From Flavobacterium geliluteum (lineage in GTDB: Bacteria > Bacteroidota > Bacteroidia > Flavobacteriales > Flavobacteriaceae), in the NCBI RefSeq assembly GCF_017948595.1, contig NZ_JAGFBV010000005.1:124001-188000 (forward strand): a DNA stretch of 64,000 nt, in the 5' to 3' direction. The notes under the pieces are model-generated. The model saw only the letters and a program-made list of their open reading frames with translations. It did not search any database and was not told where the DNA came from. Positions 1-64,000 of the stretch are shown piece after piece (position 1 is the stretch's first letter; every line of letters begins with the position of its first letter). Both the position numbers and the translations under genes were made by a program.

Positions 1-588
1 AATGGCCTGTTGTTGACCGTTTCTTTCCACCAAAACTTCTTTAGACATAATGATTTTCATGTTCAAATCATTGTCAAAATTTTCAACTTTTTGTCCGTCA
101 ATCGAGATTAATTTGTCTCCGGTTTTAAAACCAGTTTTCAACATCACAGGATTTTCAATCCAAACACCATCCTTCATGTCTGCATTGGCCACATACGTAT
201 CACCATAAACAAATGCCATTCCAATATAAATAATAAAAGCTAGGATAAAGTTTACCGTAACACCACCCAACATAATAATCAAACGTTGCCAAGCTGGTTT
301 CGAGCGAAATTCCCACGGTTGTGGAGGCAAAGCCATTTGTTCTTTGTCCATGCTTTCGTCAATCATGCCCGAAATCTTTACATAACCACCCAAAGGCAGC
401 CATCCGATTCCGTATTCTGTTTCGCCGATTTTCTTTTTTAGCAGCGAATATTTCACATCAAAAAATAAATAAAATTTTTCGACTCTGGTTTTAAATAATT
501 TAGCAGGAATAAAATGTCCTAATTCATGCAGAATAATAAGTAATGATAAACTCAATAAAAATTGAGCAAGTTTGATAACTATATCCAT
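1..588 (-). CDS. rseP: RIP metalloprotease RseP (site-2 protease), 5' part only
   Basis: Intramembrane zinc protease that cleaves membrane-bound anti-sigma factors in the envelope stress response. The gene starts at 588 and runs off the left edge, so only the first 196 residues are visible. The zinc-binding HELGH sits at residues 21-25 in the first hydrophobic segment. It is followed by the GGYVKISGM segment typical of the family, a second membrane segment (LIIMLGGVTVNFILAFII) and the start of a PDZ domain (IENPVMLKTGFKTGDKLISI region). The N terminus fits the family well. The second metal ligand near the C terminus cannot be checked here. Confidence 0.93.
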   Translation of the reverse strand, partial: MDIVIKLAQFLLSLSLLIILHELGHFIPAKLFKTRVEKFYLFFDVKYSLLKKKIGETEYGIGWLPLGGYVKISGMIDESMDKEQMALPPQPWEFRSKPAWQRLIIMLGGVTVNFILAFIIYIGMAFVYGDTYVANADMKDGVWIENPVMLKTGFKTGDKLISIDGQKVENFDNDLNMKIIMSKEVLVERNGQQQAI

Positions 589-790
589 TTTGTATTTTTA
601 ATTCGTAATTTAACGCACAAAAGTAACGTTTCTATTTTAATTTGATAGTGCAAGATAATACATAAGGTTTTAAATGTTTGTTAATTAATAAACATTTAGA
701 TTTCTACTTTTACGAAGAAGCTGTAACTTTACTTTTCTCAAACGCAATCCCTTTCAGTTGGTAGCGTAAAACCATTAAAAGTTACATAAT

Positions 791-1861
791 ATGGCTTCAT
801 TATTATTTTCTCCACTTTCGATAAAAAAAATTACTTTAAAAAACAGAATCGCTATTTCGCCCATGTGTCAATATTCTGCCCTTGACGGATTTGCCAACAA
901 TTGGCACTTAGTTCATTTAGGAAGTCGTGCCAGCGGAGGCGCTGGTTTAATTATTCAGGAAGCTACGGCCGTTTCTCCCGAAGCTAGAATTTCTCCTGCC
1001 GATCTTGGAATCTGGAAAGATGAACACATTGAGAAACTAAAAACCATCAACGAGTTTATCGTTTCTCAAAATGCTATTCCCGGAATTCAGTTGGCACATG
1101 CTGGCCGAAAAGCAAGTGTTTCAGTTCCTTGGGAAGGCAATAAAAAATTAGGTTTCGCTCAAGGCGGATGGCAAACCGTTGCTCCAAGTGCAATTCCGTA
1201 TCATGATGACGAACCTTTTCTTCCTGAGGCATTGGATAAAAGCGGAATCCAAAAAGTGATTGCCGATTTTAAAGCAGCTACAAAAAGAGCTGTTACAGCT
1301 GGTTATCAGGTCATGGAAATTCACGGCGCACACGGTTATTTGTTGCACCAGTTTTTATCTCCTTTAACGAATAAGAGAACCGATGAATACGGTGGAAGTT
1401 TCGAAAACCGAATTCGTTTTACTTTAGAAATTCTAGCAGCCGTTCAAACCGAATGGCCTGCAGATTTACCTTTAATGGTTCGAATTTCGGCTACCGATTG
1501 GGCAGAAGGAGGTTGGAATCCGGAAGAATCAGTACAACTTTCGAAGATTTTAAAAGAAAAAGGCGTGGATTTAATTGACGTTTCATCAGGAGGATTGGTT
1601 TCGCATCAGCAAATTGATTTAGGCCCCAACTATCAGGTTCCGTTTGCTGAGAAAGTAAAAAAAGAAGCTAATATTTTAACGGGCGCAGTTGGTTTAATTA
1701 CAGAAGCAAAACAAGCCGAAGCTATTTTAGAAAATGGTCAGGCCGATCTGGTTTTGTTTGCCAGAGAGTCGTTAAGAAATCCGAATTTGCCTTTGGATTT
1801 TGCCAAAGAATTAAACGATGATATTCAGTGGCCAAAACAATATGAACGAGCTAAAAATTAA
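791..1861 (+). CDS. NADH:flavin oxidoreductase, Old Yellow Enzyme family (NamA/YqjM type)
   Basis: FMN-dependent ene-reductase that reduces alpha,beta-unsaturated carbonyl or nitro compounds with NAD(P)H; cytoplasmic, oxidative or electrophile stress is the usual context. The 356-residue TIM barrel carries Cys26 and Tyr28 in SPMCQYS, as in the YqjM subclass, and the substrate-binding pair His178/His181 in HGAHGYLLHQFLSP. These are followed by the family signature TDEYGGSFENRIRF (about 197-210). The length is normal for the subclass. It stands alone upstream of an unrelated oxidoreductase and no partner is obvious. The physiological substrate cannot be told from sequence. Confidence 0.92.
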   Translation: MASLLFSPLSIKKITLKNRIAISPMCQYSALDGFANNWHLVHLGSRASGGAGLIIQEATAVSPEARISPADLGIWKDEHIEKLKTINEFIVSQNAIPGIQLAHAGRKASVSVPWEGNKKLGFAQGGWQTVAPSAIPYHDDEPFLPEALDKSGIQKVIADFKAATKRAVTAGYQVMEIHGAHGYLLHQFLSPLTNKRTDEYGGSFENRIRFTLEILAAVQTEWPADLPLMVRISATDWAEGGWNPEESVQLSKILKEKGVDLIDVSSGGLVSHQQIDLGPNYQVPFAEKVKKEANILTGAVGLITEAKQAEAILENGQADLVLFARESLRNPNLPLDFAKELNDDIQWPKQYERAKN

Positions 1862-1862
1862 A

Positions 1863-2036
1863 TAGCCACAGATTGCACAGATTAAAATGATTTTTTGTTC
1901 ACCACAAGTTTCACTAATCCATACGAATTTTAATTTAATTTTAAAATTTTGAACGCAATATAATTAGTGAAAATTAGTGAAATTCGTGGCAAACTTTCAT
2001 TTTTAAAATCATTTCAATCTGTGCAATCTGTGGCAA
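1863..2036. repeat. Long intergenic imperfect inverted repeat
   Basis: The left arm begins GCCACAGATTGCACAGATTA (about 1864-1884) and the right arm ends CAATCTGTGCAATCTGTGGC (about 2015-2034). The inner parts also pair, for instance TTCACTAAT near 1910 with ATTAGTGAA near 1963-1981. The RNA would form one long hairpin between the two oxidoreductase genes. A GTG in the right arm at 1967 opens the reading frame of the next gene, but the repeat is unlikely to be translated. This AATCTGTG type belongs to a class of intergenic palindromes that I associate with Flavobacterium chromosomes. Confidence 0.75.
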
Positions 2037-2053
2037 ACCTAAACCCAATACAA

Positions 2054-3094
2054 ATGCAAAAAATAAAAACAGCATTATTATCATACGGAATGTCTGGAAA
2101 AGTTTTTCATGCTCCTTTTTTGGCAATTCATCCCGGTTTCGAATTATTAGGTTCTTGGGAAAGAAGTAAAAAACTCATTCAGGCCGATTATCCAAATGTA
2201 AAAAGTTATCCTTCCATAGAAGATTTATTGGCCGATGATGTCGATTTAGTCATCGTAAACACGCCTGTTGATACCCATTTTGAGTATGCCAAAAAAGTGC
2301 TTTTGGCCGGAAAACATGCTGTTGTAGAGAAAGCCTTTACTACAACCGTTGCACAGGCAGAAGAATTGGCTTCGATTGCCAAAGAAAAAGGATTAAAATT
2401 GGTTGTTTTTCAAAACAGACGTTGGGATAGTGATTTTAAAACCGTTCAAAAAATACTTAAAGAAGGAGTTTTAGGAGATTTGGTAGAGGCCGAGTTTCAT
2501 TTTGACAGATATACTCCTTTGTTAAGTCCAAAAGTACATAAAGAAACCGTGAATGATGGTGCTGGAATCTTAAAAGATTTAGGTCCGCATTTGATCGATC
2601 AAGCCCTTTGTCTCTTTGGTTCTCCAAAAGCTGTTTTTGCCGACATTCGTATTACGAGAGAGCATTCTTTGGTAGACGACTGGATCGATCTTTCTTTAAT
2701 TTACGACGATTTTAGAGTGCGATTGAAAGCTGGTTTTTTTGTTCGCGAAGCCAACCCTGCTTATACACTTCACGGCAAAAAAGGTTCGTTTTTAAAGCCT
2801 CGTGGCGATGTGCAGGAAGACGATTTGAAATTGAGTAAAATTCCAAATTTGGATACTTGGGGAGCAGAATCAGAAAGTTTGCAGGGATTGTTGCACACCG
2901 AAATTGACGGAAAAATAGTCAAAGAAAAAACACCAACACTTCAGGGTAATTATTATGACTTTTTTGATGGGGTGTATTATGCGATAATAAATAATACAGT
3001 TGAGCCAGTCACGGCACAAGACGGTGTAAAAGTAATGAAGATTATTGAGGCCGCCATCGCAAGCCATGCACAGCAGAAAGTCATCAATTTATAA
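2054..3094 (+). CDS. Gfo/Idh/MocA family oxidoreductase
   Basis: NAD(P)-dependent sugar or polyol dehydrogenase-like protein of 346 residues. The N terminus is a Rossmann fold (KIKTALLSYGMSGKVFHAPF) with the dinucleotide-binding glycines. EKAFTTT stands where the family has its EKP motif, and the C-terminal alpha/beta domain begins about residue 120. The frame could open at a GTG at 1967, but that would translate 29 residues of the palindromic repeat upstream. ATG 2054 starts exactly where homologues start, so I chose it. It could be a scyllo-inositol, glucose or other polyol dehydrogenase; the substrate is not readable from sequence. Confidence 0.88.
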   Translation: MQKIKTALLSYGMSGKVFHAPFLAIHPGFELLGSWERSKKLIQADYPNVKSYPSIEDLLADDVDLVIVNTPVDTHFEYAKKVLLAGKHAVVEKAFTTTVAQAEELASIAKEKGLKLVVFQNRRWDSDFKTVQKILKEGVLGDLVEAEFHFDRYTPLLSPKVHKETVNDGAGILKDLGPHLIDQALCLFGSPKAVFADIRITREHSLVDDWIDLSLIYDDFRVRLKAGFFVREANPAYTLHGKKGSFLKPRGDVQEDDLKLSKIPNLDTWGAESESLQGLLHTEIDGKIVKEKTPTLQGNYYDFFDGVYYAIINNTVEPVTAQDGVKVMKIIEAAIASHAQQKVINL

Positions 3095-3145
3095 ACAATA
3101 ACGTTATATATTACTGCAAAATACAGGGTTTGATCGTGTCACAAA

Positions 3146-4405
3146 ATGCTTTTTAGTATTTTTGATGTGTCAAACCTAAAATTTATTCCTGTGATCGACT
3201 TCAATCCATTATCATTATTCCAGACCAAAGGAAAAATTAAAAAAGTTTATAGAGAAGCTAAGGCATCGTATTTAAAGCGAATTCGTATTGCCGTAGGGAT
3301 GTTTTATTTTGGTATGGGATTAAGTTTCGCAACTTGGGCAAGCAGAATTCCAGATATCAAAACGGCTTTACACTTAACCGAAGGCGATCTGGGCTCTATA
3401 CTTTTTGCTCTGCCGGTAGGACAACTGATCATTATGCCTTTTTCGGGAAAAATGGTCACAAAATTTGGCAGCCATCGCGTGCTGATTGTTTCTTTGATCA
3501 TGTATGTGTTAAGCCTTGTGAGTATTGGTTTGGCCACAACGGTTTTGCAGCTTTCGACAACACTTTTTATTTTTGGAGTATTTGGAAATTTATCCAATAT
3601 TGCGGTCAATACACAAGGCGTTTATACCGAAGTTCTTTTTAGAAAAAACATTATGTCGTCTTTTCATGGCATGTGGAGTTTTGCAGGATTTACAGGAGCT
3701 TTGGTAGGTTTAGGAATGCTCGCTTTGCATTTATCGCCTTACAATCATTTCTTAATTGTTGCAGGAATAGTAGTGTTGATGGTGGTTTTTAATTTTAATT
3801 TTTTGGTCAAAGCCAAAGAAAAAATCAAAGCCAAACCACAAGGAAAGAAATTATTTGCCAAACCCGACAGTACACTAATCTGGCTCGGTGTAATCGGTTT
3901 TTGTAGTATGGCCAGCGAAGGCGTGATGTTTGACTGGAGTGGTGTTTATTTTAAAGACATCGTAAAAGCACCAGGTCCTTTGGTGATTTTAGGGTACACT
4001 TCTTTTATGATTATGATGGCTAGCGGGCGCTTTGTAGGCGACAGGTTTATCAATAAATTTGGTCGTGAGCGCATCATGCAAATCAGTGCTGTGATGATTT
4101 CGGTGGGACTTTTTACCGCTGTTTTACTGCCTTACCTTATTCCTTGTACACTTGCTTTTATGTTGGTGGGGCTGGGTGTCGCCACGATTGTTCCTACGGT
4201 ATATAGTCTTGCAGGAAAAAATCCAACGGTGCCGCCGGGAGAAGCCTTAACAATTGTATCCAGCATAAGTTTCCTCGGATTTTTAATGGGACCTCCAGTA
4301 ATTGGTCATATTGCGGAGACTTTCGGGCTACAATTTTCATTTGCCTTCATTGGTATTTTTGGTGTTCTTATCACCTTTATGGTCAACAAAGTAAAGACTG
4401 TATAA
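3146..4405 (+). CDS. Major facilitator superfamily transporter (YbjJ-like)
   Basis: Inner-membrane transporter of about 12 segments and 419 residues. The first helix is followed by SFATWASRIPDIKTAL and a loop GKMVTKFGSHRVL between helices 2 and 3, the conserved MFS loop. This arrangement matches the YbjJ-type MFS subfamily of unknown substrate. A basic linker (KGKIKKVYREAKASYLKRIR) lies before the first helix at about residue 48. The first 45 residues look unlike relatives and have no in-frame ATG after 3146 before the helix, so the true start may be a downstream alternative codon. It lies 51 bp after the Gfo/Idh/MocA gene, so the two may form an operon for one sugar-like substrate (inference). 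Confidence 0.85.
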   Translation: MLFSIFDVSNLKFIPVIDFNPLSLFQTKGKIKKVYREAKASYLKRIRIAVGMFYFGMGLSFATWASRIPDIKTALHLTEGDLGSILFALPVGQLIIMPFSGKMVTKFGSHRVLIVSLIMYVLSLVSIGLATTVLQLSTTLFIFGVFGNLSNIAVNTQGVYTEVLFRKNIMSSFHGMWSFAGFTGALVGLGMLALHLSPYNHFLIVAGIVVLMVVFNFNFLVKAKEKIKAKPQGKKLFAKPDSTLIWLGVIGFCSMASEGVMFDWSGVYFKDIVKAPGPLVILGYTSFMIMMASGRFVGDRFINKFGRERIMQISAVMISVGLFTAVLLPYLIPCTLAFMLVGLGVATIVPTVYSLAGKNPTVPPGEALTIVSSISFLGFLMGPPVIGHIAETFGLQFSFAFIGIFGVLITFMVNKVKTV

Positions 4406-4624
4406 TAAATATTATACCTAAACACAAGCTTCTTGTTTTTTTATTTAAAAATTAATTAACAAGAAAAAAATTATTTTTTATTAAGTTTTATTATATTTGA
4501 AAAAATAAAAGGTCTTATTCTTTTTCCAAAAAAAACAACTTTTCTCCTTTGAAGGAATATAGTGGTGTTTACTAATCGACTGCTCTATTCACAAATTATT
4601 TTTCAAAGTAAATTGGTTGTATTC

Positions 4625-7462
4625 ATGAGAAAAGAATATTGGATCGTACTTATTTTATTTCCTTTCGGAGTTGCTTTTGGGCAACAAGAAACCGTTTTTT
4701 ATGGAGTGGTTATGGATGCAAAAACGCAAACTCCGTTGGAGTATGTTGTCGTTAGCATTCAAAATTCTACTATCACACAACTTACCAAAAAGGATGGGAA
4801 ATTCGAATTGCATTCGGCTGTTTCTGGAGTTCAATTGCTTCTAATTCGCAGTCAGGATTATAAAGATTTGCTTCTGAAAATAAATGCTAAACCAGGAGAA
4901 ATAGTTAATCTCGGAATTTTACAATTAGAAAGTGACTTTTCAGAGAACGCCTCCGCTACTTTAATTACACTGCTAGAAACTGATTTATCAGAGGACAGCA
5001 GTTCTTCGTCTATTACTTCGGGACTTCTTCAATCTTCAAGAGATGCTTTTTTGCAGGCTTCGGCTTTCAATTGGGGTCAAGCCCGATTTAGAGTTCGTGG
5101 TTTGGATAGCGAAAATGCGACAATGATGCTTAACGGCATGACGATGAACAAAATTTACGATGGACGGCCACAGTGGAGCAATTGGGGAGGACTGAATGAT
5201 GTACTGAGAAATCAGGAGTTCTCTGTAGGTGCTGCTGCTTCAGATAATACTTTTGGGGGCGTTTTAGGAACACAGGAAATCAGTACAAGAGCATCGATTT
5301 ATAGAAAAGGCAGCAGAATTTCTTTATCCAGCAGTTCTACAAATTATAATTGGAGAACCATCGGAACGTATGCCTCGGGGATGAATGCTTCTGGTTGGGC
5401 TTTTGCGGTGTCAGTAGGAAAACGTTGGGCAAACGAAGGTTATTTTGAAGGGACAAATTTTAAAGCAACTTCCTTTTTTATCAGTATCGAAAAGAAATTA
5501 AATGACCATCACGCTTTTAATTTTAATGGATTTTATACACCAAATTCCCGAGGGAAGAACTCGCCTAATACCGATGAGGTCACCCGGCTGACGTCTGAAA
5601 AATACAGTTCGTACTGGGGTTTTCAGAATGGAGAAAAGCGCAATTCAAGGATAAAAAATATCGAAGAACCTTTGTTGATGCTCAATCATTATTTTAAATT
5701 AAACGAAAAGATAAACCTCAATTCGGGTGTGATGTATCAGTTCGGGAAAGTAGGAAACAGCAATATCGATTATCAAAAAGCAGATAGTCCAGACCCAACA
5801 TATTACCGAAAGTTGCCGAGTTATTATACTTCGATGTATGCGCCGGATAAGGGAGAATATTCGGGAGATCCTATACCTGATGAAGAAAATGCTAATAAAA
5901 GTACGGTACTTTTTTTAGAAAATTCACAACTCAATTGGGATAAAATGTATCGTTCAAATCAGAAGGCAACGACCAATTCTGATGGAGCAATTACAAGCTA
6001 CGAATCCACACAAAGTCGTTATGTTTTGTATGAAGACAGAACCGATGATAAAACTTTTGCATTCAACAGTAATCTAACTTCACAACTGACGGAAAACATT
6101 TCTTTTAATGGCGGTGGCACTTTCAAAAAGTTAAAATCACATAATTTTCAATATCTTTTAGATTTACTCGGGGGGAATTATTTTGAGGATATTGATGCTT
6201 TTTATAAAGGAAATCAAGCGCAATCGGATCTGCAAAACCTAAATAGGCAGGTAAAAGTTGGGGATATTTATGGCTATAACTATCATTTTTTGGCCACTAC
6301 TGTTGATGCTTTTACACAGTTTAAATTCTCTTATAACAAAGTTAATTTTTTTGTGGCTCAATCTTTTTCGACTACAGAATACCAGCGAGAGGGACTGTTT
6401 CAAAACGGAATTTATTCAAATAATTCCCTTGGGAAAAGTAAAAAACTTCACTTTGAAAATTTTGGTTTCAAAGGAGGATTGATGTACAAAATTTCAGGTA
6501 AACAATGGTTGTTTTGCAATGGTATGCATTTGACAAGAGCGCCTTCGCTGAGAAATTCTTTTGCAAATGCCCGATTAAATAATAAAGTGGTTGAGGGTTT
6601 AGAAAACGAAAACATAAGTAGTGCCGAAATTAATTATGTTTTTCGTTCGCCAAAAGTCAAAATGCGTTTTACAGGTTATTATGCATTGATAAAAAACACT
6701 ACAGAAACTTCTTTTTTTTATGCTGAAGGAATTTTTGATAACGGAGCGGGCTACACAAATACAGATGCTTTTGTGGGTCAGACTTTAACACATCTCAATA
6801 AGAAAAATTGGGGTGGCGAATGTAGTTTTGAATATCAAATTTCACCGACACTCAAAAGCACTTTGGCGGTTGCTTATGGCAAATATACCTATGATAGTAA
6901 CCCAAATGTATCTGTCACAAATGATGCGAATGCTGCGGATGCTAATGTTGTAACGACTTTTGATTTTGGAGAGGCTTATCTCAAAAATTACAAGCAACCT
7001 GGCGTGCCTGAGCAAGCGTATTCTATTGGAATAGAATATCGCGATCCAAAATTTTGGTGGGTTGGAGCGAACATTAATTATATTTCTAACACTTATATAG
7101 ATGTTTCCCCGATCTCGAGAACGGATCGTTTTTATAAAAATCCTGCCAGCGGAGCAAATTTTCCGGAAGCTACAGAGACGCGCGCTGCGGCACTATTACA
7201 CCAAGAAAAATTTGAGCCTATTTCGTTACTGAATATTATTGGAGGTAAATCCTGGAGGGTACACGGCAAAACAATCGGACTTTTTGTAAGTATCAATAAT
7301 GTTTTGAATATTTTGTATAAAACGGGAGGTTTTGAGCAGGCTCGAAACGCCAATTTTAGAGCGCTTAATCAAGACTTTTCGAGTGGCACCCCTTCATTTG
7401 GAACCAAATATTTTTACGGATATGGCAGGACGTACTTCATTAACATTGCAATCAATTTATAA
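4625..7462 (+). CDS. TonB-dependent receptor with carboxypeptidase-like N-terminal domain
   Basis: Outer-membrane beta-barrel that imports a ligand using TonB energy. From ATG 4625 the product has 945 residues. It has a signal peptide (MRKEYWIVLILFPFGVAFG, cleaved before QQ), a carboxypeptidase-D-regulatory-like beta domain (about 24-110), a plug domain (about 130-240, with FRVRGLDSENATMMLNGM), and a barrel ending in YFINIAINL. An earlier start at 4562 would put 21 residues before the signal peptide, so it is less likely. The next gene, 21 bp downstream, is a DUF5689 lipoprotein, a pairing common in flavobacteria. The ligand is unknown. No SusC box or SusD-type partner is seen, so this is not a typical Sus pair. 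Confidence 0.92.
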   Translation: MRKEYWIVLILFPFGVAFGQQETVFYGVVMDAKTQTPLEYVVVSIQNSTITQLTKKDGKFELHSAVSGVQLLLIRSQDYKDLLLKINAKPGEIVNLGILQLESDFSENASATLITLLETDLSEDSSSSSITSGLLQSSRDAFLQASAFNWGQARFRVRGLDSENATMMLNGMTMNKIYDGRPQWSNWGGLNDVLRNQEFSVGAAASDNTFGGVLGTQEISTRASIYRKGSRISLSSSSTNYNWRTIGTYASGMNASGWAFAVSVGKRWANEGYFEGTNFKATSFFISIEKKLNDHHAFNFNGFYTPNSRGKNSPNTDEVTRLTSEKYSSYWGFQNGEKRNSRIKNIEEPLLMLNHYFKLNEKINLNSGVMYQFGKVGNSNIDYQKADSPDPTYYRKLPSYYTSMYAPDKGEYSGDPIPDEENANKSTVLFLENSQLNWDKMYRSNQKATTNSDGAITSYESTQSRYVLYEDRTDDKTFAFNSNLTSQLTENISFNGGGTFKKLKSHNFQYLLDLLGGNYFEDIDAFYKGNQAQSDLQNLNRQVKVGDIYGYNYHFLATTVDAFTQFKFSYNKVNFFVAQSFSTTEYQREGLFQNGIYSNNSLGKSKKLHFENFGFKGGLMYKISGKQWLFCNGMHLTRAPSLRNSFANARLNNKVVEGLENENISSAEINYVFRSPKVKMRFTGYYALIKNTTETSFFYAEGIFDNGAGYTNTDAFVGQTLTHLNKKNWGGECSFEYQISPTLKSTLAVAYGKYTYDSNPNVSVTNDANAADANVVTTFDFGEAYLKNYKQPGVPEQAYSIGIEYRDPKFWWVGANINYISNTYIDVSPISRTDRFYKNPASGANFPEATETRAAALLHQEKFEPISLLNIIGGKSWRVHGKTIGLFVSINNVLNILYKTGGFEQARNANFRALNQDFSSGTPSFGTKYFYGYGRTYFINIAINL

Positions 7463-7483
7463 ATTTTATTAAAAGTTTTAAAT

Positions 7484-8833
7484 ATGAAAAATCGATTTTT
7501 AAACTCAATTTTTATTTTGTTATTACTCTTTTTTTATGGTTGTAATGAGGAAGTTGCTCTTCCGAAATTAGACTGTACACAGGCTAATTTGGCAATAAAC
7601 CAAACGGTAGAAAAAGTTAGAGAAACTACCACTGCAACTGCGACCAAATATTTGTATGATGATATTATAGAAGCGTATGTAATATCAAGTGATGAGGGCG
7701 GAAATTTTTTTAAAACGATCTCTTTACAAACATTCCCCACAGCAACTAGTCCGGCAGTGGGTTTTAGTGTTTCGGTGGATGCCACCAATACTTATATCGA
7801 TTATCGGGTAGGGAACAAAGTATACATTCGATTAAAAAATCAATTTACTGATTTGTTTTACGGTGGAGTAAGAATGGGAAGTCTTTACGAAAACGGCGCT
7901 GGAACTGCTTCAGTGGGAAGAATTTCACAAAATGATTTTAAGAACGTTCTCAATGCTTCTTGCACTAAAGTTAATGAAAATCAATTGGTGCAACAAATGA
8001 CAATAGAAGAAGCGCTAGATGAAAGTAAAATAAACACGCTGATTGAGTTAATAGACGTTCAGTTTACAGATGCGGCCGTAGGACGTCATTATTTTGAAGA
8101 AGCCAACAATATCGGTGGCGCAACCAATTGGAGCTTACGTGATAAAACCGGGAATCAAATTATTTTTAGAACCAGCAGTTTTGCCAGTTTTGCGAATAGT
8201 TTTGTTCCAGAAGGCAATGGAAAAGTACGAGGCATTTTGACCAAATTTGGTTCAGATTATCAGTTGATGTCACGATACGAGAGCGATGTGATAATGAAAG
8301 GAAGCAGAGCAATTCCAATCTTTTCAGAAGATTTTCAAACAGCGGTTAACAATTCTAATTTGAATTTGGCGGGTTGGGTAAATAGTGTTCAAAAAGGGAG
8401 GTTGTTTTGGAAAGGCGCTGTTGCATCAGGGAATGGATATGCACAATATGCAATTTCGGGCACAAAAGTAGCAGTGAATGAAGGTTGGTTGATTACGCCA
8501 CCTATTAATATGGATGATTATAAAAAGGAGGTTTTGACTTTTAGGAGCGCACAGGATCATCTTGATGTAGACTCACCATTAAATGCTTTGGAAGTTCTGG
8601 TGTCATCTGATTTTGATGGATTGAACATACAATCTGCAACATGGACTTCGCTGAAAGCAAAATTTCCAAATCAGTCAACAGCATGGAATGAGTTTGTAGG
8701 CAGTGGCGCCATAGATTTATCAGAATACGAGGGGGTGATAAGAATTGCTTTTCGATACAAGGGCTCAGGAACAAATTTGGCTTTAGACGGAGCTTTTCAA
8801 TTGGATGATATTAAGATTTATGGAGAGAAGTAG
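7484..8833 (+). CDS. DUF5689 lipoprotein with C-terminal choice-of-anchor J domain
   Basis: Surface or periplasmic lipoprotein of 449 residues. The signal peptide ends in LFFYGC, so Cys20 should be lipidated. Residues about 25-270 match DUF5689 in pattern (YLYDDIIEAYVISSDEGGNFFKTI and an OB-like region). Residues about 280-448 look like a choice-of-anchor J beta-sandwich (FSEDFQ, GWLITPPINMDDY, FQLDDIKIYG). It follows the TonB-dependent receptor by 21 bp and is probably cotranscribed with it. In other flavobacteria DUF5689 genes accompany such receptors and sometimes secreted phosphatases or nucleases. The ligand bound is not known. Confidence 0.83.
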   Translation: MKNRFLNSIFILLLLFFYGCNEEVALPKLDCTQANLAINQTVEKVRETTTATATKYLYDDIIEAYVISSDEGGNFFKTISLQTFPTATSPAVGFSVSVDATNTYIDYRVGNKVYIRLKNQFTDLFYGGVRMGSLYENGAGTASVGRISQNDFKNVLNASCTKVNENQLVQQMTIEEALDESKINTLIELIDVQFTDAAVGRHYFEEANNIGGATNWSLRDKTGNQIIFRTSSFASFANSFVPEGNGKVRGILTKFGSDYQLMSRYESDVIMKGSRAIPIFSEDFQTAVNNSNLNLAGWVNSVQKGRLFWKGAVASGNGYAQYAISGTKVAVNEGWLITPPINMDDYKKEVLTFRSAQDHLDVDSPLNALEVLVSSDFDGLNIQSATWTSLKAKFPNQSTAWNEFVGSGAIDLSEYEGVIRIAFRYKGSGTNLALDGAFQLDDIKIYGEK

Positions 8834-8941
8834 GATTTTGGATGTAAGAAAATTAATTTTTGAGTAATTTTTAAGATATAAAGTGTTAAAAATTCATGAA
8901 ATTTTGTATTTTGGTCAACCCAAATAAAAATAAAATACAAA

Positions 8942-9805
8942 ATGAAGACCTACTTACTTACCATCGCTATGATGGTCTTGTCTTGCACAGTAATGCAAAG
9001 TCAAGATGCTCCTGTTAGACTCAAGCAGATTAACATTGTAAAAACCAATTACCAAAATTTTAAAGATGGAGAAATTGTAAATAAAACAGTTTCATTTAAG
9101 GACGGGAAAATAGATCTTATTACTACTTCGGATGTTTTTCAACACTTTTTTTACAACAAAAAAGGATTACTCGATATGACTGTTAAGGAAAAAACAGGAA
9201 GTGATTGGAAAGAAGTTGTCAATTATGCGTATGACGCTGATAATAACCTTGTAAAGTTTACTAAAAAATATCAGGAAGGGAATGATTATGTTACCAAAGT
9301 GGTAATTTTTACCTATGAAGGAGCACGAATAAAAGCGATTACTAAAAAAAGTACCAACCATCAGAATTTGGTTGATGATATCGAATATATTGTAGAAAAT
9401 GGTATCATAGTGCGACGTACTTCCCGCGATAGAAATAAACAGATTATTGGTAAAATAGAATTTGTGTATACCAATGATAATGTGGTAAGACATAAAGGTT
9501 TGGTGGGAGATAAAATATCTAAAAGCTATACTTTTGACGATAAAAAATCGGTTGAATCTTTGATCGTGCAAAATTTATTTGGAGAAAATTACAAATTGAT
9601 TGTACCCTTGATTTCGTATCACGAAGATGAATTTAGCTTTGAAGCTATTTCGTATAATAACGAAGTAAATTTTAGTCCTACATCTGCGGTATTGGTTGCT
9701 GTATCCAGAAAATACAAATACAATAAATTAGACTATCCAATATCTTGCTCTCAGATTGAAGAAAACGGAATTGTTAAAACAGAAAAGACGTTTATTTACG
9801 AATAA
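8942..9805 (+). CDS. Secreted protein of unknown function with YD-like repeats
   Basis: I do not recognise a named family with certainty. The 287-residue product has a signal peptide (MKTYLLTIAMMVLSCTVMQSQ). It then has repeated beta-strand units such as YAYDADNNLVKFTKKY, FTYEGARIKAITKKS and FVYTNDNVVRHKG, which resemble the YD/DUF4595 class of periplasmic repeat proteins. It stands alone between the TonB receptor pair and hflX, and a hairpin terminator follows the stop. The nearest upstream gene ends 108 bp earlier, so it probably has its own promoter. Confidence 0.6.
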   Translation: MKTYLLTIAMMVLSCTVMQSQDAPVRLKQINIVKTNYQNFKDGEIVNKTVSFKDGKIDLITTSDVFQHFFYNKKGLLDMTVKEKTGSDWKEVVNYAYDADNNLVKFTKKYQEGNDYVTKVVIFTYEGARIKAITKKSTNHQNLVDDIEYIVENGIIVRRTSRDRNKQIIGKIEFVYTNDNVVRHKGLVGDKISKSYTFDDKKSVESLIVQNLFGENYKLIVPLISYHEDEFSFEAISYNNEVNFSPTSAVLVAVSRKYKYNKLDYPISCSQIEENGIVKTEKTFIYE

Positions 9806-9825
9806 CTTTTTTTAACGTATAGTTT

Positions 9826-9866
9826 AAAACCATCTGGAAGCAATCTCTGGATGGTTTTATTTTTTT
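9826..9866 (+). terminator. Rho-independent terminator
   Basis: The inverted repeat AAAACCATC / GATGGTTTT is followed by a run of T residues. It lies 20 bp after the stop of the secreted protein gene. Confidence 0.75.
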
Positions 9867-9952
9867 AATTAAAAGGATTTAGTAATTTAAAAATAGAATT
9901 CTATAAGAATTAATACCTTGCAAATGATTAAATTTGCAACTTATTCAAAGCT

Positions 9953-11182
9953 ATGTTAGAAAAAGAAGTTATAAATTTTGAGCGAACTGCCATTGTAGGT
10001 ATTGTTACTCAAAATCAGAGTGAGGAAAAACTTAACGAATATCTTGACGAATTAGAGTTTTTGACCTTTACCGCAGGTGGAGAGGTCATTAAACGTTTTT
10101 GGCAAAAAATGGAACGACCGAACCCGAAAACTTTTATGGGTACGGGAAAAATAGAAGAAATCAATCTTTATGTAAAAGAGAATGCTATTTCGACCTTGAT
10201 TTTTGATGATGAATTATCGCCATCACAACAAAAAAATATCTCTAAAATTATAGATTGTAAAATCTTGGACAGAACCAATTTGATTCTGGATATTTTTGCA
10301 CAAAGAGCCGAAAGTTCGTATGCAAGAACACAAGTAGAATTGGCACAATGTATCTATTTATTGCCAAGACTTTCTGGTTTATGGACACACCTTGAGCGTC
10401 AAAAAGGGGGTATTGGTATGCGTGGTCCTGGTGAAACAGAGATTGAAACCGATAGACGTATCGTACGTGACAGAATTTCGTTATTGAAAGAAAAAATCAA
10501 GACGATTGATAAACAAATGGGTGTTCAGCGAAGTAATCGTGGTGCAATGGTGCGCGTTGCTTTGGTGGGATATACCAATGTTGGAAAATCGACTTTGATG
10601 AATGCCGTTGGTAAAAGTGATGTTTTTGTTGAAAATAAATTATTTGCAACTTTAGATACGACTGTGCGCAAAGTGGTCATTAAAAACCTACCATTTTTGC
10701 TTTCTGATACTGTTGGATTTATCAGAAAGTTGCCTACGCAATTGGTAGATTCGTTCAAAAGTACCCTTGATGAGGTTCGCGAAGCCGATTTATTACTGCA
10801 TATTGTAGATATTTCGCATCCGGATTTTGAAGATCATATTGCATCCGTAAATCAGACGTTGCAGGATATTAAAGCACATGAAAAACCTGTTATAATGGTT
10901 TTTAATAAAATAGATGCTTATCAACATTTGACAATTGATGAAGATGATTTAATGACCGAAAAGACACCAAGACATTACACACTTGAGGAGTGGAAAACGA
11001 CTTGGATGCATCGTTTGGGCGAAAATAATGCATTGTTTATTTCCGCTGTCAACAAAGAAAATTTTGAAGAATTTAGAGAAAGAGTCTATGAGGCTGTTCG
11101 TCAGATTCATATTACCCGATTTCCGTATAATAAATTTTTGTATCCGGATTACAAAGATGCCATTGACAAAGAAGAGGAATAA
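9953..11182 (+). CDS. hflX: Ribosome-associated GTPase HflX
   Basis: GTPase that binds the large ribosomal subunit and splits or rescues stalled ribosomes under stress. The 409-residue product has the N-terminal HflX domain (PNPKTFMGTGKIEEI near 57-70) and the glycine-rich linker GGIGMRGPGETEIE (152-165). In the G domain the P-loop is GYTNVGKS (206-213), G3 is DTVGF and G4 is NKID. A TAAATTTG box at 9929-9936 is a plausible -7 element 16 bp before the ATG, giving a short leader. A strong bidirectional hairpin follows the gene. Confidence 0.97.
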   Translation: MLEKEVINFERTAIVGIVTQNQSEEKLNEYLDELEFLTFTAGGEVIKRFWQKMERPNPKTFMGTGKIEEINLYVKENAISTLIFDDELSPSQQKNISKIIDCKILDRTNLILDIFAQRAESSYARTQVELAQCIYLLPRLSGLWTHLERQKGGIGMRGPGETEIETDRRIVRDRISLLKEKIKTIDKQMGVQRSNRGAMVRVALVGYTNVGKSTLMNAVGKSDVFVENKLFATLDTTVRKVVIKNLPFLLSDTVGFIRKLPTQLVDSFKSTLDEVREADLLLHIVDISHPDFEDHIASVNQTLQDIKAHEKPVIMVFNKIDAYQHLTIDEDDLMTEKTPRHYTLEEWKTTWMHRLGENNALFISAVNKENFEEFRERVYEAVRQIHITRFPYNKFLYPDYKDAIDKEEE

Positions 11183-11184
11183 AA

Positions 11185-11222
11185 AAAACGGCTTTTGAGC
11201 ATCTCAAAAGCCGTTTTTTTTA
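11185..11222. terminator. Bidirectional terminator between convergent genes
   Basis: A perfect 15-bp stem (AACGGCTTTTGAG paired with CTCAAAAGCCGTT, small loop) has A and T tracts on both sides. It can stop both hflX and the leftward DUF3078 gene. Confidence 0.9.
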
Positions 11223-11237
11223 TATTTCATGCGTAGA

Positions 11238-12188
11238 TTAAAAACCAAAGTTAACGCCTAAACCAAAAACTTCACGGGTTTGAAATCCTTTAAAAGCATT
11301 GTCGTCATAAATTGCCTGAAACGATAGATTAGCCGACAAAAATTTGTTTACTTTCATTATAATATTCAAGGAATAATTAAGGTCAACATTTTGTGGATCT
11401 TCTAAATAATTAGAATATAAATTCAACGTGTTTTCGGCAGTTACGTTGGTCATTATCGCAAGTTTGTAATAAACCGAAGTATAGAAACCTAATTCGTATC
11501 GCATCGTTTTGTTTGCATCTACCCCAAAATAATCGCCATCAACATAAGGTAAACCGGTTCTTTGGTCGATGCCAGAGGTATAAAGGCCGTCTACAAAGGT
11601 AAATTTTGAAGTCAAAGGGGCAAAGTTTATTTTCAAATTATCATCTTTTGTCCAATAAATACCGGGACCTGTAGTAAGATATCCAGGTGACATAAATTTG
11701 GTATTTTCGGTTCTGATTTCCTTTCCATTGGCATCCTGACCGTAAAGATAGCCGGTAGAAAATTGGGTTCTAAAATTCAGGAAAAACGAGTAATACCACT
11801 GGCCAAAAGCTTTTTTTCCGAGAATAGAATTGAATTCTAAACGGTCATCTGTTTTCTTTTCAAAGTCTGCATTTTTGGTTTGTAAAAGACCGTACGAAGC
11901 TAGAATTTTGTTGTCCCAGGTTAGATCGTCTTTTTTATAATTAAAATCGTAATTGATACCCAAGGTTCCAGAAAAACTGTCTTCTCCTCCCGCAATCCAA
12001 TTGTTGAAACTAGATTGATTGAGTAGGAGCGATACAATTCCTTTTGTTTTCCAGCCTTCACCTTCAATAGTATCGTTGATTTTTTGTACAGCTTTTTCAG
12101 TATTTTGAATTAATTCTTTTTCAGTATTTTGAGCGTGTGCCCAAGTGAAATTTGCCAAAATGAACAGTAATAGTGCTGTCTTTCTCAT
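11238..12188 (-). CDS. DUF3078 outer-membrane-type beta protein
   Basis: 316-residue protein with signal peptide MRKTALLLFILANFTWAHAQ. The body is an amphipathic beta-rich sequence with the family landmarks LLLNQSSFNNWIAGGEDSFSGT and KILASYGLLQTKNADFEKKTDDRLE, and it ends in VFGLGVNFGF like a beta-barrel. DUF3078 proteins are widespread in Bacteroidetes and their job is unknown. The gene is the last of the leftward series that begins with the Suf genes, but 79 bp separate it from DUF2480, so it may be transcribed on its own. Confidence 0.85.
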   Translation of the reverse strand: MRKTALLLFILANFTWAHAQNTEKELIQNTEKAVQKINDTIEGEGWKTKGIVSLLLNQSSFNNWIAGGEDSFSGTLGINYDFNYKKDDLTWDNKILASYGLLQTKNADFEKKTDDRLEFNSILGKKAFGQWYYSFFLNFRTQFSTGYLYGQDANGKEIRTENTKFMSPGYLTTGPGIYWTKDDNLKINFAPLTSKFTFVDGLYTSGIDQRTGLPYVDGDYFGVDANKTMRYELGFYTSVYYKLAIMTNVTAENTLNLYSNYLEDPQNVDLNYSLNIIMKVNKFLSANLSFQAIYDDNAFKGFQTREVFGLGVNFGF

Positions 12189-12267
12189 GGTTTTTTATTT
12201 TAAAATGTATGAACAAAGATACTAAAAACCATTAAGATGATAAAAATTAGCCAATTATACTTGTAAA

Positions 12268-12777
12268 TTATTTCTTATTTTCTTTATAAAGAGGTACAGC
12301 TGAGCAAGCTTCTCCGTACATAATGCTTCTTGCAAAAGGTTGTAAATTGGTGGTCGCAATTATGTAAGCGCGCATCGGAACAGGTTTTTTTGAGCAGCCT
12401 TTTACGATAACGGGCTTATTTTTGTACGCAGCATAATCAACTTTGCTTAAGATTTCCTCATACAAACTGGCTTCTAAATCTTCTACAGTTCCGTTGATGA
12501 CTTTTGTGGCAAAAGGTGCCAATTGTACCGCCACCAGAATGGATGCCCAAGCCGGAACAATCGCATCGGTACTACAGTTGATAGCCACAAATTGATCTTG
12601 ATATTGTGACCAATTATGATTTTTGAGGTGTTCTCTAAAGTCTTTTTCTTTTAATAAAAAACCTTCTAAAAGCCATTGCGAAATGTCAATTTGTACACGT
12701 GCTCCTTCTGGATAATAATCTTCCAGATCAAAAACTTCTAAAGCACTATTGGCAACTTTATTGATTATTTCTTCCAT
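12268..12777 (-). CDS. DUF2480 family protein
   Basis: 169-residue cytoplasmic protein matching DUF2480 (EVFDLEDYYPEGARVQIDISQWL at the N terminus, then HNWSQYQDQFVAINCSTDAIVPAWA). The function is unknown. The family is restricted to Bacteroidetes and commonly lies next to the SUF/DUF59 gene, as here. Two cysteines occur in ordered segments (INCS and VKGCSKKP), with a third near the C terminus (GEACS). Genomic association suggests a role linked to Fe-S assembly, which is inference only. A palindromic AAAGTC repeat lies between it and the DUF59 gene. Confidence 0.85.
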   Translation of the reverse strand: MEEIINKVANSALEVFDLEDYYPEGARVQIDISQWLLEGFLLKEKDFREHLKNHNWSQYQDQFVAINCSTDAIVPAWASILVAVQLAPFATKVINGTVEDLEASLYEEILSKVDYAAYKNKPVIVKGCSKKPVPMRAYIIATTNLQPFARSIMYGEACSAVPLYKENKK

Positions 12778-12784
12778 AGTTAAA

Positions 12785-12858
12785 GTCGTAAAGTTTTAAA
12801 GTCAAAAGTGATAAAGTCTTTTAATCTTGAGACTTTATGACTTTTGACTTTATGACTA
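12785..12858. repeat. AAAGTC-type palindromic intergenic repeat
   Basis: AAAGTCAAAAGTGATAAAGT on the left is complementary, with one mismatch, to ACTTTATGACTTTTGACTTT on the right. It forms a hairpin in the gap between the DUF59 and DUF2480 genes. The same repeat family occurs on both sides of the four-helix-bundle gene at 18.5 kb. Confidence 0.7.
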
Positions 12859-12860
12859 TT

Positions 12861-13184
12861 TTAAAGCATTCCCAGTTCTAGTTTTGCTTCTTCGCTCATT
12901 AAATCTTTGCTCCAAGGTGGGTCAAAAGTAATTTCTACATCTACCTCTTTTATGTTTTCGATTGTTTTTACTTTTTCTTCAACTTCTCGTGGCAAACTTT
13001 CTGCAACTGGACAGTTTGGAGAAGTAAGAGTCATCAGGATTTTTACTTCATAATCGGTGTTGACCATGACATCATAAATTAATCCTAATTCGTAAATATC
13101 TACAGGAATCTCAGGGTCGTAAATGCTTTTTAAAACTTTTACAATTGATTCTCCTAATTCGTTGGTGTCTATTTCTTGTTCCAT
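12861..13184 (-). CDS. SUF-associated DUF59/MIP18 protein (SufT-like)
   Basis: 107-residue Fe-S assembly factor with DPEIPV (23-28), ELGLIYD and the cysteine in TSPNCP (Cys58), all characteristic of the DUF59/SufT/PaaD fold. Such proteins help cluster maturation or delivery. The frame is open to 13211, but ATG 13184 avoids running into sufE and gives a normal N terminus. It ends the core suf gene order sufS-lipoprotein-sufE-sufT, only 4 bp from sufE. Confidence 0.9.
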   Translation of the reverse strand: MEQEIDTNELGESIVKVLKSIYDPEIPVDIYELGLIYDVMVNTDYEVKILMTLTSPNCPVAESLPREVEEKVKTIENIKEVDVEITFDPPWSKDLMSEEAKLELGML

Positions 13185-13188
13185 TTTT

Positions 13189-13620
13189 TTAATTTTTATT
13201 TTTTGAATCAAATGCTAAAGCATACATTTTGATGTTTTTTATCATCGAAACCAATCCGTTAGCGCGTGTCGCCGATAAATGTTCTTTAAGGCCAATATCA
13301 TCAATAAAATCAGTATCAGCGGCTAAAATATCGGAAGCTTTTTGGTTGGAGAAAGTACGAATCAAGATGGCAATAATTCCTTTTGTTAAAATAGCATCGC
13401 TATCGGCAGTAAAAAGTATTTTATCATCATTTTGCTCGCCTTGTAGCCAAACTTTAGACTGGCAGCCTTTGATCAAATTCTCGTCTGTTTTGTATTCTTC
13501 TTGAATCAAGGGAAGACTTTTTCCTAACTCGATGATGTACTCATAACGTTGCATCCAATCATCAAACATAGAGAATTCGTCTATTATTTCGTTTTGTATT
13601 TCTTTTATTGTCATCATCAT
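13189..13620 (-). CDS. sufE: Cysteine desulfuration protein SufE
   Basis: Accepts persulfide sulfur from SufS and passes it to the SufBCD scaffold. The 143-residue product has the acceptor Cys53 in the conserved segment ENLIKGCQSKVW. Three consecutive ATG codons stand at the start (13620, 13617, 13614) and the true start among them is not decidable. The first overlaps the stop codon of the upstream lipoprotein gene, which indicates translational coupling. Confidence 0.95.
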   Translation of the reverse strand: MMMTIKEIQNEIIDEFSMFDDWMQRYEYIIELGKSLPLIQEEYKTDENLIKGCQSKVWLQGEQNDDKILFTADSDAILTKGIIAILIRTFSNQKASDILAADTDFIDDIGLKEHLSATRANGLVSMIKNIKMYALAFDSKNKN

Positions 13621-14045
13621 TATTCTTCAGTAAAATCAACTAACAAATTTACAAGTTTTTCTATTTCTTTTGGAGGAAAACCATTGTCGAAACCTTGCGT
13701 TTCGTATGTTTTTTGATTTTGAATTATTTTTAAATTTCCAATAGCAGCACCATCATAAAAACGTTTTTCAGTGGGAGCTTTTAAAGTTGCGATTGTTTCT
13801 ACATTTATTTTTTCAAACTCAGTTACAATTTGGTTCCATTTTGCTAAATCCATTTTACTTTCAACAGCATCTTTGCCTCTTTCATTTTCTACCCAAACAG
13901 TTTGGTTTTGAACCGTGATTTTTTTGTAGAAACCTCTTGACATGGCCGAGTATTCTATAGAAGTAGTGGCCATGTCTGGTTTTTTCTGACTTGAACATCC
14001 GGTTCCAATCACGATGGTCAAGAGTAACAAAGATACTATTCTCAT
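13620..14045 (-). CDS. Small lipoprotein of unknown function within the suf cluster
   Basis: 141 residues. The signal peptide ends in the lipobox VIGTGC, so Cys17 should be lipidated. The mature part includes YSAMSRGFYKKITVQNQTVWVENERG and FYDGAAIGNLKI, and I do not recognise a function. It lies between sufS (11 bp) and sufE (overlapping start/stop), so it is cotranscribed with them. A periplasmic lipoprotein has no evident place in cytoplasmic Fe-S assembly, so its position may be fortuitous. Confidence 0.75.
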   Translation of the reverse strand: MRIVSLLLLTIVIGTGCSSQKKPDMATTSIEYSAMSRGFYKKITVQNQTVWVENERGKDAVESKMDLAKWNQIVTEFEKINVETIATLKAPTEKRFYDGAAIGNLKIIQNQKTYETQGFDNGFPPKEIEKLVNLLVDFTEE

Positions 14046-14056
14046 AAAAATATTTT

Positions 14057-15271
14057 TTAGCTTAACATTGTTTGGGCTTTTTTAACGGCTTCTACCATCA
14101 AATCAATTTCTTCTTTGGTATTGTAAAAAGAAAAAGAAGCACGAATAGTTCCAGGAATACAAAAGAAATTCATAATCGGTTGAGCACAATGATGTCCTGT
14201 TCGAACTGCAATTCCTAATTTGTCGATAATTGAACCGATATCGTAAGGATGAATACCATCGATATTAAACGAAATTACAGAAGCTTTATTTTTTCCTGTT
14301 CCGTAGATTTTCAATCCTTCAATCTCCAATAAACGCTTTGTAGCGTATTGTAACAATTCTTCCTCATGCGCATGAATAGCTTCAAAACCAATTTCATTCA
14401 TGTAATCAATAGCGGTTCCAAGAACTATTCCGCCTGCAATATTAGGTGTTCCAGCTTCAAATTTATGAGGCAAATCGGCATAAGTTGTTTTTTCGAAAGT
14501 AACTTCCTTGATCATTTCACCACCGCCCTGATAAGGAGGAAGTTTGTTTAGCCACGCTTCTTTTCCGTATAAAATTCCGGTTCCAGTCGGGCCGCACATT
14601 TTATGTCCTGAAAAAGCATAAAAATCACAATCCAAATCCTGAACATCCGGTTTTAAATGGGGAACAGCTTGTGCACCATCAATAAGGACCGCAGCACCAA
14701 CCGCATGTGCTTTATCGATCATATATTTTATAGGATTGATAGTTCCTAAAGCATTCGAAATATGATTTACAGTGACTACTTTTGTGTTTTCTGACAACAA
14801 AGTATCATAGGCTTCCATGATCAATTCGCCTTCTTCGTTCATCGGAATCACTTTTAGGGTTGCACCGGTTTTTTCACATAACATTTGCCAAGGCACAATA
14901 TTACTGTGATGTTCCAATGCAGAGACTAAAATTTCATCGCCAGGTTTTAAAATCGAAGCAAATCCGTTTGTCACCAAATTGATCCCGTGGGTTGTTCCAG
15001 AAGTAAAAAGTACTTCGTGAGCAAACTTGGCATTGATATGTTGTTGCACTTTCCCACGAGAAAGCTCGTAAGCATCAGTCGCTAATTGACTTAAAGTATG
15101 TACGCCACGGTGAATGTTGGCATTTATTTCTTGGTAATATTTGGCGTCAGCGTCAATTACAATTTGTGGTTTTTGTGAAGTTGCGCCGTTGTCGAAATAT
15201 ACCAAGGGTTTTCCGTTCACTTTTTGTGAAAGTATCGGAAAATCAGCTCTTATTTTTTGAATATCTAGCAT
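14057..15271 (-). CDS. sufS: Cysteine desulfurase SufS
   Basis: PLP enzyme that converts cysteine to alanine and forms a persulfide for Fe-S cluster assembly. The 404-residue product has the PLP lysine Lys224 in SGHKMCGPTGTG and the persulfide cysteine Cys362 in RTGHHCAQP. It has no long insertion before the active Cys, so it is a group II desulfurase dependent on SufE, which follows two genes later. It is separated from sufD by two rightward genes, so it needs a promoter of its own in 15272-15492. Confidence 0.97.
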   Translation of the reverse strand: MLDIQKIRADFPILSQKVNGKPLVYFDNGATSQKPQIVIDADAKYYQEINANIHRGVHTLSQLATDAYELSRGKVQQHINAKFAHEVLFTSGTTHGINLVTNGFASILKPGDEILVSALEHHSNIVPWQMLCEKTGATLKVIPMNEEGELIMEAYDTLLSENTKVVTVNHISNALGTINPIKYMIDKAHAVGAAVLIDGAQAVPHLKPDVQDLDCDFYAFSGHKMCGPTGTGILYGKEAWLNKLPPYQGGGEMIKEVTFEKTTYADLPHKFEAGTPNIAGGIVLGTAIDYMNEIGFEAIHAHEEELLQYATKRLLEIEGLKIYGTGKNKASVISFNIDGIHPYDIGSIIDKLGIAVRTGHHCAQPIMNFFCIPGTIRASFSFYNTKEEIDLMVEAVKKAQTMLS

Positions 15272-15492
15272 AATTTATTTAGAAAAATTCTAAGTACAAA
15301 AGTACTAAAACTAAATTGTTTTATGCTTCTATTCTATCATTTCCTTTTATAGCGCTATTAATAGAAAAATTAAAAAGATAATAAAATGGTTTTTTACTCA
15401 ATTTCTGAATGTTATCAGTTAAAAATCTAAATTCTATCTTAATATCTTGATCATAAATTAATTATATTGCAATAAAAATACTTTTAGCGTTT

Positions 15493-16842
15493 ATGAAAAA
15501 AATTCTCAAATTAGTCGCGATTGTTTTAGTACTTGTTTTTCTTTATTTTGGATTCACCACTTATCCAAAACTTGATTTGATTTCTGGCTTTTCTGCCAAA
15601 AGTATTGCTTCGGGTCATTTCATGGATAACCGTTCAAAGGAATTAATCGAAAAAACCGATAATGATATTCCGCTATTAAATTTAGCAAGTAATACTATCA
15701 ATGAAGCTGGCAGATTTGCAACTTCGTCAGTCTATGGTCTGAAAGAAAGAAAGGCAATTTACCGTGAAGGTTTAGGAGCAACGTTGATAAATGACAATTT
15801 TGATGTCAATAAACCTTATTTATTGCCAAAAAGAACGCAGTTGGTTACTAATTTGCCTTTCCCTTACGGGAATATAGAGCCAAAAGACACTCTTTTTTCA
15901 AATATAGATTATTCAAAATTGAAGAAAGCAGTCGAAAGTGCTTTTGACCAAGCGGGAAGACAAGCCAAAAGAACGCGTGCGGTCGTAGTTTTGTATAAAG
16001 ATAAATTGATAGCCGAGAAATACGATAAAAACTTTAGTAAAGACAGTAAAATTTTAGGTTGGTCGATGACGAAAAGTATCACTAGTGCTGCTTTTGGAGT
16101 ACTTGCCAAACAAGGAAAAATTGACATTTATAAACCTGCTCCCATTGTAGAATGGAAAAATGATGAGCGTAAAAAGATCACGATAAACGATTTGCTTCAC
16201 ATGAATTCTGGTTTAGAATGGGAAGAAAATTACAGTACGATTTGCGATGCTACAAAAATGCTTTTTGAGGCTGAAGATATGGGGAAAGTACAAATGGAAA
16301 AGCCAGCTCAGTTTGCACCAAACGCTCATTGGAATTACTCTTCTGGAACGACTAATTTGTTGTCTAGAATTTTAAAAAATCAATTCAAAACCCAACAAGA
16401 ATACCTTGATTTTTGGTACAGCGCCGTAATCGACAAAATCGGAATGAACTCAATGATTGTAGAGCAAGATATGTCGGGAACTTTTGTGGGTTCGTCTTAC
16501 GGATGGGCAACGCCAAGAGATTGGTCAAAATTTGGATTGCTGTACTTGCATAAAGGAAACTGGAACGGCGAACAAATTCTAGATGAAAGCTGGGTAAAAT
16601 ATACAGCAACCCCAACCCATACCTCTAATGGACAATATGGAGCTCAATTTTGGTTAAATGCTGGTGGGAAATTTCCAGATGTACCTAGAGATATGTTTTA
16701 TTGCAGCGGTTTTCAAGGACAGATGGTGGCAATTATTCCGTCTTTAGATATGGTGATTGTGAGAATGGGATTGAAGGAAGAAGATCAGGGATTTGATTTT
16801 AATGAGTTTTTGAAGGGGATTATTGAGAGTGTTAAGAAGTAA
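15493..16842 (+). CDS. Serine hydrolase, beta-lactamase/class C PBP-like
   Basis: 449-residue protein with an N-terminal membrane anchor (about residues 2-24) and an extracytoplasmic penicillin-binding fold. The active-site tetrad SMTK is at 191-194 and the second element is Tyr in HWNYSSG (about 277). A third element is less clear (CSGFQGQM). The family includes esterases, D-aminopeptidases and lactamases, so the substrate is open. It runs against the suf genes and splits sufD from sufS. A small membrane-protein gene follows by 8 bp. Confidence 0.87.
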   Translation: MKKILKLVAIVLVLVFLYFGFTTYPKLDLISGFSAKSIASGHFMDNRSKELIEKTDNDIPLLNLASNTINEAGRFATSSVYGLKERKAIYREGLGATLINDNFDVNKPYLLPKRTQLVTNLPFPYGNIEPKDTLFSNIDYSKLKKAVESAFDQAGRQAKRTRAVVVLYKDKLIAEKYDKNFSKDSKILGWSMTKSITSAAFGVLAKQGKIDIYKPAPIVEWKNDERKKITINDLLHMNSGLEWEENYSTICDATKMLFEAEDMGKVQMEKPAQFAPNAHWNYSSGTTNLLSRILKNQFKTQQEYLDFWYSAVIDKIGMNSMIVEQDMSGTFVGSSYGWATPRDWSKFGLLYLHKGNWNGEQILDESWVKYTATPTHTSNGQYGAQFWLNAGGKFPDVPRDMFYCSGFQGQMVAIIPSLDMVIVRMGLKEEDQGFDFNEFLKGIIESVKK

Positions 16843-16850
16843 GTTTATAA

Positions 16851-17024
16851 ATGAAAAAGAGAAATTTTCTACTACCTGTTTTTCTGTTATTTTTTGGCTG
16901 GATTCTTGGTGGTTTTGGATTTACTACAACAGTAGGACATCCAATAAGTACAATTTGTTTTTGTATTGGATTAGGTCTGTCATTTTTAGGATTTATATTT
17001 CTTATTTTTAGATTAAAAAAATAA
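16851..17024 (+). CDS. Small two-helix membrane protein
   Basis: 57 residues from ATG 16851, 8 bp after the serine hydrolase stop. MKKRN precedes two hydrophobic segments (about 6-25 and 34-54), and the end is basic (RLKK). The close spacing and typical codon use suggest it is real and cotranscribed with the hydrolase. No family is recognised. Confidence 0.5.
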   Translation: MKKRNFLLPVFLLFFGWILGGFGFTTTVGHPISTICFCIGLGLSFLGFIFLIFRLKK

Positions 17025-17029
17025 ATTTA

Positions 17030-17128
17030 ACCGCAAAGAATACAAGGTATAAAACTGCAAAGTTCGCAAAGTTTAATAATAAACCTTTGCGAACTCTGCA
17101 TAAATCTTTGTGAACCTTGCGGTAAAAT
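17030..17128. repeat. Intergenic inverted repeat (ACCGCAAAG type)
   Basis: The left arm ACCGCAAAGAATACAAGGT pairs with the right arm ACCTTGCGGT region, and an inner pair GCAAAGTTCGCAAAGTTT matches AAACCTTTGCGAACTCTGC. It lies between the convergent small membrane-protein gene and sufD and may act as a bidirectional terminator. Confidence 0.7.
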
Positions 17129-17131
17129 CAT

Positions 17132-18448
17132 CTACAAATCAAATCCTAAATTCACGCCTAATTTCGTAGCGATGATTTTAGTAATTCTTTGTTTTAATTC
17201 TGGTATTTTGATGCTTTCGATAACGGCATTCGAGAATGCGTACATCAATAAAGCTTTGGCTTCTTTTTTAGGGATTCCACGAGATTGCATGTAGAACATT
17301 GCCGTTTCGTCTAATTGTCCAACAGTACAACCGTGAGAACATTTTACGTCATCAGCAAAAATTTCTAATTGTGGTTTTGCGTTGATAGTGGCTTTATCAC
17401 TCAACAAAATATTGTTGCTTTTCTGGAAAGCGTTTGTTTTTTGAGCGTCTTTTTCAACCAAAACTTTTCCGTTGAAAACGCCTGTTGAGCGGTCAGAAAA
17501 AATTCCTTTATAATCCTGAAAACTTTCGCAATTTGGCGTTGAGTGATTGACCAAAGTATAATGATCAACGTGTTGTTTGTCGCTTAGAATTGTGATTCCG
17601 TTTAGCGTACTTGTCAATCTTTCACCAAAGTGATAAAAATTCAAGTTGTTACGTGTAAGATTACCTCCAAACGAAAAGGTATGTACAGAAGCATGACTTT
17701 CTTGCTGTTGCGAAACATACGTATTATCAATTAGATTTGCTTCGCTATTATCGTTTTGAATTTTATAATAGTCAATGATAGCACGTTTTTGAGCAAAAAT
17801 CTCAGTAACCGAATTGGTTAAAACCGGATTTTCGTTCAAACTTTGATGGCGCTCGATAATTTGAACATGTGAATTTTCGCCTACAATAACCAAATTTCTT
17901 GGCTGAACCATTAATGCAGCTTCATTTCCTGTTGAGAAATACATGATTTCAATAGGTTTGTCAGCTACTTTCTTTTTCGGAATATTGATGAAAGCTCCTT
18001 CAGAAGCAAAAGCAGTATTTAACGAAGTCAAACTTTCGTCTTTGCTTGCGATTTGATTGAAGTAGGTATCAATAACCATTTTATATTTTGGTTTGGTCAA
18101 TGCCGATGACATCAGACAAACATCGATTCCGTCGTGTGTGGTAGAAGACAAATGCGAACTAAAAACGCCATCAATAAACACTAATTTATAAGTGTCGATT
18201 TCGTGTAAAAAGTATTTTTTTACATGATTAAATTCGATTGCATTTTCTGCCTTTGGAAAAACGGTAAAGTCATTTTTTAAGATGGCGTTTAGCGATGTGT
18301 ATTTCCAAGCTTCCTCTTTTTTGGTTGGGAAACCTTTATTTTCGAAGTTTTTTAAGGCATTTGTACGTATGTCATGTAAATCTGAATGTACATCAACACG
18401 CTCTTCAAAAGCCATAAAAGACGATACTAATTTTTCTTTTAAATCCAT
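17132..18448 (-). CDS. sufD: Fe-S cluster assembly protein SufD
   Basis: Scaffold subunit of the SufBC2D complex, 438 residues. The N-terminal helical domain is followed by the beta-helix core. The C-terminal segment KCSHGCTVGQLDETAMFYMQSRGI carries the conserved Cys/His used at the SufB-SufD interface. It comes after sufC with one foreign-looking gene between. It is the last gene before the strand switch. Confidence 0.96.
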   Translation of the reverse strand: MDLKEKLVSSFMAFEERVDVHSDLHDIRTNALKNFENKGFPTKKEEAWKYTSLNAILKNDFTVFPKAENAIEFNHVKKYFLHEIDTYKLVFIDGVFSSHLSSTTHDGIDVCLMSSALTKPKYKMVIDTYFNQIASKDESLTSLNTAFASEGAFINIPKKKVADKPIEIMYFSTGNEAALMVQPRNLVIVGENSHVQIIERHQSLNENPVLTNSVTEIFAQKRAIIDYYKIQNDNSEANLIDNTYVSQQQESHASVHTFSFGGNLTRNNLNFYHFGERLTSTLNGITILSDKQHVDHYTLVNHSTPNCESFQDYKGIFSDRSTGVFNGKVLVEKDAQKTNAFQKSNNILLSDKATINAKPQLEIFADDVKCSHGCTVGQLDETAMFYMQSRGIPKKEAKALLMYAFSNAVIESIKIPELKQRITKIIATKLGVNLGFDL

Positions 18449-18456
18449 TTTCTTTT

Positions 18457-18564
18457 CTAGTCTTAAAGTCGAAAGTCAAAAGTCAAAAGTCTTAAGATTG
18501 TCGACTGTTTTGCCAAAAGGATAAAATTTATAGTTCAAAGTTTAAAACTTTATGACTTTGGACT
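18457..18564. repeat. AAAGTC-type palindromic repeat between sufD and the four-helix-bundle gene
   Basis: Tandem AAAGTC units (AAAGTCGAAAGTCAAAAGTC near 18465-18490) are matched by inverted GACTTTATG-type units near 18548-18575. It is the same repeat family as at 12785-12858, and the right arm overlaps the end of the neighbouring gene. Confidence 0.65.
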
Positions 18565-18933
18565 TTATGGCTTTGGGCTCAAATATTTAATAAAACCACT
18601 TAATAGCTTCGATATTTCTGTTACCGATTCTAAAAGTATTTCAAATTCTTCTTTTACAATATAATCTAAATCAAATGCTAAATATAATTGAGATCGAACT
18701 TCTCCTGCAGATGCTTTGGCCACGTACAAAAAGTAGATAAATTCTTTGTCTGTATTTCGTTCAAAACCTTCTGCTATATTTGATGAAATAGATAATGATG
18801 CTCTTCTGATTTGTCTAACGAAACCAAAGTCTTTTTTGAAACTAGGACTCTCAGTTGCCAAATAAATTCTTTTGTTGAAAACTCTAGATTTTTGCCAAGA
18901 ATTAATTTCTTCGAAAGAATTAAATTTACCCAT
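18565..18933 (-). CDS. Four-helix-bundle protein (S23/IVS-encoded family)
   Basis: 122 residues matching the small all-helical family found in 23S rRNA intervening sequences and scattered in many genomes. The pattern is INSWQKSRVFNKRIY, then FVRQIRRASLSISSNIAEGFERN, then EFIYFLYVAKASAGEVRSQLYLA, then a last helix. The family's role is unknown. Here it sits between sufC and sufD in the same direction, bordered by AAAGTC repeats on both sides. That suggests insertion into an older sufC-sufD pair (inference). Confidence 0.88.
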   Translation of the reverse strand: MGKFNSFEEINSWQKSRVFNKRIYLATESPSFKKDFGFVRQIRRASLSISSNIAEGFERNTDKEFIYFLYVAKASAGEVRSQLYLAFDLDYIVKEEFEILLESVTEISKLLSGFIKYLSPKP

Positions 18934-18972
18934 AGTTCCTTTAGACTTTGCGACTTTAGACTTTACAGACTG
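18934..18972. repeat. AAAGTC-type half repeat between the four-helix-bundle gene and sufC
   Basis: It contains AGACTTTGCGACTTTAGACT followed by TTACAGACT, so three GACTTT units in one polarity only. It mirrors the repeat at the other end of the four-helix-bundle gene. Confidence 0.6.
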
Positions 18973-18974
18973 TT

Positions 18975-19721
18975 TTAATTCTCCGCTTTAATCCAGTCGT
19001 ATCCTTTTTCTTCCAGTTCGTAGGCCAGTTCTTTCCCGCCAGATTTTACAATTTTTCCGTTGTAAAGAACATGAACGAAATCCGGAACGATATAATCTAA
19101 TAAACGCTGGTAGTGTGTGATTACGATAATAGCATTTTTCTCGCTTTTCAATTTGTTAACTCCGTTTGCTACAATTCTTAGTGCATCAATGTCAAGACCA
19201 GAATCGGTTTCGTCAAGGATCGCTAATTTTGGCTCTAACATTGCCATTTGAAAAATTTCGTTTCTCTTTTTCTCTCCTCCAGAAAAACCTTCGTTTAGAG
19301 AACGTGATAAAAATTTACGATCGATTTCTAATAATTCAGATTTCTCACGAATAACTTTTAGCATTTCGTTTGCTGGCATTTCGGCTTGACCGTTGGCTTT
19401 ACGAGTTTCGTTGATAGCTGTTTTCATAAAGTTGGTAACGCTCACACCCGGAATTTCTACAGGATATTGAAAGGATAGAAAAACACCTTTGTGCGCTCTT
19501 TCTTCAGGAGCCAAATCTGCAAGATCTTCTCCGTCAAGAAAAACAGCACCATCTGTAACTTCGTAGTTTTCGTTTCCGGCAATTACGGCAGAAAGGGTAC
19601 TTTTTCCAGAACCGTTTGGTCCCATGATAGCGTGTACTTCTCCGGCTTTAACTTCTATATTTATTCCTTTCAGGATTTCTTTATCACCAATTGAGGCGTG
19701 AAGGTTTTGTATTGATAACAT
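18975..19721 (-). CDS. sufC: Fe-S assembly ATPase SufC
   Basis: ABC-type ATPase of the SufBC2D scaffold, 248 residues. Walker A is GPNGSGKST (34-42). The SufC-type signature LNEGFSGGEKKRNEIFQ is followed by Walker B LAILDETDSGLD and the H-loop ITHYQRLLDYI. It is 13 bp downstream of the flavodoxin-like gene, so probably in the same transcript as sufA-sufB. Confidence 0.97.
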   Translation of the reverse strand: MLSIQNLHASIGDKEILKGINIEVKAGEVHAIMGPNGSGKSTLSAVIAGNENYEVTDGAVFLDGEDLADLAPEERAHKGVFLSFQYPVEIPGVSVTNFMKTAINETRKANGQAEMPANEMLKVIREKSELLEIDRKFLSRSLNEGFSGGEKKRNEIFQMAMLEPKLAILDETDSGLDIDALRIVANGVNKLKSEKNAIIVITHYQRLLDYIVPDFVHVLYNGKIVKSGGKELAYELEEKGYDWIKAEN

Positions 19722-19734
19722 TGTTTTTTTTATT

Positions 19735-20223
19735 TTATATAAATGTCAATTCTATTTTTGTTGTTTGGTTGAGGATATTGGCATTAAAATGTGCGTGTCC
19801 TAAATATTCCATGCCTAAATAATCGGCTGATTTTTTGAATGGAATGTAAAAACTATCTTCAATTTCATTTTCATGGGAATTGGATATCACACCAATTTTT
19901 TTTCCTCTGAGTTTCCTTCCTGTTTCTTTTTCAATTCGAATTAAATCAGAAAAACGATCAAAGAAAACCTTCATGATGCCGCTCATATTATACCAATATA
20001 CTGGCGTTGCAAAGATTAAAGTGTCGTAATTTTCGATAATTCCTTTTATCAAAGGAAAAAAATCATCCTCTCTATTTTTGCTTTCGTAATCGTAATAAGA
20101 AATATTAAAATCACTTAAATTAATTACTTCTATTCCGTGTTCTTTAGAGATTTCGTCTACAATTTTTGTTGTGTTTCCGTTTTTTCTTGAAGAACCTAAA
20201 ATGATGATTTTTTTATTTTCCAT
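19735..20223 (-). CDS. NADPH-dependent FMN reductase / flavodoxin-fold protein
   Basis: 162 residues with the phosphate-binding loop GSSRKNGNTTKI (10-21) and the FMN-contact segment TPVYWYNMSGIMKVFFDR, typical of the flavodoxin_2/NADPH-dependent FMN reductase family. It may reduce flavin or quinone. It is encoded between sufB and sufC. A flavin reductase could supply electrons to SufBCD in principle, but it is not a standard suf gene and its role is unproven. Confidence 0.85.
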   Translation of the reverse strand: MENKKIIILGSSRKNGNTTKIVDEISKEHGIEVINLSDFNISYYDYESKNREDDFFPLIKGIIENYDTLIFATPVYWYNMSGIMKVFFDRFSDLIRIEKETGRKLRGKKIGVISNSHENEIEDSFYIPFKKSADYLGMEYLGHAHFNANILNQTTKIELTFI

Positions 20224-20259
20224 TAATACTTATTCGTAATGTCCTTTTAATGAAAATGA

Positions 20260-20463
20260 TTATTTCCACAAATTGTCTATATCTTCAATATTCATTTTTA
20301 TACCTCTGCCTTCCTTTATATCTTTTTGTCCTTGTAAAATCTCTTTCACAAATTCAGTATTATATGGCTTTTCTTGCACTTCAATCTCAAAATAAAGACG
20401 TTTTGCTAATGCTTTTAGAAGAGGCAAATCTTTTTTCTTTACATTTTTCAGTATTAAATCCAT
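20260..20463 (-). CDS. Antitoxin-like small protein (DUF2683 type), no toxin partner seen
   Basis: 67 residues: a beta strand (MDLILKNVKKKDL), a helix (LPLLKALAKRL), a basic-acidic middle (EKPYNTEFVKEILQGQ) and a short tail (GRGIKMNIEDIDNLWK). This layout matches small Bacteroidetes antitoxins that precede a RelE/YoeB-type toxin. No toxin follows: the next gene is the flavodoxin-like protein. It may be a solitary remnant inside the suf operon. Confidence 0.6.
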   Translation of the reverse strand: MDLILKNVKKKDLPLLKALAKRLYFEIEVQEKPYNTEFVKEILQGQKDIKEGRGIKMNIEDIDNLWK

Positions 20464-20538
20464 ATTGTCTTTTTTTGGTTTAAAATTTTCTTTTTTGTTT
20501 AAATCAACAAATTGAAACTTTAAACTTGAAACAAATTT

Positions 20539-21987
20539 TTACCCTACAGATCCTTCTAAAGAAATTTCTAATAATTTTTGAGCTTCAACAGCAAATTCCA
20601 TCGGAAGCTTGTTCAATACATCTTTACTAAAACCATTTACAATTAAGGCAATCGCTTTTTCAGTCGGGATACCTCTTTGGTTGCAATAAAAAACCTGATC
20701 TTCTCCAATTTTACTTGTCGTTGCTTCGTGTTCTATTTTTGCTGATGGATTTTTGCTTTCGATATAAGGAAAAGTATGTGCGCCGCAATTATTACCCATT
20801 AGAAGCGAATCACATTGCGAAAAATTCCTTGCATTTTCTGCTCTGGCACTAATTTGAACCAATCCACGGTAACTGTTTTGCGATTTTCCAGCAGAAATAC
20901 CTTTAGAAATAATAGTCGATTTAGTGTTTTTTCCTAAATGAATCATTTTTGTTCCCGTATCAGCTTGCTGGTGATTATTGGTAACGGCAATAGAATAGAA
21001 TTCTCCCACCGAATTGTCTCCTTTTAATACACATGAAGGATATTTCCAAGTTACAGCAGAACCGGTTTCTACCTGTGTCCATGAAATTTTGGCATTGGTT
21101 TCGCAAATACCTCTTTTGGTTACGAAGTTATAAACACCACCTTTTCCTTCTTTGTTTCCTGGAAACCAGTTTTGAACGGTAGAATATTTAATTTCGGCAT
21201 CATCCAAAGCAATTAGTTCAACCACAGCAGCGTGTAATTGATTTTCGTCACGACTAGGGGCTGTACAGCCTTCAAGGTAAGAGACATAACTGCCTGCATC
21301 GGCAATAACCAAGGTTCTTTCAAATTGTCCTGTACCTGCCTGATTGATTCTGAAATAAGTAGAAAGTTCCATCGGGCAACGAACGCCTTTAGGAATATAA
21401 CAGAAACTTCCATCAGAGAAAACCGCTGAATTTAATGCGGCATAGAAGTTGTCTTTTTGAGGAACAACCGTACCTAAATACTTTTTTACTAATTCGGGAT
21501 GTTCTTTTATTGCTTCAGAAATAGGACAGAAAATAATTCCTTTTTCTCCCAATGTTTTTTTGAAAGTAGTAGCTACAGAAACAGAATCGACTACAATATC
21601 CATAGCGACATTGTTCATCATTTTTTGTTCGTCAACAGAGATTCCTAACTTTTTGTACATTTCTAGAAGTTCCGGATCTACATCGTCTAAAGTTTTGTTT
21701 GGGTCAACTTGCTTTGGAGCAGAATAGTAAGAAATCGCTTGAAAATCTGGTTTTACGTAATGGACATTTGCCCATTCTGGCTCAACCATTTCTTTCCAGG
21801 CACGAAAAGCTTCAATACGCCAATCGGTCATCCATTGAGGTTCTTCTTTTTTAAGAGAAATGGCTCTTACGATATCTTCATTTAAGCCAATAGGAAACGT
21901 CTCAGATTCTATATCTGTATAAAATCCGTATTCATATTCTTTAGTTTCGAGTTCGATTTTTAAATCGTCTTCTGTATATTTTGACAT
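20539..21987 (-). CDS. sufB: Fe-S cluster assembly protein SufB
   Basis: Core scaffold on which the nascent cluster is built, 482 residues. The central beta-helix includes [27 protein letters not shown] and YLEGCTAP. The C-terminal segment [23 protein letters not shown] is followed by [22 protein letters not shown], which carries the conserved Cys and Glu residues. It follows sufA by 92 bp of AT-rich sequence with TTTAAA-rich imperfect repeats, so it may be cotranscribed with sufA. Confidence 0.97.
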
Positions 21988-22079
21988 TTTTTATGTATTG
22001 AAAGATTTAAAAATTTAAATAGTAAAAAATACTTCCGTAATCTTTAAAATCTTTAAATTTTGCTATCGTTTAATTATTT

Positions 22080-22409
22080 TTAAAGAGAAAAAGATTCGCC
22101 GCAACCACAAGTTCTGCTTGCATTTGGGTTATTAAATACAAATCCTTTACCGTTTAATCCGCCCGAAAACTCCAGAGTTGTTCCAGCTAGGTATAGAAAT
22201 GATTTTTTTTCAACTGCAATTGTTATATCGTTGTCTACAAATATTTTATCGTCGTCGCCTTTGGCTTTGTCAAATTTTAAATCATAAGACAAACCAGAGC
22301 ATCCACCACTTTTTACGCCTACTCTCACGTAGTCGTGTGCCGCATCAAAACCATCATCTTTCATCAAGTCGATAATTTTCTTTTTGGCAGTATCAGAAAC
22401 TTTTATCAT
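22080..22409 (-). CDS. sufA: HesB/IscA-type iron-sulfur carrier (SufA)
   Basis: 109-residue A-type carrier that receives clusters and delivers them to apoproteins. The three conserved cysteines are Cys37 (SGGCSGL), Cys101 and Cys103 (RTCGCGESF). It is the first gene of the leftward suf series. A candidate -7 box TATCTTTG lies on the minus strand at 22517-22524. Confidence 0.95.
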   Translation of the reverse strand: MIKVSDTAKKKIIDLMKDDGFDAAHDYVRVGVKSGGCSGLSYDLKFDKAKGDDDKIFVDNDITIAVEKKSFLYLAGTTLEFSGGLNGKGFVFNNPNASRTCGCGESFSL

Positions 22410-22828
22410 GTGTTTGTATTGTTTGTTTTTATAAAACTGTGATTTACCCGTATTTAAATTGCAGTCAAAGGATTACAATTTTAAAAATATATGCACGGTA
22501 ACGGATAAATTATCTGCAAAGATAGTATTTAAAAACCTTTTTCCATAACAGTTCACATTATTATAACAAATGTTAAAATAGATAAAAGTTATTTGCACAA
22601 TTAAAGCCACAACCGCTTTTGCTTATCGTTTTCTCCAGTCAATCAAATTAGGGGAAAAAACAAGTCAACAGTTATTTATTTTAATGGTTACTGAGAATTC
22701 ATTAAAAAAAATACATACGGAGAGGCAAATCTTTTATTCTCTTAAAATAAAATTGTAATTTTTAAATTGAATTTTTAGCAGGAGGAGTTTGGATTTGCTA
22801 GTTTTGTTTTCATCTTAGCAATTTATTT
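22410..22828. promoter_or_regulatory. Divergent intergenic region upstream of sufA and the metallo-hydrolase
   Basis: 419 bp without a convincing gene. Leftwards, TATCTTTG (minus strand 22524-22517) fits the Bacteroidetes -7 consensus TAnnTTTG about 108 bp before sufA. Rightwards, TAGTTTTG at 22799-22806 is 23 bp before the metallo-hydrolase ATG. No clear -33 TTG is seen at proper spacing for either, so both calls are tentative. Confidence 0.4.
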
Positions 22829-23686
22829 ATGAAACTTTACCCTATAGAATCCGGAAATTTTAAATTAGACGGAGGAGCAATGTTTGGAGTAGTGCCCAAA
22901 ACTATTTGGAACAAAACCAATCCTGCAGATGCCAATAACTTGATTGATATTGCGGCGCGTTGCTTATTAATTGAAGATAATAATCGACTCATTTTGATTG
23001 ATACCGGAATGGGAGACAAACAATCAGAGAAGTTTTTCGGGTATTATTCTCTTTGGGGTTCACATTCTCTTGATGCATCTTTGGCAAAATATGGTTTTTA
23101 TCGCGATGATATTACAGATGTTTTTATGACGCATTTGCACTTTGACCACTGTGGTGGAAGTGTAAAATGGAATGCAGATAAAACGGGTTATGAGCCTGCA
23201 TTTAAAAATGCTAAATTTTGGACAAATGAAAATCATTGGCAGTGGGCAACACAACCTAATGCGCGAGAAAAGGCATCTTTTTTGTCTGAAAATATTTTAC
23301 CAATGCAAGAAAGCGGTCAATTAAATTTCATTCAAAGGTCAGAATCAGATTATAGTTATTCGGAAGAATTAAACTTCGGAATTTATTATGTCGATGGACA
23401 TACCGAAAAACAAATGATTCCACACATTCAATATAAGGAGAAAATGATTGTTTTTTGTGCCGATTTATTGGCGACAGCCGGACATATTCCGCTACCGTAT
23501 GTAATGGGTTACGACACCAGACCACTTTTGACGATGCCCGAAAAGGCTAAATTTTTGAATGCGGCCGCAGATAACAACCATTATTTATTTCTGGAACACG
23601 ATGCGCACAATCAAATTATAACGGTAGAACATACCGAAAAGGGTGTTCGATTGAAAGACGTTTTTACTTGTGAGGATGTTTTTTAA
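22829..23686 (+). CDS. MBL-fold metallo-hydrolase
   Basis: 285-residue zinc hydrolase of the metallo-beta-lactamase fold. The metal motif is HLHFDHCGG (His102, His104, Asp106, His107). Further ligands are probably His in VDGHTEK and in FLEHDAH. No signal peptide is present, so it is cytoplasmic. The family includes lactonases and glyoxalase II-like enzymes; the substrate is unknown. It is a single-gene unit before the S8 peptidase. Confidence 0.87.
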   Translation: MKLYPIESGNFKLDGGAMFGVVPKTIWNKTNPADANNLIDIAARCLLIEDNNRLILIDTGMGDKQSEKFFGYYSLWGSHSLDASLAKYGFYRDDITDVFMTHLHFDHCGGSVKWNADKTGYEPAFKNAKFWTNENHWQWATQPNAREKASFLSENILPMQESGQLNFIQRSESDYSYSEELNFGIYYVDGHTEKQMIPHIQYKEKMIVFCADLLATAGHIPLPYVMGYDTRPLLTMPEKAKFLNAAADNNHYLFLEHDAHNQIITVEHTEKGVRLKDVFTCEDVF

Positions 23687-23815
23687 GGCTTCTTTTGTTT
23701 TTCAGAAAACCTTTATATTTTAACGAAATTTTCATAACGAGGTGTTAATCTCTGCTTTTTTGTACCAAAAAATTATAATTTATTCCAATATTTCAACTTT
23801 TATTAAAATTTATAT

Positions 23816-25447
23816 ATGATTCATATAAAATCTCTTACATTATCTGCTTGCGCATTATTTCTTTTAGCTTCAGGTGCAACTTTACAAGCACAAGTTGCTA
23901 CTTCCCAAATAACAACAAATTCTCCATTAGTTGTTGTAAAAAAAGCACCGCTTTCTGAAAATGAATTAAAAAGATGGAGCCATCTTGATTTGGTTAAAGA
24001 TACCATTCCCGGAATGAGTGTTGATAAGGCTTACGCCGAATTATTACAAGGAAAAAAAGGTATAAAAGTTATCGTAGGTATTGTAGATTCTGGTGTTGAT
24101 ATTGAGCATGAAGATTTAAAAGGAATGATTTGGACCAATCCAAAAGAAATTCCTGGAAACGGAATTGATGATGATAAAAATGGTTTTATAGACGATATTC
24201 ATGGATGGAATTTTCTTGGTGATGTTGTTGCCGAAAATTTAGAAATGACCCGTATTGTAAAAAAAGGAGATGATGGTTCTGCTGAGTACAAAAATGCTTT
24301 AGCACAATACGAAGAAAAATATAAAAAAGCACTTGAAGACAAACAACAAGTAGATTTTTTATTGGATGTACACAGCACTATTAAAAAAGAACTGAATAAA
24401 ACTACTTATAAAATAGAGGATTTAAGTACGATCACCTCTACAGATTCTAAAGTGGCTAGAAGCAAGATGGTGATGACTCAGATTTTTACCAATGCAGGGC
24501 CAACTTTTGATCCTGAAGCAGAATTGGAAGATTACAGAGCACATGTTTATGACGAGTTAAATTATAACTTAAATAAAGATTTTAATGGTCGAAAAGCTTT
24601 AGGAGATAATCCTGAAGACATCAAAGACAATCATTATGGCAATAATATTGTTTTTGGTCCGGATAAAGAAAAAGCGCTTCACGGTACACATGTAGCGGGT
24701 ATTATTGCGCAAATTCGTAATAATAATTTAGGCGCAGACGGAGTGGCTGCAAATGCAGAAATTCTAACAGTAAGAGCTGTTCCGGATGGTGATGAGTATG
24801 ATAAAGACATTGCCTTGGCTATTCGTTATGCGGTAGACAATGGAGCAAAAGTAATCAACGGAAGTTTTGGAAAAAGTTTTTCTCCGCATAAAAAATGGGT
24901 GTACGATGCTATAAAATATGCTGCTAAAAAAGATGTTTTAATTGTACATGCAGCAGGTAACGATGGATACAATATTGATGAAACAAAAAACATTAACTAT
25001 CCAAATGATTCTGAAGATAACATTAAAGAATTTGCTGATAACGTAATTACTATTGGCGCTATCAATAACGTGTATGGAGAAAATGTGGTGGCTGGATTTT
25101 CTAATTTCGGAAAAATAAATGTGGATGTTTTTGCTCCGGGCGAAGAAATTTACGCAACTGTTCCGAATAACAAATACAAATATTTACAAGGGACTTCAAT
25201 GGCTTCGCCTAATGCAGCTGGAGTTGCGACTCTAATTCGCTCGTATTATCCAAAATTGAAAGCAGCACAAGTAAAAAAGATTTTAATGGATTCTGGAGTA
25301 TTGCTTCCAACGATGGTAGTTTTGGGCGAAAACCCAAATCCAAATGAAAAACCTGAGCCGGTTGCTGCAACAGAATCGTCCAGAACGGCAAAAATGGTAA
25401 ATGCTTATAATGCATTACTTTTGGCAGAAAAAATGTCTAAAAAATAA
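23816..25447 (+). CDS. Secreted S8 (subtilisin-like) serine peptidase
   Basis: 543 residues with a signal peptide (MIHIKSLTLSACALFLLASGATLQAQ). The catalytic triad is Asp91 (VGIVDSGVD), His289 (LHGTHVAGI) and Ser461 (GTSMASPNAAG), and the oxyanion Asn is in HAAGNDG. An insertion of about 150 residues between Asp and His (KKALEDKQQVDFLLDVHS and following) is lysine/glutamate rich and helical, as in several Bacteroidetes subtilases. There is no T9SS sorting domain, so it is probably periplasmic or outer-membrane associated. An M1 peptidase follows by 31 bp, likely an operon for peptide use. Confidence 0.94.
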   Translation: MIHIKSLTLSACALFLLASGATLQAQVATSQITTNSPLVVVKKAPLSENELKRWSHLDLVKDTIPGMSVDKAYAELLQGKKGIKVIVGIVDSGVDIEHEDLKGMIWTNPKEIPGNGIDDDKNGFIDDIHGWNFLGDVVAENLEMTRIVKKGDDGSAEYKNALAQYEEKYKKALEDKQQVDFLLDVHSTIKKELNKTTYKIEDLSTITSTDSKVARSKMVMTQIFTNAGPTFDPEAELEDYRAHVYDELNYNLNKDFNGRKALGDNPEDIKDNHYGNNIVFGPDKEKALHGTHVAGIIAQIRNNNLGADGVAANAEILTVRAVPDGDEYDKDIALAIRYAVDNGAKVINGSFGKSFSPHKKWVYDAIKYAAKKDVLIVHAAGNDGYNIDETKNINYPNDSEDNIKEFADNVITIGAINNVYGENVVAGFSNFGKINVDVFAPGEEIYATVPNNKYKYLQGTSMASPNAAGVATLIRSYYPKLKAAQVKKILMDSGVLLPTMVVLGENPNPNEKPEPVAATESSRTAKMVNAYNALLLAEKMSKK

Positions 25448-25478
25448 TTGTTTTATTTAAATACCAGTTTAAATTTCG

Positions 25479-27356
25479 ATGAAAAAAATTATCCTACTAT
25501 CATTTTTGAGTTTTGGCTTAAACTCAGTTTTCGCTCAAAATACTCCCTATTGGCAACAACATGTTGACTACAAGATGGAGGTTTCGATGGATGTAAAAAC
25601 CTATCAGTATAAAGGAAAACAAGAATTGGTGTATACCAATAATTCTTCAGATACCTTAAAAAAAGTGTATTACCATTTGTTTTTTAATGCTTTTCAGCCA
25701 GGAAGCGAAATGGATGCTCGTTTACATTCGATAAAAGATCCTGACGGAAGAATGGTAAACAAAGTCAAAGGCGCAGACGGAAAAGAGACCAAACAAAGCC
25801 GAATTGAAACCTTGAAACCTAATGAAATAGGATTTTTAAAAATTACTAATTTCAAACAAGATGGTGTAACGGCTCAAACCAAGACTTCTGGGACTATTCT
25901 AGAAGTGACTTTAGCTCAACCAATTTTACCAAATTCTAAAACGACTTTTACATTAGATTTTGACGGACAAGTTCCTGTTCAGATTCGTCGTTCTGGAAGA
26001 AATAATTCCGAAGGAATAGAATTGTCTATGTCGCAATGGTATCCAAAATTGGCCGAATTTGATTTCGAAGGCTGGCATGCCGACCCTTATATTGCAAGAG
26101 AGTTTCATGGTGTTTGGGGTAATTTTGATGTAAAAATCACATTAGATTCAGCCTATACAATTGGTGGTTCTGGCTATTTGCAAAACAAAAACGAAATCGG
26201 TCACGGATATCAGGATGCAGGTGTTACGGTTACTTATCCTAAAAAAACAAAAACGTTAACATGGCATTTTATTGCGCCAAATGTTCACGATTTTACTTGG
26301 GCAGCAGACAAAGAGTATGCGCATGATATTGTAAAAGGACCCAATGATGTTGATTTGCATTTCTTTTACAAAAACAATCCAAAAGTGGCAGAAAATTGGA
26401 AAAAACTGGAGCCAATGATGGTAAAAGTGATGGATTTTTATAATAAAACAGTGGGTGCTTATCCATACAAACAGTATTCTTTTATTCAAGGTGGTGATGG
26501 TGGAATGGAGTATGCCATGTGTACATTGATGTTAGGAAACGGAACTTTTGAAGGAATTTTAGGTACCGCAACGCACGAATTAGGACATTCTTGGTTTCAG
26601 CATATTTTAGCTTCAAACGAATCAAAACACCCTTGGATGGATGAAGGTTTTACCACTTACATCGAAGACAGAGTGTTGAATGAATTGGCAGCTAAAAAAG
26701 AGGTAAATCCTTTTAAAGGAAATTACGCAGCCTATTATCAATTGGTGCAATCGGGAAAAGAGCAGCCACAAACTACACACGGCGATCGTTACGACGAAAA
26801 CAGACCTTACAGCATCTCATCGTATGTAAAAGGGAGTATCTTTTTGTCGCAATTGGCCTATGTAATCGGACAAGATAATCTAGATGCTACCTTAAAAAGA
26901 TATTACAACGATTTTAAATTCAAACACCCAACTCCTAATGATATTAAAAGATCTGCAGAAAGAGTTTCGGGAGCTGAGCTGGATTGGTATTTGATAGATT
27001 GGGCGGAAACGGCAAATACAATAGATTACGGAATTAAAGACGTAGCTGATAATGCAGGAAAAACTACCATTACTCTTGAGAGAATAGGAAGAATGCCAAT
27101 GCCAATAGATTTGACGGTTGAGTACACAGATGGTACTTCAGAGAGCTTTTACATTCCGTTAAAAATGATGAATTTTATGAAGCCAAACCCAAACCCAAAT
27201 GTAAAAAGAACTGTTTTGGATGACTGGGCTTGGGCACAATCAAATTATAATTTTACAATTGATAAAAATAAAACAGCGATCAAAAAAATCACCATTGATC
27301 CAAGCGGATTAATGGCCGATGTAAAAGCTGCAAACAATGTTTTTGAAGTGAAATAA
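25479..27356 (+). CDS. Secreted M1 family metallopeptidase
   Basis: Aminopeptidase-like enzyme of 625 residues with a signal peptide ending SVFAQ. The zinc site is HELGH (366-370) with Glu389 eighteen residues later (HPWMDE). The exopeptidase motif appears as GGMEYAM rather than the common GAMEN. An N-terminal beta domain precedes the catalytic domain. A strong terminator follows. It probably acts with the S8 peptidase upstream. Confidence 0.93.
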   Translation: MKKIILLSFLSFGLNSVFAQNTPYWQQHVDYKMEVSMDVKTYQYKGKQELVYTNNSSDTLKKVYYHLFFNAFQPGSEMDARLHSIKDPDGRMVNKVKGADGKETKQSRIETLKPNEIGFLKITNFKQDGVTAQTKTSGTILEVTLAQPILPNSKTTFTLDFDGQVPVQIRRSGRNNSEGIELSMSQWYPKLAEFDFEGWHADPYIAREFHGVWGNFDVKITLDSAYTIGGSGYLQNKNEIGHGYQDAGVTVTYPKKTKTLTWHFIAPNVHDFTWAADKEYAHDIVKGPNDVDLHFFYKNNPKVAENWKKLEPMMVKVMDFYNKTVGAYPYKQYSFIQGGDGGMEYAMCTLMLGNGTFEGILGTATHELGHSWFQHILASNESKHPWMDEGFTTYIEDRVLNELAAKKEVNPFKGNYAAYYQLVQSGKEQPQTTHGDRYDENRPYSISSYVKGSIFLSQLAYVIGQDNLDATLKRYYNDFKFKHPTPNDIKRSAERVSGAELDWYLIDWAETANTIDYGIKDVADNAGKTTITLERIGRMPMPIDLTVEYTDGTSESFYIPLKMMNFMKPNPNPNVKRTVLDDWAWAQSNYNFTIDKNKTAIKKITIDPSGLMADVKAANNVFEVK

Positions 27357-27376
27357 TTAAAAAAAGACTTTATAAA

Positions 27377-27416
27377 AAAGGCCCTTAAATTTTTTTTAAG
27401 GGCCTTTCTGTTTTTT
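27377..27416. terminator. Terminator between the convergent M1 peptidase and tdh genes
   Basis: A perfect 13-bp stem AAAGGCCCTTAAA / TTTAAGGGCCTTT is followed by a T-rich tail. A-rich sequence on the other side makes it usable in both directions. Confidence 0.88.
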
Positions 27417-27428
27417 AGTATTGAGAGT

Positions 27429-28367
27429 TTACCCCAAATGTTCCAACATGTCTTTGGTCATCGATTCCAAATCAAAAGTATGTTTCCAGCCCCAATCTTT
27501 TCTGGCTTCTGTATCATCAATACTTGCAGGCCAGCTATCGGCAATTTTCTGACGGAAATCAGGATTATACGTGATTTCAAATTCAGGAATATGTTTTTGA
27601 ATCTCAGCAGCAATTTCTGTTGGTGTAAAACTCATTGCAGCCAAATTATAAGAAGAATGTATTTTGATTTCTTCGGCCGGTGCTTTCATAATACTAATCG
27701 TTGCTTCAATCGCATCATCCATATACATCATCGGCATTTTGGTTTCTGAAGATAAAAAGCATTCGTATTTTTTATCGGCAATCGCTTTGTAAAAAATATC
27801 GACAGCATAATCTGTCGTTCCGCCGCCCGGAGGTGTTGACCAGCTGATCAAGCCCGGATAGCGAATGCTGCGCACATCAACTCCATAGATATTATGGTAG
27901 TATTCGCACCATCTTTCGCCGGCTTGTTTACTAATTCCGTACACTGTCGAAGGCTCCATTATGGTATATTGAGGCGTATTTTCTTTCGGAGTTGTGGGTC
28001 CAAAAACGGCAATACTGGAAGGCCAGAATATTTTTTTTATTTTTTTCGCTTTCGCTAAATTCAAGACGTGGAAAAGAGAATTCATATTCAGATCCCAAGC
28101 AAAAGCAGGATTTTTTTCGGCTGTAGCTGATAAAAGAGCCGCCATCAAATAAATATCTGTAATTTGATGCAATTCGACAAGATGCTCAATTTGATTAAAG
28201 TCCAAAGCATTAACCACTTCAAACGGACCAGAATTGACAACTTCAGTGTTTAATTTTCGGATATCAGAAGCAATTACATTTTCTGTTCCGTACAACTTGC
28301 GTAGCTTTTGTGTCAGTTCTGTACCAATTTGACCGCAAGCACCAATTATCAATATTTTTGGATTCAT
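27429..28367 (-). CDS. tdh: L-threonine 3-dehydrogenase, short-chain (epimerase-like) type
   Basis: Oxidises L-threonine to 2-amino-3-ketobutyrate with NAD. The 312-residue extended SDR has the cofactor motif GACGQIG (8-14) and the catalytic Tyr/Lys in VYGISK. The segments SSIAVFGPTTPKENTPQ and YPGLISWSTPPGGGTTDYAVDIF are characteristic of the flavobacterial SDR-type threonine dehydrogenase rather than general nucleotide-sugar epimerases. A TATATTTG box on the minus strand (28396-28389) is a good -7 candidate 21 bp before the ATG. Confidence 0.9.
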   Translation of the reverse strand: MNPKILIIGACGQIGTELTQKLRKLYGTENVIASDIRKLNTEVVNSGPFEVVNALDFNQIEHLVELHQITDIYLMAALLSATAEKNPAFAWDLNMNSLFHVLNLAKAKKIKKIFWPSSIAVFGPTTPKENTPQYTIMEPSTVYGISKQAGERWCEYYHNIYGVDVRSIRYPGLISWSTPPGGGTTDYAVDIFYKAIADKKYECFLSSETKMPMMYMDDAIEATISIMKAPAEEIKIHSSYNLAAMSFTPTEIAAEIQKHIPEFEITYNPDFRQKIADSWPASIDDTEARKDWGWKHTFDLESMTKDMLEHLG

Positions 28368-28682
28368 TTTGAGAGGGTTTTAATACTGCAAATATAACGG
28401 TTTCGTAAATAATTTTACTTTTTAGGGACTAAATTTATAAAATTAACAATAATGAACTTTGTTTTTTGGATTATTAGCTGGCTTTAAAATTATTTTAAAA
28501 AAAGTTGAGTCGCAGATGTTAAAGGTCAAAATGATTTTTAATGTCTTGTCTGTAAAAATAATTACTATTAATTCTTTTCATCTATGGCAAAAAAACAATC
28601 TTGATTTATAGAATCTTTGGCAAAAAACAGCATTCGTAATTGTAAATTTACTTTGTAACTTTGTAGCTTAATGTTTTGTCTA
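28368..28682. promoter_or_regulatory. Divergent promoter region between tdh and the lipoprotein gene
   Basis: Leftwards, minus-strand TATATTTG at 28396-28389 serves tdh. Rightwards, TAACTTTG at 28656-28663 fits TAnnTTTG and would start transcription close to 28670, which favours ATG 28683 for the lipoprotein. The remaining about 250 bp are AT-rich and I see nothing else in them. Confidence 0.5.
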
Positions 28683-29288
28683 ATGAAATATAAAATATCT
28701 CTTTTGCTGCTTTTTGTTTTTGCACTGAATTCATGTCAGAATGAAAATGCAAAACGTCTTGCCGAAAACGAAAAAGAAGCCAAAAAAAAGGAAGTCATTT
28801 TTAATAACATCAATAAAGGCTGGGTTTTTATTGACGAACCGATCAATGAAGTTTCGGAGCAAAAAGTAAAAACCTGGAATGAATGGCGTGAATTTTTAAA
28901 AGAACTTGATGATAAACCAAGAAAAACAATTGGTGCTTTTCAGAAAAAATCGACTGCGATTGCCAAAAAAGCAATTGCATTAAACGAGAATATTCCTCCC
29001 GAGTTTAATATTCCTCAGATAAAAAGCAGGATTTCGATTTTGATTACCAAAGTCAAAATGATGGATTTGTTTCTTCATTTAGACAGAATTCCAGACGAAA
29101 AAGTAACTTTTTTAATTGGTGAAATCAACAAAGAATTGGTTTCTTTAGAAAGACAAATGGACAAAATTGTCGAGAAAAGTAAAATTCCTAAAGAAGAAGG
29201 AGAAGCTGATTTCTTGAGAATGTTAGACACAACCCGCGCAATTCCGAATACACCTGCACCTTTAGATAAAAATTTACAAGTTGAGTAA
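28683..29288 (+). CDS. Lipoprotein of unknown function upstream of mfd
   Basis: 201 residues from ATG 28683. The signal peptide ends in FALNSC, so the Cys is lipidated. A lysine/glutamate-rich helical linker (AKRLAENEKEAKKKE) is followed by helices that look like a coiled-coil bundle. No named domain is recognised. An earlier ATG at 28671 exists but lies at the predicted transcription start. The last 8 bases overlap the TTG start of mfd, so the two are translationally coupled. Confidence 0.8.
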   Translation: MKYKISLLLLFVFALNSCQNENAKRLAENEKEAKKKEVIFNNINKGWVFIDEPINEVSEQKVKTWNEWREFLKELDDKPRKTIGAFQKKSTAIAKKAIALNENIPPEFNIPQIKSRISILITKVKMMDLFLHLDRIPDEKVTFLIGEINKELVSLERQMDKIVEKSKIPKEEGEADFLRMLDTTRAIPNTPAPLDKNLQVE

Positions 29289-32200
29289 AAACGCCTTATA
29301 TTCCATGTATGATAATTTGCCTAAAACACAGCAAATTGCCACACAATTACTAGAAGAAAGTTCTGTAAAAATGCATCTTAACGGTTTGTTGGGATCTGCA
29401 TTTTCATTTATAATTCGTGCGGTTTTTAAGAAAGCCGAATTGCCTTTTTTGGTCGTTTTAGACAATAAAGAAGAAGCTGCTTATTATTTGAACGATTTGG
29501 AACAAATGATAGGAGAACAGGATGTTTTGTTTTATCCGGGCTCGTTTCGTCGTCCTTACGAAATAGAAGAAACAGATAACGCTAATGTTTTGCTTCGTGC
29601 TGAGGTTTTAAATCGAATAAATTCGCGTAAAAAACCAGCGATTATTGTCACGTATCCCGAAGCCCTTTTTGAAAAAGTCGTTACCCGTCAGCAATTGGAC
29701 AAAAACACTTTAAAAGTGGCGCTGAATGACAAGATTTCGATCGATTTTATTAATGAAGTTTTGTTTGAATATGAATTTAAAAGAGTCGATTTTATTACAG
29801 AACCTGGCGAATTTTCGGTTCGTGGAGGAATTGTCGATGTTTTCTCTTTTTCGAATGATCATCCGTACCGAATTGAATTCTTCGGAAATGAAGTAGACAG
29901 TATCAGAAGTTTTGATGTTGAGACGCAATTGTCTGTCGAAACACATAAAAAAATTACGATTATCCCCAATGTCGAAAACAAAATATTTCAGGAAAACCGC
30001 GAAAGTTTCTTAGATTATATTTCTGAGAAAACAGTTATTTTTATTCAAAATACCGACGGTCTTTTTAGTCAGTTAGACAAACAATTTGCAAGAGCCGAAG
30101 AAGCTTTTGCGAAACTATCTGGAGAAATAAAACACGCGACACCAGAACAATTGTTTTTAAATCAAACGTCGTTTATCAAACGTGCTTTAGATTTTTCTAT
30201 TGTCGAACTGGCGTCTAAACCCATCTTTAGAATAACCAAAAAATTTGATTTTCACATTCAGCCCCAACCTTCGTTTAATAAACAATTTGATTTGTTACTG
30301 AATAATCTGAGCGAGAATCATTTTAACGGTTTTAAAAATTATTTATTTTGTTCGAATGAAGCACAGGCAAAGCGTTTTCATGATATTTTCGAGACTTTAG
30401 ACGAAGCCAATTCAGAGAACATCCGAAAACAATATCACACCGTTGTATTGCCTTTGTACCAAGGCTTTGTTGATGAAGAAAATCAAATTACGGCCTACAC
30501 CGATCATCAGATTTTTGAGCGGTACCATAAATTTAATATAAAGAACGGCTATTCAAAAAAGCACAATATCACGCTAAAAGAGCTTACTTCGCTTTCGGTT
30601 GGAGATTATGTAACACACATTGATCACGGAATCGGGAAGTTTGGCGGCTTGCAAAAAATTCAGGTAGAAGGCAAAACGCAGGAAGCCATCAAATTGGTGT
30701 ATGCCGATAATGATATTGTGTACGTAAGCATTCATTCGCTTCATAAAATTTCAAAATACAACGGAAAAGACGGAACGCCGCCTAAAATTTACAAATTAGG
30801 TTCGAATGCCTGGAAAATTTTAAAACAAAAAACCAAAGCGCGCGTCAAACACATTGCCTTCAATTTGATTCAGTTGTATGCAAAACGACGTTTAGAAAAA
30901 GGTTTCCAATTTGCGCCAGATAGTTATTTGCAAAACGAGCTAGAAAGTTCTTTTATTTACGAAGACACACCAGATCAGACCAAATCTACGCAAGAAGTAA
31001 AAGCCGACATGGAAAGCGATCGCCCAATGGATCGTTTGGTTTGTGGCGACGTAGGTTTCGGGAAAACAGAGGTTGCTATTCGTGCTGCTTTTAAAGCGGT
31101 TGACAATAGTAAACAAGTCGCTATTTTGGTTCCGACTACTATTTTGGCCTACCAACATTATAGAACTTTCACCGAAAGGTTAAAAGATATGCCGGTTTCG
31201 ATAGGTTATTTAAACCGATTTAGAACTGCCAAACAAAAAGCGCAAACCTTAAAAGATTTAGCCGAAGGAAAACTCGATATTGTCATCGGAACGCATCAAT
31301 TGGTCAACAAAAATGTCGTTTTTAAAGACCTTGGTTTGTTGATTGTGGATGAAGAACAAAAGTTTGGAGTTAACGTAAAAGACAAACTTAAAACCATTGC
31401 GGCAAATGTAGATACACTAACGTTGACGGCAACGCCAATCCCGAGAACGCTTCAGTTTTCTTTGATGGCAGCGCGCGATTTGTCTGTAATTACAACGCCT
31501 CCGCCCAATCGTTATCCTATCGAAACCAATGTGGTTAGTTTTAATGAAGAAGTAATTCGTGATGCGATTTCGTATGAAATTCAGCGTAACGGACAGGTTT
31601 TCTTTATCAATAACCGTATCGAAAACATAAAAGAAGTGGCAGGAATGATTCAGCGTTTGGTGCCCAATGCGAGAGTCGGAATTGGTCACGGACAAATGGA
31701 AGGCGCCAAACTCGAAGAATTGATGTTGGGCTTTATGAATGGTGATTTTGATGTTTTGGTAGCCACCACGATTATCGAAAGTGGTTTGGATGTACCCAAT
31801 GCCAACACGATTTTTATCAACAATGCCAACAATTTCGGATTGTCAGATTTGCATCAAATGCGCGGGCGAGTGGGTCGAAGCAATAAAAAAGCGTTCTGTT
31901 ATTTTATTTGCCCGCCGTATTCTTCCATGACGGAAGATGCCCGAAAACGAATTCAGGCTTTGGAACAATTTAGTGAATTGGGCAGTGGTTTCAACATTGC
32001 GATGAAGGATTTGGAAATTCGTGGAGCAGGAGATTTATTAGGCGGAGAACAAAGCGGATTTATTAACGAGATTGGCTTTGATACCTACCAAAAAATCATG
32101 AACGAAGCCATCGAAGAATTAAAAGAAAACGAATTTAAAGATTTATATCCCGAAGAAAATAATATTGAAACAAAGGAATACGTAAAAGATTTACAAATTG

Positions 32201-32646
32201 ATACCGATTTTGAGTTGTTGTTTTCTGATGAATACATCAATAATGTCACCGAACGTTTGAGTTTGTACAACGAGTTAGGTTCTGTAAAAAACGAAGCCGA
32301 ATTGGTGATTTTCCAAAACAAATTAATCGATCGTTTTGGGCCAATGCCTCCGCGCGCCAATGCGTTGATGAACAGCATTCGTATCAAATGGATTGCGACC
32401 AACATCGGAATTGAGAAACTGGTCATGAAAAAAGGTAAAATGATTGGCTATTTTGTATCCGATCAGCAATCTGATTATTACCAATCTTCGAAGTTTAGAA
32501 AGGTCTTGCAATTTGTACAAAAACAAAGCAGTCTTTGTACCATGAAAGAAAAACAAACACCAAATGGTTTGCGACTTTTATTGACGTTTGACAATGTAAA
32601 ATCGACCAAAAGAGCGTTAGAATTGATGGAGATGTTGGGGGAGTAA
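29281..32646 (+). CDS. mfd: Transcription-repair coupling factor Mfd
   Basis: DNA translocase that removes stalled RNA polymerase and recruits UvrA. The 1121-residue product has the UvrB-like N-terminal part, the RNA-polymerase-interacting domain (VGDYVTHIDHGIGKF), Walker A GDVGFGKT (589-596), Walker B DEEQ (from 690), helicase motifs SGLDVPNANTI and QMRGRVGRS, and the C-terminal TRCF domain. The start is TTG at 29281: it gives the family N terminus MSKNALY and overlaps the upstream stop. An ATG eight codons later is an alternative. Confidence 0.97.
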   Translation: MSKNALYSMYDNLPKTQQIATQLLEESSVKMHLNGLLGSAFSFIIRAVFKKAELPFLVVLDNKEEAAYYLNDLEQMIGEQDVLFYPGSFRRPYEIEETDNANVLLRAEVLNRINSRKKPAIIVTYPEALFEKVVTRQQLDKNTLKVALNDKISIDFINEVLFEYEFKRVDFITEPGEFSVRGGIVDVFSFSNDHPYRIEFFGNEVDSIRSFDVETQLSVETHKKITIIPNVENKIFQENRESFLDYISEKTVIFIQNTDGLFSQLDKQFARAEEAFAKLSGEIKHATPEQLFLNQTSFIKRALDFSIVELASKPIFRITKKFDFHIQPQPSFNKQFDLLLNNLSENHFNGFKNYLFCSNEAQAKRFHDIFETLDEANSENIRKQYHTVVLPLYQGFVDEENQITAYTDHQIFERYHKFNIKNGYSKKHNITLKELTSLSVGDYVTHIDHGIGKFGGLQKIQVEGKTQEAIKLVYADNDIVYVSIHSLHKISKYNGKDGTPPKIYKLGSNAWKILKQKTKARVKHIAFNLIQLYAKRRLEKGFQFAPDSYLQNELESSFIYEDTPDQTKSTQEVKADMESDRPMDRLVCGDVGFGKTEVAIRAAFKAVDNSKQVAILVPTTILAYQHYRTFTERLKDMPVSIGYLNRFRTAKQKAQTLKDLAEGKLDIVIGTHQLVNKNVVFKDLGLLIVDEEQKFGVNVKDKLKTIAANVDTLTLTATPIPRTLQFSLMAARDLSVITTPPPNRYPIETNVVSFNEEVIRDAISYEIQRNGQVFFINNRIENIKEVAGMIQRLVPNARVGIGHGQMEGAKLEELMLGFMNGDFDVLVATTIIESGLDVPNANTIFINNANNFGLSDLHQMRGRVGRSNKKAFCYFICPPYSSMTEDARKRIQALEQFSELGSGFNIAMKDLEIRGAGDLLGGEQSGFINEIGFDTYQKIMNEAIEELKENEFKDLYPEENNIETKEYVKDLQIDTDFELLFSDEYINNVTERLSLYNELGSVKNEAELVIFQNKLIDRFGPMPPRANALMNSIRIKWIATNIGIEKLVMKKGKMIGYFVSDQQSDYYQSSKFRKVLQFVQKQSSLCTMKEKQTPNGLRLLLTFDNVKSTKRALELMEMLGE

Positions 32647-32710
32647 ATTGTTTTTTTAGCAGCAGAACAATTGGGTTTCAAAAGGCGATCAGTCCTGATA
32701 TCTCTTTTAC

Positions 32711-32806
32711 CCGAGCGATAGCGAACAGGCGAAGCAAATCATCCCAAATACAAAACCAATTTGCGAATAAGCGAATTGCCCAAATCCGTTGTAATAGCTG
32801 TTAGCT
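32711..32806 (+). repeat. attC-like palindromic site, right half only
   Basis: It ends in CCCAAATCCGTTGTAATAGC followed by TGTTAGC, the same right arm as in the sites at 34.2-34.4 and 36.8-36.9 kb. The inner segment CGAGCGATAGCGAACAGGCG is also shared with the 34.2 kb site. The left TAAC half is missing, so this marks the mfd-side border of the block. Confidence 0.55.
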
Positions 32807-32815
32807 GATAACTTT

Positions 32816-33433
32816 TTATTCATTCTTTTGTTCAATATGTAGATATGTCCAATCAAAATAATCCTTCCCTAAGTCGTTTGTCCAACCTTCTGATTTGTAA
32901 TATTTATAAATAAAGTCATGGTCAATTAAACTACTATCTTTCCCAAGTTTTGTGTTTTTAAGAGTTAAAATACTTGAATTTAGAACCCCGAAATTATCTG
33001 CCACGTAGATTCTGTCAATTGGTGGAGAGTCGTCTCCGTGAAATTTGAAGTTAAAATATCTTTCATAAAACGATAACTCTAATTGTCCATTTTTGAATTT
33101 TGCAAGTCTGGCTTCTCCGCTTGTCGATTGGTAATACCCCAATAAAATTTCAGTGTCCAGTGATTTAGAAATACGTCTTAAAATTTCATCATAAAAATAC
33201 AAGTTACCTCCAAAATCAAATTCAATTTCTATCCAATCTTTGCTTTGGTTTTTAGTCAGTATAATTGTTGAGTTTTTTTCAATAGACGAGTTCTCATCGT
33301 GTTGTAAATTATAAAACCATTCTTTCCTTTTATCAAACAATAATTCTCTCCCGATTGAAAGATGTTTTTTTAATTCTGTTAGAACAGTTTCAATGTTTTT
33401 ACATTTGATATTTGTCTGTGAAAATGTTCCCAT
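32816..33433 (-). CDS. Cassette-like gene 1, unknown function
   Basis: 205 residues, no signal peptide and no recognised family. Features visible are an N-terminal TNIKCKNIETVLTELKKHL, a beta-rich middle (WIEIEFDFGGNLYFYDEILRRIS) and the C-terminal end WTYLHIEQKNE. Acidic and aromatic-rich small proteins of this kind are often immunity proteins, but nothing here proves that. It is the first of six leftward genes, each alone between palindromic sites. Its start is 24 bp from the TAAC end of the next site. Confidence 0.7.
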   Translation of the reverse strand: MGTFSQTNIKCKNIETVLTELKKHLSIGRELLFDKRKEWFYNLQHDENSSIEKNSTIILTKNQSKDWIEIEFDFGGNLYFYDEILRRISKSLDTEILLGYYQSTSGEARLAKFKNGQLELSFYERYFNFKFHGDDSPPIDRIYVADNFGVLNSSILTLKNTKLGKDSSLIDHDFIYKYYKSEGWTNDLGKDYFDWTYLHIEQKNE

Positions 33434-33456
33434 TACAGTTTATTTTTAAGTTATCA

Positions 33457-33588
33457 GCTAACGTTCCCGCGCTACAAGCAGGCTGGGATTAAAAATACGT
33501 AATCTTTCGGTTAAAACTAATTTGTCAGATATAAAACCAATTTCAAATTAATCCTAATACCCAAATTGCTTGTAGCGTGTCTTGGCAC
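33457..33588 (+). repeat. attC-like palindromic site B
   Basis: The left end is GCTAAC (33457-33462), then a 7-nt spacer GTTCCCG. Arm CGCTACAAGCA (33470-33480) is fully complementary to TGCTTGTAGCG (33567-33577). The right end TGTCTTGGCAC lacks the GTTA seen in other sites, so the site may be decayed. Confidence 0.6.
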
Positions 33589-33598
33589 TAGTTTTTAT

Positions 33599-34162
33599 TT
33601 ATTCTGCGTCATAATATTGTCCAAACCATTTGTCAAACGCTTCTTTGTGTTTTTCTTGTGCAGAACTAATGACAGCAGAAGGTTCTTGAATTTGGTCTAA
33701 CCCATAATCTCCTTTTAACCACTTTAAGAATTCATCCAAATCTTCGCTTTCTTCATAATCATCTTCGTCTTTATAAAAATAGATTTCTTCAAAATCAACT
33801 GAAATCTCTGTGTCAAATGTTATTAAATGCAGAAGTTGCAAAATATTTTCGGCTACAATATGTACACCGCCTTCGTCACCAAATACAACAATTGGCATTT
33901 CGTTCATTGGTTTAGTCGTTTCGTCATTCCAGATTGCATAAAAAGAACCCGAACCATTTGCTTGCGCAAAAGGAAATAATTTGTCTATAAATAGTGATTC
34001 TTTGCTCCAACTTTTAAGTCCTGTTTTGTCGTCAATTAATACTCCAAAACCTTGTGAGTAATTTTCAAAAGAAGAGATATTTGTTTGAAAGTAAATTAGT
34101 TTCTCTAATTCGGTTGGAATTGCGGTAAACCCCCAATTTTCTTTAAATTCGTTAATGTCCAT
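33599..34162 (-). CDS. Cassette-like gene 2, SMI1/KNR4-like protein
   Basis: 187 residues. The pattern WGFTAIPTELEKLIYFQTN, then FPFAQANGSGSFYAIW, then MPIVVFGDEGGVHIVAENILQLLHLI resembles the SMI1/KNR4 (SUKH) superfamily. Many of its bacterial members are immunity proteins against polymorphic or contact-dependent toxins. An acidic stretch (DEDDYEESEDLDEF) follows. No toxin gene is adjacent, so if it is an immunity gene it is an orphan, as is common in cassette arrays. Confidence 0.65.
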   Translation of the reverse strand: MDINEFKENWGFTAIPTELEKLIYFQTNISSFENYSQGFGVLIDDKTGLKSWSKESLFIDKLFPFAQANGSGSFYAIWNDETTKPMNEMPIVVFGDEGGVHIVAENILQLLHLITFDTEISVDFEEIYFYKDEDDYEESEDLDEFLKWLKGDYGLDQIQEPSAVISSAQEKHKEAFDKWFGQYYDAE

Positions 34163-34203
34163 ATCTTGTTGTTTTAGTTCTGTGGTCGTTCTGTAAAATT
34201 ACT

Positions 34204-34361
34204 GCTAACGTCCCGCCGCTACTGCAGCGGGTTTGGTACTAAATTAAGTCTTATTTTCAGATTTGCCACTCGAGCGATAGCGAACAGACGAAGCAAATTA
34301 TTACAAATACAAAAACATTTCCAAATTAAGTCTATTGCCCAAATCCGTTGGAGCTGTTACC
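34204..34361 (+). repeat. attC-like palindromic site C
   Basis: The left end is GCTAAC (34204-34209), then GTCCCGCCGCTACTGCAG. Arm CGGGTTTGG (34228-34236) pairs with CCAAATCCG near 34339-34347, and the right end is GAGCTGTTACC. The inner region contains CGAGCGATAGCGAACAGACG as in site A. Confidence 0.65.
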
Positions 34362-34375
34362 AGTAGTTTTTTTAG

Positions 34376-34972
34376 TTACCAAAATTTCCACCACTTTTTT
34401 GTGAGTTTAGTTTCAATTTGGTTTTCGTGTCCAAAAAAATATCCGTTAATAAATGTACTGTATTCACTAAGATTATAATTAGGATGTCTTTTCAAATTAT
34501 TAAGTTCATTTAAAATTGTTTTGTATTTTTCATTTAGTTCTGGTTTTTCATTTAATTGAAGTTTGACAAAACTAATAACATTATCTATCGGTTGATTTAA
34601 ATACATCATTTCGCTGTCCAACATTGTTCCGACGTCCATATTTTTCGAATTGAATTTGGCGTCATAAATTAAAAAAACATCTTCTAATTCTCCAATTTTA
34701 AACAAATAGAAACATAATTGATATAAATTATCGTGACGACGAGTGGATAATTCACATTTTAATTCTTCATCAAAAATTTTTCTAATCAATTCCACGTCTA
34801 TTGATGAGAAATCATTTAGCAATTCTTCTACTATTTCTGTTCTAAATGTTAGATTGTTATCAGCAACTTGACTATCTATATTTTCAGAATAAGCAAACAT
34901 TGAAACTAATTCAGTTACAACTATTTTGCTTTCACTTTTTCTGAATTTTTCTATTAATTCTTTGGCTTTCAT
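34376..34972 (-). CDS. Cassette-like gene 3, unknown helical protein
   Basis: 198 residues from ATG 34972 (MKAKELIEKFRKSESK). An upstream ATG at 35023 would translate palindromic sequence and is disfavoured. The protein is largely alpha-helical with HEAT-like alternation (IDVELIRKIFDEELKCEL, YQLCFYLFKIGELEDVFLIYDAKF), and ends in TKKWWKFW. No family is recognised. It is the third unit of the array. Confidence 0.68.
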   Translation of the reverse strand: MKAKELIEKFRKSESKIVVTELVSMFAYSENIDSQVADNNLTFRTEIVEELLNDFSSIDVELIRKIFDEELKCELSTRRHDNLYQLCFYLFKIGELEDVFLIYDAKFNSKNMDVGTMLDSEMMYLNQPIDNVISFVKLQLNEKPELNEKYKTILNELNNLKRHPNYNLSEYSTFINGYFFGHENQIETKLTKKWWKFW

Positions 34973-35078
34973 AAAATTACTGGTAGCGTGTGTGCTTGTT
35001 GCACAACTGTTCAAATATAACAAAAAGCAAACATTGACAAGAGTACTTTTTTGTAAATTAAAGCATGCAAGGAAGAAA

Positions 35079-35281
35079 AGATTTTCCCCCTGCTAGCGCG
35101 AGCGTCCCGCTCGTGAAAGTTCTCAATATCAATTAATATCAATTTATAAAACAGTTTGGTTATTGTCTCTATAATTTCTTACCGTACTATATTTCTAGTC
35201 TAGACGATTAGTAATGCCTTTGAGTTGCTATTTTTATACTTTGTGTTCACGAGCGGGACGCTCGCGCCAGCTGGGAAAACC
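35079..35281. mobile_element. MITE-like inverted-repeat element
   Basis: Two perfectly complementary 22-nt arms, 35096-35117 and 35245-35266, each carry an inner hairpin GAGCG-TCC-CGCTC. Pairing continues imperfectly outward to TTTTCCC / GGGAAAA. About 130 bp lie between the arms and contain no gene. The size and structure suggest a non-autonomous transposon or REP-like pair inserted in the spacer upstream of cassette gene 3. Confidence 0.55.
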
Positions 35282-35390
35282 AAGCAGAAACTACTTCAAA
35301 AAAAAAGAGGCACTATAGCCTCTTGAAATTCTTATAACTCATTTATCGAAAAACCCATAGTTGCGCAATGGTAGCGGTTCCGTTCAACAC

Positions 35391-35441
35391 GGGTTTCATT
35401 GTTGGCTCTACGAGCCCAACGAAACCCTAGCTGTTAGTGGC
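35391..35441 (+). repeat. attC-like right half (site D) with strong hairpin
   Basis: GGGTTTCATTGTTGGCTC (35391-35408) pairs with GAGCCCAACGAAACCC (35412-35427) and is followed by GCTGTTAGTGG, the usual right-hand GTTA end. A candidate left end TTATAAC lies near 35332, but pairing there is weak. Confidence 0.5.
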
Positions 35442-35447
35442 TGGCTC

Positions 35448-36734
35448 TTATTTAGTTTCTAGATTAAAATAGGTTGACATTTCAAGATTTTTATTTTCTC
35501 CAAAATAAACTTTACCATCTTTAGCAACTAAAAGAGGCTCATCAATTAAAAATCTCAACTTATTTTCTTCAATATATACTAATTTGGTGTCTTCTAATTC
35601 TTTAAGAAATTTAGGTAAGTTTATATTTTTTAGTTCAATGAATTTTTTAAACATTTTGTCATTAATAATATCTATTTCGTTCTGCTTAAGTAAAACATTA
35701 ATTATACTACATTTAATATCATCTATCTCTACTGGTTGCCAAGGAATTGCGGTCAAAGGAGTCAATAGTTCTGCTTTTGATAATGGATGATACCAATAAT
35801 CCCAACCTAAACAATCTTCACTAATTTTTTGTTCTTTACCATATAGAAATGAATGGATTAGCTCACTGTCAAAATTATCTCCAAAAATTTTAGAACTTAT
35901 GCTAAATTTATATGAAAGTCTTGTCCAAATCATTTCTAAAAGATGAAGCATTGGTTTTCCGTTTGATGAAAATAAAACAGGAAAATAGTATTCGTCATTT
36001 GTTAATGGCATTCCCATTGGCATTCCATTATTTTTTATTATTGTGCTATTACCACAAATATATAAATTTGGAAAACTTTCTGGAAAATAACCTTTGACTT
36101 TTCCTTTTTGAGTTAAATTTTCTAATATTTCTACGAAACCTTTACGTAGTCCATATTCGGTTTTATATCCATTAAATCCAATTACAATTCTTATTGGGTT
36201 AACAGTCTCCGAAATTAAATAATTAAATATTGTGTTTTGCCTTTCAGTAAATCTTTTTTTTATTTCTGGAGTAGGAATATCTTTAGAATGTAAACATTTA
36301 TATGCATCTCTAAATATCGTTTTTTCATATACGTTTAATTGCCTTTGTTCTGTAAGTTTTATAACAGAAAACAAGTTATTATGTGCTTCTTCAATATCTT
36401 TTCGGAAAAGATTTTTTTTTACTTGAAAAACTGCAATTACGTCATTAATGTGATATTTAAAACTGTTTGTAAAAGAAATATTTATTCCTTCACCAATAAC
36501 TAACATACAATCTATTTCATCGCTTAATTCTTTATCATTATTGTAGATAAAACTATTATTTACAATTTTTAAGTTTAATCCTTTAAAAATTGCCTTGTCT
36601 AATATATTTGCCGTTAAACCCTCAAATATGTTACCAATCGTTGGTGTATGGGTTATATCTTTTTCTTCTTGGTCAATTTTTGATAAAGCATTTTTCTTAA
36701 ATTCTTCTAAAAAATCTGAAATTGTTGAAATCAT
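35448..36734 (-). CDS. Cassette-like gene 4, DUF6602-like protein with PD-(D/E)XK-type core
   Basis: 428 residues from ATG 36734. A GTG at 36776 would extend it into the palindromic site and is less likely. The N-terminal helix MISTISDFLEEFKKN precedes TIGNIFEGLTANILDKAIF, then ELSDEIDCMLVIGEG, then INDVIAVFQVKKNLFRKDIEEAHNNL. This order (acidic helix, xxDxxL strand, QVK strand) resembles the DUF6602 group and the restriction-endonuclease fold, with Gln replacing the usual Glu. A C-terminal winged-helix-like part follows (FIELKNINLPKFLKELE). Function is unproven; defence-type nuclease is a reasonable guess. Confidence 0.65.
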   Translation of the reverse strand: MISTISDFLEEFKKNALSKIDQEEKDITHTPTIGNIFEGLTANILDKAIFKGLNLKIVNNSFIYNNDKELSDEIDCMLVIGEGINISFTNSFKYHINDVIAVFQVKKNLFRKDIEEAHNNLFSVIKLTEQRQLNVYEKTIFRDAYKCLHSKDIPTPEIKKRFTERQNTIFNYLISETVNPIRIVIGFNGYKTEYGLRKGFVEILENLTQKGKVKGYFPESFPNLYICGNSTIIKNNGMPMGMPLTNDEYYFPVLFSSNGKPMLHLLEMIWTRLSYKFSISSKIFGDNFDSELIHSFLYGKEQKISEDCLGWDYWYHPLSKAELLTPLTAIPWQPVEIDDIKCSIINVLLKQNEIDIINDKMFKKFIELKNINLPKFLKELEDTKLVYIEENKLRFLIDEPLLVAKDGKVYFGENKNLEMSTYFNLETK

Positions 36735-36774
36735 ATTTTGTAAGACTATTTTCTTCGGTTTTTTGGAGCTTGCC

Positions 36775-36906
36775 ACTAACGTCTTGGTACTACAGCGGGT
36801 TTGGGACTAAATTAATCCCTATTTTTGGTTTTACCAAATCATCCCAAATACAAAATCAACTTCCCATTAAGCCAATTGCCCAAATCCGTTGTAGTAGCTG
36901 TTATGC
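36775..36906 (+). repeat. attC-like palindromic site E (best preserved of the array)
   Basis: Left end ACTAAC (36775-36780), 7-nt spacer GTCTTGG, arm TACTACAGCGGGTTTGGG (36788-36805), opposite arm CCCAAATCCGTTGTAGTA (36879-36896), 3-nt spacer GCT, right end GTTATGC (36900-36906). The arms pair with two mismatches or bulges. About 75 bp lie between the arms. Confidence 0.7.
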
Positions 36907-36923
36907 GTTCGTTTTTTTATTAT

Positions 36924-37412
36924 TTATGCAATGAAGATTGGATATTTAAAATCATAAAAATCCTCCAACTCTTTAAATTTCCAACCACCATCTTTAAAGC
37001 CAAAATACCATTCATTGGTTTGAATTAAATTTTCTTTATTTTCAGAGTAGGATTCATCAATTTTTTTCCCAAAATACGAATTTCGATTTATCCAAAAAGG
37101 AATGAAATCACTATAAAAACCTTCGCAATGAAATTGAGCTTTTTCAAAATCAATGTTTCTAAGAATATTTTCAATTTTTAGTATAAACTTATTTATTTCA
37201 TCTAACTCTAAACCGAATTCTTTATATGTTGCTGCAAAACTTAAAATCATGTTACCGTAATAATATGGTATTTCATAATCACCAATACTGAACATATTTG
37301 AATTGATAAATGGATATGATTCATCTTTTCCAAGCTTCTTTATATAATCAATTGAGTTTTCATAATCTTGATTGATTATTATATAACCATGTACTAATTC
37401 ATTTCCACTCAT
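36924..37412 (-). CDS. Cassette-like gene 5, unknown function
   Basis: 162 residues with no signal peptide. A helical core (YYGNMILSFAATYKEFGLELDEINKFILKIENIL) and an aromatic-rich C terminus (EWYFGFKDGGWKFKELEDFYDF) are visible. No family is recognised. The composition is acidic and aromatic as in many immunity proteins. It stands alone between sites E and F, with its stop 17 bp from site E. Confidence 0.7.
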   Translation of the reverse strand: MSGNELVHGYIIINQDYENSIDYIKKLGKDESYPFINSNMFSIGDYEIPYYYGNMILSFAATYKEFGLELDEINKFILKIENILRNIDFEKAQFHCEGFYSDFIPFWINRNSYFGKKIDESYSENKENLIQTNEWYFGFKDGGWKFKELEDFYDFKYPIFIA

Positions 37413-37464
37413 ATATTTTAATGTTTTTAGATATTGGTTTTCTACATCGTTTAGCTAAAATGAC

Positions 37465-37595
37465 GCATAACGTTTCGCGAGCAGGCCTTCGTTGCGGCGA
37501 AGCGAACTGCGAAGTCTCCGCTAAGATAATGTTTTTCGTGGAAAACAAACCTCCGGCAACTGAAAACCAGCAATGAGGCTTGCTCGCTGTTATGC
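37465..37595 (+). repeat. attC-like palindromic site F
   Basis: Left end GCATAAC (37465-37471), 6-nt spacer GTTTCG, arm CGAGCAGGCC, opposite arm GGCTTGCTCG (37577-37586), 2-nt spacer CT, right end GTTATGC (37589-37595). The left and right 7-mers are exact reverse complements. Confidence 0.7.
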
Positions 37596-37604
37596 ACCGT
37601 TTTT

Positions 37605-38498
37605 TTACAATGCTATTAAAGTCCAATTTTCGGGAAATTTTTTCTCGACAACTGCTTGTTTAAATCCTGCTGGATTTATTTCGGATTTATCTTCAAAATA
37701 AACGACAGCATAGAAGAATTTATATTCAGGATCTCCTTCATAACTGTCAGCATCTGTTTTGATTTGATCAAGATATGTGCCGATTCCTGCTCCTTTTCTA
37801 ATATATTTATATTCCACCGCAGAACTAATTTCAGGAATTAATATATCAGGATGATAGGTAGTGAATTTTTTTATAAATCTAGCTTTGCCTAAACTTCTCA
37901 TAGTTGGATAAACAATTTCTACAAACCATTTAATAGGTGTATATATGGAAGTTTCATTAGTTACTTTCGATTTTGTTTTTGCCAATATTGAATTAGTATT
38001 CTCTAAAATTTGTTTAAGCTTATTTACTTCAAGTTTTTCAAAATAGTCAGTATTAAATTCTTGGAATGAACGTAAAAATTCTCTAAATTCATCGTGAATT
38101 ATCATTGATGGCTCATCATCTGCATATAATGGTCCTCGACTTTCACATACTTTTTTTTCATCATTTATTATTGGTTGAAATTTGTCGATAAACATTTTAT
38201 AATAAAGTGAAACATTTTTCAATTCAAGAAAAAGGCAGATTTTATAAAATAGTGCTCGAGTTCCATAAAATAGCCAAGTTATTTTATCTTCTCTTTCATA
38301 ATTAAAATGTAATTGTCCATTTCCATCTTCATAATATTCTTCGTCATTTCCAGGATAGACATAAACTTCCCAAAATGTTACTTCTAACTTGTGTAATTGG
38401 GTGGATATCTCTTTAGATAAAACTTGTATTTCTTCTTTTCTGTCTGTCAATGTAGTTTGTTTTTTTAAAATGGTGCATAACTTATTTATACCAGCCAT
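37605..38498 (-). CDS. Cassette-like gene 6, PD-(D/E)XK nuclease-like C-terminal domain
   Basis: 297 residues. The N-terminal about 190 residues are helical with no match I can name. The C-terminal part reads HPDILIPEISSAVEYKYIRKG, then YLDQIKTDADSY, then FFYAVVYFED. This fits the PD-(D/E)XK nuclease core (Asp in PDIL, Glu-x-Lys in EYK) with the helix that follows. Stand-alone proteins of this layout are often restriction or other anti-phage components, but no partner methylase is nearby. It is the last unit; no site is visible on its right side. Confidence 0.68.
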   Translation of the reverse strand: MAGINKLCTILKKQTTLTDRKEEIQVLSKEISTQLHKLEVTFWEVYVYPGNDEEYYEDGNGQLHFNYEREDKITWLFYGTRALFYKICLFLELKNVSLYYKMFIDKFQPIINDEKKVCESRGPLYADDEPSMIIHDEFREFLRSFQEFNTDYFEKLEVNKLKQILENTNSILAKTKSKVTNETSIYTPIKWFVEIVYPTMRSLGKARFIKKFTTYHPDILIPEISSAVEYKYIRKGAGIGTYLDQIKTDADSYEGDPEYKFFYAVVYFEDKSEINPAGFKQAVVEKKFPENWTLIAL

Positions 38499-38748
38499 AA
38501 AATGGCTCCAATCTACCCTAATTAAGGTGTATATAGGAAGTTTTGTTCCGTTTTATAGTATGTTTCCGTTTTAATAATAAAGCATTATAAATGCCTCATT
38601 CATTATAAAACAAATATAACAATTCCAGCATCATCATCTCTGAGTGAAACCGTAATGAGAGATTATTTATTTTCAGACAAGTATACCATTAAATAAATGT
38701 TCGTGAGCAGGTATTTATACCTGTTTTGGTGGAGTGATGTGGTTTTGT

Positions 38749-39142
38749 CACAAAGTGTTTGAGTCTTTTCACCAAGTTTTTAGGTTACATTATGAAGTGT
38801 TTGGGTTGTTTACCTAAACGTTTAGGTGCAGCACCCAAAACTTTAGGTCGGGAACCTAAAACTTTGCCCTCGGCACCTAAAAACTTCATGACGGAACCTA
38901 AACGTTTAGGTCTACAACCTAAACTTTGGGGTTCGGAACCCCTCGGTTGGGGTTCTGAGGTGCTCGGTTGGGGTTCCGAACCCCAAATTTGACGTTCGGA
39001 ACGTCAAATTTGACCCCCAAGGACGTCAAATTTGACGTCTGCAACGCCATTTTTGACGTTCGGAACCCCATTGATGGGGCTCGACACCCCAAATTTGGGG
39101 TTCAGGACGCCATCGATGGAGCTTAGAACCCCAAACGAGCTG
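38749..39142. repeat. Array of about 18 palindromic units in exact 21-bp register
   Basis: Units begin at 38749 and recur every 21 bp without indels to 39127 (for example 38812, 38833, 38854, 38875, 38896, 38917, 38938, 38959, 38980, 39001, 39022, 39043, 39064, 39085, 39106). Perfect cores are ACCTAAACGTTTAGGT, GACGTCAAATTTGACGTC and ACCCCAAATTTGGGGT. Arm sequence changes along the array (CCTAAA, then CCCC, then ACGTC) but self-complementarity is kept, either inside units or across junctions such as GGGGTTCGGAACCCC. A 77-residue frame (38759-38992) crosses part of it, but later units carry stops, so the array is most likely non-coding. The rest of 38499-39432 shows only the terminator listed below. 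Confidence 0.9.
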
Positions 39143-39378
39143 TTTTTTGAGCCATTACTTTAGAAAAAAGCCTTTTGAGAATCAGATTTCAAAAGGGTTT
39201 TTAAGTTGGTTAGTACTCTTTATAGTGTTCTGAATGGATTGATTTTGTTCTACAATAGAATAAATTCTTGATGGAACATTTGGGTTATCCGAAAGAAAAT
39301 GCTCCCGCACTTAATATTGATACCATTCTAGAAAAAATCAAATGGTAATGAGTATGTATTGATGATGGTCGTTTCTTA

Positions 39379-39421
39379 AAACAAATGGCGTATGAAAATT
39401 TTCATACGCCATTTGTTTTTT
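39379..39421. terminator. Strong hairpin terminator downstream of the GH97 gene
   Basis: A perfect stem AAACAAATGGCGTATGAAAA / TTTTCATACGCCATTTGTTT is followed by T residues on the plus strand and, on the minus strand, also by T residues. It ends 12 bp before the GH97 stop codon. Confidence 0.85.
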
Positions 39422-39432
39422 GAGTAAAGAAT

Positions 39433-41619
<2,187 letters not shown>

Positions 41620-41726
41620 CTAGTTTTTTGCAAAGCTAATTTATTAAAGACTTTATTACAGCAATTTTGCGATTAAATATTGGCGAGACATTGTTTTTTC
41701 TGGCATTCAAACTCTTTAAAAGAAAA

Positions 41727-41925
41727 AAAACCACCCGATAAAGGTGGTTTTTAATGGTTGATAGTGTAGTTTAATTATATTATTTAGTTTGTTGTGAATT
41801 TGTAGTTCCCCAACTTTAAGCTTTTTCTTTTTTTATCGTTCGTTTTCTATATTTTTTTGGCAGTAATAATTTAAACTGTATTAAATTATCATACTGTCAA
41901 AACGAGTGCGCTAATAGAGTATCGT
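41727..41925 (-). ncRNA. Candidate structured small RNA (orphan promoter to terminator)
   Basis: A TATATTTG box on the minus strand (41938-41931) would start a transcript near 41925. That transcript runs about 200 nt to the terminator hairpin AAACCACC/GGTGGTTT with a T tract (41752-41727). No frame longer than a few codons lies between. Inside it, CAGTATGATAATTTAA pairs with TTTAAATTATTACTG to form a long hairpin. The rest of 41614-42183 holds only the terminator of the operon to the right. Confidence 0.4.
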
Positions 41926-42110
41926 ATTAGCAAATATATAAAAATATTATTCGCAATAAGCGTTCTCGAAAAAACATAAAGCTGTTTTTTTGTGAAATTT
42001 TATAAGGTGATTTACAGCAGGTTTTTAAAGGTCGTTTTTAGGTATTCGATTATTTTTAATTTTTTAAATGTTTCGTAATAACACAGAAAATCATTTAGGT
42101 TATTGGCATA

Positions 42111-42153
42111 AAAAAATCCTTTAATCTTTTCTGAGAAAAAGAAAAAAGGATTA
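42111..42153 (-). terminator. Terminator of the leftward 42.2-44.4 kb genes
   Basis: AATCCTTT and AAAGGATT pair around an inner TCTTTTC/GAAAAAG stem. In the leftward direction a run of seven T residues follows. Confidence 0.75.
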
Positions 42154-42183
42154 TATACGGAATGCTAGTTTATGAATATTCGC

Positions 42184-42840
42184 CTAGTTTTTCAGGTCTT
42201 TAATTACTTTAAAAGCAACATCTACCTGATCTTCTCCAACCAAAATAGTAAATTCGTTAGAAGTAGAAATTACCTCGTTGATGATGATTCCTTCCCACGC
42301 CAAACGCTGAAAAATAAAATAATAAATTCCGGGCACCACGATGTTTTCTTTGGGTAATTTTACCGTAATTGAAGCCAGATTGTCTAATTTTTGAATCAGT
42401 TTTTCGCGTACAAAATGTTTTTCAACCAAATGATTGACGCTGCTGCTCACCACGATATTGGTTTCGTTTACGCCACGGGACGAAGTGTAAAAAATATCAG
42501 ATAATGCATTAATATCAGAGATCAAATCGGCTTGTTTGTTTAAAACCGTTTCTGAAGCGGCAAAAGTGTAGTCGGTCAATTCAGAGCGAACGGTGATCTC
42601 GCCAATATTCTTAATAACCTTATTGATTTTATGATTTAATTTAAAGTCTAATTCTTCAGTAAGTCGTTTGAGCGACATTACAACAGCACCTTGTTTTACT
42701 TCTTTACCAAATTCACTTTCTAATTCGGTCATGATGTTTCTGGAAAGCGATGTCAGATTGATAATTCCAAGTGATAAAGCATTCAATAAAAAGGGCTTTG
42801 TTTTGATGTAATTTTCTACAATTGAAGAAACAGTTTTCAT
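42184..42840 (-). CDS. Conserved protein with ACT-like C-terminal region (aspartate-kinase-related regulatory domain)
   Basis: 218 residues from ATG 42840. The frame is open to 42927, but those 29 codons lie in AT-rich leader. The N-terminal half is helical with a winged-helix look (VENYIKTKPFLLNALSLGIINLTSLSRNIMTEL). The C-terminal third (SITVKLPKENIVVPGIYYFIFQRLAWEGIIINEVISTSNEFTILVGEDQVDVAFKVIKDL) has the beta-alpha-beta order and NEFTILV strand typical of ACT domains in aspartate kinase. There is no kinase catalytic domain. It may be a small-molecule-sensing regulator. Confidence 0.5.
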   Translation of the reverse strand: MKTVSSIVENYIKTKPFLLNALSLGIINLTSLSRNIMTELESEFGKEVKQGAVVMSLKRLTEELDFKLNHKINKVIKNIGEITVRSELTDYTFAASETVLNKQADLISDINALSDIFYTSSRGVNETNIVVSSSVNHLVEKHFVREKLIQKLDNLASITVKLPKENIVVPGIYYFIFQRLAWEGIIINEVISTSNEFTILVGEDQVDVAFKVIKDLKN

Positions 42841-42958
42841 AATTCTTTTTTTTTGGTTGTAATGTAATTGGTTTAATGTAGTTAATTGCGATGTTATAAA
42901 TCTGCGCAAATATAAATAAAAAAACAATTTGTTACAATTATAACAATAAAAATTTATG

Positions 42959-43318
42959 TTAAAAGTGATAAAAAGCGTCTGTAAGGTGTTCTATTGCAAA
43001 TGTTTCGTTGTTTTTATGTATCGAAATGATATCAAATCGTACTTCAAAATCCATTTCCCTATCGTTTATGTAGGCATTTATAGCTTTTACAAGTAGCTGA
43101 ATCTTTTTTGGTTTTACAAAATCTTGTGGGAGTCCGAAATCTAAACTAGATCGTGTTTTGACTTCAATGACAGCCAAAATAGTTTCTTTTTGGGCAATGA
43201 TATCTATTTCTGCTTTTTGGTACGTCCAGTTTCGATCCAGAATTTCATAACCATTTTGCTGTAAATAGGCTACGGCAAGATCTTCTCCTTTTTTTCCGAG
43301 TTCGTTGTGTTCTGCCAT
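42959..43318 (-). CDS. yraN: YraN/UPF0102 family protein
   Basis: 119 residues with a restriction-endonuclease-like core: GKKGEDLAVAYLQQNGYEILDRN, then KAEIDIIAQ, then LAVIEVKTRSS. This gives the Glu, Asp and Glu-x-Lys residues expected. The family is conserved across bacteria and suspected to act on Holliday junctions or other branched DNA, but the role is not settled. It is 33 bp downstream of the LD-carboxypeptidase gene and probably in the same transcript. Confidence 0.92.
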   Translation of the reverse strand: MAEHNELGKKGEDLAVAYLQQNGYEILDRNWTYQKAEIDIIAQKETILAVIEVKTRSSLDFGLPQDFVKPKKIQLLVKAINAYINDREMDFEVRFDIISIHKNNETFAIEHLTDAFYHF

Positions 43319-43351
43319 AACAATTAATATTTAGTATCGTTTTTGTTCGTG

Positions 43352-44356
43352 TTACGGCTGGAAAGAAAGCGTGCTTCCGGTGGTATTTACTTCCATATTA
43401 ACCGTGCTTCCCATAATAAGAGAGCGATTGTCCCTGATATGTCCTGCAGGGAAATTAAAAATAATCGGGATTTTGTAGGTTTTGGTGATGTCTTCAATGA
43501 TTTCTAATGCATTTTTGCCCCAGGGAATATCATTATCTTTCATGCCAGACATGGCTCCAATTACAATTCCTTTCAAGTTTTCGATACAGCCATTACGTTT
43601 CAAATTCATCATCATACGATCGATGTGATAGAGGTATTCATCGAGATCTTCGATAAATAAAATTTTGTCTTTGCAGTCAAAGGCAGATGGAGAACCTATT
43701 AAACTGTAAACAATTGATAAATTTCCGCCTACGATTTCGCCAGTGGCTGTCCCAAACCGATTCTTAGGATCGGGAGGAAGGGTATACGAAAGTGGCTCCC
43801 CGAACAAACTTGCTTTTAATGTTGCAATCGCTTCGGGAGTTGCACGCGGAATACTTATGGGCATCGTGCCATGTATCGATTTGTAACCCATTGTATTCAA
43901 ATGTTCGTGCAAAACGGTAACATCGCTAAAACCAACAATCCATTTTGGGTGTTGTTTAAACTGAGTGTAATCAATTAAATCTACCATTCTCACGGTCCCG
44001 TAACCACCGCGAACACACCAAATAGCTTTAATGTTCGGATTGTCCAGCTGTTGCTGAAAATCGGCTGCACGCTGCTCATCGGTTCCGGCTAATTGGTTAA
44101 TATCAAGCCCAATAGTACTGCCAATTTTAACTTCCAATCCCCAACTGTGAAGCAGATCAATGGCTGGTTTTAAGTTGTCGGTAATGTTTTTGCGTGCCGT
44201 AGACAGAAAAGCGACGGTGTCTCCTTTTTGTAGATAAGGAGGTGTGATCATCTTTTGCTGTGCGGAACAGTTTACTGAAAATAAAACAAAAAAGACAACG
44301 ACTAAAGAGGCAAAAGCGACTTGTTTGTTGAGTTTTATCAATAGAGTGGTATTCAT
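43352..44356 (-). CDS. LD-carboxypeptidase (S66), peptidoglycan recycling type
   Basis: Cleaves the terminal D-amino acid from murein tetrapeptide. The 334-residue product has an N-terminal signal or anchor segment (about 13-33, ending NCSAQQ). The nucleophile Ser lies in VGFSDVTVLHEHL, and the later Glu and His are in FIEDLDEYLYHID and NFPAGHIRDNRSLIMG. The presence of a signal suggests a periplasmic enzyme, unlike the cytoplasmic LdcA of E. coli. It heads the leftward group with yraN. Confidence 0.9.
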   Translation of the reverse strand: MNTTLLIKLNKQVAFASLVVVFFVLFSVNCSAQQKMITPPYLQKGDTVAFLSTARKNITDNLKPAIDLLHSWGLEVKIGSTIGLDINQLAGTDEQRAADFQQQLDNPNIKAIWCVRGGYGTVRMVDLIDYTQFKQHPKWIVGFSDVTVLHEHLNTMGYKSIHGTMPISIPRATPEAIATLKASLFGEPLSYTLPPDPKNRFGTATGEIVGGNLSIVYSLIGSPSAFDCKDKILFIEDLDEYLYHIDRMMMNLKRNGCIENLKGIVIGAMSGMKDNDIPWGKNALEIIEDITKTYKIPIIFNFPAGHIRDNRSLIMGSTVNMEVNTTGSTLSFQP

Positions 44357-44480
44357 GTTTAATCGAAATTATTTTAATTAAAAACAAATATAGAAATTTA
44401 AAGGCACAATTTATTTAGATTTTTCTTACAAATGTAAATTAATTCACTTAAATTGAACTTTTTTTAAATATTGAAAGTTT

Positions 44481-45578
44481 ATGTATTTTATTAAATATAG
44501 AATTAGTCTCCTTTTGTTGGTGCTTTTTTCTTCGGCGCAAGCCCAACCCAGGAAATACGCCATTCATACGGTTGCTTTTTACAATTTCGAAAATCTTTTT
44601 GATACCATAAACGATCCCACAACGCATGATGACGAGTGGACGCCCAAAGGCGCACAGCACTGGACAATTGAAAAATATGTCCAAAAACTGCAAAATCTGT
44701 CAAAAGTTTTATCCGAAATCGGAACACCGGAAAATCCTAATGCACCTACTTTTATAGGAGGTTCAGAAATAGAAAACAGGGGCGTTCTGGAAGATTTGAT
44801 AAAAGAACCCAAACTCCTCGATTATGATTACGGAATCATTCATTTTGATTCGCCGGACAAACGCGGAATCGATGTGGCGCTGCTGTTTCAGAAGAAATAT
44901 TTTAAACCTACTTCTTTTTCAAACATTCCTCTGTATGTGTATAAAACCGAAATGCTTGCGGAAGAAGAAAAATCAAACGAAGCAGAAGAGGCAGCCATAG
45001 AAACCGATAAAAAAAGCAATCGGGTTTTTACGCGTGACCAACTTTTGGTGTCTGGTTTTCTGGATGGAGAAGAAGTTCATATTATCATCAACCACTGGCC
45101 TTCACGCTCGGGAGGTGAGAAAGCGACCAGTAGATTTCGAGAAGCTGCCGGTCTTCTTAATCGAAAAATCATCGATTCTTTGCAACAAATAAACCCTCAG
45201 GCCAAAGTGATTACTATGGGAGACTTAAACGATGGTCCTTACAACAAGAGTGTAAAAGTAGCTTTGGGTGCAAAACCAAAAAAGGCTGAGGTGCCAGAAT
45301 TGGGTACTTTTAACCCGTTTGAAGAGATGGCAAAACGTGGTTTAGGCACCATTGCTTTCAGGGATTCTTGGGATATTTTCGACCAGATCATCGTGACAGC
45401 ATCACTTATAAAACCCGATTTTACATCGTTTAGGTTCTGGAAAGCCGGAATTTTCAATAAATCGTACCTCATTCAAGCTTCGGGTCAATTCAAAGGATAT
45501 CCTTTGCGGCATAGCCAGACCGAAGTTGGTTTTAGCGATCATTTTCCCGTTTACATTTATCTGATAAAACAAATGTAA
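44481..45578 (+). CDS. Secreted endonuclease/exonuclease/phosphatase family protein
   Basis: 365 residues with a signal peptide (about 1-21, ending SAQAQ). Catalytic landmarks of the EEP fold are FYNFENLFD, GGSEIENRG, INHWPSRSGG, TMGDLNDGP and FSDHFPVYI. They give the metal-binding Glu, the Asp/Asn pair and the C-terminal SDH. The substrate could be nucleic acid, phosphoinositide or another phosphodiester. It is a single-gene unit followed by a small palindromic repeat. Confidence 0.92.
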   Translation: MYFIKYRISLLLLVLFSSAQAQPRKYAIHTVAFYNFENLFDTINDPTTHDDEWTPKGAQHWTIEKYVQKLQNLSKVLSEIGTPENPNAPTFIGGSEIENRGVLEDLIKEPKLLDYDYGIIHFDSPDKRGIDVALLFQKKYFKPTSFSNIPLYVYKTEMLAEEEKSNEAEEAAIETDKKSNRVFTRDQLLVSGFLDGEEVHIIINHWPSRSGGEKATSRFREAAGLLNRKIIDSLQQINPQAKVITMGDLNDGPYNKSVKVALGAKPKKAEVPELGTFNPFEEMAKRGLGTIAFRDSWDIFDQIIVTASLIKPDFTSFRFWKAGIFNKSYLIQASGQFKGYPLRHSQTEVGFSDHFPVYIYLIKQM

Positions 45579-45582
45579 AACA

Positions 45583-45608
45583 TAGAGATGCACAGCAGTG
45601 CGTCTCTA
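45583..45608. repeat. REP-like palindrome
   Basis: TAGAGATGCAC and GTGCGTCTCTA pair with one G-T around AGCA. It resembles a dispersed palindrome that I associate with Flavobacterium intergenic regions. Confidence 0.7.
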
Positions 45609-45667
45609 CAAAAACTTTTTATTAACTTAGCCTCTCACAAACTTAGGAACTTAGTATCTTTAAAAAA

Positions 45668-46207
45668 ATGGCTATAGCACCACCTTTCAACCTAAATAAA
45701 TGGATTGACGAAAACCGTCATTTACTCAAGCCGCCAGTCGGAAACAAAAATCTTTATGTAGATTCCGGCGATTATATTGTCATGATTGTTGCGGGTCCAA
45801 ACGCTCGAAAAGACTATCATTACAACGAAACCGAGGAGCTTTTTTACCAACTTGAAGGCAGTATAAAAGTCATTATTCAGGAAGAAGGAGTGCGCAAAGA
45901 AATGGAGCTTCACGCCGGCGACATGTACTTGCATCCTGCAAAAGTGCCGCATTCTCCCGTACGTTCCGAAGGCTCGATTGGTCTGGTGATCGAACGAAAA
46001 CGTGCCGGAAAAGGATACACAGACGGCTTGCTTTGGCATTGCGACAACTGCAATCATAAATTGTACGAACTCTATTTTGAGTTGCACAATATCGAAAAAG
46101 ATTTTCTACCGCATTTCGAGCATTTCTACAATTCAGAAGCGTTAAGAACTTGTGATAATTGTGGGACTATTATGGAGTCTGACCCGAGATTTGTTGCCAA
46201 AAAGTAG
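45668..46207 (+). CDS. 3-hydroxyanthranilate 3,4-dioxygenase
   Basis: Opens the ring of 3-hydroxyanthranilate in the kynurenine branch of tryptophan breakdown, leading to quinolinate/NAD. The 179-residue cupin has Fe(II) ligands His51, Glu57 and His95. A C-terminal rubredoxin-like site is formed by CDNC (125-128) and CDNC (162-165), as in the bacterial enzymes. Other kynurenine genes are not adjacent. The ALDH downstream might be part of the same pathway, but its class points to lysine instead. Confidence 0.94.
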   Translation: MAIAPPFNLNKWIDENRHLLKPPVGNKNLYVDSGDYIVMIVAGPNARKDYHYNETEELFYQLEGSIKVIIQEEGVRKEMELHAGDMYLHPAKVPHSPVRSEGSIGLVIERKRAGKGYTDGLLWHCDNCNHKLYELYFELHNIEKDFLPHFEHFYNSEALRTCDNCGTIMESDPRFVAKK

Positions 46208-46214
46208 TTTAATT

Positions 46215-46306
46215 AGAAGCTAATCCCGCTATCATTCCAATCTTTTGTACCGAACCCCGGCACAAAAGGATTTTCCCTTCTATCGGGGCTAGGGCACTTT
46301 TTTTTC
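46215..46306. repeat. Flavobacterial-type intergenic palindrome
   Basis: It begins near AGCTAATCCCGCTATC, has the central hairpin CTTTTGTACCG / CGGCACAAAAG and ends ATCGGGGCTAGGGC before a T run. It lies between two convergent genes and may also terminate transcription. Confidence 0.65.
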
Positions 46307-46351
46307 AGAAGAAATATATCTTTTAATTAGTACAATCAGTTTTCAAGAATA

Positions 46352-47311
46352 CTACAATTCAAATTTTTTCCCTTGTTCAGGATAAATAAGTTGTACGCCC
46401 AGATCGTTTACTTGTTTAAGTTGCGCCTTAATTTTAATGATATTTGTAGTAGGTGGTTTCAAATGGGTAACGATAATTTTAAAGCCTTTCAAACTGTCTT
46501 TTCCAGTCAATTCCTCAAGGGCGTGCAATTCTTTCATCAAATAATTAGGAGTCAAATGTCCGAACAAAAACTTGTCCGGTTGCTCATTCGGAAACGAGAC
46601 TTCAATAAAAATACCTTTCAATTGTTTGTTTTGAATGAGTGGTGCAATCGCCGTCCAAAGTGTGCGCAAATGGTCACTTTTCTCCACAACATCAGGTCCC
46701 GTGTCGCCCAGATACAAAGCATAATTGTCTCCGTTTTTAATCAGAAAAGCGGTGCTTTCGTACGGATTTACATGACTCAGTGCAAATGCTTTTACAGTCA
46801 TAGTAGTATTTGTGATGGGCGTTTCTTCGGTTAGGGTTAAAGTCTGAAAATGGTATTTTTTCAACGGAAAACCAACTCCTGTATCTCCAAAATTGGCCCA
46901 GGTCTGATCATTAAAATAATGATTTTCCATCATTTCCATGCATTTATTTGTTGCATAAACTGTTTTGGAGGAATCTGCAGGCGAGTTGATAATCAAACCC
47001 GAAACATGATCCAGATGGGCATGCGAAATCAAATATCCTTTGATGTATTTTCGTAAAACTTCGCTTGTCGAAATTTTGAAAACCTTATTCTCAACCGCTT
47101 TTTCAATTCCTGCGTGCACCGTTCCTGCGTCCAAACAAATAAAATCTTTCGTATTGGAAGGGGCCAATAAATAGGCAGAAAGATTCTTTTCATCAATGCC
47201 GCCTTTTATGCCCAAAGGCACGACCTGAAAAGCTGATTTTGGCGCTTTTTGAGCTATGCACGAAAAAGAGAGAAAAAGAAAACCAATCAGAAAACGATTA
47301 AAAAGGGTCAT
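46352..47311 (-). CDS. Class II 3',5'-cyclic-nucleotide phosphodiesterase (MBL fold)
   Basis: 319 residues with a signal peptide (ending FSCIAQ). The metal motif SHAHLDHVSG (His97, His99, Asp101, His102) fits the PDEase class II signature HxHLDH. Later elements are SHVNPYESTAFLIK, LYLGDTG and VTHLKPP. It should hydrolyse cAMP or cGMP in the periplasm, or another cyclic diester. It is a stand-alone gene convergent with the dioxygenase gene. Confidence 0.88.
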   Translation of the reverse strand: MTLFNRFLIGFLFLSFSCIAQKAPKSAFQVVPLGIKGGIDEKNLSAYLLAPSNTKDFICLDAGTVHAGIEKAVENKVFKISTSEVLRKYIKGYLISHAHLDHVSGLIINSPADSSKTVYATNKCMEMMENHYFNDQTWANFGDTGVGFPLKKYHFQTLTLTEETPITNTTMTVKAFALSHVNPYESTAFLIKNGDNYALYLGDTGPDVVEKSDHLRTLWTAIAPLIQNKQLKGIFIEVSFPNEQPDKFLFGHLTPNYLMKELHALEELTGKDSLKGFKIIVTHLKPPTTNIIKIKAQLKQVNDLGVQLIYPEQGKKFEL

Positions 47312-47491
47312 AGAAGTATATTTATAAACGCAAATTTCATTAATTAAACCGAATAAATTGCCGATAATTCGTGAAAATACTATTAATTAACCCTAATTTT
47401 ACTTTGATTTTAACAAAGCGAATCGATTAAAATTCAACTGGAACTCTTATCTTTACGAAATAATATAACAATTTTAACTAAAAAAGTTACA

Positions 47492-49045
47492 ATGATAACA
47501 ATAGCATCACAATTTGGAATGAATGAAGCTCTGGAAAAATTGGGCATCAAAGCGATCAATGAAGGAACATCTACAGGTTTAGAAAGTTTTTCTTCTGGAG
47601 AAATTTTAGAGAGTTATTCTCCAGTTGATGGAAAACTAATCGCCTCTGTCAAAATGACGACGCCTCAAGATTACGAAAAAGTAATGCAGTCAGCTACAAC
47701 AGCTTTCAAAGCTTTTCGATTGATTCCTGCTCCGCAAAGGGGAGAAATTGTACGTCAATTTGGAGAGAAATTAAGAAAAAATAAAGAAGCTTTAGGTAAA
47801 TTGGTTTCTTATGAAATGGGGAAATCATTGCAGGAAGGATACGGTGAAGTACAGGAAATGATTGATATTTGTGATTTTGCAGTAGGTTTATCACGCCAAT
47901 TACACGGTTTGACGATGCATTCTGAGCGTCCTGGACACCGTATGTACGAGCAATATCATTCATTAGGAGTGGTTGGGATCATTTCGGCATTTAATTTTCC
48001 AGTCGCAGTTTGGGCTTGGAACACCGCTTTAGCATGGATTTCTGGAGATGTTTGTGTTTGGAAACCTTCTGAAAAAACACCTCTTTGTGGTGTGGCTTGT
48101 CAAAACATTATGGCAGAAGTCATCAGAGAAAATAATTTACCGGAAGGTATTTCATGTTTGATCAATGGCGATTATAAAATAGGCGAATTGATGACTGCTG
48201 ATACTCGAATTCCTTTGATTTCTGCAACAGGTTCTACCCGTATGGGAAAAATCGTTGCACAAGCAGTAGCGGGTCGTTTAGGAAAATCATTATTAGAATT
48301 AGGTGGAAACAATGCTATAATTGTTACGCCAGATGCCGACATAAAAATGACCGTGATCGGAGCTGTTTTTGGGGCAGTCGGTACGGCGGGACAGCGTTGT
48401 ACATCAACACGTCGATTGATTATTCACGAAAGTATTTACGAAAAAGTAAAAGACGCTTTGGTTGCGGCTTACAAACAATTACGCATCGGAAATCCGCTGG
48501 ACGAAAACAATCATGTTGGACCGCTTATCGACACGCATGCAGTAGAAATGTATGCTAAAGCACTGAATAAAGTGGTGGCTGAAGGAGGTAAAATTTTAGT
48601 AGAAGGAGGCGTACTTTCTGGTGAAGGTTACGAAAGCGGTTGTTATGTAAAACCTGCGATTGCAGAAGCACATAATTCATTCGAAATTGTACAGCATGAA
48701 ACTTTTGCTCCAGTTTTATATTTGATTAAATATTCTGGAGACGTAGAAGACGCTATTGAGGTTCAAAATGGCGTAGCACAAGGATTATCGTCAGCAATTA
48801 TGACGAATAATTTGCGTGAAGCCGAAAGATTTTTGTCGGTTACAGGTTCAGATTGCGGAATTGCAAACGTAAACATCGGAACATCCGGAGCCGAAATTGG
48901 AGGTGCTTTTGGAGGAGAAAAAGAAACAGGAGGCGGTCGCGAATCGGGTTCTGATGCTTGGAAAATTTACATGCGTCGCCAAACCAATACGATCAATTAT
49001 ACAACAAGTTTGCCTTTGGCACAAGGCATCAAATTTGATTTGTAA
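47492..49045 (+). CDS. Aldehyde dehydrogenase, ALDH7 (antiquitin/aminoadipate-semialdehyde) type
   Basis: 517-residue NAD-dependent dehydrogenase. Catalytic Cys303 is in GTAGQRCTSTRRL and general-base Glu269 is in LLELGGNN. The segments EMGKSLQEGYGEVQEMIDICDFAVG and MHSERPGHRMYEQYH are characteristic of ALDH7 enzymes. It should oxidise alpha-aminoadipic semialdehyde (piperideine-6-carboxylate) in lysine breakdown. A lysine aminotransferase is not visible in the window. A clear terminator follows. Confidence 0.92.
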   Translation: MITIASQFGMNEALEKLGIKAINEGTSTGLESFSSGEILESYSPVDGKLIASVKMTTPQDYEKVMQSATTAFKAFRLIPAPQRGEIVRQFGEKLRKNKEALGKLVSYEMGKSLQEGYGEVQEMIDICDFAVGLSRQLHGLTMHSERPGHRMYEQYHSLGVVGIISAFNFPVAVWAWNTALAWISGDVCVWKPSEKTPLCGVACQNIMAEVIRENNLPEGISCLINGDYKIGELMTADTRIPLISATGSTRMGKIVAQAVAGRLGKSLLELGGNNAIIVTPDADIKMTVIGAVFGAVGTAGQRCTSTRRLIIHESIYEKVKDALVAAYKQLRIGNPLDENNHVGPLIDTHAVEMYAKALNKVVAEGGKILVEGGVLSGEGYESGCYVKPAIAEAHNSFEIVQHETFAPVLYLIKYSGDVEDAIEVQNGVAQGLSSAIMTNNLREAERFLSVTGSDCGIANVNIGTSGAEIGGAFGGEKETGGGRESGSDAWKIYMRRQTNTINYTTSLPLAQGIKFDL

Positions 49046-49071
49046 CACAAGATTATCAAATGATATTTTAT

Positions 49072-49105
49072 AAAAAAGGCTTCCAAAATTTTGGAAGCCT
49101 TTTTA
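49072..49105. terminator. Terminator between convergent genes
   Basis: A perfect stem AAAAAGGCTTCCAAAA / TTTTGGAAGCCTTTTT ends 22 bp before the pectate lyase stop codon. Confidence 0.9.
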
Positions 49106-49127
49106 GGTTTTAAACACAAGTAGAACT

Positions 49128-51893
49128 TTATTTTTTAATAATTACTTGGCTGGTTGATGAACCATCTTTGTTAATCAGTTTTAGAATATAGTTTCCAGAG
49201 GTTAACGCACTCACATCTATGTTCTCAATATTGTTTCCTACGCTTTTTACCACAGTTCCGGCAATATTGTAAAGTATAACTTTTTCAATTTTTTGCTCAG
49301 GATCTATTAAGTATAAAGTTGTAGTCACAGGATTTGGGTATATCGCCACTTTTGTTTCTGCTTCTTTTGTAGGAGCAATACGCAGCATTCCTGTATTAAA
49401 TTTTGTGCTAATGTAATATAAATTGGCAACAGAACTTTTAGTTATCGTGTTGCTTCCAGCTGGAACTGAAATAGTGGCTACTCCATTCACAGCAGTGTAA
49501 GAAGTGTTATTGACTTTTATTGTTCCCGAAAAACCAGTATCAAACACCAACGTTAAAGTTGAAGCAGCGGTTGTTGTGTAGGTAATCGATGTACTAGACT
49601 CTATTTTTAAACGAGCGGTCAGTGTCAGTCCTTGGTACGTTACAGATCCTGCTGTTGAGTTCATGTTTCCTGTAATAGTATAAAAGCTACTCGTTTTTCC
49701 AGATGTAGTAAAATTATGAATTTGATCACTTGAGGGTGTGCTGGTAGTAACCGTAATGGTTCCGGATCTTGTCGCGACAGCTCCTGCTGTTCCTGCAGTG
49801 GCAATAGAGTAGGTTACAGTTGCTGTTGGAGTTCCCGAAATGGTGATCGTTTTATTACTACTATTTTTTACAAAAGTGATTCCAGATGCCGGCAACCCTG
49901 TTACGGTGGCATCGGTTGCGGTGCCACCCCAAGTATATACTATTGTAGTTATAGCACTTCCGCTTGCTACCGTTTGGCTATTATTTGTTGGCGAAGTAAG
50001 TGTTTGAGAACCTGCTGAGGTAACTGTAATCGTTCCTGATCCTGTTGCAGCTGTTCCGATGCTTCCCGTAGTGGCAATAGAGTAGGTTATAGTTGCTGTT
50101 GGAGTTCCCGAAATGGTAATTGTTTTATTACTACTGTTTTTTACAAAAGTGATTCCAGATGCTGGCAATCCTGTTACGGTTGCGTCTGTGGCGTCTCCAC
50201 CCCAGGTAAATACTATTGAAGCTATTGCTGTACCACTTGTTACCGTTTGATTGTTGTTAGTAGGTACTGTAAGTGTTTGGTTTCCCGCTGGAGGATTGGT
50301 GCCGCCTTGTACGGCAACCAGACTTGTTTGATATCCAAGAAGTGCTGCTTTTAGACCTGTATTTACTGCGTCTGCAACGTCATCAACAGTATTGTTGAAT
50401 GTCCATTTTAAATCACCGCCAGAAATACGACCAGCATATTGCATCACATTTGTTTTGGCTACTTCTGGGCTGTCTGGAGTATAGGCATACATAACACTCG
50501 AATTGGTGTCAAAGTTGTTGTAAGTATTAGAGCCTGATTTTGATGTAATGCTGCTGCTAATGGTTTCATTGCGGGTACTCGCTACATAAGCATCAAATTC
50601 CTTCGGATAGTTGGTGGCATCATAAGCTATAAATCTGTTTTGTCCGCTCATTGTGTTGTTGTACGCTTTTATTGTACCTCCTGCTTCTCCGGAAAAAGTT
50701 CCTTCGGCACCACCGAAAACATCTGTTCCCTGCATAGACGTGAGCATAGGATATTTGCAGTTGCGGAAAAAGTTATTCTCTACAAATACAGATGAACCTA
50801 AAGTGGATCCAATTCCGTATTTTGAATTTCCATCATAATAATTATTATACACGTGAGCAGAATAATAACGGACACGTGGATGACGCGAATCTGAATGATC
50901 GTACCAATTGTGATGATACGTGATGTAAAGCCCGGCTGTTGTTCCTTCGCTCAAGCCTAATAAATTTGATTTACCAGAATCCCAAAAGTGATTGTATGAA
51001 AAAGTCACATAAGTAGATTTTTTACAATCCAGTGCGCCATCGCCTTTTATCTGATCGGCATCGCTGCCCGCATCTCCATAAAAGAAATCGCAGTTGTGCA
51101 CCCAAATGTAATCGTTGTTTTGTTGCAACCCAATATTATCGCCTTCGCCGCTATTACAGTTCATTGTACCAATGTTGCGCACTTCGATATTAGATGCATT
51201 TTTAATTCGGATTCCCCACCCATCTGCTACAGCATCATTTCCTACTCCTTCTAAGGTGAGGTAGCAATTGGCTGTTTTGTTGTTTTCTATAACTAAATCT
51301 CCATCAAGCATATACGAAAGATCTGTAATTTGACCCACTAATCGTATAATTATTGGTCGCAAATCTTTCCCTTTTTTGTAGGCATCCAAAATAGTTTGCA
51401 GTCCAACACAAGGATTTGTGGTGGCGCCAGTAACTGTCATCGAAATGGTATTTTTTGTTTGTTCGGTGATGTATAAAATTACAGCATTGCTTTTCGGTGT
51501 ACCATCTGCGTTATACGCTCCTGGAACTCTTCCGTTCGAGAATGCAAACCCTGCACGATCTTGTGCGAATACTGTGATTGCACTTGTTGTAGAGCCAGTT
51601 CCCTCGCTGCCGCTAATAACAGGCCTGATTTTTATGGTATAGCTGCCTGCTTTAAGACCGGGAATGTCTGCTCGATAATAAGATCCGTAACTGCGAATCA
51701 ATTCGTTGTCTATTTTTTTATCAACATTTCCGTTTCCAGTATAATAAACATTATAACTTGTTGCGTTTGTCACGGGTTGCCATTTTACAAATGCAGATTC
51801 CAGCCAGCCGGTAGATTCTGTAATAGTAAGTTGCTGCGCCCAGATTTGTCCTGCGAAGAGCGTGAGCATTAGAATTAGTAGATTTTTTTTCAT
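49128..51893 (-). CDS. Secreted PL1-type pectate lyase with tandem beta domains and T9SS sorting signal
   Basis: 921 residues. Order: signal peptide (MKKNLLILMLTLFAGQIWAQ); fibronectin-III-like domain (about 24-105); PL1 beta-helix (about 130-520) with NSGEGDNIG, WVHNCDF, YITYHHNWYDHSDSRHPRVR and VYNNYYDG; two nearly identical beta units of about 83 residues, each with NNxQTV and TWGG before DATVTGLPASGITFVKNSSN; a further beta domain; and a C-terminal T9SS type A sorting domain (VAIYPNPVTTTLYL to the end). It degrades homogalacturonan outside the cell. Palindromic operators lie upstream. No other pectin genes are present. Confidence 0.93.
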   Translation of the reverse strand: MKKNLLILMLTLFAGQIWAQQLTITESTGWLESAFVKWQPVTNATSYNVYYTGNGNVDKKIDNELIRSYGSYYRADIPGLKAGSYTIKIRPVISGSEGTGSTTSAITVFAQDRAGFAFSNGRVPGAYNADGTPKSNAVILYITEQTKNTISMTVTGATTNPCVGLQTILDAYKKGKDLRPIIIRLVGQITDLSYMLDGDLVIENNKTANCYLTLEGVGNDAVADGWGIRIKNASNIEVRNIGTMNCNSGEGDNIGLQQNNDYIWVHNCDFFYGDAGSDADQIKGDGALDCKKSTYVTFSYNHFWDSGKSNLLGLSEGTTAGLYITYHHNWYDHSDSRHPRVRYYSAHVYNNYYDGNSKYGIGSTLGSSVFVENNFFRNCKYPMLTSMQGTDVFGGAEGTFSGEAGGTIKAYNNTMSGQNRFIAYDATNYPKEFDAYVASTRNETISSSITSKSGSNTYNNFDTNSSVMYAYTPDSPEVAKTNVMQYAGRISGGDLKWTFNNTVDDVADAVNTGLKAALLGYQTSLVAVQGGTNPPAGNQTLTVPTNNNQTVTSGTAIASIVFTWGGDATDATVTGLPASGITFVKNSSNKTITISGTPTATITYSIATTGSIGTAATGSGTITVTSAGSQTLTSPTNNSQTVASGSAITTIVYTWGGTATDATVTGLPASGITFVKNSSNKTITISGTPTATVTYSIATAGTAGAVATRSGTITVTTSTPSSDQIHNFTTSGKTSSFYTITGNMNSTAGSVTYQGLTLTARLKIESSTSITYTTTAASTLTLVFDTGFSGTIKVNNTSYTAVNGVATISVPAGSNTITKSSVANLYYISTKFNTGMLRIAPTKEAETKVAIYPNPVTTTLYLIDPEQKIEKVILYNIAGTVVKSVGNNIENIDVSALTSGNYILKLINKDGSSTSQVIIKK

Positions 51894-51967
51894 AATAATG
51901 TGGTTTAATAGTTAGTAGTGTAATATAAAAGTGGTTTTAAGACGACTATTAAAATTTAGTTTTAATT

Positions 51968-51989
51968 TGTAATCGATTACACAAAAATA
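51968..51989 (-). promoter_or_regulatory. Pectate lyase promoter -7 box with adjoining palindromic operator
   Basis: TGTAATCGATTACA (51968-51981) is a perfect 14-bp palindrome of the type bound by LacI-family regulators. It directly abuts a minus-strand TATTTTTG -7 box (51989-51982), placing it at or just after the transcription start, the usual place for a repressor site. Confidence 0.55.
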
Positions 51990-52067
51990 TAAATTTTTTT
52001 GAAATTGATATTTTTTATACTTAAAAAAAACATATCACATAAATAATTATGTCTTAATATATAAATA

Positions 52068-52102
52068 GTGTAATTTATTACATAAATTGTAATAAATTAC
52101 AC
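52068..52102. promoter_or_regulatory. Perfect 15-bp inverted repeat upstream of the pectate lyase gene
   Basis: GTGTAATTTATTACA and TGTAATAAATTACAC are exact reverse complements separated by 5 bp. Both share the TGTAAT half-site with the palindrome 100 bp closer to the gene. This is a candidate operator. The rest of 51894-52384 is AT-rich with no gene seen. Confidence 0.55.
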
Positions 52103-52332
52103 ACCTTATGTGTTCTCGGTTTTGAAAGAATAATGCTCTTCTAGAATAGAATTATTTGGCTGAAAAATAAAAAAATATTTTTTTTTGTAAAAATTGTTAA
52201 ATCTTTATTTTAATAAGAAAAATAATTAATTCTAAAATAAAGATTTACTGTTTTGTAGTTTTTTTCAAGAAAGAGAAAATAAATAATGTCTCATTAAAAC
52301 ATTAATTCGAAGATGATTTTGGTAAGAATAAA

Positions 52333-52367
52333 AAAAAGCGTTCACCATGAGATGAACGCTTTTTGTA
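52333..52367 (-). terminator. Terminator of the DUF6646 gene
   Basis: AAAGCGTTCA and TGAACGCTTT pair around CCATGAGA. Leftwards it is followed by a T-rich run. It lies just after the DUF6646 stop codon. Confidence 0.8.
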
Positions 52368-52384
52368 TGTTTAATTTTTTTTGC

Positions 52385-52903
52385 TTACAAGTTAAAAGAA
52401 GCACCTAAACTAAATGTAGTCTGATTGTTTAAATGGTCAAATAAACCATCGTTATTGCCATATTTTGCAATTGGAAATCCGATTTCAGTAAAGACACCAA
52501 AACCATCTGTAAAGAAGTAACGTCCACCAACGTGGCCACCAAAATTATGCAATCCTAAGTTCAAACTTGGGTAAACATCTAGTTGCTCAACTCCAATTAC
52601 ACTGCTTAGGTTAGCACTGATTCTGGCTTTAGCATCAAAACGATCTTGAAATTCTGGTTTTTCGGTATAAGGTGTAACACCATTTAATCCTGAAAATTCA
52701 TCTACTCCTAAAAGATAAGTTGAGACAAATCCGAAAGAGAAATTTTCTCCCAAACCAAAGTCTACTGAACCTTGAATTCCTGTTCCACCATTTTGAATGT
52801 TGGCTCCAACGTTCACTTTTACATCTCCTTTTCCTTTAAAAGCTTGCTGTGCCTGTGTAAATCCGAATGTTACTAAAAACAAAAGTGTTATAACTTTTTT
52901 CAT
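52385..52903 (-). CDS. DUF6646-type small outer-membrane beta-barrel protein
   Basis: 172 residues with a signal peptide (MKKVITLLFLVTFGFTQAQ). Alternating strands follow (GDVKVNVGANIQNGGTGIQGSVDFGLGENFSFGF), and it ends TTFSLGASFNL like a barrel. The pattern fits the flavobacterial DUF6646 family. Function is unknown. It is the last host gene before the prophage, whose presumed left end lies about 40 bp beyond its start codon, so the insertion may have affected its promoter. Confidence 0.75.
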   Translation of the reverse strand: MKKVITLLFLVTFGFTQAQQAFKGKGDVKVNVGANIQNGGTGIQGSVDFGLGENFSFGFVSTYLLGVDEFSGLNGVTPYTEKPEFQDRFDAKARISANLSSVIGVEQLDVYPSLNLGLHNFGGHVGGRYFFTDGFGVFTEIGFPIAKYGNNDGLFDHLNNQTTFSLGASFNL

Positions 52904-52943
52904 AAATGTAATTATTATTAATTTTAGGGCCTATTAAATGAAT

Positions 52944-53163
52944 TGTACCATAATACTAATATAAAAAAGGTCAAAAAAAGAGCAAAAAACCCAATAAAAT
53001 CAAGACTTAAGACCAATACAAACCCAAAAAGGCTGAAATATTAAAATGTACTTTTTGCCACCATTAACTACCATTATACTACCGTTTAAATAGCATAAAT
53101 AACCCATATAAGCAACGAACTACCATCACAAGGCAAATATACCCACAAAACTACTATTTACCA
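52944..53163 (+). mobile_element. Presumed left end of Mu-like prophage with repeated CTACCATTA motifs
   Basis: A candidate terminus TGTACCATAATACTA begins at 52944. Its motif recurs as ACCATTA, ACTACCATTA and TACTACCGTTTA near 53059, 53069 and 53079 (10-bp spacing), then as CTACCATCA near 53120 and CTACTATTTACC near 53151. Repeated sites at the end and a TG start fit transposase-binding sites of Mu-like phages. The exact end cannot be fixed without the other end. Confidence 0.4.
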
Positions 53164-53173
53164 AGCATTAAGC

Positions 53174-53218
53174 TATATTTGCACTATACAAAAGCTCTCA
53201 TTACGAGGGCTTTTTTTA
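53174..53218 (+). promoter_or_regulatory. TATATTTG box immediately followed by a hairpin terminator
   Basis: The -7-like box TATATTTG (53174-53181) lies just before the stem AAAGCTCTC / GAGGGCTTT with a T tract (about 53190-53218). A transcript from it would be only about 30 nt. It may be an attenuator or an insulator at the phage border. Confidence 0.35.
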
Positions 53219-53318
53219 TGCCCGATTATTACAAATGACAAAAACAGCTATTAAGGTAAAAAACACAATAGGGTTATTGTTAGGGTTACGTTAAGGGTTA
53301 CAAAAGCAGTAAAAAACA

Positions 53319-53399
53319 AGACTTATAAATACTATGAAACAACACATACACTACACATAAGCACCAAAAACAGGTCTATAAGTATTGTGAAACGACACG
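53319..53399. repeat. Two 27-bp direct repeats in the prophage left region
   Basis: GACTTATAAATACTATGAAA at 53320 and GGTCTATAAGTATTGTGAAA at 53373, each followed by CRACACR, are 54 bp apart with about three quarters identity. They lie between the end motifs and the repressor gene and are candidate protein-binding sites. Together with the two preceding entries they account for the 52904-53439 gap. Confidence 0.45.
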
Positions 53400-53439
53400 A
53401 TTTTTAAAGTATAAATAATATTAAAACACTGATTATTAG

Positions 53440-53862
53440 TTATTTGCTTTCTTTTTTCATTAATTCAGGTGCTGATTCAGCCACATGTGAATAAACAATG
53501 GGCTCTCTTTGGGTATATTTCATTTCCGCCAACTCCTTTTCTAATCGTAGTATTTCTTTTTCTTGCATTTGAATGAGCTTGTTTTGAGTATCTAAATGGG
53601 ATTGATTTATTTCTTTATCAGACACACCCGGATCATCTGTCTTTAACATTGGTTCTTTTCCTGTAAAAAGCCATTCAGCTGATAACTCTTTAAATTCATT
53701 CAATATTTTGAATGTTTTATCTGTTCCAAAGACCTTTCCATTCACAATATTGCTAACCTGACTACCTGAAAACCCGAGTATTTTAGCCGTTTCGTTGATG
53801 CCTAAACTCTTGTATTTCAAGTAATCTCCAAATCTTTTACCTAAATCATTAAAATTATTCAT
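53440..53862 (-). CDS. Phage repressor-like helix-turn-helix protein
   Basis: 140 residues. An XRE-type HTH (INETAKILGFSGSQVSNIVNG, about 22-42) is followed by FKILNEFKELSAEWLFTGKEPM. A long charged coiled-coil tail follows (LDTQNKLIQMQEKEILRLEKELAEMKY). It is divergent from the Cro-like gene with 66 bp between, the standard layout of an immunity switch. It should hold the transposition operon silent in the lysogen. Confidence 0.82.
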   Translation of the reverse strand: MNNFNDLGKRFGDYLKYKSLGINETAKILGFSGSQVSNIVNGKVFGTDKTFKILNEFKELSAEWLFTGKEPMLKTDDPGVSDKEINQSHLDTQNKLIQMQEKEILRLEKELAEMKYTQREPIVYSHVAESAPELMKKESK

Positions 53863-53870
53863 TCAATATA

Positions 53871-53902
53871 TTGTTTAGTATTCAAAATAATGTATATATT
53901 TG
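53871..53902 (+). promoter_or_regulatory. Early rightward phage promoter
   Basis: TTG at 53871-53873 and TATATTTG at 53895-53902 are separated by 21 bp, matching the Bacteroidetes -33/-7 arrangement. Similar half-sites TTGTTTAGTATTCAAA and TTGCTTAACAATTTGAAA lie over and after it and may be repressor operators. Confidence 0.6.
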
Positions 53903-53928
53903 CTTAACAATTTGAAACAAACAAACCA

Positions 53929-54129
53929 ATGGACAAAAATAAACAAAAAAAAGACTACGCAAGTTACAACCCCGCAATTATCCAAAAATTAAAAGATAAA
54001 TACGGTTTAACTACGCAATTTATAGGCCAATCGCTCCGAGGCGAGAGAACCAGCGAAACATCTGGTAAAATTTGTCAGGATTACAAGTTAATGGAAAAGG
54101 AAATTAAAAACGCAATTAAAAATCTATAA
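53929..54129 (+). CDS. Cro-like small DNA-binding protein
   Basis: 66 basic residues. NPAIIQKLKDKYGLTTQFIGQSLRGERTSETSGKI has the form of a compact helix-turn-helix as in early phage regulators of Bacteroidetes. It is the first gene after the early promoter and divergent from the repressor gene. DNA binding is inferred from layout and composition. Confidence 0.65.
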   Translation: MDKNKQKKDYASYNPAIIQKLKDKYGLTTQFIGQSLRGERTSETSGKICQDYKLMEKEIKNAIKNL

Positions 54130-54133
54130 TAGT

Positions 54134-54253
54134 ATGAAAACAAAAATCATCCACCACGTGAACGAAGATTTCACAAGCGAAGTAATCGAAACGCACACCC
54201 TTAACGGTAGAGGCGTGACCAATATCGAGTTTAGTAAGCCTCAATCATTATAA
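54134..54253 (+). CDS. Small phage gene, 39 residues
   Basis: Starts 4 bp after the Cro-like gene (MKTKIIHHVNEDFTSEVIETH and onward, stop at 54251). It has no recognised family. The tight spacing and in-phase position support it, but it is short. Its 3' end overlaps the end of the reverse-strand membrane-protein gene by 6 bp. Confidence 0.4.
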   Translation: MKTKIIHHVNEDFTSEVIETHTLNGRGVTNIEFSKPQSL

Positions 54254-54664
54254 TGTGTCAAAAGCAAAGATTACTAACAATATCATCGCCATAACAAATG
54301 AAAACACGCAAACGAATTCTAAGATTTTTGCTTCGATGCTATAGCCGGGGTTTAAAGGCTTGTATGCTCTTACCCCCATATTTACCTGTTCTTCTATATT
54401 TTCCACAATATCCCTGCAAGTCTTGCGAAAAGAGAATAGTACAATGTATGAGGCAATTGTACCGCACAGGATACACACCAGTAATAAAACGAGTGAACAT
54501 AGGAGCAGGATGCTGTGATATGGTTTCTGAGATAAAGAAATCAATATGGCAAGAACGGCGGAGGCTGTGGTAACAAGATGTTTAACAAAATCAAAAGAGG
54601 TGCCTAGCATTTGATAATTAGACTCTTTAAACTCATCAAAGGAATTAGGGAATTTCATACTCAT
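54248..54664 (-). CDS. Reverse-strand membrane protein in the phage early region
   Basis: 138 residues from ATG 54664 (MSMKFPNSFDEF). Three hydrophobic segments are seen: about 28-45, 52-75 and 110-135. Upstream codons to 54766 would cross a GC-rich hairpin. A TATATTTG box on the minus strand (54702-54695) lies between, so the later start is preferred. It is the only leftward gene between the Cro-like and transposase genes, and it has its own promoter. It could be expressed in the lysogen, for example for superinfection exclusion (inference). Confidence 0.65.
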   Translation of the reverse strand: MSMKFPNSFDEFKESNYQMLGTSFDFVKHLVTTASAVLAILISLSQKPYHSILLLCSLVLLLVCILCGTIASYIVLFSFRKTCRDIVENIEEQVNMGVRAYKPLNPGYSIEAKILEFVCVFSFVMAMILLVIFAFDTL

Positions 54665-54710
54665 ATCACTATTATTTTTAAAGGTTAGATGTTTCAAATA
54701 TAGTGAAAAT

Positions 54711-54748
54711 CCCGCCACGGCTTTGCGTGGTTTCGACACCACGGCGGG
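54711..54748. promoter_or_regulatory. GC-rich stem-loop before the transposase gene
   Basis: CCCGCC (54711-54716) pairs with GGCGGG (54743-54748), with an inner GTGGT/ACCAC hairpin. It stands out in AT-rich surroundings. It could be a terminator for readthrough from the Cro-like gene or a transposition control element. There is no T tract directly after it. Confidence 0.4.
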
Positions 54749-54781
54749 AACCAATTCATAATCCATAATTCATAATTGAAT

Positions 54782-56767
54782 ATGTACGAATATCATAACA
54801 ACATACTCTCTATACCCGCTAAACTTCTCTACGAAGATTGGGCATTGATTTCATACACAAATTATAAACGCCTGTGTTCTAAAGGAAAATTAGTTAATAC
54901 TAAAAAAGGAAAAGGTGCTGGCAACGAAGCTTTCGTAAGCTTTCACGATTTGCCAGTACATCAAGGTGTAGATTTTAAGAAAGTATGTGTAGAAAATCTA
55001 AAAAACCCAAAAGACGTAATTGTACGTAACCAGCTTGAAGCCTATATACTACCAGACATCAAAGCTGCTAAGTTTTTTGCAGAACACCGTAAACCGAATG
55101 GACGTTCACTATCTGATGAAGATCAACGCGAAAAAGCTACCAATGCAATGATTTTAAACGGCATTCAAATGCTGTTTAATGATCCTAAATTGAAGAAAAA
55201 AGCATTCGGAACAAAATCGACAATGGTTTGGAATGAAGTAAGCATAGCTGTTAATGGCATCAACCCTAAAAGATGGACATTCTCATTGCCCGGAAACCCA
55301 CGAAGACTAAAAGCGAAGTATGACGACTATCTTAAAAATGGTTACGAGGTTTTCTTGCACAAAGGCGAAGGTCAAAAGAATGCCCAGATCATCAAAGACG
55401 AAATAGCCGATTTTCTACTCGCAAAATACTGTCTTCCCATTAAAAAGTCTATTCCGGAAGTGTTAGCCGATTACGATAAAGAAGCCATCAAGCGAGGTTG
55501 GAAAGATTTAACCGAGCAAGGCATTTACAACTGGCTTTACCAGCCTGAACAGGAACGCATCTGGACATTGGCACGCCACGGACTATCTGCCTATAACAAA
55601 AAATACAAACACACCATCACGAGAGATCGCTCGGACTGGTTTCCTAACGCTTACTGGGCGATTGACGGTACCAAACTGGACTGGATACACTACTGGGATG
55701 ATTCAAGTAATAAAATGGGTGCAAAACTCAAAATTGATGTAATGTTTGATGTGTACAGCGAAAAGATAATAGGCTGGGATTTATCTTTTACAGAGAGCCA
55801 CATAGAACATTTCAAAGCTATTAAAATGGCAGTAAATGAGTCGCAATGCCGTCCTTATTACCTGACTTATGACCATCAGGGAGGTCATAAAATGGACAGG
55901 ATGCAAACACTTTATGATTCTCTTATGGCAGTTGAAGGACACGGAACGCATCACCCCAATAAGGCACGAAACCACTCTAACCCATCAGAACAGTTGTTTC
56001 AACGCTTCCAACAGCAGGTTGTTACCAAATTTTGGTTTAGCGATGGTCAGGGAGTAACGGTAAGGCGTGATGACAACAAAATGAACGTTGATTTTATCCT
56101 GGAGAATAAAGACCATTTAAAAACAGTGGAGGAATTGCAAAAAGCGTGGCAGGCGGCTGTAAATATTTGGAACAATAAACAGCATCCAAAATTTGAAGCT
56201 TCACGAAATGAAGTTTATCAGCACCAAATGCCAATGCAAGAACCGCTAACGCTCTGGGACATTATGGACAAAATGTGGATCGAGGAAACCAAACGCCTAG
56301 TTACTTACAAATCAAGCGGAATGTATCTAAAAATTGGTGGCGAAGATTACGAGTTTGAAGTCTATGACAAAACAGGAGCGGTTGACCTTGATTTTAGATA
56401 CAAAAACATCGGCAAAAAATTTAAAGTCCGCTATGATCCTGATTTTCTTGACGGATATGTGCAATTATACGACAAAGACGGAAAAGGAAATTTTGTTTGG
56501 GTGGCCAATGCAGAACCTAAGCGAAAACATCAAAACATACCTGCCTTGATGAAAGAAGGCCACAAAGAAAGTTGGTTTGCTGATATGCAGGTTCGAAAAT
56601 TAGAATTAGAACGCACACAGCGAGAACTCAAAGCCCTAGAAGACAGAACAGGAATAAACCGCCAATCATTAATAGAAGATACCGACCTAATGATAAAAAT
56701 GGGCGGAAACATGACCAAAGTAGAACAATTAATAACCGAAGCCGTAGATCAGGAATACGATTTTTAA
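54782..56767 (+). CDS. Mu-type DDE transposase (MuA-like)
   Basis: Carries out replicative transposition of the phage genome. 661 residues from ATG 54782 (a TTG two codons earlier is possible). The N-terminal part has DNA-binding helices (ISYTNYKRLCSKGKL, AFVSFHDLPVHQG). The catalytic rve domain has Asp295 (WAIDGTKLD), Asp364 (YLTYDHQGG) and Glu403 (NPSEQLFQRF), so D-68-D-38-E. A beta-barrel (EDYEFEVYDKTGAVDLDFRY) and a C-terminal helix for the MuB-like partner follow. The MuB-like gene is 18 bp downstream. Confidence 0.92.
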   Translation: MYEYHNNILSIPAKLLYEDWALISYTNYKRLCSKGKLVNTKKGKGAGNEAFVSFHDLPVHQGVDFKKVCVENLKNPKDVIVRNQLEAYILPDIKAAKFFAEHRKPNGRSLSDEDQREKATNAMILNGIQMLFNDPKLKKKAFGTKSTMVWNEVSIAVNGINPKRWTFSLPGNPRRLKAKYDDYLKNGYEVFLHKGEGQKNAQIIKDEIADFLLAKYCLPIKKSIPEVLADYDKEAIKRGWKDLTEQGIYNWLYQPEQERIWTLARHGLSAYNKKYKHTITRDRSDWFPNAYWAIDGTKLDWIHYWDDSSNKMGAKLKIDVMFDVYSEKIIGWDLSFTESHIEHFKAIKMAVNESQCRPYYLTYDHQGGHKMDRMQTLYDSLMAVEGHGTHHPNKARNHSNPSEQLFQRFQQQVVTKFWFSDGQGVTVRRDDNKMNVDFILENKDHLKTVEELQKAWQAAVNIWNNKQHPKFEASRNEVYQHQMPMQEPLTLWDIMDKMWIEETKRLVTYKSSGMYLKIGGEDYEFEVYDKTGAVDLDFRYKNIGKKFKVRYDPDFLDGYVQLYDKDGKGNFVWVANAEPKRKHQNIPALMKEGHKESWFADMQVRKLELERTQRELKALEDRTGINRQSLIEDTDLMIKMGGNMTKVEQLITEAVDQEYDF

Positions 56768-56785
56768 CCTAACAAAAAACCAAAT

Positions 56786-57631
56786 ATGACAACAGAACAA
56801 AAACACCAGATAGTAAAAGAAATTAAGCACTTATGTGCTTTGACATCACAAAATAAAGTAGCCACCAAAGCTGGCGTATCATCGGCAACTATTAGCCAAA
56901 TGATAAACCAGAATTGGGACTTGATAAAAGACGAAATGTGGCGCAAAGTAAAAGTGAAGCTTCGCATTGAGTTGGATTGGAAAACAGCCCAGACAACCAA
57001 TTTAGAGTATATCTATCGCCACGCTGAAAAAGCAAAAGAAAAGTCTATCAGTTTTGGGATTTCGTACGATGCCGGAGCGGGAAAAAGCCAAACCTACAAG
57101 TTAATCGCCAGCACATTGCCGAATGTGATTTACATAGAATGTAAAACCTTCTGGAAGTCAAAAAGTTATGCTAAAGCCTTGGTTACAGCCTGCGGATTAG
57201 ACGATTTCGGAACTACCGAGGATTTAGTGGAGCGTTTCATTGACCATTTGAGCGGATTAGATAAACCTTTAGTAATCATTGACCAGATGGACAAATTAAA
57301 AGATGGTTCTATGGATTTCTTTATAGACTTCTATAATGATCTGGTTGGGCATTGCGGTTTTTTACTCTCAGGAGTTCCAGCACTCGAAAAAAGAATCAAA
57401 AGAGGTGTTAAGGCAGATCGTTCAGGCTATTTTGAATTATGGTCCCGAATAGGCAGAAAGTTCTTGAAACTCAAACTGCTTGTACTTACGGATGTTGCGA
57501 AAATTTGTCAAGAAAACGGCTTATATGATTCCGAAAGAATCGAAATCATATTTAGCAATTGCGAAGGCGATTTAAGACGGGTGAAGCAAGATGTAGAGAG
57601 TTATTTTCTAAATCATAAAAATGTGGCTTAA
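56786..57631 (+). CDS. AAA+ ATPase, MuB-like target selector
   Basis: 281 residues. An N-terminal HTH (ALTSQNKVATKAGVSSATISQMINQ, about 13-38) comes before an AAA+ domain with Walker A DAGAGKSQ (95-102) and Walker B LVIIDQMDKL. This is the MuB layout: it should bind target DNA and activate the MuA-like transposase encoded just upstream. It ends 2 bp before the next ATPase gene. Confidence 0.88.
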   Translation: MTTEQKHQIVKEIKHLCALTSQNKVATKAGVSSATISQMINQNWDLIKDEMWRKVKVKLRIELDWKTAQTTNLEYIYRHAEKAKEKSISFGISYDAGAGKSQTYKLIASTLPNVIYIECKTFWKSKSYAKALVTACGLDDFGTTEDLVERFIDHLSGLDKPLVIIDQMDKLKDGSMDFFIDFYNDLVGHCGFLLSGVPALEKRIKRGVKADRSGYFELWSRIGRKFLKLKLLVLTDVAKICQENGLYDSERIEIIFSNCEGDLRRVKQDVESYFLNHKNVA

Positions 57632-57633
57632 CG

Positions 57634-58278
57634 ATGCAAAAAGTACCCAGAGCCTACAGCTACGAAGACATAGATAAAAAAAAGTTTAAAACCATAAAAA
57701 TACCAGACGAATGGAAAACACATTTAGGCGAACCCCAATTAGGCAATAGTCATTGGTTAGTATATGGAGGTTCTGGACATGGTAAAACATCCTACGTATT
57801 GCAAGTGGTTAAGCAGATTTGTAACCAAGGTCAGAAAGTACATTACAACACCTCCGAGGAAGGAATGAAAAAAGGTTTTCAAATGGCATTGAAACGAAAT
57901 AATATGAAAGGCGTTGCAGGCTTCAATTACCATCAGGAAACAATGCCACAACTAACAGCAAGGTTAAGTCAAAAACGACAGGCCAAAATAATAGTAATTG
58001 ATTCGGTTCAATACTTTTTTAGGAAAATGCGAAGCGAGCATTATTTTGAATTTATCAGCCAATTTCAGGACACCACATTTATCTGGATCAGCGGTGCCGA
58101 TGAAGATAAATTAAAAGGCGCAATTGCAGATGATATTAAGTATGATGCTGACATTATAGTAAAAGTAAAAAACTACAATGCCGAAATTATTAAAAACAGA
58201 TTTGAAGCCTACGATTCAAGAGTTATTTGGGAACAAGGATATAACGATAAAATGTCTAAAATTTTAATAAAAGGATAA
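57634..58278 (+). CDS. RecA/DnaB-fold ATPase of the phage early operon
   Basis: 214 residues. Walker A GGSGHGKT (45-52) and Walker B IIVIDSVQYFF (119-129) sit in a compact RecA-like domain. There is no obvious DNA-binding extension. It is not part of classical Mu, where MuA and MuB suffice. Its place directly after the MuB-like gene suggests a role in transposition or replication, which is inference. Confidence 0.75.
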   Translation: MQKVPRAYSYEDIDKKKFKTIKIPDEWKTHLGEPQLGNSHWLVYGGSGHGKTSYVLQVVKQICNQGQKVHYNTSEEGMKKGFQMALKRNNMKGVAGFNYHQETMPQLTARLSQKRQAKIIVIDSVQYFFRKMRSEHYFEFISQFQDTTFIWISGADEDKLKGAIADDIKYDADIIVKVKNYNAEIIKNRFEAYDSRVIWEQGYNDKMSKILIKG

Positions 58279-58281
58279 ACC

Positions 58282-58653
58282 ATGAAAACAACAACACAAA
58301 ACCAAATCCAAGACTACTTGCAGTGGTCAACAGAGGAATACGAAGACAGATTGTTATTAAGTATAATGAAATGGTGTCAGCACTATGGACAATATCCAAG
58401 TATAACTCAACAACTATTAGCAAACTCAGGATTGAATAAATGGTTTATGATGGAATATAATAAGTGTGAGCTTCAATTTTTAAAAATAGTTACTGTGATT
58501 CCGCCACAACCTGACCAACTTTTATCTCATTACAAAGCTTGTACAGCACAGATGATGATAAGACACCCGCAAGCATTATTGGATAAAATTAGACGAAACA
58601 AAGGTTTTTCTAACCTTTTACTAACACACACACCAATTTATTATGCAAACTAA
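58282..58653 (+). CDS. Phage early protein, unknown
   Basis: 123 residues, helical, with tryptophans (YLQWSTEEYEDRLLLSIMKWCQHYGQYPSITQQLL). No family is recognised. It starts 3 bp after the ATPase gene and overlaps the next gene by 11 bp, which supports it as part of the operon. Confidence 0.65.
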   Translation: MKTTTQNQIQDYLQWSTEEYEDRLLLSIMKWCQHYGQYPSITQQLLANSGLNKWFMMEYNKCELQFLKIVTVIPPQPDQLLSHYKACTAQMMIRHPQALLDKIRRNKGFSNLLLTHTPIYYAN

Positions 58654-58840
58654 CATGATACGACAGCAAATAAAAAACAAAAAAGAGGAATTAGAACAAT
58701 GGTTGTTTGATAATTCGCCAGAACACGAAGCCCGCCCGCAGATTGAGGCTGATTTGAGAAAGCTAAAAGAGCAAGCCACCCCCAGAACCATCGAACGTGA
58801 CACCTTCGATTTAAGAGAACATAAAATTTACAATGTATGA
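58643..58840 (+). CDS. Phage early protein, small coiled-coil type
   Basis: 65 residues of charged helix (MIRQQIKNKKEELEQWLFD, RPQIEADLRKLKEQA). It overlaps its neighbours on both sides (11 bp and 4 bp), consistent with translational coupling. Function unknown. Confidence 0.6.
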   Translation: MQTNMIRQQIKNKKEELEQWLFDNSPEHEARPQIEADLRKLKEQATPRTIERDTFDLREHKIYNV

Positions 58841-59133
58841 ACAAAGCCATTTATCAACGATTAGAAGATTTGCACAATGTGCTGGCTTATTGTTCAGAGT
58901 TACAGAGTTGCGGTAAAATTTATGTCTTTAAAACTCTCGAACGTGTTTGCATTAATCAGGAACGCGGCTCTTTGTTATCACAGCTAAATAATGACAATTT
59001 TCCGCATCAGGTCAGAACTTACAAAGTACCGCCACACATTGAGGTTAAAGTAAAATTTACACTCGAAAAAATACAAGCCACTTCATGGGGTGGGTTTAAC
59101 CAGGAACAATTTTTTAACCATGGAGAAACGTAA
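58837..59133 (+). CDS. Phage early protein, unknown
   Basis: 98 residues. An N-terminal helix (AIYQRLEDLHNVLAYCSEL) and beta-rich remainder (HIEVKVKFTLEKIQATSW) are visible. It begins with an ATGA overlap with the previous gene. No family recognised. Confidence 0.6.
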   Translation: MNKAIYQRLEDLHNVLAYCSELQSCGKIYVFKTLERVCINQERGSLLSQLNNDNFPHQVRTYKVPPHIEVKVKFTLEKIQATSWGGFNQEQFFNHGET

Positions 59134-59350
59134 ACGAACCCCGGAACAGAACAGGCGATACAAATTGCATCAAATGATTAAAAAGCGATTTGAGTATTAC
59201 GGTAAAAAAAAGACAGTAATTATCCCGCACGATTACAATTTAGAGTGTGAATTTTTAATTGAACTCAGGGACAAATTTAGATACAACATTCAATATTCAA
59301 TAATTAGTACAAAAGAAATAGAAGTAAATAATCCACAAATAATAACATGA
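59120..59350 (+). CDS. Phage early protein, small basic
   Basis: 76 residues from ATG 59120 (MEKRKRTPEQNRRYKLHQMIKKR). The basic N terminus suggests nucleic-acid binding. It overlaps the preceding gene by 14 bp and the next by 4 bp. A start at 59090 is possible but would overlap more. Confidence 0.6.
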   Translation: MEKRKRTPEQNRRYKLHQMIKKRFEYYGKKKTVIIPHDYNLECEFLIELRDKFRYNIQYSIISTKEIEVNNPQIIT

Positions 59351-60075
59351 TGACAACAGAAACACAACAACCGAAAAATTTAACTGATTATACACCTGCC
59401 GAATTAAAGGCGGCTTTGGCAAAAGTTGAATCAAAAAAAGATAATGATCGCCAAGCCTACAAAGAACTTGTAGAGCAAGCAGTACCAAAAGCAATTTTTA
59501 CACTTTGCGCGGCATCAGAAATGATCTCAAACGCCAAAACAAACGCTTTTAAGTTTTTCGAAGATATTCTAAAACTGAAAGCAGATGTCTACGGAATCAA
59601 AGAAAAACAGCAGTCTCATACATTTTCCTGCAAAGGTGGTGAAATAACAATTGGGTTCAGAGTTACTGATGGTTGGGATGACACAGTAAGTGCCGGAATT
59701 GCCAAAGTCGAAAAATACATTAGCTCGCTTGCGACAAACGAATCAACAGCTGCACTTGTAGAAATTGTATTTAATCTCTTAAAAAAGGACGCTAAAGGAA
59801 ACTTAAAAGGCAGCAGGGTTTTAGAACTTCAACAATTGACCAAGAAATTTGATGATGAAGAATTTACAGACGGTGTGAATATCATTTCAGATGCTTACAA
59901 GCCTATTCGTTCAGTTTGGTACATCGAAGCTAATTTAATTGGTGATGATGGCACCAAAACACCAATACCACTATCAATTAGCTCGGTTGACTTTTCGCAG
60001 GGATATAAATTTGAATTTAACAAAAATGAAAAACACAACAATACTGCTATTAGCGATACTGCTGATACTGTTTAA
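59347..60075 (+). CDS. DUF3164 family phage protein
   Basis: 242 residues. The helical N terminus (YTPAELKAALAKVESKKDNDRQAYKELVEQ) is followed by FFEDILKLKADVYGIKEKQQSHTF and a glycine-rich beta segment (GGEITIGFRVTDGWDD), fitting DUF3164, a family common in Mu-like phages close to the transposition genes. The precise role is unknown. It supports identifying this operon as a Mu-type early region. Confidence 0.75.
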   Translation: MMTTETQQPKNLTDYTPAELKAALAKVESKKDNDRQAYKELVEQAVPKAIFTLCAASEMISNAKTNAFKFFEDILKLKADVYGIKEKQQSHTFSCKGGEITIGFRVTDGWDDTVSAGIAKVEKYISSLATNESTAALVEIVFNLLKKDAKGNLKGSRVLELQQLTKKFDDEEFTDGVNIISDAYKPIRSVWYIEANLIGDDGTKTPIPLSISSVDFSQGYKFEFNKNEKHNNTAISDTADTV

Positions 60076-60196
60076 CCGGAAAGACATCGCCATTTATATT
60101 GAGTGGCTAAAATTCAAATTTAAATCAACATATAAACAATGGCAAAATGAGCGTAACAATACAACCAATAACCGATCACGAAGTTTACACCGTTAA
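60026..60196 (+). CDS. Small membrane protein overlapping the end of the DUF3164 gene
   Basis: 56 residues from ATG 60026: one hydrophobic helix (TTILLLAILLILF) and a basic tail. It is in another frame from both neighbours and overlaps each by about 50 bp. One-helix phage proteins of this kind exist, but the heavy overlap leaves doubt. Confidence 0.35.
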   Translation: MKNTTILLLAILLILFNRKDIAIYIEWLKFKFKSTYKQWQNERNNTTNNRSRSLHR

Positions 60197-60350
60197 CGGA
60201 AAAACAGTTTACAAAAACACCATTAGCGAATGGACATGTAACTGCGAAATGACCACTACAGAAAAGAACGCTTTTAAGAATTACGAAAAGGCGGTCATTA
60301 ATAATCCGGCTTTTAAAAAGCACACTAAATCAACTTATAAAACAAAGTAA
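60147..60350 (+). CDS. Phage early protein, unknown
   Basis: 67 residues with two cysteines in WTCNCEM. No family is recognised. It ends 1 bp before the next gene. Confidence 0.55.
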   Translation: MSVTIQPITDHEVYTVNGKTVYKNTISEWTCNCEMTTTEKNAFKNYEKAVINNPAFKKHTKSTYKTK

Positions 60351-60351
60351 T

Positions 60352-60594
60352 ATGTGCGAGTGCTTAAATGAAATCAGACAAAATATTATTGAAAACGAGA
60401 AAGCTAGCTATGTTAGAATTGATTGTTCAAATATAAGAAGAACAACAGAAGGTGAAGCTGACAAGGAATGTTTAACAGGTCAAAGAATCGAAATTGGATA
60501 TAACCATATAAAACGTGACGGAGAAATTAAGAAAAAAGAAAGAAAGTCTTTTGTCACGCACGATTACTGTCCTTTTTGTGGTGATAAATATTAA
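60352..60594 (+). CDS. Small zinc-ribbon-like phage protein
   Basis: 80 residues with cysteines in MCEC at the N terminus and YCPFCGDKY at the C terminus, suggesting one zinc site between the ends. Function unknown. A tRNA-like element follows. Confidence 0.6.
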   Translation: MCECLNEIRQNIIENEKASYVRIDCSNIRRTTEGEADKECLTGQRIEIGYNHIKRDGEIKKKERKSFVTHDYCPFCGDKY

Positions 60595-60617
60595 AAACTA
60601 GGTTAGTTAATTCGGTT

Positions 60618-60692
60618 TCCTGAGTAGGATAATTGGTAATTCAGAAAAAATTGAACAATTGAAATATGCGGGTTCGAATCCCGCCTCAGGAG
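60618..60692 (+). tRNA. tRNA-like element without a normal anticodon arm
   Basis: The acceptor stem TCCTGAG (60618-60624) pairs fully with CTCAGGA (60685-60691), with G then CA after it. T8, the D arm GGAT/ATTC with A14, GG and A21 in the loop, and the T arm GCGGG-TTCGAAT-CCCGC are all standard. The 25 nt between the D and T arms are A/T-rich (AAAAAATTGAACAATT inside) and give no 5-bp stem with a 7-nt loop. It therefore keeps the tRNA body but has no readable anticodon. No CCA is encoded. Confidence 0.55.
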
Positions 60693-60713
60693 CAAATTTT
60701 AAAAACAAACTTT

Positions 60714-60875
60714 ATGAACAATCTCACATTAATTATTTACTACATATATGCAATTATAGTTATTGCCTTAACAGGATATGTAGTTTTCGTTTTGAATCAC
60801 TCCGGATGGTGGTTTATTGTAACTGCTATATTTCTTACTGCAACACCTTCAACAAAAAAAAATGACAGCAACTAA
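60714..60875 (+). CDS. Small membrane protein after the tRNA-like element
   Basis: 53 residues from ATG 60714 with two hydrophobic segments (about 4-26 and 30-44). It overlaps the next gene by 14 bp. No family recognised. Confidence 0.45.
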   Translation: MNNLTLIIYYIYAIIVIALTGYVVFVLNHSGWWFIVTAIFLTATPSTKKNDSN

Positions 60876-61206
60876 ACCAAAACTCTACACCGGAACCGGT
60901 TCAGCTATTGACAACTATAATAAGCCCCAACAGCAGTTAAAAAACATTGTGCAAAGCAATGCAGCAAACTGGGGTTTATTCGATAACAAAAACCGCCAAC
61001 ATAGAACAATCCTTTCACAACTGCGCACACTTCAATGGGTAGTACCAAATGATAAGTGGGGCGAAGTTCCAGACATCAATAGATTAAGCGAGTTTTTAAA
61101 GAGTGATAAATCACCAGTTAATAAGCCTTTAAAGAAAATGGAAGAAAAGGAACTTTCTAAAATTATAAGCTGTTTTGAATCAATGACAACTAAAAAATAC
61201 AAGTGA
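60862..61206 (+). CDS. Phage early protein, unknown
   Basis: 114 residues. The part NRQHRTILSQLRTLQWVVPN, then DINRLSEFLKSDKSPVNKPLKKMEEKELSKII is helical and basic. The position after the DUF3164 gene would suit a counterpart of Mu gp16, but the similarity is not clear enough to name it. Confidence 0.6.
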   Translation: MTATKPKLYTGTGSAIDNYNKPQQQLKNIVQSNAANWGLFDNKNRQHRTILSQLRTLQWVVPNDKWGEVPDINRLSEFLKSDKSPVNKPLKKMEEKELSKIISCFESMTTKKYK

Positions 61207-61349
61207 TGGACACATTTAGCATCACCGAAGTTTGCCCGCATGACATAGCTGTTATCAGGGTATTAAAATCAGTCGCAACCTGCGAAACTACAGCACTATT
61301 TTGCGTTGCATGTAACAAACAATTAACCGAAGCTAAAACCGAGTGTTAA
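61206..61349 (+). CDS. Small phage protein with a CxxC motif
   Basis: 47 residues starting on the last base of the preceding stop codon (TGATG overlap). Cysteines in EVCPHD, TCET and FCVACNKQ suggest metal binding. Function unknown. Confidence 0.5.
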   Translation: MDTFSITEVCPHDIAVIRVLKSVATCETTALFCVACNKQLTEAKTEC

Positions 61350-61350
61350 G

Positions 61351-61683
61351 ATGAAAGTAAAATTAAAATTAACAGTAAAACAAATTAGTGCCTTGGTTTA
61401 TGCCTTCGATCAAGTATCTAAAGCACCAGCCAAAGGGCGTATTGCTAAAGTTGCAAAAAGCGCACTGGATAAGGTTGTATTAAAAGTTAAAACCAAGCAA
61501 TTGCAAGTTCAACAAAAATCTAATCTTTTTAATGATAAAGAAAAATTTTCTTTTGCGCTTGAACTTGTGGAAGCCCATTTTTTAGAACAGTATTTAGTTT
61601 CTATGTCGGAATTTCCAATGTGTGAATATGACAAAAACGCAATTAATCAAATTTCAGCAACTATAAATCAACAATTAGCATGA
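61351..61683 (+). CDS. Phage early protein, unknown
   Basis: 110 residues, basic and helical (MKVKLKLTVKQISALVYAF and onward; SALDKVVLKVKTKQLQVQQKS). It overlaps the next gene by 4 bp. No family recognised. Confidence 0.6.
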   Translation: MKVKLKLTVKQISALVYAFDQVSKAPAKGRIAKVAKSALDKVVLKVKTKQLQVQQKSNLFNDKEKFSFALELVEAHFLEQYLVSMSEFPMCEYDKNAINQISATINQQLA

Positions 61684-62012
61684 AACCCAAAGAGCGAAAA
61701 GATGACTTTATAATTATTGATGACATCGATGACGATACAAGTGTTTCAGTTGAAAAACTTGAAAAATTAAGAAAAAATAATAAGGAGTGGATTGAACATT
61801 ATTTCCCTGATTTTTCAGAACAAAATTTTAAATCTGAGCCACGCATTTTATATTATCCACCCGGACGGTACGGAAAATGCGCAATGTCAAAATATTATAT
61901 TAAAATGTTTAAAACTCCCGTGCCAATTAACCTAAAGGTTAAAAGAAGGTACACGAAATGCCCGAAAATCAATAAACCCGGATCATTAACCTTAACAATA
62001 AAAATAAATTAA
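61680..62012 (+). CDS. Phage early protein, unknown
   Basis: 110 residues. An acidic N terminus (KDDFIIIDDIDDDTSVSVEKLEKL) is followed by WIEHYFPDFSEQN and a basic end. Its stop overlaps the next start by 1 bp. No family recognised. Confidence 0.55.
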   Translation: MKPKERKDDFIIIDDIDDDTSVSVEKLEKLRKNNKEWIEHYFPDFSEQNFKSEPRILYYPPGRYGKCAMSKYYIKMFKTPVPINLKVKRRYTKCPKINKPGSLTLTIKIN

Positions 62013-62152
62013 TGGCACTAAATAAAACGCCTAAAAGACCTACGAAGTTAAGCGAAACGATCTTTGAGACCGAGCATAGGCTTAAACAGGAAGCAATCGA
62101 ACTGGCTAAAAAATTTCAACACGTTAAGCCAACTAAATACCTATTGAAATGA
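62012..62152 (+). CDS. Small basic phage protein, 46 residues
   Basis: ATG 62012 follows immediately on the previous stop, and the stop overlaps the next start (ATGA). The product is basic and helical (SETIFETEHRLKQEAIELAKKF). Function unknown. Confidence 0.45.
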   Translation: MALNKTPKRPTKLSETIFETEHRLKQEAIELAKKFQHVKPTKYLLK

Positions 62153-62482
62153 AAAAAATATACATCGCCGGAAAAGTTACAGGACTACCCGAAAACGAAA
62201 CAAACACCAAATTTCAACAGGCCGAAATAACGGTTTCACTCGCAGGTTTCGAAGCTGTGAACCCCATCAAAGTAGTAAACAATCAAAATGCAGACTGGGA
62301 CACAGCAATGCGCCTTTGTATTGTTGAATTAATGAAATGCGATGCCGTTTTTATTGCTTCCGTGTTTTGCGTTCTCTAAAGGGGCTTTAATTGAGTCCGA
62401 ACTAGCTAAAAATGTAAATATCCCCGTATTTCTTAACATGAAAGATTTGAAACAATGGCAGAACATATATCATACAAAGTAA
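62149..62482 (+). pseudogene. DUF4406 (deoxyribosyltransferase-like) gene interrupted by a frameshift
   Basis: The first frame reads KKIYIAGKVTGLPENETN through CDAVFIA and stops at 62379. The other frame then continues LPCFAFSKGALIESELAK, then NIPVFLNMKDLKQW, to 62482. Together these make a full DUF4406 protein. The shift falls near 62355-62360 in the stretch TTTATTGCTTCCG, as if one base were added. It may be a true mutation, a sequencing error, or programmed frameshifting. The 3' end overlaps the next gene by 28 bp. Confidence 0.7.
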
Positions 62483-62883
62483 CTTTTAAGGAAACGGCTG
62501 ACGAATGGCTGTTTCAATACAGACAATCTGATTGTGTAATTCATGCCTTTTACAATATTAAAGGGGTACGTGTATTGAAGCTTTTAGAAAGTGTACAGTT
62601 TCCCGGAACCATCGATGATATGGAAAAGTGGACACAATACAAAAAAGTGGTCACGATAGAGCTTGTAATTGACGATTATTCATTCGATGCTTTTTGGATA
62701 AAGTACAATTTGAAGGTCAAGAAAGAACCAAACCAGAAGGCTTACGAAAAGTTAAACCTGGTTGATAAAATTAAATGTTTCAACAGGCTTAAAAAATACG
62801 ATGAATTTTTAACTAAAACAGGTCAGGCCAAAGCACATTTAGTTACTTGGCTTAATCAAAAACGATGGAACGACGAATATTAA
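62455..62883 (+). CDS. Phage early protein, unknown
   Basis: 142 residues, with EWLFQYRQSDCVIHAFYNIKG at the N terminus and a basic helical end (KIKCFNRLKKYDEFLTKTGQAK). No family is recognised. It follows the DUF4406 gene with an overlap, so it is in the same operon. Confidence 0.6.
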   Translation: MAEHISYKVTFKETADEWLFQYRQSDCVIHAFYNIKGVRVLKLLESVQFPGTIDDMEKWTQYKKVVTIELVIDDYSFDAFWIKYNLKVKKEPNQKAYEKLNLVDKIKCFNRLKKYDEFLTKTGQAKAHLVTWLNQKRWNDEY

Positions 62884-62901
62884 TAATTAAACAACAATAA
62901 A

Positions 62902-63012
62902 ATGAATGAAACATTAACAGCCGAAAAAGGCAAAGTATTGATCGCTTACAACAAAGCAAAAGGCGGCGATGATAAAATAAAGTTATGGAAACGTAAACGT
63001 TCTAAAAAATAA
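62902..63012 (+). CDS. Short basic phage peptide, 36 residues
   Basis: MNETLTAEKGKVLIAYNKAKG followed by a very basic end (KLWKRKRSKK). It ends 1 bp before the palindromic site that begins the next unit. Small size leaves doubt. Confidence 0.4.
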   Translation: MNETLTAEKGKVLIAYNKAKGGDDKIKLWKRKRSKK

Positions 63013-63013
63013 C

Positions 63014-63143
63014 GGCTAACGAGTGACGGCTATGAGAATGCCAACACTTAAAACCGAGTATTTTCCACTAAGAAAATGCTTCTTAGAAAACAAAACTTAA
63101 TATTAATCAAATCGCTGACTTTATTATAGCCGCGGTTATGTGC
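63014..63143 (+). repeat. attC-like palindromic site G inside the prophage
   Basis: Left end GGCTAAC (63014-63020), 6-nt spacer GAGTGA, arm CGGCTAT, opposite arm ATAGCCG (63126-63132), 2-nt spacer CG, right end GTTATGTGC (63135-63143). This is the same build as the sites at 36.8 and 37.5 kb. Confidence 0.6.
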
Positions 63144-63160
63144 AGTGAAAATTAACAATC

Positions 63161-63895
63161 ATGGGAAGAGAATTAAAACGAGTGCCTTTAGATTTTAATT
63201 GGCCATCAAATCAAGTTTGGAAAGGTTTCATAAATCCTTTCAGAAGTCAAGAGTGTAAAAGTTGTGACGGATGCGGATTAAATCCAGCCACTAAAAAATT
63301 ACAAGACGAATGGTATGCTTCTGACAATCCTAAATGGGTTGACTTGCCAAACGGCAGGCGATACAATGATAATGGTTGGTCAAATCATATTACTGAAATC
63401 GAAATCGCCGCACTCATTAAAGAAAGAAGATTGGGAGATTTTACTAGCGTTTTTAAAAGCGGTGAAGGTTGGGTAAAAAAAGATCCAGAATATATTCCGA
63501 CTCCTGATGAAGTCAATGAATGGAACCGTACCGGAATGGGACACGATTCAATTAATCGTTGGATTTGTGTTGAAGCTCGGGCAAAGCATTTGGGAATTTA
63601 CGGCAAATGTGAGTTTTGCGAAGGTGAAGGCGAAATATGGCAAAGCGAAGAAATCAAAAAAATGCACGATGATTGGAAAGATTTTGAACCGCCAACAGGC
63701 GAAGGTTTTCAACTTTGGGAAACTACATCAGAAGGAGGCCCTAATTCTCCAGTCTTTAAAACATTAGACGAATTATGCGAATGGTGCGGAGATAATGCAA
63801 CTACTTTCGGAAGTTCAAAAGCAACAAAAGAACAATGGAAATCTATGCTTAAGGATTTTGTCCATCATCAAAGCGGAAATATGATTTTTCTTTAA
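63161..63895 (+). CDS. Zinc-ribbon-containing protein carried between two palindromic sites
   Basis: 244 residues. Cysteine pairs in CKSCDGCG, KCEFCEGEG and LCEWCGDN suggest one or two zinc knuckles, and the rest is rich in tryptophan and acidic residues. No family is recognised with confidence. Unlike the preceding genes it is not coupled to a neighbour: it starts 17 bp after site G and ends 28 bp before the left end of another site (63924). That makes it look like an inserted cassette rather than a native phage gene. Confidence 0.65.
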   Translation: MGRELKRVPLDFNWPSNQVWKGFINPFRSQECKSCDGCGLNPATKKLQDEWYASDNPKWVDLPNGRRYNDNGWSNHITEIEIAALIKERRLGDFTSVFKSGEGWVKKDPEYIPTPDEVNEWNRTGMGHDSINRWICVEARAKHLGIYGKCEFCEGEGEIWQSEEIKKMHDDWKDFEPPTGEGFQLWETTSEGGPNSPVFKTLDELCEWCGDNATTFGSSKATKEQWKSMLKDFVHHQSGNMIFL

Positions 63896-63923
63896 CGATA
63901 ATTTTTGTGCGTGAGGATTCATT

Positions 63924-64000
63924 GCACATAACGTTGTCGCAGCTTGCAGAAGTGGCGGACTTCGTAACGATAAATTTTCAACTTAATAATAGACATGATG
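63924..64000 (+). repeat. attC-like site H, left part, cut by the window edge
   Basis: GCACATAAC (63924-63932) is the exact reverse complement of the GTTATGTGC that ends site G. It is followed by GTTGTCG and a possible arm CAGCTTGCAG. The right half lies beyond the window. Confidence 0.5.

Follow-up and report, generated by a model that had tools for sequence, protein, structure and literature searches.

A palindromic repeat array in Flavobacterium geliluteum belongs to a dispersed family of 21-bp lattices, and the recurrence of this palindromic pattern behind one gene in many relatives suggests a module of gene plus repeat that has not been described before. The array occupies 38749-39142 of the stretch analysed here (64,000 nucleotides, hereafter the window) and the gene, for which we coined the name AAP in this analysis, encodes a protein of ~160 aa. 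Our best explanation, which we hold tentatively, is that the window array is a duplex-DNA lattice and an orphan copy of a Bacteroidota module of AAP, terminator and array, with AAP as its likeliest binder. An earlier note on this DNA had proposed looking among the genome neighbours of such arrays for a shared protein, and the AAP family that turned up beside them is our main result.

The window array and its family

The best-fit chain across the interval has 18 units, in agreement with the count of about 18 in the earlier note, and the units are as described there palindromic and close to two helical turns in length. Each carries the constant positions AC-N3-A-N4-T-N3-GT and is followed by a 5-nt linker, giving a period of 21. 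The register had been thought free of indels; there is however a single 22-bp step (39001->39023), and steps of 22 bp occur in other arrays too. A detector of period plus inversion returned 38749-39142 as its sole match in the 64-kb window and no further array. The array and its surroundings comprise:

32709..38498, minus strand: integron-type cassette block adjoining the array, four cassettes with matching core letters at both ends
38476..38523, minus strand: attI-like core with a recombination-type core GTT at 38479-38481
38524..38748, minus strand: conserved spacer common to sister copies, containing TATATTTG at 38611-38618 (-)
38707..38727, strand unassigned: 16-nt hairpin CAGGTATTTATACCTG with a T-run, between the array and the attI-like region, conserved in sister copies
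38749..39142, strand unassigned: 21-bp palindromic array, 18 units with the one 22-bp step
39164..39205, minus strand: terminator-like hairpin with a T-run, matching the hairpin that in L013 stands between the AAP gene and the array, the window copy lacking the gene

All five palindromes quoted in the earlier note were located (38812 and 38896, 39022, 39086, 38928 and 38991), the two at junctions being of odd length with one unpaired central base each. In comparison with 300 dinucleotide shuffles perfect palindromes are far in excess, with 4 even ones of at least 14 nt (mean 0.03, maximum 1) and 3 odd ones with 6-nt arms (mean 0.17, maximum 2). The junction palindromes do not count as extra evidence because any array of period 21 bp that has one dyad must have another at a distance of 10.5 bp. 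A translated heptapeptide repeat was rejected for the window array, and the non-coding view taken earlier stands: stops are present in all six frames (between 2 and 10 in each, with 80 codons as the longest stretch free of them), the open frame varies by unit type and 22-bp steps shift the frame. For arrays elsewhere a crude ORF call gave an open frame inside the array in 13 of 46 rows.

A DNA search returned about twenty further places in the window's own genome, and counting the window, 20 fetched loci read singly and two found by covariance model this genome holds at least 23 arrays; across the genus they were detected in 24 of 199 genomes (E <= 1e-6). Model R1 was built from 29 of 50 candidate windows, one misaligned window of 84 nt being dropped between alignments A1 and A2. 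The constant unit positions are conserved across arrays and the register is one of 21-22 bp, with 309 steps of 21 bp and 22 of 22 bp in 26 arrays, and 666 of 21, 78 of 22 and 2 of 20 bp in 69 detected stretches. Copies differ in length by whole units, and homogenised arrays exist (L020 and L024, for example). Judged by this crude ORF call array positions are intergenic, the flanks being tandem at 24, convergent at 12 and divergent at 9 of 45 places, with three places double-counted. No Pfam family was matched by more than two of the 41 genes beside the arrays of this genome. Tandem repeats of 21/22 bp of another kind, AT-rich and different in sequence, were seen near Y1_Tnp genes at L203, L207 and L232.

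AAP and its association with the arrays

The AAP family was found by an all-against-all comparison of 244 genes around arrays in 20 genomes. It adjoins 13 arrays in 10 genomes and its 3' end faces the array in 11 of the 13. Across the genus AAP occurs in 25 of 199 genomes, strongly in 23, and arrays in 24, both being present in 14 (Fisher p 9e-10, the weak-AAP genomes G030 and G068 not being counted as AAP-positive in the 2x2 table). An array was present in the fetched stretch at 27 of the 30 AAP loci of the genus search, at relaxed thresholds for which there is no control. A strong match to AAP is lacking in 10 of the 24 genomes with arrays, so arrays persist without AAP.

The linkage was also tested from the protein alone, using a search of one genome per species that gave 232 relatives, the best 80 of which were taken as loci. 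These 80 come from Flavobacterium, Chryseobacterium, Kaistella, Epilithonimonas, Cloacibacterium and Niabella, and from MAGs named Saprospiraceae, Chitinophagales, Bacteroidales and others. With two loci left out as too short, a period-21/22 array is found no more than 400 bp downstream at 63 of 78, compared with 3 of 76 at a control distance of 1.5-1.9 kb and 5 of 77 upstream. The corresponding figures are 54/68, 2/66 and 4/67 with the discovery genomes excluded (leaving 14/68 AAP loci with no array downstream), 26/32, 0/31 and 1/32 outside Flavobacterium, and 34/45, 0/44 and 3/45 for representatives below 80% identity. Among the 21 lags tested 21, 22, 42 and 43 clearly stand out and lag 20 is slightly raised (10%). 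At 60 of 80 loci a terminator-like hairpin separates gene from array, within 130 nt after the AAP gene; mononucleotide shuffles gave such a hairpin in 2 of 80.

The more similar two AAP proteins are, the more similar are their arrays (Mantel r 0.42, 0/999 permutations, 56 of the 80 loci), a correlation that could come from linked inheritance alone; arrays are alike between close orthologues and not in 12 same-genome paralogue pairs (cosine 0.04-0.34). Several AAP-linked arrays (L243, L245, L246, L261, L242) match themselves best at a shift of 43 bp (21+22), at up to 94%. At L272, L274, L281, L282 and L303 a dtd-like gene is followed by AAP and then the array, in what appears by eye to be a variable spot, with a RAYT-like gene, a DUF262-like protein and long unnamed proteins seen by eye beyond the array; the gene names dtd, rsgA, mazG and aroA are our own assignments by eye from the sequences. 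A PADLOC scan for an enrichment of defence genes beyond the arrays (69/78 downstream genes, compared with 68/78 upstream genes) matched 233 family names downstream and 125 upstream, these being counts of family names and not of genes.

AAP is predicted to be all-helical with a helix of 52 residues (mean pLDDT 87, pTM 0.70). It is acidic, with a median pI of 5.2 and none of 60 sequences above 8. In an alignment of 60 of the 80 proteins (A6) E50, N52, K53, L54 and K58 are invariant, and the most conserved segment is residues 45-58 (YGSINEQNKLxVNK), which in the model follows a turn and begins a helix. No match above cut-off was found in Pfam or NCBIfam, to transposases including Y1_Tnp or to any other family, and the model gave no match at E <= 0.001 to PDB or viral folds, helix-turn-helix or other; the best VIA-align result had Z 4.1 and rmsd 3.9 over 56 residues, which does not exclude known families. 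PHROGs (three proteins searched) and PDB sequences gave nothing better than E 0.07 and 0.1 respectively, and phage records, plasmid records and viral contigs gave no match. We found no description of the array or of the AAP module in a literature search outside which lay most subscription papers and all preprints.

The integron-type surroundings and the origin of the window copy

The window array sits next to a cassette array of integron type, at the attI-like end of the latter, and the adjoining block contains four cassettes with matching core letters (attC) at start and end (38481/37595, 37471/36906, 36780/35439 and 33462/32806). The attI-like core shares 94% identity over 48 bp with the site that follows this genome's IntI-like gene (L093), and the TATATTTG of the spacer is one that we take to resemble a Bacteroidetes -7 element. 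No integron integrase scored above curated cut-off in this genome or in 150 genomes of the genus, the best own integrase-like protein reaching 204.5 bits against 265 for TIGR02249 and 212.1 against 220 for NF040815. The IntI-like protein of the genome is encoded elsewhere (C48; L093:5626-6811), the 3' end of its gene ~60 bp from an attI core, and IntI-like genes likewise lie beside an attI core in five relatives (L094-L098). As far as the available portions of two reports go, integrons and CALINs have attC-like sites and can have an attI-like end without an integrase beside it (PMC8618304, PMC9668308), and in these terms the block is similar, with attC-like sites, an attI-like end and no integrase beside it; unlike them the palindromic array is neither attC nor attI and mostly occurs without either.

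The first cassette gene (37605-38498) encodes a DpnII/MboI-like restriction endonuclease domain (PF18742, E 1.3e-7). A MITE-like element of 188 bp at 35088-35275 has 30-bp terminal inverted repeats (93%) and four more copies in L014 at 82-87% identity. Directly past the end of the GH97 gene, at 39378-39419, is a perfect 42-nt inverted repeat, and similar hairpins are found at the same junction in L352 and L353. In seven relatives (L350-L356) the mfd-GH97 interval ranges from ~1.5 to 9.3 kb and contains different genes; it holds no array and, among the matches listed, no blastn match to the cassette block, which is therefore an insertion relative to those seven.

Sister copies of the window array share more than the array itself. 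The stretch from array through attI-like region down to the core is common to the window, L009, L011, L012 and L019 at ~81-92% identity, and the likeness of L010, at ~81-92% identity as well, begins at 38508; L013 and L014 have only parts in common with the window copy. The order in L013 is AAP, terminator, array, and in L019 it is AAP, array, attI-like region, with an open frame beyond the core. The window has a terminator that matches L013 and the same array start, and AAP had no match better than E 0.38 in 34001-44000, the three AAP genes of this genome all being on other contigs. Because of the arrangements in L013 and L019 the window array would most simply be an AAP-array copy that has been orphaned and linked to an attI-like platform. 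Such a copy would have retained the AAP-type terminator with no AAP gene and been duplicated with the platform.

Arm pairing, possible mechanism and competing explanations

According to the earlier note, changes in one arm are matched across the fold in the other, as in the covariation of a structured RNA or in a DNA site that a dimer reads. In 65 arrays with 806 units from 20 genomes (4 of the 69 detected stretches, having fewer than 6 units, were left out) facing arms showed identities of 0.558 within units and 0.582 across junctions, compared with 0.565 and 0.600 for arms one unit further on and 0.654 and 0.698 for direct neighbours. Facing arms thus pair no better than arms one unit further on, the compensatory changes that define a structured RNA were not found, and covariation of that kind was rejected. 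Within units facing arms exceeded arms two units further by 0.028 (sd 0.011), and they were above global and within-array shuffles, which ignore locality, with 81.5% of cells paired vs 74.0% shuffled. Arm sequences come from a list of words and resemble those nearby; it is not their pairing that is conserved. Left and right arms use one vocabulary in mirror orientation (CCCCA 88/75, CGTCA 52/49, CCTAA 45/41), which suits half-sites on duplex DNA better than a fold. The dimer-read half of the suggestion is therefore retained and preferred and the structured-RNA half is not.

We propose a two-part module in which the gene for the ~160-aa helical AAP is followed by a terminator and then by the 21-bp palindromic lattice. 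Each arm would be a half-site on duplex DNA for one protomer of a dimeric protein, and with two dyads in every 21 bp, successive dyads 10.5 bp apart would look to one face of the helix, which could allow cooperative loading of dimers on the array. As the binder AAP would be the likeliest candidate, through its segment 45-58, which judging from the model could be a recognition helix. Arrays would grow or shrink by whole units and settle in intergenic sites, where they may affect neighbouring genes. Against binding by AAP stand its acidity, the lack of a solved-fold match at E <= 0.001 and the 10 of 24 array genomes with no strong match to it.

The array might instead act as RNA, a transcribed string of small hairpins that binds or restrains AAP in the way that repeat RNAs keep toxins in check in type III toxin-antitoxin systems, whose toxins are of the ToxN/CptN/TenpN kind. 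Positions 38690-39180 fold strongly (z -9.3 on the plus and -8.4 on the minus strand), the pairing of gene and repeat array is conserved, and in a count over 50 of the 56 Mantel-test loci G.T mismatches slightly exceed A.C on the AAP-sense strand, a hint of RNA (220 vs 167 in junction pairs, p 0.008, the cells not being independent; 250 vs 211 in unit pairs, p 0.08). So far as the parts available describe them, type III loci (ToxIN, CptIN) likewise consist of a small protein gene with an adjoining tandem repeat array (PMC8860590, PMC4627078); set against these descriptions the present array lies behind the gene and past a terminator, its units are palindromic and the toxin family is unmatched. 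The order that defines type III, with the repeat array first and the toxin gene after it on a single transcript, is not what we see, the arrays being downstream at 63/78 and upstream at 5/77 loci with the terminator at 60/80. AAP matched no type III toxin above cut-off in Pfam or NCBIfam and no such fold at E <= 0.001, which does not exclude a relative. With facing-arm covariation absent as well we consider the RNA reading unlikely. Improbable too is that the arrays are REP-like mobile or selfish palindromes with no host role, spread by a RAYT-like transposase or by AAP acting as a mobility protein of some other kind. Their scatter between genes would fit, as would the absence of the L025 array from the orthologous site in G015, G008 and G004, the RAYT-like genes adjoining two arrays (L157, L174) and a Y1_Tnp remnant ~0.4 kb from another (L223). 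REP/BIME elements with RAYT are, in the available parts of four reports, single or paired hairpins of 20-40 bp with a related gene flanked by copies (PMC2817692, PMC3116915, PMC3733652, PMC12306157), and on that description the likeness lies in short intergenic palindromes, at times grouped, dispersed in many copies and in a related gene with copies beside it, whereas our units form a tandem lattice in fixed register and the partner is helical with no Y1 transposase match. A Y1 RAYT gene flanked by palindromes is the defining feature of REP/RAYT; AAP has no Y1_Tnp match, and Y1-like neighbours were found at 2 array loci. Moreover Y1_Tnp is found in 8 of 13 array-free vs 9 of 15 array-bearing genomes (28 searched), the intact RAYT-like gene of this genome has a different flanking palindrome, and AAP keeps its fixed place beside the array over many genera. 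The RAYT-like frame of this genome (194 aa, L225:2969-3740) has CCTRCAAGGTTTTTAAAACCTTGYAGG on either side, and this REP/RAYT arrangement is distinct from the arrays. RAYT was rejected as the partner: Y1_Tnp stretches near apparent arrays are L203, L207, L209, L223 and L232, where L209 and L232 are one place, and three of these four places hold other 21/22-bp repeats, the true array being at L223 only.

A neutral tandem repeat, expanded by slippage and palindromic by chance, would account for whole-unit length differences and homogenised arrays; we think it very unlikely given that in many genera this lattice keeps to one side of one and the same gene and that its constant positions are conserved. 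Most remote of all is an integron accessory, in which the array belongs to the attI platform and aids cassette recombination. Array and attI-like region do occur together in the window, L009, L010, L011, L012 and L019, but such a region is lacking near most arrays of this genome and the attI sites of the five relatives with an IntI-like gene beside them have no array; an integron origin of the array was rejected on the same evidence. CRISPR arrays are tandem and partly palindromic as well and combine constant repeats with unique spacers, whereas the present units run head to tail with 5-nt linkers only and unique spacers are absent. A defining feature that we tested is absent here in the case of REP/RAYT, of type III toxin-antitoxin systems, of CRISPR and of coding repeats alike.

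Returning to the AAP module, it seems to us evenly balanced whether it represents an undescribed Bacteroidota system, in which a helical protein without library relatives has behind its gene a cognate lattice recognised by protein or array RNA and orphan lattices would be additional places where it acts, some bordering on integron-type cassette blocks. A repeat that looks like noise is tied to a specific conserved and unannotated gene, most of the best 80 of 232 AAP relatives having an array right behind the gene, and its role is thereby testable. Binding of the lattice by AAP would make this a DNA-organising or regulatory module of a new kind in a major phylum, and action of the array as RNA would make it a protein-RNA repeat system that is likewise new. 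The module would meet genome plasticity at those orphan arrays that adjoin integron-type cassettes and other variable genes.
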